Below are positions 1 to 35,227 of a stretch of 35,227 bases of DNA, piece after piece. The translations under genes were made by a program, and so were the position numbers. The DNA is from Bacteroidales bacterium (lineage in GTDB: Bacteria > Bacteroidota > Bacteroidia > Bacteroidales > UBA12481), in NCBI GenBank assembly GCA_012523435.1, contig JAAYIP010000219.1:1-35227 (forward strand). Reading direction: 5' to 3'. The notes under the pieces are model-generated. The model saw nothing but the letters and a program-made list of their open reading frames with translations. It did not search any database and was not told where the DNA came from. Within the stretch, counting starts at the first letter, position 1. Each line of letters begins with the position of its first letter.

Positions 1-222
1 AAGCCGGTCGATCCGCTCCTTCATTTCCCTGGCAGCCTTATTAGTGAAAGTCAGAGCTAAGATATTACGGGCCGGGATCCCCTGCTCAATCAGGTAGGCG
101 ATTTTGAAAGTCAACACTCTGGTTTTCCCCGATCCGGCTCCTGCAATGCCAAGCACTGGGCCTTCAGTAGTTTTGACTGCCTCTTGTTGTACAGGATTCA
201 GTTCTTTTAAAATAGAATTCAA
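1..222 (-). CDS. UvrD/PcrA-type superfamily 1 DNA helicase, N-terminal part (partial at window edge)
   Basis: The reverse strand encodes about 74 residues that match the start of the UvrD/PcrA/Rep ATP-dependent 3'-5' DNA helicases, which act in nucleotide excision repair and replication restart. Visible motifs are the Q-motif region LNPVQQEAV (residues 9-17), Walker A GAGSGKTR (about 29-36) and motif Ia [16 protein letters not shown] near the window edge. The gene runs off the left end. No ATG occurs between the upstream in-frame TAA and the conserved region. A TTG at 220-222 gives an N-terminus of the usual family length, so I take it as the start. It is divergent from the gene at 401. Which of UvrD, PcrA or Rep it is cannot be decided from the fragment. 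Confidence 0.9.
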
Positions 223-400
223 AATTTCAATCTTTATGTACGCCGGAGAGCCTGTGAAACGTTATAAAAGGTGTGGAAGCTGCCCGGAATTGCTCAGGCC
301 AAAAATAGCAATTGTAAACCGGAGCATAGGGCAGGCAGGATCGATTTCTTGTGCAGAATTCTTAATATTGTACCTTAATTTACTAACAGGATAGATTTTA

Positions 401-1672
401 ATGAAGTCGCATTTGATCAAGATAATTCGCAGATTAGCATTTTTGTCCTTTGCTCTGGTCCTGGCGATTCCGGCACAGCCGCAATCGGGTACGTACACGG
501 TGAAAGTTTTGAATCCAGCTCTTGATACAGTCATCCGGATTTGTCCGGGACAGGGGTATAATTTCCGTGCGGAATGTTACAATGACGATGGCTCGCCATT
601 TGATGATGATCAAGTTGATTACGTCTGGAGGATGGGGGGTCAGGGTCCAGTTCTGCCCGGTAATGCTCCGTCTTATGCCTTCCCTGAAGGTGGGCACTAT
701 CTTGTCAAGCTCACCGTAAGAGGTAAGGAGGGTCCGGATGCCATCAACAGTCCGGAGATCCATGTTTTTGTTTCGATGGCACCCTATTTCACAGGTACTC
801 GTCCTAATGATCAATCCCTTTGCAGTGGGGATGAGTTGATTCTTTCCGGTTTTGTCACACCAGTACCCTGGGTTGGTGATGGCTATCCATTTGAAAATGA
901 ATATCTTGCTGCAGATTTCAGATGGGACGGTATGGGAATCATTACCAATCAGGATGGGATTGCAAGGATTAATCCCCCAAGGGATCAGGGGCATTTGGAT
1001 TATCTTTTTCGTGTCAAAGATGATTTTGGTTGTTTCTTTGATACCGCTTTCACCTTAAATGGAGTCGAAGCTGAGTTTACGATGGAGCCGAAAACGGGGG
1101 AAGCTCCCTTGGAGGTGAAATTCCAAATAAAAGATCCCTCCAATGGTGGGTTTGAGAGTAACATCTCTTATGAATTTGAGTTTTACGAACAGCAGGATTC
1201 GAACAATCTGATCAGAACCACTGAACTGCAGCACATTTTCGATAATCCGGGTGTTTATCTTCCCCGTATGATTGCCAAATATAACCAATGCACCTACCGG
1301 TTTGCTCCTGAAGAAGAGGTGATCCGAGTGGATTCATCGTTGTTGGAGATCCCCAACGTGTTTACCCCTAATGGAGATGGATTTAACGACTATTTTCAGG
1401 TTAGTGCTCTGTCGCTTAAAACTTTTAAAGGGGTGATCTTCAACCGTTGGGGAAGGGTTCTTTTTGAGTGGGATGATCCAAAGACTTTGGAGAGTGGTTG
1501 GGATGGTCTTGATCGGAATAGTGGTAAAGAAGCTCCGGTGGGGACCTATTATTATGTGATTACCGCAACTGGTTACGATAGAGATCGTTCGAAGGACCCG
1601 GAGGATAGCGAATATCCTCACATCGAGTATCGAGGTGGAGTTTACAAAGGGTCGTTGATGCTCTTCCGTTAA
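401..1672 (+). CDS. Secreted PKD-domain protein with T9SS type B (gliding-motility-associated C-terminal) sorting domain
   Basis: This 423-residue protein has a hydrophobic signal peptide (residues 1-28, ending near AQPQS). Beta-rich immunoglobulin/PKD-like modules follow, for example around residues 75-110 (the GGHYLVKLTV strand) and 225-300 (the FDNPGVYLPRMIAKY strand). From about residue 317 it has the CHU_C / T9SS type B signature: IPNVFTPNGDGFNDYF, then FNRWGRVLFEW, GWDG and PVGTYYYVITA, ending YKGSLMLFR. Proteins with this domain are exported across the outer membrane by the type IX secretion system and released or attached at the surface. The ligand or role of this protein is unknown. 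It is monocistronic and ends at a strong bidirectional terminator. Confidence 0.88.
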   Translation: MKSHLIKIIRRLAFLSFALVLAIPAQPQSGTYTVKVLNPALDTVIRICPGQGYNFRAECYNDDGSPFDDDQVDYVWRMGGQGPVLPGNAPSYAFPEGGHYLVKLTVRGKEGPDAINSPEIHVFVSMAPYFTGTRPNDQSLCSGDELILSGFVTPVPWVGDGYPFENEYLAADFRWDGMGIITNQDGIARINPPRDQGHLDYLFRVKDDFGCFFDTAFTLNGVEAEFTMEPKTGEAPLEVKFQIKDPSNGGFESNISYEFEFYEQQDSNNLIRTTELQHIFDNPGVYLPRMIAKYNQCTYRFAPEEEVIRVDSSLLEIPNVFTPNGDGFNDYFQVSALSLKTFKGVIFNRWGRVLFEWDDPKTLESGWDGLDRNSGKEAPVGTYYYVITATGYDRDRSKDPEDSEYPHIEYRGGVYKGSLMLFR

Positions 1673-1674
1673 AC

Positions 1675-1713
1675 AAAAAAACCTGGCAGGTAAAGCACCT
1701 GCCAGGTTTTTTT
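1675..1713. terminator. Bidirectional rho-independent terminator between convergent genes
   Basis: A perfect 17-bp inverted repeat (arms 1675-1691 and 1697-1713, loop AAAGC) has a GC core CCTGGCAGGT flanked by seven A on one side and seven T on the other. Either transcript therefore ends in a hairpin plus U-tract. It lies 2 bp after the stop of the T9SS protein gene and 15 bp beyond the stop of the convergent EF-G paralog. Confidence 0.95.
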
Positions 1714-1728
1714 GTTTTGTTGGGTGGC

Positions 1729-3879
1729 TTACTCTTCGTCGTCCGAAGTGTAAGCAGCTTGTAGTTTTTCCTGAACATCCGGTGGTACCAGGGCGTACTC
1801 CAGAAATCTCATTCCGTAGTTTGCTCTACCGTTAGTCAGTGAACTCAAAGCAGTTGAGTATTTATTCAGTTCAGCCAAAGGGACTTTAGCTTTCAGCTTC
1901 TCGTAGCGACCTTCAGAGTTCATTCCCAGAATCATAGCCCGGCGTCCTTGGAGGTCACTCATGACGTCACCCATCCGGTCGCTGGGGGTGAGTACTTCCA
2001 CCTCATAGATCGGTTCCAGGATTTTTGGACCGGCTTTTCTGAAGGCATCAGCAAAGGCTTTGGCACCAGCTAACTTGAACGAGATCTCGTTGGAGTCCAC
2101 TGGGTGCATTTTCCCATCATAAACATAGACACGGATATCTCTGGCATAGGATCCGGTGAGCGGTCCATTTTCCAGTTTTTCCATGATCCCTTTTTGGATA
2201 GCGGGCATAAACCTTGCATCAATGGATCCACCGACGATACAGTTATGGTAGATCATCTTTCCGCCCCATTCGAGCTGAATCTCTTCTTTTCCACGAATCG
2301 AGAGCTGCATTTCTTTGCCGTCGATCTTGAAGGTGTTGCGGTCGGGGGCTCCCTCTTCGTGAGGTTCGATAATCATATGAACTTCACCAAACTGACCAGC
2401 TCCACCTGACTGCTTCTTGTGGCGATATTGAGCCTGAGCAACTTTCGTGATGGTTTCACGATAAGGTATGCGAGGAGGAAGATAATCCGTCGGGATCTTA
2501 TAGATGTTATCCAGGAGCCACTTGACGATATTCAGGTGATACTCGCCTTGTCCGTGTAATATAATCTGTTTCAGTTCTTTGGAATACTCTACGCGCAGGG
2601 AGGGATCCTCTTCATGCAGGCGATGTAGAGCTTCACCCAATTTTTCTTCATCCGACTCCTCTTTCGCCTTAATAGCAGCGCGGAACTTCGGCTCGGGCAT
2701 TTCTATTGGGGCAATCGGTGCATCTACACTTTTATCGGCTAGTGTAGTGAAGGTGCGCGTATCTTTCAATTTTACTGTAGCTCCGATATCTCCGGCATTG
2801 ATTGTGTCAACCTTCTGACGGTTACGACCTGCCACCACAAATAATTGGGAGATCCGCTCTTTGGCGTTGGTGTTCAGATTGACAACATCAAGGCCTTCGG
2901 ACAGTTTTCCGGAGATTACTTTAAAGAAGGATATATCACCCAGATGTTGTTCATTAAAGGTTTTAAACACGAACGCGATATTTTCTTTAGTATCACCTAC
3001 TTTCACTTCCGTTCCGTTCGTCAGCTGATGGCTGAAATGATCGGGTGATGGGGCGTAGTTAATGACAAAGTCGCATAAACGCTTCGTTCCCTGTACGTTT
3101 TTTGCAGAGGTGCACAATACCGGGAAAACACCCCGTTCGGCCAGACCCTTTTTGAGACCGGTCCGCATCTCTTCTTCAGTCAGCGTATCATTGGCGAAAA
3201 ACACCTCCATCAGGCTTTCGTCAGCTTCTGCTGCCACTTCGACTAGGTGAGAATAGTAGGTTTCAACCTTATCGGTCTCGGATGCAGGGATATCGGATTC
3301 AATCGGCTCTCCGCCACCTGCGGGAAATTTGATTGCTTTTTTCCGGATCACATCAATCACGGTATCAAAGGTTTCGCCCTCGTTTAGTGGGTATTGGACC
3401 ACAACCACCCGGTGGCCGAAAGCCTCTTTTGCGCTTTCAACTGCCTTGTCGAAATGGGCTTTCTCGTGGTCAAGCTGATTGACAACAATTATGACGGGTT
3501 TAGTATGCTTATCCGTGTACCGCATCAGGGATTCGGTACCGACTTCGACTCCGTTTTGGGCGTTAATCAGCAGCAGAACCGAATCAGCAGCGTTCATTGC
3601 TGCTACGGTTGCTCCTACGAAATCATCAGCACCTGGCGTGTCGATGAAATTGATCTTGTGGTCTTTGTATTCCGTGTGCATCACGGAAGTGTAAACCGAG
3701 TTGCCACGTTCGTGCTCGATTTCGTGATTGTCAGATACGGTGTTCTTGCTGGCGATGTCACCCCGTCGGCTAATTACTCCACCATCAAAAAGCAGAGCTT
3801 CGGCCAGGGTGGTTTTCCCCGAACCTGAATTGCCTAACAGTGCAAGATTTCGAATCTGATTGATCGGATAAACTTTCAT
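1729..3879 (-). CDS. EF-G paralog (EF-G2 type) with altered GTPase motifs
   Basis: This 716-residue protein has the full five-domain elongation factor G layout. Walker A is intact (GNSGSGKT, residues 16-23). The G3 motif reads DTPGADDF (80-87), so Ala84 stands where EF-G has its catalytic His. Switch I reads ERGNSVYTS rather than ERGITITS. G4 is NQLD (134-137) instead of NKxD. Domain IV keeps the canonical tip loop KKQSGGAGQFGEV and the later KMHPVDSNE His. The tail is acidic (SDDEE). These changes resemble the Bacteroides EF-G2 group, for which I recall a published report of translation without GTPase activity. That assignment is by recall, not by search. It could be a translocase for special conditions or a ribosome-binding regulator. 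It is monocistronic, with its own promoter at 3938-3968. Confidence 0.93.
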   Translation of the reverse strand: MKVYPINQIRNLALLGNSGSGKTTLAEALLFDGGVISRRGDIASKNTVSDNHEIEHERGNSVYTSVMHTEYKDHKINFIDTPGADDFVGATVAAMNAADSVLLLINAQNGVEVGTESLMRYTDKHTKPVIIVVNQLDHEKAHFDKAVESAKEAFGHRVVVVQYPLNEGETFDTVIDVIRKKAIKFPAGGGEPIESDIPASETDKVETYYSHLVEVAAEADESLMEVFFANDTLTEEEMRTGLKKGLAERGVFPVLCTSAKNVQGTKRLCDFVINYAPSPDHFSHQLTNGTEVKVGDTKENIAFVFKTFNEQHLGDISFFKVISGKLSEGLDVVNLNTNAKERISQLFVVAGRNRQKVDTINAGDIGATVKLKDTRTFTTLADKSVDAPIAPIEMPEPKFRAAIKAKEESDEEKLGEALHRLHEEDPSLRVEYSKELKQIILHGQGEYHLNIVKWLLDNIYKIPTDYLPPRIPYRETITKVAQAQYRHKKQSGGAGQFGEVHMIIEPHEEGAPDRNTFKIDGKEMQLSIRGKEEIQLEWGGKMIYHNCIVGGSIDARFMPAIQKGIMEKLENGPLTGSYARDIRVYVYDGKMHPVDSNEISFKLAGAKAFADAFRKAGPKILEPIYEVEVLTPSDRMGDVMSDLQGRRAMILGMNSEGRYEKLKAKVPLAELNKYSTALSSLTNGRANYGMRFLEYALVPPDVQEKLQAAYTSDDEE

Positions 3880-3937
3880 AACTCCCTTGGTTTCTGGATA
3901 ATAGATTGACGTTTATTTCATTTCGAAATTTGGTGTG

Positions 3938-3968
3938 CAAAGCTAAGGTTTTTTTTAGATTCCCCAAG
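3938..3968 (-). promoter_or_regulatory. Putative Bacteroidota promoter for the EF-G paralog
   Basis: On the reverse strand TAGCTTTG (3938-3945) matches the Bacteroidota -7 consensus TAnnTTTG. CTTG (3965-3968) lies 19 nt upstream as a partial -33 element (consensus TTTG). The predicted leader is about 50 nt. The TTTGCACACC stretch also occurs in the rpsL promoter. Confidence 0.6.
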
Positions 3969-4023
3969 CGACCCTTCTGTCGCCTGGTTGGAACATGATC
4001 TAATCCGAAAGAGCTTCAGTTAG

Positions 4024-4230
4024 TTAATAATTGGAGTGGAGGTGGGTTTTAAATTGTCCGGGTGTAACGCCCGTATGTTCCCGAAAATGCTGGATGAAGG
4101 ATGATTTTGACCGATATCCAATGGCGGCAAGAATGGCCGGCCCTAAGTGCACTAAACAAGTATTTCGGTGAACAGGAACACCCGTGAGGTTTGCTACATA
4201 GAAAAACAGTTGCGGCATTAAAGTGAGCCC
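4024..4230 (-). pseudogene. Remnant of an AraC-family transcriptional regulator (C-terminal HTH)
   Basis: The reverse frame ending at 4024 reads ILAAIGYRSKSSFIQHF and then REHTGVTPGQFK. This is the second helix-turn-helix of AraC-type regulators (consensus: IA..GF.S.S.F.R.FK...G.TP..FR). Upstream, LFFYVANLTGVPVH resembles the first HTH, but the connecting helix is missing or scrambled and no effector domain is present. The frame is open to 4335 without making a sensible protein, and its upstream part overlaps the kelch remnant on the other strand. I read this as a decayed fragment, not a working regulator. The left limit is the stop codon; the right limit is approximate. Confidence 0.6.
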
Positions 4231-4251
4231 AGAGCACACATACAAACAAAA

Positions 4252-4997
4252 AACCGTATAGCTGTGCTGAATGGCAAATGGTACATTTTCGGTGGAGTCC
4301 AAAACTACACTTCGGGTGATCGACAGATCAATCACCTGGTTAATTCAATCTATGAGTTCGACCCAACTGATAATGCATGGAATCTACTGGCTGCAACAAA
4401 TCCGGACCAAACCCGAGGGCTAATCATATTTTGCTGTTTCTCATGGATTGTGTATTGCCTTCGGCTCCTTTGGCAGGTGAAGAAGGCCAGTTCAGCTGTA
4501 ATCCCAGAATGTTCCTGACTGGAGGGGAAGCAGGCAGTCTTCATTTTAGCGACCAGTGGAATTACATCTTTGAAACAGGCTCCTGGGAGACGCAGCCTGA
4601 TATTACAGATGAGATGTCCATTGCAAAAAGTGAGGCCGTGGTTGATCCGTATAATAATATATATGTTTTCGGGGGATCAGTGGGCTCAATTCCACTGGAT
4701 AACTTCTACCGGAAGATTGGCGATTCTTGGTCGGCTTACAACAAGGATGAGAGATAGTGGCAACGGTTTGATCCCAATCCGGTTGCGGAGACTCTGACAA
4801 TCAGTGGCATTCCAGACTATACCGGGGATTTGCGGATTTCTATCCTCAATGTTAATGGGCAGACCATTCGGCGGAAAGCTATCGCTGCCTATCATCATAC
4901 TATTCGGATCGATGTGAGAGAGTTGCCCGCAGGTCTTTACTTCCTTCAAGTGGAAAGCAAGGACTGGAGATGCTACCATAAAATCATCATCCGCTAG
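4252..4997 (+). pseudogene. Broken kelch-repeat protein with T9SS type A C-terminal sorting domain
   Basis: Three frame segments together look like one decayed secreted protein. From about 4252 to 4410 the frame gives a kelch blade (VLNGKWYIFGGVQNY, then NSIYEFDPTDNAW). Downstream, a shifted frame gives more kelch strands (RMFLTGGEAG, DPYNNIYVFGGSVGS). The same frame then hits TAG at 4755-4757 and continues to 4995-4997 as a textbook T9SS type A sorting domain: FDPNPVAETLTISG, RISILNVNGQTIRR, VRELPAGLYFLQVES, KIIIR. Between about 4410 and 4500 fragments of kelch sequence appear in a third frame, so there is at least one frameshift and probably two, plus one nonsense codon. No signal peptide or proper start remains. 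Confidence 0.75.
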
Positions 4998-5061
4998 GAT
5001 TCGCTCCGTCAGAGTGCGATCTGGGGGGGCGTCGTCCTGCCAATCATCTTAAAGGGTGCGG

Positions 5062-5088
5062 AAAATCTCTGCGTCAGGGATTTTTTTT
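5062..5088 (+). terminator. Putative rho-independent terminator upstream of the ribosomal operon
   Basis: AAAATCTCT (5062-5070) can pair with AGGGATTTT (5076-5084) around a GCGTC loop: nine pairs, one of them G-U, followed by a run of T to 5088. The stem is A/T-rich and weak. It would insulate the ribosomal promoter from transcription through the decayed kelch gene. Confidence 0.5.
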
Positions 5089-5106
5089 AGAATTCTTTGT
5101 AGGTGC

Positions 5107-5138
5107 TTCGTTTTTTTTGAAAAATACTTTTACCTTTG
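5107..5138 (+). promoter_or_regulatory. Putative promoter of the str-S10-spc-alpha ribosomal operon
   Basis: TTCG (5107-5110) and TACCTTTG (5131-5138) are separated by 20 nt, close to the Bacteroidota sigma consensus TTTG-N19-21-TAnnTTTG. The start would fall near 5145, giving a leader of about 40 nt that is A/T-rich and has no Shine-Dalgarno sequence. No other promoter this good was noticed inside the cluster, so this is probably the main one. Confidence 0.65.
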
Positions 5139-5182
5139 CACACCATTTTGTTAACAAAGTAAAGGGTAATAATTATTTAGTA

Positions 5183-5551
5183 ATGCCTACTATACAACAA
5201 TTAGTAAGAAAAGGTAGAACCACCAGGGTTGAAAAAAGCAAATCGCCTGCTCTCGATTCCTGTCCGCAGCGCCGGGGTGTTTGTGTCAGAGTATACACGA
5301 CGACTCCCAAAAAGCCAAATTCCGCGATGCGTAAGGTGGCCAGGGTTAAGCTGACGAATCAGAAAGAGGTGAACGTTTACATCCCGGGTGAGGGTCACAA
5401 TTTGCAGGAGCACTCTATTGTTCTCGTTCGTGGGGGCAGAGTAAAGGATCTTCCGGGTGTTCGTTATCATATGGTACGTGGTACTTTGGATGCTGCAGGG
5501 GTTGATGGACGTCGGCAGCGCAGGTCAAAGTATGGTGCCAAGAGACCTTAG
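5183..5551 (+). CDS. rpsL: 30S ribosomal protein S12
   Basis: The 122-residue product matches uS12 at its usual length, starting [12 protein letters not shown]. The open frame extends upstream to 5117, but those 22 extra residues have no counterpart in S12 and overlap the promoter. S12 lies in the decoding centre. Lys43 (in TTPKKPNS) and Lys88 (in [10 protein letters not shown]) are the wild-type residues at which streptomycin resistance mutations occur. Asp89 is the position that RimO methylthiolates in some bacteria. First gene of the cluster; rpsG follows after 33 nt. Confidence 0.97.
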
Positions 5552-5584
5552 AAAGGATCTGAAACCGCTAAAAAGAAGTAGCAC

Positions 5585-6061
5585 ATGAGAAAATCTAAAG
5601 CCAAGAAGAATATTGTGCAGCCAGACCCGAAGTTCGGGGATGTCAGGGTGACGCGGTTTGTCAATGACCTGATGCACAGCGGTAAAAAGAGCATTGCTTT
5701 TGATGTTTTCTACAATGCCCTGGAACTGGTTGAGAAAAAGACACAGGATAGCGGTTTGACGGCCCTGGAAGTTTGGAAGAAGGCTCTCGAGAACATTACG
5801 CCAGCCGTTGAGGTGAAGAGTCGTCGTGTTGGGGGTGCCACCTTTCAGGTTCCGATGGAGATCAGGCCGGATCGGAAAATTTCCATTGGTAACAAGAACC
5901 TGATTGGATTTGCAAGAAAGCGCACCGGGCGCTCCATGAGTGAAAAGCTTGCGGCTGAAATCATCGCTGCATTTAACGAAGAAGGCGCAGCCTTCAAGAA
6001 GAAAGAAGATACGCACCGAATGGCTGAGGCCAACCGGGCATTTGCGCATTTCCGGTTTTAA
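5585..6061 (+). CDS. rpsG: 30S ribosomal protein S7
   Basis: 158 residues, normal for uS7. It has the conserved N-terminal start (MRKSKAKKN), the [15 protein letters not shown] segment, the [11 protein letters not shown] beta-hairpin that reaches the E site, and the C-terminal [11 protein letters not shown]7 nucleates the 30S head by binding the 3' major domain of 16S rRNA. In other bacteria it represses the str operon by binding the rpsL-rpsG junction. That junction here is 33 nt and I see no obvious copy of the E. coli structure. Confidence 0.97.
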
Positions 6062-6090
6062 CCGGCACATAAGTTCTTTGACAGGTTGGG

Positions 6091-8196
6091 ATGGCACCAA
6101 ATCTCTCTAATACCAGGAACATCGGTATCATGGCCCACATTGATGCGGGCAAGACGACTACAACCGAGCGGATTCTGTTTTACACCGGAATTAATCACCG
6201 GATCGGAGAGGTTCATGATGGTGCTGCTACCATGGATTGGATGATCCAGGAACAGGAGAGAGGTATTACAATTACTTCTGCGGCAACAACAACTTGGTGG
6301 AAATGGGAAGGGGAGAGCTACAAGATTAATATCATTGATACCCCGGGCCATGTAGATTTCACTGTTGAGGTTGAACGGTCGCTTCGAGTTCTTGATGGAG
6401 CTATTGCCGTGTTTTGTGGTGTTGGTGGTGTTGAACCACAGTCCGAGACCGTATGGCATCAGGCCGATAAATACGAAGTTCCCAGGATTGCGTTTGTCAA
6501 TAAGATGGACCGTCCGGGCGCTGATTTCCTCAACGTTCTGAGGGAAATGAAGGAAAAACTCGGAGCCAGGCCTGTGGCAATACAGGTTCCAATAGGATCA
6601 GAAGATAAGTTTAAAGGCGTGGTCGATCTACTGACAAACCAGGCTTTAGTCTGGGATGAAAGTAATGATCAGGGATCACATCCGGAGATCGCACCGATAC
6701 CCGAAGAGATGGCCGCTCATGTGGCTGAGATGAGGGAAGAGATGATCGAGGCTGTTTGTGAAACTGATGACGAGCTGCTGGAGAAATTCTTCAACGATCG
6801 CAATTCTATCCATGAGAAAGATCTACTGGGAGCTTTACGAAAAGCAACGCTTAACCGATTGCTTGTTCCTGTTCTCTGCGGATCAGCTTTTAAAAATAAA
6901 GGTGTGCAGCCTCTGCTAAATGCAATTGCTGCTTTTCTACCAAGTCCGCTTGATGTCGGCGCGGTTCAGGGATTTGACCCGAAAACCCATGCCAGCCTCA
7001 GCAGACAACCTGATCACGAAGCACCTTTGGCAGCACTAGCGTTTAAAATTGCTACTGACCCCTATGTTGGCCGATTGGCTTACCTGAGGGTTTATTCCGG
7101 GTCGATCAAATCGGGAGCCACTGTATATAACATGCGTACCGAAAAAAAGGAAAGGATCACCCGACTATATCAAATGCATGCTAATAAACAGAACCCGAGA
7201 GATGTAACTGAGGCTGGGGATATTTGTTGAGCTGCCGGTTTTAAGGACATTAAAACCGGAGACACACTCTGCGATGATAACCATAAGATTCTGATGGAAT
7301 CCATTAAATTTCCCGAACCGGTACTCGGAATGGCTGTTGAAGCCCGTACCCAGGAGGATATCGCGAAATTGCAGGATGCCCTACAGAAACTGACGGATGA
7401 AGATCCTACTTTCAAAGTCCACTCCGATGAGGATTCTGCCCAAACCGTTATTAGCGGCATGGGAGAACTCCACCTCGAAGTCCTGGTCGATCGACTAAAA
7501 CGGGAATTTAAAATCGATGTCAATAAGGGCCTTCCGCAAGTAGCTTATAAAGAGGCGATTCGCTTCCAAACTGAGCAGCTGACTGTATTCCGCAAGGATG
7601 CAGGCGGAAAACCATTATTTGCCGAAATCAAAACCATCATTTCACCGGATTCGGGTAGCAGCGGACTCATTTTTGAGTCGCACCTGAAGCCTGATGAACT
7701 TCCAAGGCCCTATGTGGCCGCTGTTGAACGAGGTTTCAAAAATGCGATGAACAGTGGAGTCTTGGGCGGTTTTCCGTTGAAAAGCCTAAAAGTTACGTTG
7801 CTTGGAGCTTCTTATCATCCGACAGAGTCCGATGAGCTTGCTTTTGAAATTGCAGCCCAGAAGGCTTTCCGCGAAGGATGTGAAAAATCGGGACCGGTTC
7901 TGCTCGAACCGATCATGAATCTCGAAGTAGTTTGCCCCGAAGAATTTATGGGAGATGTGATTGCCGATCTCAACAAAAGGCGTGGCCAGGTAATCGGAAT
8001 GGAATCCAAACCCGGTGGCCGTGTGATCAGAGCAATAGTACCCCTGTCAGAACAGGTTGGATACGTAACATCACTGAGATCACTAACCTCCGGCAGGGCA
8101 AGTTCAACAATGGAACTTGCTCATTATGATGAGGTCCCTCGAGAGCTTGCCATCGCCGTCCTGCAAAAAGTTTTTGGAAAAGTGGATTTATTGTAG
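6091..8196 (+). CDS. fusA: Elongation factor G, interrupted by an in-frame TGA at codon 380
   Basis: Read through one TGA, the frame spans 700 amino-acid codons, the usual EF-G length, with all five domains. GTPase motifs are canonical: AHIDAGKT (15-22), QERGITITS (switch I), DTPGHVDF with His87, NKMD and the GSA motif. TGA at 7228-7230 lies in domain II in the segment [19 protein letters not shown], where EF-Gs normally carry Ala. No frame change is needed. A perfect 10-bp hairpin begins 4 nt later. The first half alone (379 residues) would lack domains III-V. ATG at 7294 could start the second half but has no clear initiation signal. The domain IV tip loop is KDAGGKPLF (502-510) instead of KQSGGxGQ(F/Y), unusual for a housekeeping EF-G. 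It could be a pseudogene, a sequence error or a recoded gene. Identity is certain; integrity is not. Confidence 0.9.
7235..7259 (+). promoter_or_regulatory. Perfect hairpin just downstream of the in-frame TGA in fusA
   Basis: CCGGTTTTAA (7235-7244) pairs perfectly with TTAAAACCGG (7250-7259) around the loop GGACA (7245-7249). It starts 4 nt after the in-frame TGA (7228-7230), and the apical loop starts 14 nt after it. The arms also code for GFKDIKTG, a conserved EF-G stretch, so it may be coincidence. Position and loop resemble stop-codon readthrough stimulators and, loosely, a bacterial SECIS. The distance is slightly shorter than the usual SECIS range, and no lower stem or bulge was found. 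Confidence 0.4.
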
Positions 8197-8212
8197 AAAA
8201 AACTAGATACGA

Positions 8213-8518
8213 ATGAGTCAAAAAATTAGAATTAAGTTGAAGTCTTACGATCACAATCTCGTGGATAAGTCTGCCGAGAAGATCGTAAAAACGGTGAAGA
8301 GTACCGGTGCTGTTGTCAGCGGGCCAATCCCCCTGCCAACTCACAAACGGGTATTTACCGTGCTGAGGTCAACTTTCGTGAATAAGAAGTCGAGAGAACA
8401 ATTTCAGCTTAGCTCCTACAAGCGGTTAATCGACATCTACAGTTCCACGGCTAAGACAATTGATGCCCTGATGAAACTGGAACTACCCAGCGGAGTTGAA
8501 GTAGAAATTAAAGTTTAA
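8213..8518 (+). CDS. rpsJ: 30S ribosomal protein S10
   Basis: 101 residues, typical uS10, with the IKLKSYDH N-terminal strand and the extended loop [17 protein letters not shown] that reaches into the 30S head. In other bacteria uS10 also binds NusB in antitermination. It follows fusA after 16 nt with no tuf gene in between, so EF-Tu must be encoded elsewhere. Confidence 0.97.
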
Positions 8519-8535
8519 TTCAAAGAGTTAGTAAC

Positions 8536-9156
8536 ATGCAAGGCTTAATCGGGAAAAAAATCGGGATGACTTCGGTCTTTGATGCCAATGGAAAGAATAT
8601 TCCATGCACCGTGGTTGGAGTCGGTCCCTGTGTGGTTACCCAGATCAAGACCCAGGAAACGGATGGGTACGAAGCGGTGCAAGTGGCCTTTGACGATAAA
8701 AAGGAAAAGAAAACCACTAAAGCCATGCTGGGTCACTTCAAAAAAGCCAATACCACACCGAAACGGCAAGTTCACGAGTTCCCCAAGGATAATGGTGAAT
8801 CTATTAACCTTGGTGATCTGATCACAGTCGAGAATTTTAGTAATGAACAGTGGGTTAACGTTACGGGTGTAAGCAAGGGTAAGGGTTTTCAGGGTGTTGT
8901 CAAAAGACACGGCTTTAGCGGTGTCGGCGATAGCACACACGGTCAACATAACCGACTGAGAGCTCCTGGTTCGCTTGGCGCCTCCTCCTACCCTAGTAGG
9001 GTTTTTAAAGGAATGCGAATGGCCGGTCAGGACGGAAATCGAACCGTCAAAATGATCGGGCTACAGATCATGAAAATCATTCCGGAACATAATCTAATGG
9101 TTTTAAAAGGATCAGTTCCGGGTGCCAAAGGTTCATACTTAATAATTGAGAGGTAA
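8536..9156 (+). CDS. rplC: 50S ribosomal protein L3
   Basis: 206 residues, normal for uL3. The N-terminus [17 protein letters not shown] and the central extension near the peptidyl transferase centre ([13 protein letters not shown], then [19 protein letters not shown]-like and RMAGQDG) are conserved. Gln in the GQDG segment is the position methylated by PrmB in some bacteria. The stop overlaps the rplD start by one base (TAATG), which suggests coupled translation. Confidence 0.97.
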
Positions 9157-9785
9157 TGGAAGTAGCAGTAGTTAATAATAGCGGCGAGAAAACCGGTCGA
9201 ACCGTCCAATTGCGGGACGATGTATTCTCCATCACCCCCAATGACCATGCTATCTACCTGGATGTAAAGCAGTTTTTGGCTAATCGCAGGCAGGGTACGC
9301 ATAAGGCTAAGCAACGTAATGAGGTGGCCGGAAGTACAAAGAAACTGAAGCGCCAGAAGGGTACCGGTACCGCTCGTGCCGGTAGTATCAAATCCCCGCT
9401 TTTTAGAGGAGGGGGAAGAGTGTTCGGCCCAATGCCACGGGATTACAGTTTTAAACTCAATAAGAAAGTTAAACAACTGGCCCGAAAATCAGCTCTCTCC
9501 TATAAAGCTCAAAATGACCGAATCATGGTACTTGAGGACCTTGTTTTGGAGGCCCCAAAGACCCGAATGATTGCTGAAATCAGGCAAAACCTGAGACCTG
9601 ACGACAAAAAAATGCTATTGGTTTTAAATCAACCGAATAAAAACATATATTTGTCGTCTCGAAATTTACAGGGAATTAAAGTCGTAACAGTTTCAGAATT
9701 AAACACTTACGATGTACTCAATGCTTCAACTGTTGCCTTTTTCGAGAGTTCGGTTGACGCTTTAAATGAAAATTTCGGACAATAA
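9156..9785 (+). CDS. rplD: 50S ribosomal protein L4
   Basis: 209 residues, normal for uL4. The long loop lining the exit tunnel constriction is present ([20 protein letters not shown], then [14 protein letters not shown]). In E. coli L4 represses the S10 operon through its leader. No equivalent leader is seen here, because S10 lies inside a larger transcription unit. It overlaps rplC by one base. Confidence 0.97.
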
Positions 9786-9798
9786 GAAAGCAGAGACA

Positions 9799-10089
9799 AT
9801 GGATATTTTGATCAAGCCAATCGTGACCGAAAAAATGACAGGACAGACTGATGTGCTGAAATGTTACGGTTTTATTGTTGACAAGAGAGCCAACAAACAC
9901 CAGATTAAGCAGGCGGTAGAGGAAATGTACAGTGTGTCGGTGGTATCGGTTAACACGATGCGTTACGGCAGCAAGACCAAATCCAGATATACCCGCTCAG
10001 GCATGGTTCGAGGCCGGACTGCAGCTTTCAAGAAAGCGATTGTTTCACTTGCCGAAGGCGATGTAATTGATTTTTACAGCAATATTTAA
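9799..10089 (+). CDS. rplW: 50S ribosomal protein L23
   Basis: 96 residues, typical uL23, starting MDILIKPIVTEKMT. An in-frame upstream start at 9766 would overlap rplD and add 11 residues with no family match, so the start at 9799 is preferred (13 nt after rplD). L23 sits at the tunnel exit and docks trigger factor and SRP. Confidence 0.96.
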   Translation: MDILIKPIVTEKMTGQTDVLKCYGFIVDKRANKHQIKQAVEEMYSVSVVSVNTMRYGSKTKSRYTRSGMVRGRTAAFKKAIVSLAEGDVIDFYSNI

Positions 10090-10095
10090 TCAGAG

Positions 10096-10920
10096 ATGGC
10101 AGTACGCAATTTTAAACCGGTTACCCCGGGGCAGAGAGAGAAAGTCATAAGCACCTTCGAGGAGATTACCCGGAGTGTGCCTGAGAAGTCTTTATTGAAG
10201 CCTTTGAAGAAATCGGGCGGCCGTAATAATTCAGGCAGGATGACCATGCGGTATATGGGAGGAGGACACAAACAGATGTACCGCGTCATCGATTTTAAAA
10301 GAGATAAAGACGGTATCCCGGCTAAGGTTTCGTCAATCGAATATGATCCGAACCGTACCGCTCGCATTGCCCTGTTGGTTTATGCAGATGGTGAAAAGAG
10401 ATATATCCTTGCTCCTAATGGTGTAAAAGCCGGGCAGCAGGTTGTGTCCGGATCAGGTGTAGCTCCCGAAATTGGCAATTGCCTCCCGCTTGGTGAAATT
10501 CCTCTCGGAACAGTTGTGCACAATATCGAGTTGCGACCGGGTCAGGGAGGTGCGATGGCACGTAGTGCCGGATCCTATGCCCAGCTCGTATCAAGAGAGG
10601 GGCGTTACGCAATTCTGAAGATGCCTTCTAGCGAAATCAGGCTGATTTTAACTACCTGCCGGGCAACGGTTGGATCAGTTAGTAATTCAGACCATGGCCT
10701 AGAGAGCGACGGGAAAGCCGGTCGGAAGCGTTGGATGGGACGTCGTCCGCGTACCAGAGGTGTTGTGATGAACCCGGTGGATCACCCAATGGGTGGTGGC
10801 GAAGGCCGTTCATCTGGAGGTCATCCGCGCTCGCGCAAAGGATTGCTGGCTAAGGGTTACAAAACCCGCAGGAGTAAAAAGGCCTCATCAAAATTCATTC
10901 TTGAAAGACGTAAGAAATAA
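10096..10920 (+). CDS. rplB: 50S ribosomal protein L2
   Basis: 274 residues, normal for uL2. The family signature near the C-terminus reads [23 protein letters not shown]. It keeps the His of VDHP that is linked to peptidyl transferase function, but has Met where many bacteria have a second His (HPHGG). The C-terminal tail is rich in Lys and Arg, as expected for rRNA binding. Six nt after rplW. Confidence 0.97.
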
Positions 10921-10938
10921 CCGAAAAATCACGAGCGC

Positions 10939-11208
10939 ATGAGCCGATCATTAAAAAAAGGTCCGTTTATCGAAGTCAGCCTGGAAAAAAAGGTGATGGC
11001 AATGAATAGTACCGGTAAAAAAACGGTGGTTAAAACCTGGGCACGCAGGAGCATCATCTCCCCTGATTTTGTTGGGCATACGGTTGCCGTACACAATGGT
11101 AATAAATTCATTCCGGTCTATGTTACCGAAAATATGGTAGGGCACAAATTCGGAGAATTCGCTCCTACACGTAACTTCCGCGGACATGCAGGAAACCGGA
11201 AGAGGTAA
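10939..11208 (+). CDS. rpsS: 30S ribosomal protein S19
   Basis: 89 residues, typical uS19. It has the [11 protein letters not shown] start, the [22 protein letters not shown] core and the C-terminal [18 protein letters not shown]. It pairs with S13 in the 30S head and contacts A-site tRNA. Located 18 nt after rplB. Confidence 0.97.
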
Positions 11209-11247
11209 GTTGAAATTCAGTATACAAGAAGATAAAAGTTAGAAACA

Positions 11248-11664
11248 ATGGGTTCCAGAAAGCAAGAGCGGGCAAATCAGATTAAGGAAGGGCGCAAAGA
11301 ACTTTACCTTGCCGCACTTAGAAATAATCCGACCTCGCCACGAAAGATGAGGCTGGTTGCCGATATGATCCGTGGAATGGAAGTGAATAAGGCACTTGAC
11401 GTGCTGAAATTTAACCCCAAAGAGGCATCCAGAAAGCTTGAAAAACTGCTGATGTCGGCAATTGCCAACTGGCAGGCCAAAAACGAAGGGGAACGGATCG
11501 AAGAGAGCCACCTCTATGTAAAAGATGTTTATGTGGATTCGGGCAGAATCCTTAAACGCCTGAGACCTGCACCACAAGGCCGGGGCCACCGGATCAATAA
11601 ACGCTCCAACCACGTGACCATTTTCCTGGATAGTAAAAAACAAGTTGAAAAAACGGACGCATAA
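11248..11664 (+). CDS. rplV: 50S ribosomal protein L22
   Basis: 138 residues, slightly longer than E. coli L22 (110) because of an N-terminal Lys/Arg/Glu-rich extension (residues 1-25). The core [21 protein letters not shown] and the tunnel hairpin [20 protein letters not shown] are present. The hairpin lines the exit tunnel where macrolide-resistance changes occur in other bacteria. rpsC starts immediately after the stop. Confidence 0.96.
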
Positions 11665-12357
11665 ATGGGACAAAAAGTAAACCCGATTAGTAATCGCCTT
11701 GGCATCATCAAGGGTTGGGATTCCAACTGGTATGGCGGAAGTGATTTTACCGAAAAACTCGTTGAAGATTACAAAATCCGTGAATACCTGAATGCCCGAC
11801 TGGCCAAAGCAAGCGTTTCTAAGATCGTGATTGAGCGTACACTTAAGCTGATCACCATTACAGTCAATACGGCACGCCCGGGTATTATTATCGGAAAAGG
11901 CGGGCAAGAGGTTGATAAACTTAAGGAAGAGCTGAAGAAGATCACCAATAAAGAGGTGCAGATTAATATCTTCGAGATTAAGCGACCCGAACTGGACGCC
12001 GTCATCGTAGCTAGTAATATCGCTCGGCAGCTCGAAGGGAAGATTGCTTACAGACGCGCCATTAAAATGGCTATCGCTTCAACGATACGAATGGGCGCTG
12101 AAGGAATTAAAGTGCAGATATCCGGTCGATTGAACGGAGCTGAAATGGCTCGGTCCGAGACCTACAAGGAGGGAAGAATCCCGCTGCATACACTACGTGC
12201 CGATATCGACTATGCCCTGGCTGAAGCCCATACTAAGGTCGGAACAACTGGCATCAAAGTGTGGATTTGCAAAGGAGAGATCTACGGCAAGAGAGACCTT
12301 TCACCCAATATTGGAGCAAAAGCCCCGAGAAAAGGATTTAAAAAGAAAAGAGGTTAA
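11665..12357 (+). CDS. rpsC: 30S ribosomal protein S3
   Basis: 230 residues, normal for uS3. The N-terminus [20 protein letters not shown] and a KH domain with the loop [17 protein letters not shown] (about residues 72-92) are present. The C-terminal S3 domain includes [17 protein letters not shown] and the [13 protein letters not shown] strand. S3 forms part of the mRNA entry channel and its helicase activity. The ATG directly abuts the rplV stop. Confidence 0.97.
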
Positions 12358-12386
12358 CCAGTACCGACTGAATAATAGTAATCGCC

Positions 12387-12821
12387 ATGTTACAACCGAA
12401 AAAAACAAAATACAGAAGGCAGCAAAAGGGTAGGATGAAGGGTAACTCCCAGCGAGGGAATCAGCTTGCCTTCGGTTCCTACGGGATCAAAGCAATGGAG
12501 ACCTGCTGGATGACTGGAAGACAGTTGGAGGCAGCTCGTATTGCGGTAAACCGTTACATGCAGCGTCAGGGTCAGGTTTGGATTCGTGTGTTTCCGGATA
12601 AGCCTATCACCAAAAAGCCTGCCGAAGTTCGTATGGGTAAAGGTAAAGGTGCTCCTGAAGGATTCGTTGCACGAGTTACTCCCGGTCGCATCCTGTTCGA
12701 AGCAGAAGGGGTCTCCCTGGATGTAGCCCGCGAAGCCTTACGTCTGGCTGCTCAGAAACTCCCGATCAAGACGAAGTTTATTGTCAGACATGATTTTGTT
12801 GAAAGCACAACCGAGGAATAA
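12387..12821 (+). CDS. rplP: 50S ribosomal protein L16
   Basis: 144 residues, typical uL16. It starts [19 protein letters not shown] and has the [14 protein letters not shown] and [12 protein letters not shown] segments. L16 organises the A-site tRNA region and is a late 50S assembly protein. Its stop overlaps the rpmC start by one base. Confidence 0.97.
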
Positions 12822-13030
12822 TGAAAAACGTTGAAATTCGCGAATTGACAGCCAAGGAACTGATCGAAAGGATCGATACCGAGAAGGCTAACCTGGTTAG
12901 GATGAACATGAACCACACGGTTTCGCCGTTGGATCGTCCTCACCAGATCCTCCATACCAGGCGTCTTGTCGCCCAACTTAAGACGGAATTGCGCAAGAGA
13001 CAGCTTAATGAAAATAAGAAAAGTGAATAA
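12821..13030 (+). CDS. rpmC: 50S ribosomal protein L29
   Basis: 69 residues, normal for uL29. Two predicted helices include [20 protein letters not shown] and the family element [17 protein letters not shown]. It binds 23S rRNA at the tunnel exit next to L23. Translationally coupled to rplP (TAATG) and 2 nt before rpsQ. Confidence 0.95.
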
Positions 13031-13032
13031 CC

Positions 13033-13293
13033 ATGGAAGGTAACAGAAATCTGCGCAAAGAACGCACCGGAGTGGTGGTCAGCAATAAAATGGAAAAATC
13101 CATCGTGGTTGCTGTAAAAAGGAAAGTAAAACATCCGATGTACGGAAAGTTTGTCAATAGAACGACCAAGTTTGTCGCTCACGATGAGCAAAACACCTGT
13201 AACGAGGGTGATCTGGTCCGGATCATGGAAACCCGGCCGCTCAGTAAGCGCAAGAACTGGAGATTAATCGAAATTATTGAAAGAGCCAAGTAA
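13033..13293 (+). CDS. rpsQ: 30S ribosomal protein S17
   Basis: 86 residues, an OB-fold uS17. The conserved [19 protein letters not shown] and [19 protein letters not shown] stretches are followed by [18 protein letters not shown]. It is a primary 16S rRNA-binding protein. Two-base gaps on both sides suggest tight translational coupling. Confidence 0.97.
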
Positions 13294-13295
13294 CC

Positions 13296-13661
13296 ATGAT
13301 ACAACAAGAATCCAGAATGATTGTGGCCGATAATAGTGGCGCTAAAGAGGTCTTGTGCATCCGCGTTTTGGGCGGAACCAGCCGGAAATACGCGTCGATC
13401 GGTGACAAAGTGGTGGTAACCGTGAAGTCAGCCCTGCCTGGTGGCGAGCTAAAAAAAGGCACCGTATCGAAAGCGGTTATTGTCCGCACCGCAAAAGAGA
13501 TTCGTCGCAGCGATGGTTCTTATATCCGTTTTGACGACAACGCTTGTGTGTTGCTCAACAATTCAGGTGAGATCCGGGGTACCCGTATCTTTGGGCCGGT
13601 GGCAAGGGAACTTCGCGAGAAATATATGAAAATTGTTTCCCTGGCACCTGAGGTGTTATAA
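13296..13661 (+). CDS. rplN: 50S ribosomal protein L14
   Basis: 121 residues, normal for uL14. It has [47 protein letters not shown] and the C-terminal [28 protein letters not shown] in outline. It sits at the subunit interface (bridge B8) and is the docking site of RsfS in other bacteria. Confidence 0.97.
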
Positions 13662-13675
13662 TAAAAGCACGGACC

Positions 13676-13999
13676 ATGCAGAAGAAAATTAAGATAAAAA
13701 AGGGAGATACGGTAATGGTAATTGCCGGAAACTCCAAAGGCCAGCAAGGCCGAGTGCTGGAAGTGATTCGCGATAAGGAGCGGGCTCTGGTGGAAGGAGT
13801 AAACATGCTTTCCAAACATACCAAAGCTGATAAGAATGCTCCCCAGGGTGGAATCATCAAAAAAGAAGGGCCAGTTCATTTATCCAATCTAATGATTGTG
13901 GATCCTGCATCAGGAAAACCAACCCGCGTTGGCCGTCGGTTGGGTGAGAAGGGTAAACTGGTTAGATTTTCGAAGAAATCAGGAGAGGAGATTAAGTAA
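13676..13999 (+). CDS. rplX: 50S ribosomal protein L24
   Basis: 107 residues, normal for uL24. The KOW motif is visible near the N-terminus ([22 protein letters not shown]-like, about residues 9-31). It is an assembly initiator for the 50S subunit near the tunnel exit. Its stop shares one base with the rplE start. Confidence 0.96.
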
Positions 14000-14556
14000 T
14001 GGAATACGTACCGTCATTAAAGAAAAAATACCAGGAAGAGGTCGTTCCTGCATTAACCAAAGAGTTTGGTTACCATTCGGTCATGCAGGTGCCACGCCTG
14101 GAAAAAATCGTAATCAACCGGGGCGTCGGTCGTGCTGTCGCTGATAAAAAGCTGATAGAGGTTGCTCAGGAAGAACTAACCAATATCACCGGCCAGAAAG
14201 CGGTTCAAACTATCTCCAAAAGAGATATCTCCAACTTCAAGCTGCGTCAGAAGATGCCGATTGGAGTGAAAGTGACCCTGCGCCGTGAACGGATGTATGA
14301 GTTTCTTGAACGCCTGATCGCTGTAGCTTTGCCAAGGATCAGGGATTTCAACGGAGTGAATGCTAAGTTTGACGGACGCGGGAATTATACCCTCGGTATT
14401 ACCGAACAAATTATTTTTCCTGAGATCGATATTGACAAGCTCCACTCCATCATCGGTATGGAAATCAGTTTTGTCACTACAGCAAATAGCGATGAGGAGG
14501 GTTTTGCCCTGCTCAAGGGATTTGGAATGCCTTTTAAATCAATAAATAAGAAATAG
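13999..14556 (+). CDS. rplE: 50S ribosomal protein L5
   Basis: 185 residues, normal for uL5. The conserved [17 protein letters not shown] strand, the [19 protein letters not shown] segment and [16 protein letters not shown] are present. It binds 5S rRNA in the central protuberance and contacts P-site tRNA. Coupled to rplX through TAATG. Confidence 0.97.
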
Positions 14557-14558
14557 GT

Positions 14559-14828
14559 ATGGCAAAAGAGTCCATGAAGGCCCGCGAGGTCAAAAGACAA
14601 AAAATGGTAGCCAAATACGCCGCGAAACGCGAACGTCTGAAGGCTGAAGGTGATTTTGCCGCACTGAGCAAACTTCCTAGAAATTCTTCCAAAGTACGCC
14701 TGCACAACCGGTGCAGTTTAACCGGAAGGCCGAAAGGGTACATGCGCCAGTTCGGGATCAGCCGAATCTCGTTCAGAGAGATGGCATCCCAGGGGTTGAT
14801 ACCAGGTATTAAGAAAGCAAGTTGGTAA
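14559..14828 (+). CDS. rpsN: 30S ribosomal protein S14 (zinc-independent form)
   Basis: 89 residues, in the longer C-minus class rather than the 61-residue zinc class. The C-terminal part [20 protein letters not shown] keeps a single Cys and lacks the CxxC pairs that bind zinc. The family core [21 protein letters not shown] is present. It stabilises the 30S head. Confidence 0.96.
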
Positions 14829-14848
14829 TATTATAACAAAAGAATAAG

Positions 14849-15244
14849 ATGACTGATCCGATTGCAGATTTCCTGACGCGCATTCGCAATGCGATCATGG
14901 CCAAGCATAAAGTGGTTGAGATTCCGGCATCCAACATCAAAAAGGAGATGACAAAAATCCTTTTTGACAAGGGTTACATTCTGAGCTACCGGTTTGAAGA
15001 TGATGACAAGCAGGGAATCATAAAGATTGCCCTTAAGTATCACCCAATTTCCCGAATTCCAGCTATTAAACACCTGCAAAGGATTAGTAAGCCGGGCCTT
15101 AGAAAGTACTCCGATGTGGATAATCTTCCAAGGGTTCTGAACGGAATGGGTATTGCTATCCTTTCAACATCAAAAGGATTGATGACTGACAAGGAAGCTC
15201 GCCGGGAGAAAGTTGGCGGTGAGGTATTGTGTTACGTATATTAA
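14849..15244 (+). CDS. rpsH: 30S ribosomal protein S8
   Basis: 131 residues, normal for uS8. It starts [18 protein letters not shown] and ends in the family signature [20 protein letters not shown], then GGEVLCYVY. In E. coli S8 represses the spc operon by binding an rplE leader structure. I see no obvious copy of that target here. Confidence 0.97.
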
Positions 15245-15257
15245 AAAGTTATTGACC

Positions 15258-15812
15258 ATGTCAAGAATTGGAAAATTACCGATTAACATACCTGCCGGAG
15301 TGACCATTAAGGTCTCCGATTCGAATCTGGTAGAGGTAAAAGGCCCTCTCGGAACTCTTACCCAGCAGGTTGATCCGGATATCACTCTCAAAGTAGAGGA
15401 TGGTCAGCTGACACTCAGTCGGCCAACTGAACAGCAACGCCACCGGGCACTGCACGGTCTCTATCGTTCGCTAGTACAGAATATGGTGACGGGTGTTTCG
15501 ACAGGATACGAGATTAAACAGGAACTGGTAGGGGTAGGATACAAGGCTACCGCTGACGGTCAGGTCCTTGAAATGAACCTGGGATATTCCCATCCAATCA
15601 TCATGCAGCTTCCTCCGGAAGTGAAAGTTGAAGCGGTCACTGAAAGAAGAAGTAATCCTTTCATTACCTTACGGAGTATTGATAAACAGCTTATCGGACA
15701 GGTGGCATCGAAGATTCGCTCACTGCGTAAACCGGAGCCTTACAAAGGTAAAGGTATCAAGTTCGTAGGTGAAGTCCTGCGACGGAAGTCGGGTAAAACC
15801 GCTGGTAGTTAA
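15258..15812 (+). CDS. rplF: 50S ribosomal protein L6
   Basis: 184 residues, normal for uL6, starting MSRIGKLPI. An in-frame start at 15213 would overlap rpsH and add 15 unmatched residues, so it is rejected. The duplicated L6 fold ends with the signature PEPYKGKGIKFVGEVLRRK. It binds near the sarcin-ricin loop. Confidence 0.97.
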   Translation: MSRIGKLPINIPAGVTIKVSDSNLVEVKGPLGTLTQQVDPDITLKVEDGQLTLSRPTEQQRHRALHGLYRSLVQNMVTGVSTGYEIKQELVGVGYKATADGQVLEMNLGYSHPIIMQLPPEVKVEAVTERRSNPFITLRSIDKQLIGQVASKIRSLRKPEPYKGKGIKFVGEVLRRKSGKTAGS

Positions 15813-15851
15813 TGCTGTTATTTAGATAATAAGTTAAAACGAGTAAATAAG

Positions 15852-16211
15852 ATGGCTTTTTCGAAGCACGAACGCAGACTGAAGATCAAAAGTCGGATAC
15901 GCAAGAAGATCGAGGGAACAAGTGAGTTGCCCCGTCTTTCCGTATACCGCAGTAATCGCCAGATTTCAGTTCAGGTGATTGACGATCTCTCCGGTCGTAC
16001 GCTCATTTCCGCTTCTTCATTGGAGAAGGAATTGGTGTTGAACCCGGGTGACAATAAGATAACACAGGCCAAACTGGTTGGGAAAAGAATAGCCGAGAAG
16101 GCTATTGCCCAAGGGATCACTCAGGTGGTCTTCGACCGGAATGGTTATTTGTATCACGGAAGAGTTAAATCATTGGCGGATGCTGCCCGGGAAGGAGGGC
16201 TAAAATTTTAA
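15852..16211 (+). CDS. rplR: 50S ribosomal protein L18
   Basis: 119 residues, normal for uL18. The N-terminus is Lys/Arg-rich ([16 protein letters not shown]), followed by [19 protein letters not shown] and the C-terminal [26 protein letters not shown] in outline. It binds 5S rRNA. The last codon overlaps the rpsE start (TAATG). Confidence 0.97.
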
Positions 16212-16732
16212 TGAATATGTCGACGAGCGTACTTAAAGTAAAAACGACCGACCTGGAACTGAAAGACCGGTTGGTAGCAATCAACCGAGTCACGAAGGTG
16301 ACCAAGGGGGGGCGAAACTTTAGCTTTTCCGCTATCGTGGTGGTTGGAAACGAAGATGGCGTTGTTGGCTGGGGCCTAGGTAAGGCTAATGAGGTGACAA
16401 CCGCTATCGCCAAAGGCGTGGAAGCAGCTAAGAAAAACCTGATCAAGGTGCCCATTATCAATGGAACAATACCTCACGAGCAGGTTGCCAGCTTTGGCGG
16501 AGCTACAGTATGGCTTAAACCAGCCTCCAGCGGTACTGGTGTAAAGGCTGGTGGTGCTATGCGTGCGGTTCTGGAAAGCGTTGGTGTAACCAGCGTACTC
16601 GCCAAATCCAAAGGCTCCTCGAACCCTCATAACCTGGTCAAAGCTACGATGGCAGCCCTTATGGAACTTAGAGATGCTATTACTGTAGCGCAGCATCGCG
16701 GAATAAGCCTGGATAAAGTTTTTAACGGATAA
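16211..16732 (+). CDS. rpsE: 30S ribosomal protein S5
   Basis: 173 residues, normal for uS5. The dsRBD-like N-domain has [19 protein letters not shown] (the loop where spectinomycin resistance arises in other species) and [10 protein letters not shown]. The C-domain has [15 protein letters not shown]. It acts in decoding fidelity with S4 and S12. An alternative Met lies two codons downstream of the annotated start. Confidence 0.97.
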
Positions 16733-16753
16733 TCCGATCAGTAAGAGACAATT

Positions 16754-16936
16754 ATGGCCAAAATAAAAATTACACAGACCCGCAGTAAGATCCACTGTAC
16801 CGATCGTCAAAAAAAGACTTTGGAAGCATTGGGTTTGCGCAAAATGCATGCGACTGTGGAGCAAGAAGCCACCCCGCAAATTTTGGGAATGGTAGCAAAA
16901 GTTAAACATCTGGTTTCCGTCGAAACTGGTAAATAG
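16754..16936 (+). CDS. rpmD: 50S ribosomal protein L30
   Basis: 60 residues, the normal bacterial uL30 length. It has KIKITQTRSKIHCTDRQKKTL and LGLRKMHATVEQEATPQILGM, the family pattern. It is a small 50S protein near helix 38, absent in some bacterial lineages. Confidence 0.95.
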   Translation: MAKIKITQTRSKIHCTDRQKKTLEALGLRKMHATVEQEATPQILGMVAKVKHLVSVETGK

Positions 16937-16962
16937 TCTAATTTTCAAAAGAACATCCAAAA

Positions 16963-17409
16963 ATGGAATTGCATAATCTCAAACCAGCTGAAGGATCGGT
17001 TCATAAGGAGAAAAGAATCGGACGTGGACAGGGCTCTGGATACGGCGGAACATCGACCCGTGGACATAAGGGCGCAAAATCCCGTTCGGGTTTTCATACT
17101 AAAGTAGGATTCGAAGGTGGCCAGATGCCACTGCAGCGCCGTCTTCCTAAATTCGGTTTTAAAAATATCAATCGGAAAGAGTTCAAAGGTATTAACATCA
17201 GCACCTTACAACTGCTTGCTGATAAGAAAAGCCTGACACTGATTGATGTGGATGCGCTGATTGAAGCCGGTTTGGTTAAGAAAAATGATAAGGTAAAAAT
17301 TCTTGGAGACGGCACCCTGACTGCGAAATTGGAGGTTAGAGCACACGCTTTCTCCAATTCAGCTGTCAAGGCTATTGAAGCCCAGCAAGGAACCGTAGTT
17401 AAACTGTAA
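16963..17409 (+). CDS. rplO: 50S ribosomal protein L15
   Basis: 148 residues, normal for uL15. The Gly/Arg-rich N-terminal tail (RIGRGQGSGYGGTSTRGHKG, then AKSRSG) enters the rRNA core, followed by EGGQMPLQRRLPKFGF and the globular C-domain. It ends 4 nt before secY, as is common for this pair. Confidence 0.97.
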   Translation: MELHNLKPAEGSVHKEKRIGRGQGSGYGGTSTRGHKGAKSRSGFHTKVGFEGGQMPLQRRLPKFGFKNINRKEFKGINISTLQLLADKKSLTLIDVDALIEAGLVKKNDKVKILGDGTLTAKLEVRAHAFSNSAVKAIEAQQGTVVKL

Positions 17410-17413
17410 CGGG

Positions 17414-18748
17414 ATGAGAAGATTTATCGAAACCCTTAAGAACATTTGGAGGATTGAAGACCTCCGCGCGAGAATCCTTACCACATTGGGACTGATCTTG
17501 GTCTATCGGCTTGGCAGCTTTATCGTGTTGCCGGGGGTGGACCCGACGCAACTTGATGCTCTGCGCGAGCAGACAGCAGGAGGCCTGGAGGGATTGCTGG
17601 ATATGTTTTCGGGTGGTGCCTTCTCTAACGCTTCTGTTTTTGCTCTGGGTATTATGCCGTACATCTCCGCATCTATCGTGATCCAATTGCTCACGATCGC
17701 CGTCCCCTATTTTCAGCGTATGCAGAAAGAGGGCGAAAGCGGAAGAAAAAAGATGAATCAGATAACCAGATGGCTTACAGTTGCTATTACTGCAGCTCAA
17801 GGACCCAGCTACCTGTTTAACCTGCACCGACAATTGCCAGAAACGGCTTTTGTTGTGAGTGGAGCCTTCTTTACCATCTCCTCCGTGATCATCCTGACTG
17901 CCGGTACCCTCTTTATTATGTGGCTTGGTGAACGTATCACCGACAAGGGAATCGGAAACGGTATCTCACTCATCATTATGATCGGAATTATCGCCCGTCT
18001 TCCGTTTGCCCTCGCTGCAGAATTTGCTCAGAATCTTGAACAGCAGGGTGGTGGTCTCGTTATGGTTTCGGTTGAAATCATCCTACTCCTCATCGTTATC
18101 ATGGCATCTATTGCATTGGTGCAAGCTACACGACGAGTGCCCGTTCAATATGCTAAACGGATTGTAGGGAATAAGCAATATGGAGGCGTTAGGCAATATA
18201 TCCCTCTGAAAATCAATGCAGCAGGGGTTATGCCGATCATTTTCGCTCAAGCGTTTATGTTCCTCCCTATGATGCTGGGTCAGTTCGATACCGAAGGATC
18301 GGGTAAGTTCCTACAAGCTTTTGGAGACTATACCGGATTCTGGTATAATTTGACTTTTGCCTTGTTAATCATTGCATTTACGTATTTTTATACTGCCGTT
18401 ACTGTCAACCCGACGCAAATGGCAGAAGATATGAAACGAAACGGAGGTTTTATACCAGGTGTCAAACCTGGTAGAAAAACGGTCGAATTCCTTGACTCGA
18501 TCATGTCAAGGATTACTCTTCCGGGCTCAATCTTCCTGGCGATCATTGCTGTGCTGCCTGCACTGGCAAGTCTGATCGGAATCAATAGCCAGTTTGCCCA
18601 GTTCTTTGGGGGAACTTCCTTGCTGATTTTGGTTGGTGTTGTTCTTGACACACTCCAGCAGATTGAAAGCCATCTTTTAATGAGGCATTATGACGGACTG
18701 ATGAAATCAGGCCGCATCAAAGGCAGGGTTGGTGGCTCAGCTATTTAA
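17414..18748 (+). CDS. secY: Preprotein translocase subunit SecY
   Basis: 444 residues with about ten hydrophobic segments, the normal SecY length. It forms the protein-conducting channel of the Sec system in the inner membrane. Recognisable parts are the N-terminal cytosolic stretch, the plug-region YRLGSFIVLPGVD, FSGGAFSNASVFALGIMPYI, the cytosolic loop with RRVPVQYAKRIV and QYIPLKINAAGVMPIIFA, and the C-terminal DTLQQIESHLLMRHYDG. It exports the signal-peptide proteins seen elsewhere in the window, such as those at 401 and 33760. Confidence 0.97.
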   Translation: MRRFIETLKNIWRIEDLRARILTTLGLILVYRLGSFIVLPGVDPTQLDALREQTAGGLEGLLDMFSGGAFSNASVFALGIMPYISASIVIQLLTIAVPYFQRMQKEGESGRKKMNQITRWLTVAITAAQGPSYLFNLHRQLPETAFVVSGAFFTISSVIILTAGTLFIMWLGERITDKGIGNGISLIIMIGIIARLPFALAAEFAQNLEQQGGGLVMVSVEIILLLIVIMASIALVQATRRVPVQYAKRIVGNKQYGGVRQYIPLKINAAGVMPIIFAQAFMFLPMMLGQFDTEGSGKFLQAFGDYTGFWYNLTFALLIIAFTYFYTAVTVNPTQMAEDMKRNGGFIPGVKPGRKTVEFLDSIMSRITLPGSIFLAIIAVLPALASLIGINSQFAQFFGGTSLLILVGVVLDTLQQIESHLLMRHYDGLMKSGRIKGRVGGSAI

Positions 18749-18771
18749 CCTCGCTCAATGGAGTTCTTTGT

Positions 18772-19548
18772 ATGATTGAAATCAAGACAGATGAGGAGAT
18801 AGAATTGCTAAGGAAAAGCAACCTTCTTCTTTCTGCAACCCTTGCGAACGTTGCGCCCTTGATGAAACCGGGAATCACTACACTCGAAATCGATCGGGTG
18901 GCGGAAGAGTACATCCGGGATCACGGAGGAGTACCAGGATTCAAAGGCTATAGCGGGTTCCCAAATACATTGTGCATTTCTGTGAATGACCAGGTTGTGC
19001 ATGGGATCCCTTCTAACCGGGTGCTTCAAGAAGGAGATATCGTTTCAGTGGATTGCGGCGTCTTTATGAATGGCTTTCACGGTGATTCAGCTTATACCTT
19101 TGCAGTGGGAGAAATCTCTGAAGAGCTGCAAAACCTGATCCGGGTAACCCGAGAAGCCCTTTTTCTGGGCATCGCAAAAGCTGTCGCTGGAAACCGGATT
19201 GGTGATATCGGACATGCCATTCAGGAACACGCCGAAGCTAACCGCTTCTCAGTCGTTCGCGAAATGGTAGGACATGGAGTAGGGCGTAATCTCCACGAAG
19301 AACCAGAAGTCCCTAACTATGGACGCCCTGGTACAGGACCAATGTTACGCGAAGGGATGACAATCGCTATCGAACCCATGATCAACCTTGGGCGGAGACA
19401 AATTTATCAGGAGCGAGACGGCTGGACAATCCGAACCGCTGACCATAAACCATCAGCTCATTTTGAACATTCGATAGCTGTCCGGGCAACAAAAGCTGAT
19501 GTACTGTCTGATTTCGAAATAATTGATAAAGTATTGAATAATAACTAA
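18772..19548 (+). CDS. map: Methionine aminopeptidase, type I
   Basis: 258 residues, normal for the short type I enzyme that removes the initiator Met. The dinuclear metal ligands can be placed in family motifs: Asp in SVDCGVFMNGFHGDSAYTF (two Asp), His in GHGVGRNLHEEPEVPNYG, Glu in TIAIEPM and Glu near HFEHSIAV or QERDGW. It lies between secY and infA, the standard Bacteroidota order. Confidence 0.97.
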   Translation: MIEIKTDEEIELLRKSNLLLSATLANVAPLMKPGITTLEIDRVAEEYIRDHGGVPGFKGYSGFPNTLCISVNDQVVHGIPSNRVLQEGDIVSVDCGVFMNGFHGDSAYTFAVGEISEELQNLIRVTREALFLGIAKAVAGNRIGDIGHAIQEHAEANRFSVVREMVGHGVGRNLHEEPEVPNYGRPGTGPMLREGMTIAIEPMINLGRRQIYQERDGWTIRTADHKPSAHFEHSIAVRATKADVLSDFEIIDKVLNNN

Positions 19549-19551
19549 TAT

Positions 19552-19773
19552 ATGCCAAAACAATCTTCTATCGAACAAGATGGAACAATCATTGAGGCCC
19601 TGTCCAATGCCATGTTCCGTGTCGAGCTGGAAAATGGGCACGTCATTACTGCTCATATTTCAGGGAAGATGCGCATGCATTATATTAAGATCTTACCCGG
19701 GGATAAAGTAAGAGTGGAAATGTCCCCCTACGATTTGACTAAAGGACGTATTTCATACCGGTATAAAAACTGA
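19552..19773 (+). CDS. infA: Translation initiation factor IF-1
   Basis: 73 residues, a complete S1-like OB-fold IF-1 ([26 protein letters not shown] at the start, GRISYRYKN at the end). It binds the 30S A site during initiation. It starts 3 nt after map. Its stop is TGA followed at once by in-frame TAA, one of only two TGA stops that I found among the intact genes of the window. Confidence 0.97.
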
Positions 19774-19787
19774 TAAAAAACGTAACA

Positions 19788-19904
19788 ATGAAGGTACGAG
19801 CATCTGTAAAAAAGCGTTCGCCAGAGTGCAAAATTGTGCGCCGGAAAGGACGTATCTATGTGATTAACAAGAAAAATCCCAAGTTCAAACAAAGACAGGG
19901 ATAA
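19788..19904 (+). CDS. rpmJ: 50S ribosomal protein L36 (zinc-free form)
   Basis: A 38-residue gene starting [15 protein letters not shown] and ending [11 protein letters not shown]. In zinc-binding L36 the ligands are three Cys and one His. Here only Cys14 remains; the others are Ser11, Asn and Phe, so this is the C-minus form. It is the smallest gene of the operon, between infA and rpsM as usual. Confidence 0.95.
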
Positions 19905-19938
19905 TTGACATTGAATCAATTCATAAGGAATATATTTT

Positions 19939-20316
19939 ATGGCACGTATTGTTGGTGTTGACATACCGAACAACAAAAGGGGCGAAATTGCCCTCACTTA
20001 TATTTACGGAATCGGAAGAAGCCGGGCACAAAAAATCCTGGCAGAAGCTGGAGTGGACAAGAATCTAAAAGTTCAGGACTGGAATGATGACCAGAGTGCT
20101 GCAATCCGTACTTATATTAACGATCACTTCAAGATTGAGGGTGAACTTAGGTCCGAAACACAGATGAATATTAAGAGGCTGATGGATATTGGATGCTATC
20201 GGGGAATTCGCCATCGTCTGGGTCTGCCTGTTCGCGGGCAGAGTACTAAGAACAACGCCCGTACCAGAAAAGGAAGACGGAAAACTGTTGCCAATAAAAA
20301 GAAAGCCACTAAATAA
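19939..20316 (+). CDS. rpsM: 30S ribosomal protein S13
   Basis: 125 residues, normal for uS13. It has [26 protein letters not shown], the helix-two-turn-helix, and the basic C-terminal tail [20 protein letters not shown], which reaches tRNAs at the A and P sites. It makes the B1 intersubunit bridges. Confidence 0.97.
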
Positions 20317-20326
20317 GCGGTAAACA

Positions 20327-20719
20327 ATGGGAAAAAAGAAAGCAAAAGCAGCGAAGAAAAGAGTGGTCCAAGTTGAACCGCTTGGACAAGCTCACATCCA
20401 TTCTTCATTTAACAACATTATCGTATCACTGACTAATAATGCCGGTCAGGTGATCTCCTGGTCCTCTAGCGGGAAAAACGGTTTCCGCGGATCTAAAAAA
20501 AATACCCCCTATGCAGCCCAGGTAGCCTCACAGGATGCAGCGAAAGTTGCTTATGATTTGGGACTTAGGAAGGTGAAGGTTTTTGTCAAGGGCCCAGGCA
20601 ACGGAAGAGAATCAGCCATCAGAACACTCCATAACAATGGAATTGAGGTGGTGGAAATCATGGATGTTACACCGATGCCCCATAATGGATGCCGTCCACC
20701 AAAAAGAAGAAGAGTTTAA
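20327..20719 (+). CDS. rpsK: 30S ribosomal protein S11
   Basis: 130 residues, normal for uS11. The core [36 protein letters not shown] and the C-terminal [18 protein letters not shown] match the family. It forms the 30S platform. In the Flavobacterium ribosome this neighbourhood, with S21 and S18, is reported to sequester the anti-Shine-Dalgarno sequence, which fits the SD-poor starts seen here. Confidence 0.97.
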
Positions 20720-20755
20720 TTTCCAATACATTAATCTATAAAACCAAAGAATTAA

Positions 20756-21361
20756 ATGGCTAGATATATTGGACCGAAAACCAGGATTGCCAGAAAGTTT
20801 GGGGAGCCTATTTACGGGGCAGATAAGTACTTCGAAAAGAAGAACTATCCTCCCGGATTTCACGGTCCGTCAAGAAGACGTAGAAAGCTGTCAGAGTACG
20901 GAGTTCAGCTTAAAGAGAAGCAGAAAGCTAAATATACCTACGGGATATTGGAAAAGCAATTCTCCAATACCTTTAAGAAAGCCCAGCGAACGAAAGGGGT
21001 AACCGGCGAGGTTCTCCTGCAATTGTTGGAATCCAGACTGGATAACGTAGTCTATCGGTTGGGAATTTCCAAAACTAGAGCCGGTGCACGTCAGCTGGTT
21101 AACCACCGACATATCACTGTCAACGGTCAGGTCGTTAACATTCCCTCCTACTCCCTGAAACCAGGTGATGTTGTAGGCGTACGCGAAAAGTCAAAATCTC
21201 TTGAGGTAATTCTGGATTCAGTCGCTTCTGCCAGACCAAGACTCGCCTGGCTCGAATGGGATCAGGCCGACATGGTAGGTAAGTTTATTAACATACCAGA
21301 AAGAACTGATATTCCTGAAAATATTAAGGAACAACTGATAGTTGAATTGTATTCCAAGTAA
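20756..21361 (+). CDS. rpsD: 30S ribosomal protein S4
   Basis: 201 residues, normal for uS4. It has [19 protein letters not shown], then the S4 RNA-binding fold [25 protein letters not shown] with [23 protein letters not shown], and the C-terminal [21 protein letters not shown] in outline. The N-terminal Cys-rich zinc knuckle of some S4 proteins is absent. It nucleates 30S body assembly and contributes to decoding accuracy. In E. coli it represses the alpha operon. Confidence 0.97.
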
Positions 21362-21378
21362 TCGATAAATATTAGATC

Positions 21379-22371
21379 ATGGCTATTCTATCCTTTCAAA
21401 GACCAGATAAAGTTATCCTTCTCGAGTCCGAACCTACGTTTGGTAAGTTCGAATTCAGACCCCTCGAGCCAGGTTACGGAATCACGGTTGGCAATGCCCT
21501 TCGCCGAATCCTGCTAAGCTCCCTGGAAGGCTATGCGATTACTACCTTGAAAATCGAAGGGGTAGATCATGAGTTTTCTACAATAAAAGGGGTGATCGAG
21601 GATGTAACTGAGATCATTCTGAACCTGAAACAGGTGAGGTTCAAGCAGCAGATTGAAGGTGTTGAGGATGAGCGCGTAACGATCGTTGTTAGCGGACAGG
21701 AACTGATGAAAGCCGAAGATATCGGGAACTTCCTGAGCGGTTTCAAAGTCCTGAATCCTGAACTGGAAATTTGCCACATGGACCCAACGGTCAAATTGCA
21801 GATGACCCTGACAATCAACAAGGGACGTGGTTATGTGCCCTCCGAAGAGAATAAACCGGATGATGCGGAAATCGGATTAATCCCTCTTGACGCCGTTTTT
21901 ACACCAATTAAGAATGTCAAGTTTACCATCGAGAATTTCAGAGTTGAACAGAAGACCGACTACGAAAAACTCGTACTGGAAATTCAAACCGATGGATCTA
22001 TTCATCCAAAAGAAGCTTTGAAAGAATCAGCTAAAATTCTGATTCACCACTTCATGCTTTTCTCTGATGAAAAAATTACCCTGGAATCGGATGAGAAAAC
22101 AGATCGTGAAGAGTTTGACGAGGAGGTCCTCCACATGCGCCAGATGCTGAAAACAAAACTCACCGACCTTGATCTGTCCGTCAGAGCACTTAACTGCCTG
22201 AAGGCCGCTGATGTGGAAACGTTAGGCGACCTGGTTGCCTACAACAAAAACGATCTGCTGAAAATCAGGAACTTTGGAAAAAAATCCCTGACAGAACTTG
22301 AAGATCTGCTGAAAGCCATGGAACTGAATTTCGGGATGGATGTAGCAAAGTATAAATTAGATAAGGAATAA
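21379..22371 (+). CDS. rpoA: DNA-directed RNA polymerase subunit alpha
   Basis: 330 residues, normal length. The N-terminal dimerisation domain ([24 protein letters not shown] in outline, about 32-56) is joined by an acidic linker ([13 protein letters not shown]) to the C-terminal domain. The latter has [21 protein letters not shown] with the Arg and Asn used for UP-element DNA contact, and [16 protein letters not shown]. It starts 17 nt after rpsD. Confidence 0.97.
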
Positions 22372-22377
22372 GCGAAA

Positions 22378-22947
22378 ATGAGACACGGGGATAAACAGAA
22401 TAACCTAGGAAGAAAAAGCGCCCACCGGGATGCCATGCTGGCCAATATGGCCTGCTCATTGATCATGCATAAAAGGATCAATACAACGGTAGCCAAAGCC
22501 AAAGCCCTCCGGACCTATATCGAGCCTCTGATAACTAAGGCAAAAGAGGATACGACACACTCAAGAAGAGTCGTGTTTGGCTACCTAAGCGATAAAGCCG
22601 CTGTAACTGAACTGTTCCGCGAAGTGGCCCAAAAAATTGCCGATCGCCCGGGAGGATATACCAGAATCTTAAAGACAGGCACCCGTCTTGGCGATAGCGC
22701 CGAAATGTGCCTGATCGAACTGGTGGATTTTAATGAGAATATGCTGGCTGCTAAAGCTGAATCCAAAGCAGCAAAAACTCGCCGGTCAAGACGCTCACCA
22801 AAGAAAAAAACTGAGACAGAAGCTGCTCCGGCAACTCCCTCTGTAGAGGCTAAGCCTACTGAATCTACTGTAAGTGAACCTGTTGTGAATGAGGCTGAAA
22901 GCAAGCCTGCGGAAACAACTGATTCAAATACGGAAGAAAAAGCTTAG
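22378..22947 (+). CDS. rplQ: 50S ribosomal protein L17 with low-complexity C-terminal extension
   Basis: The first 125 residues are bL17 ([52 protein letters not shown]). A tail of roughly 60 residues follows, first Lys/Arg-rich ([12 protein letters not shown]) and then rich in Ala, Glu, Thr and Pro. The E. coli protein is 127 residues. Such tails are common in Bacteroidota L17 and are probably disordered. Last gene of the operon, followed by a terminator. Confidence 0.96.
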
Positions 22948-22991
22948 CTGATTGAGATTAAGCAAAATTTGTTTTTTGTAGATAGGGTGAG

Positions 22992-23019
22992 GCCCGGGAC
23001 ATTTGTTCCGGGCTTTTTT
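22992..23019 (+). terminator. Rho-independent terminator of the ribosomal operon
   Basis: GCCCGGGA (22992-22999) pairs with TTCCGGGC (23006-23013) around CATTTG, with one G-U pair, and is followed by TTTTTT (23014-23019). It lies 44 nt after the rplQ stop and 27 nt before the next start codon. Confidence 0.92.
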
Positions 23020-23046
23020 CTATCTTCCTGACGATATTCTTGAAGT

Positions 23047-24939
23047 ATGAACCTTAAAGTCTTCTTGCGCAAGTTGGAGAAGGACGGCGAACTGCTGCGC
23101 GTTTTGACATCAGCCGATCCTGAGTTGGAAATCACAGAAATTGCCGACCGCATCTCTAAACAACCCGGGGGAGGGAAAGCCCTTCTGTTTGAAAACACGG
23201 GAAAGGGAATTCCATTGTTAATCAATGCTTTAGGGTCAAAGACCAGAATCTCAATCGCCTTCGGAGGGAGAAGCCCGGAGTCCCTAGCCACTGAAATCGG
23301 GAGCCTAATCACGACAATCACCGGCCAGTCGAACCGGTTGGCATCAAAACTGCAAAAAGTACCTCTCCTGGGGAAAGCTGCCCGCTGGATGCCCAAACAT
23401 AAAAGAGGACGTGGTAAATGCCAAGATGTGATCATTCATAATCCAGACTTGGGAATGTTACCGATTCTGACCTGTTGGCCGCATGATGGTGGACCCTTTA
23501 TAACTCTCCCTCTGGTTCATACTAAAGATCCGGTGACAGAGCAACCAAATCTTGGTATGTACAGAATGCAGGTCTTCGACCGAACGACAACTGGTATGCA
23601 CTGGCATATGCACAAAACTGGGGCAAGGCATTATCGTGAATATCAGAGACTTGGGAAAATAATGCCCGTAGCTGTTGCTCTGGGAGGTGACCCGGTTTAT
23701 ACGTATTGTGCCACAGCTCCGCTACCCGATGGAATAGATGAGTATCTGCTGGCTGGATTTATCCGGAAAAAACCAGTCAAGCTGGTTAAGTGTCTAACCC
23801 AGGATTTATGGGTTCCGAGCGATGCTGATATTATCCTGGAGGGGTATGTGAATCCCTCAGAGCCCCTGGTAACTGAAGGTCCATTTGGTGATCACACGGG
23901 ATTCTATTCCTTGCAGGATCAATACCCTCAGTTTCATCTGACAGCCATTACCCATCGTAAGAAACCTGTTTATCCGGCTACAATTGTAGGTATCCCCCCC
24001 CAGGAAGATGCGTGGATTGCCTGGGCTACCGAACGGATTTTTGAGCCACTTATGCGCTTCTCCATGCTTCCTGAGCTGGCTGAAATTCATCTGCCAGTTG
24101 CCGGGGTTGCTCATAATCTGGTACTAGCCAGAGTTAATACTGACTATCCAGGCCAAGGCCGGAAAGTTTTACATACACTTTGGGGTGCTGGCCAGATGAT
24201 GTTTACGAAATTTCTAGTGATCACTGGTACTGATGTTAGGCTCAACAATTATGCGGAGCTGGCTCGTTATATTTCCAGGCGGGTCGACCCGGCCAAACAC
24301 CTGGAGAGAGCTACCGGTCCTTTGGATGTTCTGGATCATGCCTCCCGAATTCCGGCAGTTGGAGGTAAGATCGGACTCGATGCCACAGGGCTCGAACTTG
24401 AAGGAATTGAGGGGGAAAATCAGGTTGTTCCCTTCGAAGCACTCGCAGCCATCCGTTCATGCCACCCGGAAATCAAGGATATAAATCTTGACCTACTCGG
24501 AAAAGGAATTGCCGTAGGATTGGTAGCAATCCAAAAAAGTCGTCAGAGTGTTGTCCAAGATCTGATAGGCGAGATCAACCGGAATCAGGCTTTTTCATCG
24601 GTGAGATTCTGGTTCTTTTTTGACGAATTCGTCAATTTGAAAGCCTATCAGCAGGTGGTCTGGTTAATCGGTAGCAATACTGATCCTGATCACGATGTGA
24701 CCATCTGGAAGCCAGCAGAGGGGCATCTTTACGGTGTGATGTGTGTAGATGCTACCATCAAAACCAAGGTGTGTGATGCTTTCAATCGCCCCTGGCCAAA
24801 CCCGGTTGTCATGGATCTTCCCACGATCCACAAGGTGGACAGACGGTGGCGAGAGTATAAACTGGGCAAGCCTTTACCCTCTCCATCGCTGGTTTATCGG
24901 GAATTCGAAAGGCCTGGAGGCGCTGCTATTGTTCAATAA
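23047..24939 (+). CDS. UbiD-family (prenylated-FMN dependent) decarboxylase
   Basis: 630 residues, longer than E. coli UbiD (about 500) but typical of the long UbiD-like proteins of Bacteroidota. The cofactor/metal motif NLGMYRMQ gives Arg173. EGPFGDHTGFY gives Glu277 and Asp282. Together these match the Arg-Glu-Glu/Asp catalytic set of the family. Other family stretches are HWHMHKTGARHY, GIPPQEDAWI and VITGTDVRLNNYAELAR. Members decarboxylate aromatic or unsaturated acids, and in quinone pathways act on ubiquinone or menaquinone (futalosine route) precursors. No quinone genes lie nearby, so the substrate is unknown. The last 14 bases overlap the convergent dsbD. Confidence 0.9.
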   Translation: MNLKVFLRKLEKDGELLRVLTSADPELEITEIADRISKQPGGGKALLFENTGKGIPLLINALGSKTRISIAFGGRSPESLATEIGSLITTITGQSNRLASKLQKVPLLGKAARWMPKHKRGRGKCQDVIIHNPDLGMLPILTCWPHDGGPFITLPLVHTKDPVTEQPNLGMYRMQVFDRTTTGMHWHMHKTGARHYREYQRLGKIMPVAVALGGDPVYTYCATAPLPDGIDEYLLAGFIRKKPVKLVKCLTQDLWVPSDADIILEGYVNPSEPLVTEGPFGDHTGFYSLQDQYPQFHLTAITHRKKPVYPATIVGIPPQEDAWIAWATERIFEPLMRFSMLPELAEIHLPVAGVAHNLVLARVNTDYPGQGRKVLHTLWGAGQMMFTKFLVITGTDVRLNNYAELARYISRRVDPAKHLERATGPLDVLDHASRIPAVGGKIGLDATGLELEGIEGENQVVPFEALAAIRSCHPEIKDINLDLLGKGIAVGLVAIQKSRQSVVQDLIGEINRNQAFSSVRFWFFFDEFVNLKAYQQVVWLIGSNTDPDHDVTIWKPAEGHLYGVMCVDATIKTKVCDAFNRPWPNPVVMDLPTIHKVDRRWREYKLGKPLPSPSLVYREFERPGGAAIVQ

Positions 24940-26971
24940 GCCAAGATGGACGCTCCTGAGATTCTTGATAGGCCTCAAGACCGCTGTCAAGAAAATCGAT
25001 GAAGTCTTCTATGTCCAAGTTGTAGGATCGGGTAGGAACTAGGAGCTCTCCGTCAGGATTTAAAAGAGCATACAAGGGCTGGGTATTCTGATTAAATCGA
25101 GATATCTGAAAATCCTGATTCTTTTTACCCAGAGTTTTCTTTACTTTACCATCGTAAGTTGATGTAACCCATTCAGATTCAGGGAGATGAATTTTCTTGT
25201 CATCAATGTACAGAGCGATGATGACGTAATCTTCACGCAGTCTTTTGAGGACTCTCGGGTCTGACCAGACTCGGGCTTCCATTTCACGGCAGTTAACGCA
25301 ACCGTGTCCGGTAAAATCAATGAAAACCGGTTTATTGAGTTTCTTAGCACAATCCAGGCCTTGCTCGTAGTCGAAATAGCCTTCTAATCCGAATGGGAGG
25401 TGTAGCTGATCTCCATATTTTGGTTTGTCGCAGGGGGCTTCCAATCCATTATGGTAGGATGCGGCAGGAGTAAGGCTTCCTGATTCTTCGCGAATCAATC
25501 TATGAAGATCAAAATCATGGCTACTCATGGGTGGCATATAGCCCGAGAGGGCTTTCAGAGGAGCACCTACCATTCCAGGAATGAGGTAAACCACAAAGGC
25601 GAAGGTGATAATGGCCAAGATTAGCCTAGGAACTCCAATATGGCTGATTTCGTTATCATGTTTGAACTTTATTTTCCCCAGTATGTAGAACCCCATCAGG
25701 GTGAAGATGACTATCCAGAATGCCAGGAAAACTTCCCTGTCGAGTAATCCCCAGTGGTAGGTTTGATCGGCGATGCTCAAGAATTTGAGCCCGAGTGCCA
25801 GCTCCAGGAATCCTAATACGACTTTGACTGAGTTAAGCCAACCGCCTGATTTTGGCATGGATTTCAGCCAGGATGGGAAGATGGCGAAAAGGGTAAAAGG
25901 TAGGGCAAAGGCTAAGGAAAATCCCAGCATACCGATTATCGGTTCGATAACTGCTCCTCCTGCGGATTGGACGAGGATGGTTCCAACGATTGGGCCGGCG
26001 CATGAGAATGAAACCAGAACAAGGGTGAAAGCCATAAAGAAAGGTCCGCCGATGCCACCTTTATCCACGCGTTCGTCTGATTTGCTAATCATCCAGCTCG
26101 GTAGATTGATTTCGAACATCCCAAAGAACCACGCTGCGAAGAACATGAAAATCAAAAAGAAGAATACATTTGGAATCCAATGGGTGCTCAGGAAATTGGC
26201 TATTCCCGGGCCGAAAATGATGGCTACCAGAGTTCCGATGATCGTATAGATTGCGATAATAGAGATTCCGAAAAAGAGGGCTTCCATCAGGGAGCGTTTT
26301 CGTGATTTCTGGCCATGCATGAAAAAGGTCACTGTCATTGGAATCATCGGAAACACGCAAGGAGTCAGCAGGGCGATCAATCCAGCCAGGAAAGCGATCA
26401 GAAAGAGTCCCATTAGGGATTTTGTTGATAAGTTGACGGTAGGTTCGGCTGACACGTTTGATTGTTCGGCGGAAGCTGTTTCATTAACCTCCAGGCCTGT
26501 GCTACCTGGTGGAACGACGGACAATTCAAAATCGGTGCTCAGCATGGAGCAAACCTGGTCGTCGCAAACCTGATAGTCAATGGTGCCGGTTATTACTTGG
26601 GCATCTTTGGTAAGTAGCTGAATCTGTTGGGAATAGGAAGCTTCGGTTGAGAAGTATTTTACTATCGCCTCAAACATCGGATCATGTTCTTCCACCGGGG
26701 TATTGAGTTCCCGGATACTATCTTTGAGAATATAGTGGTCTGATGGTTCAAAAGAAAAGCTGATGGGGATAGGACCGTTGGGATTGTCCAAGGCATAGAG
26801 ATGCCATGTTGATTCTATTTCGGCTTCAAATCTCAGATCAAAGACGGAGTCATTAACCTGTTCAACCGAAAAAAACCACCTGACCGGGTCAACTAGCTGA
26901 GCTTTAGTAGAGTATGAAGATGCTAGGACTAGTAAGGAAGTTGTAATTATGGCTTTGACAATGCTTCTCAT
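24926..26971 (-). CDS. dsbD: Thiol:disulfide interchange protein DsbD (cytochrome c biogenesis, CcdA-type membrane domain plus thioredoxin domain)
   Basis: 681 residues. The order is a signal peptide (1-25), then a periplasmic N-terminal domain with the Cys pair in YQVCDDQVCSML. A CcdA-like membrane domain of about eight segments follows (FLAGLIALLTPCVFPMIPMTVTF and FSCAGPIVGTILVQSAGG carry the membrane Cys). The C-terminal thioredoxin-like domain has FTGHGCVNCREME (CVNC active site). It passes electrons from cytoplasmic thioredoxin to the periplasm. It lies 24 nt after rng, so the two are probably co-transcribed. All expected Cys are present. Confidence 0.93.
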   Translation of the reverse strand: MRSIVKAIITTSLLVLASSYSTKAQLVDPVRWFFSVEQVNDSVFDLRFEAEIESTWHLYALDNPNGPIPISFSFEPSDHYILKDSIRELNTPVEEHDPMFEAIVKYFSTEASYSQQIQLLTKDAQVITGTIDYQVCDDQVCSMLSTDFELSVVPPGSTGLEVNETASAEQSNVSAEPTVNLSTKSLMGLFLIAFLAGLIALLTPCVFPMIPMTVTFFMHGQKSRKRSLMEALFFGISIIAIYTIIGTLVAIIFGPGIANFLSTHWIPNVFFFLIFMFFAAWFFGMFEINLPSWMISKSDERVDKGGIGGPFFMAFTLVLVSFSCAGPIVGTILVQSAGGAVIEPIIGMLGFSLAFALPFTLFAIFPSWLKSMPKSGGWLNSVKVVLGFLELALGLKFLSIADQTYHWGLLDREVFLAFWIVIFTLMGFYILGKIKFKHDNEISHIGVPRLILAIITFAFVVYLIPGMVGAPLKALSGYMPPMSSHDFDLHRLIREESGSLTPAASYHNGLEAPCDKPKYGDQLHLPFGLEGYFDYEQGLDCAKKLNKPVFIDFTGHGCVNCREMEARVWSDPRVLKRLREDYVIIALYIDDKKIHLPESEWVTSTYDGKVKKTLGKKNQDFQISRFNQNTQPLYALLNPDGELLVPTRSYNLDIEDFIDFLDSGLEAYQESQERPSWLIEQ

Positions 26972-26995
26972 AGTGTGAATAATGGGTTTAACAAC

Positions 26996-28546
26996 TTAGA
27001 GGATGATTTTCTCACCGTTATGGTCGAAAAACTCGTAATTGAGAATGCCGATATTACTATCGGACTTAATTTTTAGCCAGATTTTGGTTTTGAGGAACCA
27101 TTTAATGCGTATAGAAGGGCATCCGAACTGAAGGTAGGAAGCAAGGTAGGGGTGAGCTCGCAAAGTAAGGCTTTTCCCTTTTTCCTTGTCGATCAGATAC
27201 ATAAAGTGATTTTTAATTTGATCCACCAGGAGGATACTTGGAGTGATTTCACCGGTTCCGCTGCAGGTTGGGCAGGTTTCCATAATCTGCACATCCATTT
27301 CCGGTCTAACCCGTTGTCTGGTGATTTGAAGAAGGCCGAATTTACTCAGGGGTAAGATATGGTGTTTGGCCCGGTCGGTTTTCATGGCCTCCTTCATTTG
27401 CTCAAATAATTTCTGACGATTCTCGGCTTTGGTCATATCGATGAAATCGACGACGATAATGCCGCCCATATCTCGAAGCCTAAGTTGCCGGGCTATCTCC
27501 TCTGCAGCGGAGAGGTTAACCTCCAAGGCATTAGTCTCCTGGTCGCTGGCTGATTGTGAGCGGTTGCCGCTGTTTACATCGATGACATGCAGGGCTTCGG
27601 TGTGCTCAATGATCAGGTAGGCACCGCTTTTAAAGGAAACGGTTTTCCCGAATAGAGACTTGATTTGTTTGTCGATGCCAAAATGCTCGAAAATGGGTGT
27701 TTTCGAGGAGTAGTACTTGACAATTTTTTGTTTTTCCGGAGCGATGGTGGAGATGAAATCCCGGATCTCGCGATACAGCGATTGGTCGTTAACGATGATG
27801 TTATTGAAGCTGGAATTAAGGATATCCCGCAGGATTGCGGATGTGCGATTGAGCTCACCGAGTACCAGGCTAGGTGTTGCAGCAACCTTAATATCCTGAA
27901 AGATTGATTCCCAGCGTTCTACAAGAGATCGAAGTTCGGCATCGAGCAGGGCTACCTTTCTTTCCTTAGCAACAGTTCGGACGATGACGCCGTAGGTCTT
28001 TGGCTTAATACTTAGTATCAGCCTTTTGAGGCGATCCCGTTCTTCTTCAGACTTTATCTTAGTGGAAACGGATACTTTATCCGAGAAAGGAAGCAAAACC
28101 AGATTCCGTCCGGCAAGGGAAATTTCACTCGTTAAACGGGGACCTTTCGACGCAATTGGTTCTTTGGCAATTTGAACCAAGATGGTTTGTCCCGATTTCA
28201 TCAAGTTTGTGATCTTGCCGTGTTTATCGATATCCTGTTCAGTCTTGAACTTTTCGATTGGCATGATCTTCGTCTTCCTGGTCAAGGACAGGTTCAGGTA
28301 CTTGTTCAGCGACTGAAACTGTGGGCCTAGGTCGAGGTAGTGAAGAAAGGCGTCCTTTTCGTATCCAACATCAACAAAAGCAGCATTTAGACCGGGCATG
28401 ATCTTTTTGACCTTACCCAAGTAAACATCTCCTACTGCAAACTGAATATTGGATTTCTCCTTGTTGAGTTCGACCAGTCTCTTATCCTCAAGAAGAGCTA
28501 TAGCAATCTCGTTAGGACTGGCATTAATGATCAATTCAGTACTCAC
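26996..28546 (-). CDS. rng: Ribonuclease G/E family endoribonuclease
   Basis: 516 residues, the RNase G / short RNase E size with no long C-terminal scaffold. The S1 domain is near the N-terminus (AVGDVYLGKVKKIMPGLNAAF). The catalytic Mg-binding Asp residues fall in EALHVIDVNSGN and GGIIVVDFIDM, and the zinc-link Cys pair in ETCPTCSGTG. The family trims 5S/16S rRNA and starts mRNA decay. The gene is preceded by a 17-bp perfect inverted repeat at 28601-28638 that would lie in its leader. It follows the HU and small basic protein genes on the same strand. Confidence 0.95.
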   Translation of the reverse strand: MSTELIINASPNEIAIALLEDKRLVELNKEKSNIQFAVGDVYLGKVKKIMPGLNAAFVDVGYEKDAFLHYLDLGPQFQSLNKYLNLSLTRKTKIMPIEKFKTEQDIDKHGKITNLMKSGQTILVQIAKEPIASKGPRLTSEISLAGRNLVLLPFSDKVSVSTKIKSEEERDRLKRLILSIKPKTYGVIVRTVAKERKVALLDAELRSLVERWESIFQDIKVAATPSLVLGELNRTSAILRDILNSSFNNIIVNDQSLYREIRDFISTIAPEKQKIVKYYSSKTPIFEHFGIDKQIKSLFGKTVSFKSGAYLIIEHTEALHVIDVNSGNRSQSASDQETNALEVNLSAAEEIARQLRLRDMGGIIVVDFIDMTKAENRQKLFEQMKEAMKTDRAKHHILPLSKFGLLQITRQRVRPEMDVQIMETCPTCSGTGEITPSILLVDQIKNHFMYLIDKEKGKSLTLRAHPYLASYLQFGCPSIRIKWFLKTKIWLKIKSDSNIGILNYEFFDHNGEKIIL

Positions 28547-28600
28547 AAAACATTTTTGCTTAAGGTAGATTGCAATGGTTTAATTGCCTGACCAATAAAT

Positions 28601-28638
28601 AGCATAAACCTAAAGAGCAGTCTCTTTAGGTTTATGCT
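28601..28638 (-). repeat. 17-bp perfect inverted repeat in the rng leader (terminator, attenuator or RNA processing site)
   Basis: The arms 28601-28617 (AGCATAAACCTAAAGAG) and 28622-28638 are exact inverse complements around a 4-nt loop. The repeat lies 20 nt after the stop of the small basic protein and 55 nt before the rng start. No long U-tract follows on the minus strand, so it is a poor classical terminator. It could attenuate transcription into rng or be cut by RNase G itself. Confidence 0.6.
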
Positions 28639-28657
28639 TGCACATATTTAACAAGGA

Positions 28658-28750
28658 CTATTTCTTCTTCTTGTGACGATTTTTACGCAGGCGCTTCTTG
28701 CGCTTATGCGTCGCCATCTTATGTCTTTTGCGCTTTTTTCCGCTGGGCAT
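28658..28750 (-). CDS. 30-residue highly basic protein, probable ribosome-associated protein
   Basis: The reverse strand encodes a 30-residue protein MPSGKKRKRHKMATHKRK, continuing KRLRKNRHKKKK. Twelve Lys, six Arg and three His make 21 of 30 residues basic. The gene follows HU after 25 nt and has an in-frame TAG stop. I recall near-identical short ORFs next to HU and rng in other Bacteroidota. Its composition is that of ribosomal proteins that thread through rRNA. A small extra protein named bL38 was reported in the Flavobacterium ribosome, but I cannot tell from sequence alone whether this is it. Its small size means gene callers often miss it. Confidence 0.8.
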   Translation of the reverse strand: MPSGKKRKRHKMATHKRKKRLRKNRHKKKK

Positions 28751-28775
28751 AACAATCTAATTTTCCGGTATAAAA

Positions 28776-29063
28776 CTACTTCTTAACTTGATCTTTAACT
28801 TTTGCAACGAAAGTTTTGGCAGGCTTAAAGGAGGGGATAAAATGCTGCGGAATGATGATGGTGGTGTTCTTGGAAATGTTCCGGGCTGTTTTCTCTGCTC
28901 TTTTCTTTACTATAAAACTTCCAAAGCCCCGGAGGTAAACGTTATTTCCATTTACTAATGAGGTCTTTACGGTGCTCATGAAAGCTTCAACCGTCTTTTG
29001 TACAGCAACTTTCTCAATTCCAGTGTTCTTGCTGATTTCGTTTACAATGTCTGCTTTAGTCAT
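28776..29063 (-). CDS. HU-family DNA-binding protein
   Basis: 95 residues, normal for HU/IHF. It starts MTKADIVNEISKNTG and has the dimerisation helices, then VYLRGFGSFIVKKRAEKTARN (the GFGSF turn and start of the beta-arm) and IIIPQHFIPSFKPAKTF. The open frame extends upstream to 29267, but that part is A/T-rich and unlike HU, and contains the promoter. The protein bends DNA and compacts the nucleoid. It is the first gene of a probable HU - small basic protein - rng - dsbD unit. Confidence 0.95.
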   Translation of the reverse strand: MTKADIVNEISKNTGIEKVAVQKTVEAFMSTVKTSLVNGNNVYLRGFGSFIVKKRAEKTARNISKNTTIIIPQHFIPSFKPAKTFVAKVKDQVKK

Positions 29064-29105
29064 CGCTATAAATACTTTAGTTATCAATGAATTACAATCG
29101 GTCTG

Positions 29106-29113
29106 CAAATATA
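29106..29113 (-). promoter_or_regulatory. Putative -7 element of the HU promoter
   Basis: On the reverse strand TATATTTG matches the Bacteroidota -7 consensus TAnnTTTG exactly. It is followed by CAGACC, close to the CACACC after the rpsL and EF-G paralog elements. No good -33 TTTG is present at the expected distance. The leader would be about 35-40 nt. Confidence 0.5.
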
Positions 29114-29288
29114 ACCCTTTTATCTGTAAAAAAATATGGAGCATAACTTTTTTTCTTTTTTTTTCCACTGAAGCTACGAGGCTGCATCTAAGGACTATGT
29201 AACAACTGTTGAATTGAATATGTGCCATGAGTTTTTTTCCGGATCGGGGTTCACTTAGGGAAATCAAACCTCCCGACCCAACGCGTGC

Positions 29289-29319
29289 TTTTTAAAATGG
29301 TGAATTGTTCGTACTTTTA
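29289..29319 (+). promoter_or_regulatory. Weak candidate promoter for ssb-gldE-gldD
   Basis: TTTT (29289-29292) and TACTTTTA (29312-29319), spaced 19 nt, resemble the TTTG / TAnnTTTG pair with a mismatch in each. The ssb start codon is 25 nt downstream, after an A-rich leader. The rest of the interval from 29114 to 29344 shows no gene; the mutY gene often found here in Bacteroidota is not present. Confidence 0.3.
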
Positions 29320-29344
29320 GTCAACCTTAAAAAAGAAAAAACAG

Positions 29345-29785
29345 ATGTCAGTTAACAAAGTGATTTTAGTCGGAAACGTTGGTAAAGATCCAGAGATCAG
29401 GCATTTAGAGAATAATTTAGTTTTAGCCCGGTTCTCTCTGGCCACCTCGGAAACCTATAAAAATAGGAACGGTGAGATGGTTACTAACACGGAATGGCAC
29501 AATATAGTAGCCTGGCGGCAGCTGGCTGAATTGGCTGAGCGCTTTATCAGAAAGGGCAGGCAACTCTATGTTGAAGGTAAGATCACGACTCGCCAGTGGG
29601 ATGATAAAGAAGGCAATAAGCGTTATACCACCGAGATTGTGGCGGATAATATTCGCCTCTTGGGCAAACGTGAGGATAATGAGCAGAGCAATGACTCCAA
29701 TGTTAGGTCTTCCAGAGCGGTTACCCCGGAGCCCATGTCGGAGGATGTTGATATCCCTAACGAGCCCGATGATCTTCCATTCTAA
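29345..29785 (+). CDS. ssb: Single-stranded DNA-binding protein
   Basis: 146 residues. The OB fold opens with MSVNKVILVGNVGKDPEIRH and includes TEWHNIVAWRQLAE and GRQLYVEGKITTRQW. After a short acidic, Ser-rich linker the protein ends in the interaction tip EPDDLPF, which recruits repair and replication partners in SSB proteins. It is probably the chromosomal SSB. It lies 8 nt before gldE, and the ssb-gldE-gldD order is typical of Bacteroidota. Confidence 0.96.
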   Translation: MSVNKVILVGNVGKDPEIRHLENNLVLARFSLATSETYKNRNGEMVTNTEWHNIVAWRQLAELAERFIRKGRQLYVEGKITTRQWDDKEGNKRYTTEIVADNIRLLGKREDNEQSNDSNVRSSRAVTPEPMSEDVDIPNEPDDLPF

Positions 29786-29793
29786 AAGTTGAA

Positions 29794-31131
29794 ATGGACC
29801 CCGGCCTAAGTATAGCTTATCTGACCGCACCGCTTCGGACTACTGTCACCTCAGGATTTAGCCTGGAGCAAGGTGTCCAATTGATCATAATAGTGATCTT
29901 GTTAGCAGCCTCTGCACTGATATCTGGAGCTGAGGCTGCTTTCTTTTCTATTTCAGCACAGGATAAACAAAAGCTGGATCGGGAACAAGGAAGAACACCA
30001 AGAACCGTTCTCCGGTTGTTAGAGAAGCCAGATAATTTGTTTGCAACTATTATGGTGGTAAACAATCTGATGAACATTGGCGTGATCATTCTATCAGCCG
30101 GGTTCACAGAAGGCTTGCTAAATATGCCAGATCGACCGGTTCTGAAATGCATCCTCCAGATCGGGATAATCACCTTTGCAATTGTCCTGCTGGGAGAAGT
30201 GCTTCCTAAAATTTTCTCCACACGTTATGCTCTCAAGTTGGCTAGACTAACGGCTCTTCCACTCTATGTTATGGAGTGGGTCACCCGACCAGTCAGTAAA
30301 ATTTTCCTAAAATCAAACTCAGCTGTTAACCGAAGGATTCAAGAGTCGAAGAAGTCCATGACAATTGGTCAGCTGTCGGATGCCCTGGACTTAACCAGTG
30401 ATGACCTTGAGGAGGAGGAAAAGATACTGAAGGGGATTGTGCGGTTTGCTACAATCGAAGTGAGAGAAGTCATGGTTCCCCGTGTGGATATCGTTGCTCT
30501 GGATATTGCTTCCCCTTTTCGTAGTGTTCTTTCAAGAATGATCGAGCACGCCTATTCCAGGTATCCTGTTTATCAGGACGATATAGATAACCTCAAGGGA
30601 GTCATCTATCTAAAAGATCTGCTTCCACATACTCAGAAAACCAACTCTTTTCGCTGGCAAACCTTGGTACGGCCGCCATTTTTTATTCCGGAGAACAAAA
30701 AGATTAGCGACCTGCTGGAGGAGTTCAGAACCAACAGGATGCATCTGGCTATTGTGGTCGACGAATATGGCGGAACATCAGGATTAATCTCAATGGAGGA
30801 TATTCTGGAAGAGATTGTTGGAGAGATTCGCGATGAATCTGATGTGGAAGAGGAGATCATTTACCGGACCGTTGGCGCCAATACCTATATCTTTGATGGC
30901 AAAACCCTCCTGAACGATCTGGTAAAAATCCTGGAATTATCAGACGACTTCTTTGAAGGCCTTCGCGGTGGATCCGATACTGTGGCCGGGCTGTTCCTTG
31001 AACTGTTGGGTGATATTCCGGAGACGGGCGAAGAAGTGAAGATCGGTCATTTAACCTTTATCGTGAAAAGTAAGGATGACCGCCGGATTACGGAGGTTCA
31101 GATTCATGTGGATAATTCTGAAAATGAATAA
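29794..31131 (+). CDS. gldE: Gliding motility-associated membrane protein GldE (CNNM/CBS/CorC_HlyC domains)
   Basis: 445 residues. The first half is a CNNM/DUF21 membrane domain with hydrophobic segments at about residues 26-50, 84-110 and 124-145. It is followed by paired CBS domains (MVPRVDIVALD and RYPVYQDDIDNLKGVIYLKDLL; HLAIVVDEYGGTSGLISMEDIL in outline). A C-terminal CorC/HlyC transporter-associated domain follows (FDGKTLLNDLVKILEL to the end). GldE is named from Flavobacterium gliding motility; its biochemical role is unproven, possibly ion transport. It overlaps gldD by 8 bases. Confidence 0.9.
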   Translation: MDPGLSIAYLTAPLRTTVTSGFSLEQGVQLIIIVILLAASALISGAEAAFFSISAQDKQKLDREQGRTPRTVLRLLEKPDNLFATIMVVNNLMNIGVIILSAGFTEGLLNMPDRPVLKCILQIGIITFAIVLLGEVLPKIFSTRYALKLARLTALPLYVMEWVTRPVSKIFLKSNSAVNRRIQESKKSMTIGQLSDALDLTSDDLEEEEKILKGIVRFATIEVREVMVPRVDIVALDIASPFRSVLSRMIEHAYSRYPVYQDDIDNLKGVIYLKDLLPHTQKTNSFRWQTLVRPPFFIPENKKISDLLEEFRTNRMHLAIVVDEYGGTSGLISMEDILEEIVGEIRDESDVEEEIIYRTVGANTYIFDGKTLLNDLVKILELSDDFFEGLRGGSDTVAGLFLELLGDIPETGEEVKIGHLTFIVKSKDDRRITEVQIHVDNSENE

Positions 31132-31714
31132 TTTACCAAGGTTTATTCTGCTCCTGGTTGCCGCTACCTTGCTGATGGCAGGTTGCCGGAACTCTTTCAC
31201 TCCTAAACCGAGGGGATATTTTCGAATCGAATTGCCGGACAAAGCGTATCAACTTCTGCAAGGTGATTATCCCTACGAGTTTGAATACCCGATTTATTCC
31301 AGGGCGACAAAATATTCAGGCGCTTTTTCCAATGGCGATTCTGCATCCTATTGGATCAATCTGGAGTTTCCTGATTATAAGGGGCGTATTCATTTGACAT
31401 ACAAGGAGGTTAAGGATAATTTGCCACAACTCCTGGATGATGCTCACACCTTTGCTTACAAGCACTCCGTTTTGGCGGATGCCATAGGTCAGGCTGTTTT
31501 TGTCGATACGCTTGCCAGCGTGTACGGAGTAATGTTTGATATCAAGGGTAACACTGCCTCATCGATACAGTTTTATGTAACTGACAGCGTACGGAATTTT
31601 TTAAGGGGGGCTCTCTATTTTGATGTTCAGCCTAACCAAGACTCTCTATCTCCGGTGATCGGATTTATCCGGGAAGATATTGAGCATTTAATGGAAACCC
31701 TCAGGTGGAAATAG
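31124..31714 (+). CDS. gldD: Gliding motility lipoprotein GldD
   Basis: 196 residues from the chosen ATG at 31124. The start is set by the lipoprotein signal MNNLPRFILLLVAATLLMAGC, whose lipobox LMAGC ends at Cys21; longer in-frame starts at 31076 and 31106 put charged residues before the signal and overlap gldE more. The mature part has PRGYFRIELPDKAYQ and a beta-rich body consistent with GldD. GldD is needed for gliding in Flavobacterium johnsoniae and is found with T9SS components in that phylum. The start overlaps the end of gldE. Confidence 0.9.
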   Translation: MNNLPRFILLLVAATLLMAGCRNSFTPKPRGYFRIELPDKAYQLLQGDYPYEFEYPIYSRATKYSGAFSNGDSASYWINLEFPDYKGRIHLTYKEVKDNLPQLLDDAHTFAYKHSVLADAIGQAVFVDTLASVYGVMFDIKGNTASSIQFYVTDSVRNFLRGALYFDVQPNQDSLSPVIGFIREDIEHLMETLRWK

Positions 31715-31730
31715 GCAGGCGCCACTCTCC

Positions 31731-32456
31731 TTAATACCTAACCAGAGCAGTTTCTACGCCGAGAGATATTTTGGGTAGTTCCACGGGAACCGTATCTAGG
31801 AATAGAGGACCCATTCTGTAGGTTGCTGTTATTGCAAATCGGTTAAATCCGAGTCGTGCAAAAAGCTCCGGTACCCAATCCTGCATATATTCCAGCCCCC
31901 TGAAGATCTGTTTCGTTTTGCGGTACCAATTACCTGTGTCATTGTTTCCCGGATCGGTTTGAACTAACCGGCTTCCCATCAACAAGGTTTCCCTAACCCC
32001 AATATCCAGGTAACGCCCCAAGTAGTTGCCCCTCTGCCCAAATCGAAATCGTAATCCAAGGCCCGTCGTTGCCTTGCTCAGATGAAGGATCTGTCGGGAG
32101 TGGATGTCAGTATCGGGAAATTGTTTGCCTTCAAACTGATTGAACCGGACATTATCCCATCTTAGTCCGGCTTCTAGAATAAAGGCTAATGGATTGAAAA
32201 TCTTTAATTTATAACGATAGCCAGCCGCAAATGAACCGGTGAGGGGAATCTTTATCAGTTTTTGTTCTGTTTGAGGGTAGGGAATAGCGAACCCCATTTC
32301 CAGGTAAAGATGTCCGAAATGTAGTTTGTTTGGCCCATAGTTGCCTGCTCCGGGTACCGAGTCAACATCCTGCTGGAGAACCATTTCCTGACCTTTTACT
32401 CCCATCAGGGAGGTGATTATCAGGATGATTGCTGCCAAGATCTGTTTTTTTATCAT
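31731..32456 (-). CDS. Probable outer-membrane beta-barrel protein of unknown function
   Basis: 241 residues from the ATG at 32456. It has a signal peptide (MIKKQILAAIILIITSLMG, cleavage near VKGQ) followed by alternating hydrophobic/polar strands with aromatic girdle residues (LYLEMGFAIPY, FAAGYRYKL, FILEAGLRWDNV, GLGLRFRFG). This pattern is usual in small Bacteroidota outer-membrane barrels. The final residue is an aromatic Tyr. The start codon overlaps the protease stop (ATGA), so it is the last gene of a three-gene operon. A longer start at 32471 would sit inside the protease gene. No specific family is recognised. Confidence 0.75.
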   Translation of the reverse strand: MIKKQILAAIILIITSLMGVKGQEMVLQQDVDSVPGAGNYGPNKLHFGHLYLEMGFAIPYPQTEQKLIKIPLTGSFAAGYRYKLKIFNPLAFILEAGLRWDNVRFNQFEGKQFPDTDIHSRQILHLSKATTGLGLRFRFGQRGNYLGRYLDIGVRETLLMGSRLVQTDPGNNDTGNWYRKTKQIFRGLEYMQDWVPELFARLGFNRFAITATYRMGPLFLDTVPVELPKISLGVETALVRY

Positions 32457-33760
32457 TTGGTTGCCCTCCATTCTATTTGTGTTCCCCGGTAAGTAGCACG
32501 TATGACATCACCAGGCAGGTATCTGTATTTATCAATTTGGATTGTTCCGGGTTCTAGTATCCGGTACACGCCGTAATGCCTAAGGTAACCATCAGGTCGG
32601 GCAATGTGGTAGTAAAGGTATTGTTCTTCGCGGTTGGAGTTACTCTTGACTGGAGACTGTTTTGTAGAAATCGTTACACCATTTTCAGATTTATCGACTG
32701 AAACGGTGACGATGGGTTTAGCGCGTGGGGTGTTTAGTACTCTGGATGCCTTCGGGATGCCAAAACCGTGAGCATAATCGTAATAGGGATACAGATGCCC
32801 GGCCTGTTCCACCTGGTGTAAAATGTCCATTGCCGTGGCGTCGGGATTCATTTGCCAAAGGCAGGCTGCAAAACCAGTTACCAGGGGAGCTGAAAAGGAA
32901 GTGCCGAACATGATTCGTATCCCCTTTGGACTTAGGGCGGCAACCTTGCCTGGAGCGCTAATGTTCGGTTTACTTCGCTTGTCGGCTGTTGGCCCGCGAG
33001 AGCTGAAATTAGCTACTATGCCGGTTTTGGGGTCAATAGCACCTACACTGAGGATAGAATCCGCATCAGCTGGTGTCCCGAGGTAAAACCACTTATTGGC
33101 TCCCTCGTTTCCCATTGCGTTGATTATCAGAATGTTATTTTTTGCGGCATAACTCGCAGCGCGGGAGGAGGGGCTAGTTTTTCCATCCAGATCGCTCAAA
33201 AAATAGCGTTGATAGGTGTATCCAAGGGAGGATTGAATAATCTGTGCTCCGTTGGCAATTGCCCATTCCACAGCTTTTCCCCAATTGATCTCTTCGCGGC
33301 GGGGTTCTCCATTCATTTCGGTTCTGGCCAGCAGAAACTCTGCATCAGGAGCAAGACCCAGAGGAGTTCCCTGATAGATGCCGGCAATACAGGATAAGAC
33401 TGCAGTGCCATGAGGATTTCCGGTGTACACATCCTCGCGGTTTCGCACAAAATCCCAAGTTGCTATAATCTGTTTATTATCAAATAGATGCTTTAATCCC
33501 GGATGAGTATTTGTCCCTGGAAACCCGGCGTCAATGACTGCGATTCTTATCTTTTTCCCAGACAATCCCATGATTCGAAACAATTCGGCATCCAGGTAAT
33601 TTAGTTGTTCACGGGCGGTCAGGCTGAGATTGCTGTTCAGGAGAGCTGGCTGTTCATTGCCAGGAGGAGTCTGGCACTTGGCTGAGTTTTCTCTGATCGC
33701 GGGCAAGAAGGCAGCCAGTGCAACGATGATCCAGGTTATGGGGTGTGCTAGGGTATTCAT
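32453..33760 (-). CDS. Secreted S8-family subtilisin-like serine protease
   Basis: 435 residues with an N-terminal signal (about residues 1-29). The subtilase catalytic triad is complete: Asp in RIAVIDAGFPG, His in NPHGTAVLSCIAG and Ser in GTSFSAPLVTGFAA. The oxyanion Asn is in NAMGNEGANKW. A beta-rich C-terminal segment of about 90 residues follows the catalytic domain but does not match the T9SS type A or B sorting signals, so the protein may stay in the periplasm. Its stop is TGA, overlapping the next ATG and followed in frame by TAA. It lies 15 nt after the pseudophosphatase gene. Confidence 0.92.
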   Translation of the reverse strand: MNTLAHPITWIIVALAAFLPAIRENSAKCQTPPGNEQPALLNSNLSLTAREQLNYLDAELFRIMGLSGKKIRIAVIDAGFPGTNTHPGLKHLFDNKQIIATWDFVRNREDVYTGNPHGTAVLSCIAGIYQGTPLGLAPDAEFLLARTEMNGEPRREEINWGKAVEWAIANGAQIIQSSLGYTYQRYFLSDLDGKTSPSSRAASYAAKNNILIINAMGNEGANKWFYLGTPADADSILSVGAIDPKTGIVANFSSRGPTADKRSKPNISAPGKVAALSPKGIRIMFGTSFSAPLVTGFAACLWQMNPDATAMDILHQVEQAGHLYPYYDYAHGFGIPKASRVLNTPRAKPIVTVSVDKSENGVTISTKQSPVKSNSNREEQYLYYHIARPDGYLRHYGVYRILEPGTIQIDKYRYLPGDVIRATYRGTQIEWRATK

Positions 33761-33775
33761 CTAGTAATCTGAATG

Positions 33776-35227
33776 TTATTGGAGTATGTCTCGGATGATA
33801 TTTCCAACGGATCCTTCCGGTCTGGGAATGTTTAAAATCCTTGACAGAGTTGGTGTAATATCCAGAGGGGTAACCGGTTTATCACAAATGCCGGGATTAA
33901 TTCCCCATCCGTACCATACCATTGGGATATGGCGGTCGTAGGAGTGTGGGCTACCGGAGTCGCTATCTGTATTTTCCTCCTGAATCCAGCCTGGCTGCAG
34001 GATCAAAATCAGATCACCTGTCCGGTCGGGGTAAAAAGAGTTTTGAAGCAGGTCGGCCCAAGGTTGTGTTACGGCTCCAGTAACCAGCCTATCAGCGGGT
34101 ATGGCTCGTGAAACACCTTCGAAATGGGTTAGAAATCGGGCAGCTTGTTCCTGAATATCGAGAAAAGGAATGTTTTTGCTGTCGATCAGGGTTTCGTTTA
34201 GGTACACCTGAAGGTTAATATAATTCTCGACCCAATCGCCCTCTCCATAAATTGCTGTAAGATAAGAATTTAGAAGAGCCATGGCATTACGATAGCGAAA
34301 ATATCCACCAGGAAGTTTAAGTGACTTATTGTAGTCCGGATCGCGGGAAACGCCATGGGTAGAGGTTAAAATGAACAGGCTACTATCCCGGCCAACGGTT
34401 TCCTCCACCTGATGGATCAATCGTTGGATCTCGATATCCAGTCGGAGCAAGGCGTCAGCGACTTCACGCGAATCGGGGCCGAAGAGTAGATTAAGCTGAT
34501 GGATTGCCGTAAAGCTGACCCATAAGATATCGGGGTGCTTGTCTGTACCGAGATTTTCTTCCAGCATGGCTGCTTTGGCGAAGTCGGCCACCAGCGTGTT
34601 TCCAAAGGGAACTTTGGTTAGAATCTCAAAATCCTGGCTTAGGCTCTCTTTACGGATGCGGGCCATTTTATAAGGGAAGGTTTTGAATCGGTTAAAGAAT
34701 CCTGTTTCAAAGGGATTGTCATCAGGGATGATGATCTCATAGAGATTATCGGCCAGAAGTTGATTCCATTCACGTTCAATATAAATTTCAGCGATATTCC
34801 GTTGGTTATAATGGTTCACCCATTGCGGGATCTCTTCCATGTAGTGACTGCTGGTCATCCACTTTCCATTGGCGGAGTTGAACCAGTAGCAGGAAGATGG
34901 TTGATGCCCGGCTAGCAGGACGCTGGATTCGGGCTGGAGTGAAACCGTCACTACTTTGCTACGGTTATTGCTGGCCAGTAAAAGGACATCGTTGATGGTA
35001 GGGGTCAGCAGATACCTTGGGGAATGCCGTGCGAGCAGAGACAGTGTTCCCACTGGTCGGGCTGTTTGGTCAGCCCTACAAAACACCTCTTCACCGCTGC
35101 GGCGATTGTACCACTTAGCGGAAATGATTCCGTGCAGTGCTGGGGTTGATCCGGTAGAAATCGAGGCGTGGGATGATCCGATATCGGCCATCAGGAAAGG
35201 AATGTTGGCATCAGAAAAGGAGAGCCC
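33776..35227 (-). CDS. Alkaline-phosphatase-superfamily protein (PafA-like) with a degenerate active site, partial at window edge
   Basis: 483 residues are visible; the N-terminus lies beyond the right edge. An ATG at 35191 is internal to the conserved domain. PafA-like landmarks are aligned without gaps: SISTGSTPALHGI, WFNSANGKWMTSSHY, LPQWV-like IPQWVNHYN, FGPDSREVAD, YDRHIPMVWYGWGINPG and DITPTLSRILNIP. The catalytic residues are changed: the nucleophile Thr position is Ile (ADIGSSH), the Asn of GNxW is Ala, the Lys/Arg phosphate clamp is Gln/Glu, the zinc-ligand Asp and His of the SxxDxxGH motif are His and Leu, and the Asp of TADHG is Thr. Two His ligands remain. This is therefore probably a pseudoenzyme. 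It is first in an operon with a protease and a barrel. Confidence 0.85.
   Translation of the reverse strand, partial: GLSFSDANIPFLMADIGSSHASISTGSTPALHGIISAKWYNRRSGEEVFCRADQTARPVGTLSLLARHSPRYLLTPTINDVLLLASNNRSKVVTVSLQPESSVLLAGHQPSSCYWFNSANGKWMTSSHYMEEIPQWVNHYNQRNIAEIYIEREWNQLLADNLYEIIIPDDNPFETGFFNRFKTFPYKMARIRKESLSQDFEILTKVPFGNTLVADFAKAAMLEENLGTDKHPDILWVSFTAIHQLNLLFGPDSREVADALLRLDIEIQRLIHQVEETVGRDSSLFILTSTHGVSRDPDYNKSLKLPGGYFRYRNAMALLNSYLTAIYGEGDWVENYINLQVYLNETLIDSKNIPFLDIQEQAARFLTHFEGVSRAIPADRLVTGAVTQPWADLLQNSFYPDRTGDLILILQPGWIQEENTDSDSGSPHSYDRHIPMVWYGWGINPGICDKPVTPLDITPTLSRILNIPRPEGSVGNIIRDILQ

Follow-up and report, generated by a model that had tools for sequence, protein, structure and literature searches.

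A 30-residue basic reading frame between HU and rng in a Bacteroidales bacterium almost certainly encodes ribosomal protein bS22, a protein undetectable in much of two lineages of Bacteroidota

Introduction

The question raised by this locus is whether a very short and strongly basic reading frame, located between genes for an HU-family protein and a ribonuclease G/E family protein, is a real gene and, if so, which protein it encodes. The window, i.e. the whole stretch of DNA that was analysed, comprises 35,227 nucleotides from a Bacteroidales bacterium (assembly GCA_012523435.1, contig JAAYIP010000219.1). An earlier note on this DNA had drawn attention to the frame; its claims are taken up below with the results that bear on them.

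The reading frame and its surroundings

The following features were located, all on the minus strand.

28658..28750, minus strand: gene assigned, almost certainly, to the 30S ribosomal protein bS22; 30 residues, ATG to TAG
28776..29063, minus strand: HU-family DNA-binding protein of 95 residues, conserved upstream neighbour (name recognised from the sequence)
26996..28546, minus strand: rng, ribonuclease G/E family protein of 516 residues with a GTG start, downstream neighbour conserved in many loci (name recognised from the sequence)
28601..28638, minus strand: terminator-like hairpin between bS22 and rng; 17 pairs and a loop of 4, then ATTTATTGGT

Translation of positions 28750 to 28658 on the minus strand yielded MPSGKKRKRHKMATHKRKKRLRKNRHKKKK, followed by a stop codon. 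Twenty-one of the 30 residues were lysine, arginine or histidine, corresponding to a basic fraction of 0.70. The translation confirmed the 30-residue minus-strand frame with 21 such residues, an ATG start and a TAG stop that the earlier note had described. The runner-up among the ATG-initiated reading frames of at least 25 residues in the window had a basic fraction of 0.40. When 200 windows of matched length were simulated with an order-3 Markov model, the highest basic fraction was 0.52 and none of the windows reached 0.70. A chance reading frame was ruled out by this simulation together with the conservation described below. Elsewhere in the window, a reading frame of 38 residues presumably resembles ribosomal protein bL36.

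The stop codon of HU and the start codon of the frame were separated by 25 nt, and the stop codon of the frame and the start codon of rng by 111 nt, in agreement with the position between HU and rng given earlier. The hairpin at 28601-28638 had a fold z-score of -5.2 and a modest T run, and could terminate minus-strand transcripts. As it stands between bS22 and rng, rng may be attenuated or belong to a unit of its own, whereas HU and bS22 appear to share a transcript. The operon position that had been claimed was thus retained for HU and bS22, and perhaps not for rng. In 91 of 104 bS22 loci, HU preceded the gene on the same strand at a distance of up to 1.5 kb (up to 200 nt in 62); distant neighbours are missing from this count, as most loci ended 1.5 kb on each side. 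Downstream, rng was found within 700 nt in 61 of the 104 loci, all of which had HU as well; 14 of the 104 loci were retrieved via rng itself, so these neighbour counts are partly biased to synteny and are not phylum frequencies.

Identity of the encoded protein

When the PDB sequences were searched with phmmer, three chains matched at E ≤ 10, all over the full length or nearly so. These were 9i5v_10, named AURKAIP1/COX24 domain-containing protein (E 1.2e-10), 7jil_5, with the pooled names 30S ribosomal protein S22 and 50S ribosomal protein L38 (E 3.8e-10), and 8fmw_V, 30S ribosomal protein bS22 (E 1.1e-5). The profile of 27 family sequences matched only the same three chains, each at about 1e-12 or better.

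The organism of 7JIL is one which we take to be Flavobacterium johnsoniae, whose structure is also cited in the papers. Its chain 5 likewise has 30 residues, of which 27 were identical over the full length; the F. johnsoniae chain differs by M12V, L21A and K23A. The same chain sequence is encoded letter for letter by a genome of the phylum sample (G025, locus L096), where HU lies 48 nt before the gene and rng 275 nt after it. Chain 10 of PDB entries 9I5V and 9I5X was identical at 28 of 30 positions and differed by S3N and R22K; a literature search found no paper on entry 9I5V. The bS22 of Borrelia burgdorferi (8FMW chain V) matched over the full length and had the HKRKK and NRHKK core in common, but its chain comprises 28 residues and was only 71 percent identical. 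Its start codon is given as GUG in excerpts of the Borrelia ribosome paper (PMC10618245).

The frame at 28750-28658 is a real gene, and, judged from these sequence matches, its product is almost certainly the small-subunit protein bS22 of this Bacteroidota bacterium. The full-length matches to solved bS22 chains bear out the suggestion that the product is a ribosomal protein. It is not a novel protein, as bS22 is already present in deposited ribosome structures and discussed in papers. The name needs some care, since the unrelated SRA protein (rpsV) of E. coli is also called S22.

Conservation and selection

At a match threshold of E ≤ 0.01, and with the own genome counted in both samples, 376 of the 395 phylum genomes sampled had the frame, as did 56 of 60 relatives. 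The check in other Bacteroidota that had been proposed turned out in favour of the gene. Comparison of the window with 96 loci of distinct DNA, from which identical DNA and loci that were too short had been removed, revealed 1438 synonymous and 144 non-synonymous codon differences. By codon position, 361, 85 and 1517 differences were counted, each of 2784. The gene is under strong purifying selection. In all 11 near-relative comparisons listed, the protein was unchanged despite differences in the DNA, and 13 columns were invariant in the alignment of 27 sequences. The start codon was ATG in 102 of 103 loci and GTG in one, the 103 being no random sample, as they include the locus of the window, five pairs that are apparently the same genome twice (e.g. 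L052 and L061) and 30 genomes picked mostly for divergence.

According to the profile search, bS22 is present as a single copy in its own genome; a candidate second copy at G000:C222:3595-3672 (E 0.718) did not recur with the profile and was rejected. No match to bS22 was obtained among phages. The plasmid record NZ_OY725812.1 contained, at 75215-75259, where no gene is listed, a match to residues 1-15 only (93 percent, E 0.2).

Alternative assignments

The second name pooled under the 7jil_5 sequence would make the protein bL38 of the 50S subunit, the very protein with which a comparison had been recommended. The L38 label is borne by at least one of the five PDB entries that share the sequence of the F. 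johnsoniae chain. However, excerpts of PMC10618245 describe bL38 as a separate, beta-stranded protein of the 50S subunit near H95 of the 23S rRNA, which is similarly located in F. johnsoniae; the bS22 of F. johnsoniae is described there as a helix in a pocket of the 16S rRNA. The recommended comparator is, as far as these excerpts go, a different protein. The Borrelia chain that matched over the full length is moreover labelled bS22. We regard an identity with bL38 as very unlikely, and one of the two names on the sequence of 7JIL chain 5 is likely wrong.

Even less credible is a main selected role outside the ribosome, as a small free peptide that binds DNA or resembles antimicrobial peptides. 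Such a role might be suspected from the adjoining HU gene and from parts of the Cutibacterium study (PMC10085706), in which the bS22 peptide inhibited bacterial growth in disk assays as well as cell-free translation. The same parts present bS22 as a ribosomal protein first, however, and the nearly invariant sequence across the phylum fits an rRNA site.

Family models and distant homologues

NCBIfam contained no family for the 30-residue protein. The Pfam model COX24_C (PF08213) scored 12.1 bits (E 0.19), far below its gathering cut-off of 23 bits. With the 27 aligned family sequences, 11 matched this model at E ≤ 10, the best at E 0.018. A search of the own genome with the same model gave nothing at E ≤ 10, and among 14 control genomes it produced matches in three and exceeded the cut-off in one. 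Annotation by family models can thus miss bS22 of this type, although not always, as the name AURKAIP1/COX24 of the deposited chain 9i5v_10 demonstrates. To this extent the statement that standard annotation misses the protein was justified: without an NCBIfam family, and with COX24_C below its cut-off, it is easily missed.

The bS22 proteins of mycobacteria and Cutibacterium and the mitochondrial mS38 (AURKAIP1, Cox24; PF08213) are similar in their basic composition and occupy, according to excerpts of the papers, the same 30S site as a bent helix. Their sequence matches to the protein of the window were nevertheless without significance. BLASTP against mycobacterial bS22 gave no match, hhalign aligned residues 5-22 in register with residues 5-22 at E 0.0036 and a probability of 9 percent, and the profile search of the PDB did not reach actinobacterial bS22 or mitochondrial mS38. 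Because the sequence tests were not significant, it is the published structural overlay that supports homology to the members from actinobacteria and mitochondria.

Proposed role in the ribosome

Excerpts of the Borrelia ribosome paper (PMC10618245) place the helical bS22 in a pocket formed by h2, h27, h44 and h45 of the 16S rRNA, with contacts to H68 of the 23S rRNA, and state that bS22 has been seen in Bacteroidetes ribosomes. For Cutibacterium, the same 16S site and a contact with H67 of the 23S rRNA are reported in the parts of PMC10085706 already cited, where the F. johnsoniae protein is given as 37 percent identical to that of Cutibacterium. Mycobacterial bS22 is placed near the decoding centre in a background sentence of PMC7470450. 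A term search of the F. johnsoniae bS21 paper (PMC9976891) found no mention of either bS22 or bL38.

By analogy with these relatives, the highly basic 30-residue protein would form a helix seated in the 30S pocket of the 16S rRNA, presumably at the same site in this organism. It would also touch the 23S rRNA and add a subunit bridge, and may brace the region near the decoding centre. The rRNA-binding product predicted by the earlier note would then be bS22, whose binding site is described for relatives in the excerpts.

Lineages without bS22

The 19 genomes of the 395-genome sample in which no frame was found were unevenly distributed. Seven were all the members of the GC-rich family f37 that had been sampled, and four (4 of 8) belonged to genus g88 of family f25. 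The other eight were fragmented genomes; G291 had 230 contigs and the rest between 290 and 520. A profile search of the 23 genomes lacking a match in the phylum sample and among the relatives detected nothing convincing except a partial copy, residues 1-14, in G386.

The wider profile survey was limited to genomes that were at least 90 percent complete. In the family of G227, bS22 was found in 60 of 67 genomes, and all seven misses were g88; it was undetectable in 7 of 12 g88 species and present in 55 of 55 from other genera of the family. In the order of G147, it was found in 65 of 78 genomes, and all 13 misses were f37. Within f37, bS22 was undetectable in 13 of 14 genomes (G147, G195, G199, G309, G328, G344, G388 and G496-G501), and only G502 keeps it. 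Incomplete assembly is a likely cause of the scattered misses in fragmented genomes. For the 13 f37 and seven g88 misses it is a poor one, as several of these genomes reach 97-99 percent completeness and are assembled in 2 to 20 contigs.

The locus was compared between four of the seven g88 genomes without bS22 (G227, G274, G286 and G348; HU loci L128, L126, L127 and L129) and four g88 genomes with it (L103, L104, L105 and L111). In the former, HU and the flanking genes were present in the order of the relatives, and the gap between HU and its neighbour measured 104, 124, 180 and 83 nt, respectively, with no basic frame left in it. In the latter, the gap measured 296, 302, 394 and 290 nt. In the four genomes read, the gene block is intact apart from the missing bS22. 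For f37, HU served to locate five loci, and in none of them did the 400 nt after HU contain a bS22-like frame. The rng loci of f37 (7 loci) had a GC content of 60-67 percent. Acid and base content in f37 was compared for the longest open frame per locus only, and this frame is probably not Rng in L081 and L082. From its genome size and GC content, we suspect that f37 is Salinibacter-like, which would tie the loss to a high-salt cytosol. A literature search on bS22 loss and Salinibacter returned no paper, and the loss may still be published.

Significance

The small reading frame, missed by family models, thus encodes, with the confidence stated above, a ribosomal protein that almost all of the phylum possesses, which settles the annotation for the window. 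Near-universal and nearly invariant in Bacteroidota, bS22 has yet probably undergone two or more losses, one affecting most of f37 and another 7 of 12 species of g88, a genus elsewhere in the phylum. These lineages would be natural knock-outs showing that bS22 is dispensable and which changes of rRNA or protein compensate for it. The lineage-specific absences are possibly less known than bS22 itself and merit a brief look by ribosome specialists, as they offer a ready comparison for the role of bS22 at the decoding side of the 30S subunit.

What the first reader, a model, noticed from the sequence alone, without database searches (positions are those of the whole stretch)
33776..35227. Full-length pseudophosphatase of the PafA family
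The PafA-type fold landmarks are kept along almost 480 residues, yet nearly every active-site residue is replaced: Thr to Ile, Asn to Ala, Lys/Arg to Gln/Glu, Asp/His to His/Leu, Asp to Thr. An intact frame with lost catalysis points to a selected binding or scaffolding role rather than decay.
Basis: partly seen in the sequence, partly recalled or inferred. Interest (0 to 1): 0.65.

Follow-up and report, generated by a model that had tools for sequence, protein, structure and literature searches.

The report
Order-wide inactive phosphatase kept by selection
This gene encodes a protein that looks like the bacterial phosphatase PafA but has lost nearly all of its catalytic residues, and most of its counterparts across a whole order of gut and aquatic Bacteroidota have lost theirs too while staying under strong selection, so the protein probably now works by binding something rather than by cutting phosphate.

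Summary
Confirmed. The ORF at 33776-35227 (-) is co-linear with E. meningoseptica PafA over 483 residues (E about 1e-83). The N-terminus (about 66 aa) is cut off by the contig edge. This is not one decayed gene. Of 81 PafA-family proteins read from the window's order, 73 keep only 0-4 of 9 catalytic/Zn residues, while all 39 read from outside the order keep 9/9. Frames stay open and dN/dS is 0.03-0.13. The columns that lost constraint are the active site and its second shell. A different segment, PafA residues 365-475 (between H353 and H486), gained constraint (p about 5e-24; no such gain between active clades). Some in-order relatives with an intact site already carry the segment signature, so its specialisation preceded loss of catalysis. 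Loss may have happened several times, but a single origin is not rejected. Best reading: a secreted, probably periplasmic PafA-fold pseudophosphatase acting as a binding or scaffold protein through that segment. Operon contexts (S8 peptidase here; Lnb and SecA in other families) hint at an envelope or export role, unproven. A published PafA survey discarded such sequences.

The parts
33776..35227 (-). Pseudophosphatase ORF of the PafA family; 483 codons, 5' end (about 66 codons) missing at the contig edge
35180..35182 (-). Nucleophile position T79 -> Ile16
35117..35119 (-). N100 -> Ala37
34928..34936 (-). K162/R164 -> Gln98/Glu100
34487..34501 (-). Zn ligands D305/H309 -> His243/Leu247
34355..34360 (-). 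Zn ligands D352/H353 -> Thr290/His291 (only H353 kept)
33956..33958 (-). Zn ligand H486 -> Ser424
33986..34321 (-). Segment equivalent to EmPafA 365-475 (between H353 and H486) that gained constraint in the pseudoenzyme group: F310, W332, Y336, Q340, F365, G413, W414
32453..33760 (-). S8 subtilase family gene 15 bp downstream, same strand; neighbour kept in the window's family
31731..32471 (-). Unannotated 246-aa protein overlapping the S8 gene; third gene of the same run

Best explanation
The gene encodes a secreted, probably periplasmic PafA-fold protein that no longer hydrolyses phosphoesters. It belongs to an order-specific PafA subfamily whose segment between H353 and H486 (EmPafA 365-475) became specialised while the enzyme was still active. 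In most lineages the Zn and phosphate sites were then lost and the fold was kept, so the protein now works as a binding or scaffold protein, with that segment as its likely contact surface. Shown: homology, loss of the site, conservation of the loss across the order, purifying selection, shift of constraint, and presence of the segment signature in intact in-order members. Inferred: no catalysis, binding role, periplasmic location. Weakly inferred: a part in envelope biogenesis or protein export, from operon contexts (S8 peptidase here; Lnb and SecA in other families).
For: Site loss: 8 of 9 residues replaced in the window. Distribution is bimodal: 47 homologues (including EmPafA) with 8-9/9 and 73 with 0-4/9; 39 of 39 read from outside the order are intact. 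dN/dS 0.03-0.13. Of 49 columns at least 95% conserved in active PafA, 26 stay at least 80% conserved in the pseudo group; the 13 that fall below 50% are T79, H83, N100, Y112, K162, D163, R164, D305, G308, H309, D352, H353 and H486. Segment 365-475: mean entropy change -0.61 against +0.36 elsewhere, Mann-Whitney p 4.5e-24; in the control between two active clades the segment does not gain more than the rest. Intact in-order homologues already carry the segment signature. K162+R164 net charge is 0 or negative in 70 of 73. Orthologues have hydrophobic signal-like N-termini without a lipobox Cys.
Against: No structure could be modelled (pLDDT about 34), so where residues 365-475 lie on the fold is untested. 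Every clade has some conserved residues of its own; the control was one comparison, and columns share phylogeny, so the p value overstates certainty. No partner is known. Neighbours differ between families (ychF, M14, nadC, crcB, Lnb/SecA), so no single pathway is implied. A few members keep a partial metal site (L121 and L126 keep D305, H309 and H486).
Confidence: 0.75

Rival explanations
1. It is still an enzyme: the PafA site was rebuilt into a different catalytic site, with other metal or acid-base residues, in each lineage.
For: H353 is kept in 33 of 73 and D38 is Asp or Glu in 56 of 73 pseudo members; a pocket may remain.
Against: No shared replacement set exists: at each former catalytic column the pseudo group scatters over many residue types, the commonest at 18-45%. 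An enzyme family would keep a common set.
Confidence: 0.12
2. A gene decaying after loss of its function, caught before it broke up.
For: Catalytic residues are replaced by unrelated residues.
Against: About 180 of 295 genomes of the order hold a strong PafA-family match, nearly all with open frames; dN/dS is 0.03-0.13; non-catalytic core columns stay conserved and new ones appear.
Confidence: 0.02
3. An accessory or regulatory subunit specific to protein export or lipoprotein maturation, for instance an Lnb/SecA partner.
For: The gene order Lnb-pseudo-SecA recurs in one group of families, often with overlapping or near-zero spacing to Lnb; Lnb is also encoded elsewhere in the window's genome.
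Against: In the window's family the neighbours are ychF and an S8 peptidase. Several genomes with the pseudoenzyme have no Lnb hit (G025, G088, G034). Shared position is weak evidence of function.
Confidence: 0.2
4. A phosphate- or phospholipid-binding sensor that keeps ligand binding but not hydrolysis.
For: Same fold family as a phosphate-handling enzyme.
Against: The phosphate-binding K162/R164 pair is lost and often replaced by acidic residues; Zn ligands are gone.
Confidence: 0.08

Closest known systems
PafA, phosphate-insensitive alkaline phosphatase of Elizabethkingia meningoseptica (PDB 5tj3, 5too) and other Bacteroidota
   Same: Co-linear sequence over the whole length, same length class, signal-like N-terminus in orthologues.
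   Different: Nucleophile, Asn, Lys/Arg and most Zn ligands replaced; segment 365-475 carries its own conserved signature; below the NCBIfam PafA cut-off (451.7 vs 650 bits).
PhoK/PhoY-type alkaline phosphatases (5xwi, 3q3q; NF051873)
   Same: Same superfamily, distant sequence match.
   Different: Far weaker match (72.5 bits in the PDB search); catalytic residues absent here.
Pseudoenzymes in general (for example pseudoproteases, pseudokinases)
   Same: Fold kept under selection after loss of catalytic residues.
   Different: In the PMC text searches made here I found no description of one in the PafA family.

Membership tests
PafA alkaline phosphatase | Full-length co-linear sequence homology to PafA | tested here: met
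   phmmer E 2e-83 over residues 1-482; PF01663 86 bits
PafA alkaline phosphatase | Curated NCBIfam equivalog score (650 bits) | tested here: not met
   451.7 bits for the window fragment and 495.8 for a full-length orthologue
PafA alkaline phosphatase | Thr79 nucleophile | tested here: not met
   Ile16
PafA alkaline phosphatase | N100, K162, R164 substrate contacts | tested here: not met
   Ala37, Gln98, Glu100
PafA alkaline phosphatase | Two-Zn site (D38, D305, H309, D352, H353, H486) | tested here: not met
   Only H353 kept of the five visible; D38 lies outside the contig
PafA alkaline phosphatase | Phosphomonoesterase activity | not testable with these tools
   needs purified protein
PafA alkaline phosphatase | Signal peptide / periplasmic location | tested here: inconclusive
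   Missing from the window; orthologues have hydrophobic N-termini ending in AQA-like sites, judged by eye only
Pseudoenzyme | Loss of catalytic residues shared by orthologues | tested here: met
   73 of 81 in-order homologues have 0-4 of 9
Pseudoenzyme | Purifying selection on the protein | tested here: met
   dN/dS 0.03-0.13 in close pairs of other families; dS is saturated within the window's genus
Pseudoenzyme | No catalytic activity | not testable with these tools
   needs an assay

The most novel reading that the evidence does not exclude
An order-wide pseudophosphatase family in which the phosphatase first acquired a second, non-catalytic function in the 365-475 segment and then lost catalysis several times independently, leaving a core envelope-biogenesis factor in gut Bacteroidales that sits between Lnb and SecA.
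Probability: 0.25. Interest if true: 0.8.

Novelty: new variant of a known kind. Interest (0 to 1): 0.62.

Why it matters
PafA homology is used to predict phosphate release by Bacteroidota in guts, soils and water. In this order most full-length homologues read here lack the catalytic residues, so annotation by homology alone overstates phosphatase capacity. A published PafA survey kept only ORFs with the key residues (423 of 468 isolate ORFs; PMC8812569), and I found no follow-up of the discarded ones in the searches made. A widespread, strongly selected protein of unknown function next to Lnb and SecA would be a good target for genetics. A family with both active and inactive members (f85) makes it possible to study how an enzyme becomes a binding protein.

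Tried and rejected
Structure prediction of the window protein and of a full-length orthologue: pLDDT 34.3 and 33.6, not usable, so no fold search was run. The missing N-terminus was not found elsewhere in the genome; a strong ychF match is also missing, consistent with an assembly gap there. Idea that catalytic loss arose in one event: the trees prefer several changes (2, 4), but AU tests do not reject one clade (p 0.51; p 0.32), so it is left open. Idea of a strict functional link to Lnb: not supported, since several pseudoenzyme genomes have no Lnb hit. Literature: no hits for pseudophosphatase with PafA; two unrelated papers for pseudophosphatase with Bacteroides; one unrelated paper for PafA with pseudoenzyme. 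Gene numbers recalled from memory for B. thetaiotaomicron gave nothing. L379 looked like a signature residue in one alignment but shifted in another, so it is not used.

Full report
Observation. The window is contig C78 of a 2.6 Mb, 369-contig genome. The ORF at 33776-35227 on the minus strand is open for 483 codons and runs off the contig. It matches PF01663, the NCBIfam PafA model below its cut-off (451.7 of 650 bits) and PafA of E. meningoseptica, 5tj3, at E 2e-83 over residues 1-482 without rearrangement. Residue by residue, in literature numbering (from my own knowledge of EmPafA, checked to fall on the expected residues): T79 is Ile, N100 Ala, K162 Gln, R164 Glu, D305 His, H309 Leu, D352 Thr, H353 His (kept), H486 Ser. 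The gene is not full length: orthologues have about 66 more N-terminal residues, which no other contig supplies.

Related sequences. In 41 genomes (the window's own and 40 relatives), 30 have a match. All genus and family members long enough to score lack the site. I then searched 295 genomes of the order: 215 had a match at E <= 0.001, of which about 180 by my count are strong (E below 1e-30), nearly all with open frames near 550 aa. I read regions from many of these and from 40 places elsewhere in the phylum. Of 120 aligned PafA-family proteins (119 read here plus EmPafA), 47 keep 8-9 of the nine residues and 73 keep 0-4; nothing lies between. All 39 read from outside the order keep 9/9; one further region gave no usable ORF in my ORF picker. 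Within the order 8 are intact and 73 are not. Nearest named records are MAGs labelled Bacteroidetes, Bacteroidales or Porphyromonadaceae.

Selection. Nei-Gojobori dN/dS between close pairs with dS about 0.5-1.4 is 0.03-0.13. The newly fetched members of these pairs were checked and are degenerate at the nine sites. Pairs within the window's own genus are saturated at dS, so this is shown for relatives, not for the window gene itself.

Where constraint was lost and gained. Of 49 columns at least 95% conserved in active PafA, 13 fall below 50% in the pseudo group: the nine sites plus H83, Y112, D163 and G308. Mean pairwise identity within the two groups is similar (0.37 and 0.35), so this is not general divergence. 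The segment 365-475 between H353 and H486 shows the opposite: entropy drops by 0.61 bits on average against a rise of 0.36 elsewhere (p 4.5e-24); in a control comparing two active clades the segment does not gain more than the rest. Signature residues are F372, W393, Y397, Q401, F426 and W475, all present in the window. Caveat: columns are not independent of phylogeny, so the p value is a guide only.

Order of events. Intact in-order proteins of families f60, f62 and f85 carry the same signature. In f85 one genus is intact and two are degenerate. So the segment specialised before catalysis was lost. Trees without the nine columns place intact members among degenerate ones, but AU tests do not reject a single degenerate clade. 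Repeated loss is therefore likely but not shown.

Surroundings. In the window the gene is followed after 15 bp by an S8 subtilase gene and an overlapping unannotated gene, with gldD and gldE on the other strand. In relatives the usual upstream neighbour is ychF, often with an M14 carboxypeptidase bearing a T9SS tail; in other families nadC or crcB (names by eye); and in one group Lnb upstream and SecA downstream. Lnb adds the third acyl chain to lipoproteins in Bacteroidota (PMC13103446).

Mechanism. Best supported: a non-catalytic PafA-fold protein that binds a partner through the 365-475 segment. Shown: site loss, selection, shift of constraint. Inferred: absence of activity, the binding role, periplasmic location. 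Weak: an envelope or export role.

Comparison with the known. It resembles PafA in sequence from end to end but fails its defining catalytic features, so it should not be filed as an active PafA. It behaves like a pseudoenzyme. The 2022 PafA survey kept only ORFs with the key residues, 423 of 468 isolate ORFs (PMC8812569); I found no description of the discarded group in the PMC searches made. Subscription papers were not searchable.

Limits. Two structure predictions failed. H486 lies in a gap-prone loop and its column is less certain than the others.

Noticed in passing
L095, L098, L099, L100, L106, L108, L109, L110, L112, L113: Gene order Lnb (lipoprotein N-acylation, PF13387/PF25221) - pseudo-PafA - SecA, often with overlapping or near-zero spacing to Lnb.
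   Followed up: partly
L041/L092 (G180), L051 (G095), L052 (G251): One family (f85) holds both an intact PafA and two degenerate ones carrying the same segment signature: a natural active/inactive pair.
   Followed up: partly
L121, L126: Two related members keep D305, H309 and H486 but lack T79, K162 and R164: possibly metal-binding without catalysis.
   Followed up: no
window 32453-33760 (-): S8 subtilase with D, H and S motifs apparently intact by eye, in a short same-strand run with the pseudophosphatase and an overlapping 246-aa protein.
   Followed up: partly
G071 (L094, L144), G134 (L111, L112): Some genomes carry both an intact PafA and the pseudo form.
   Followed up: partly
window 35227 edge: ychF, the usual upstream neighbour, has no strong match in this genome; together with the cut N-terminus this suggests an assembly gap.
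   Followed up: yes
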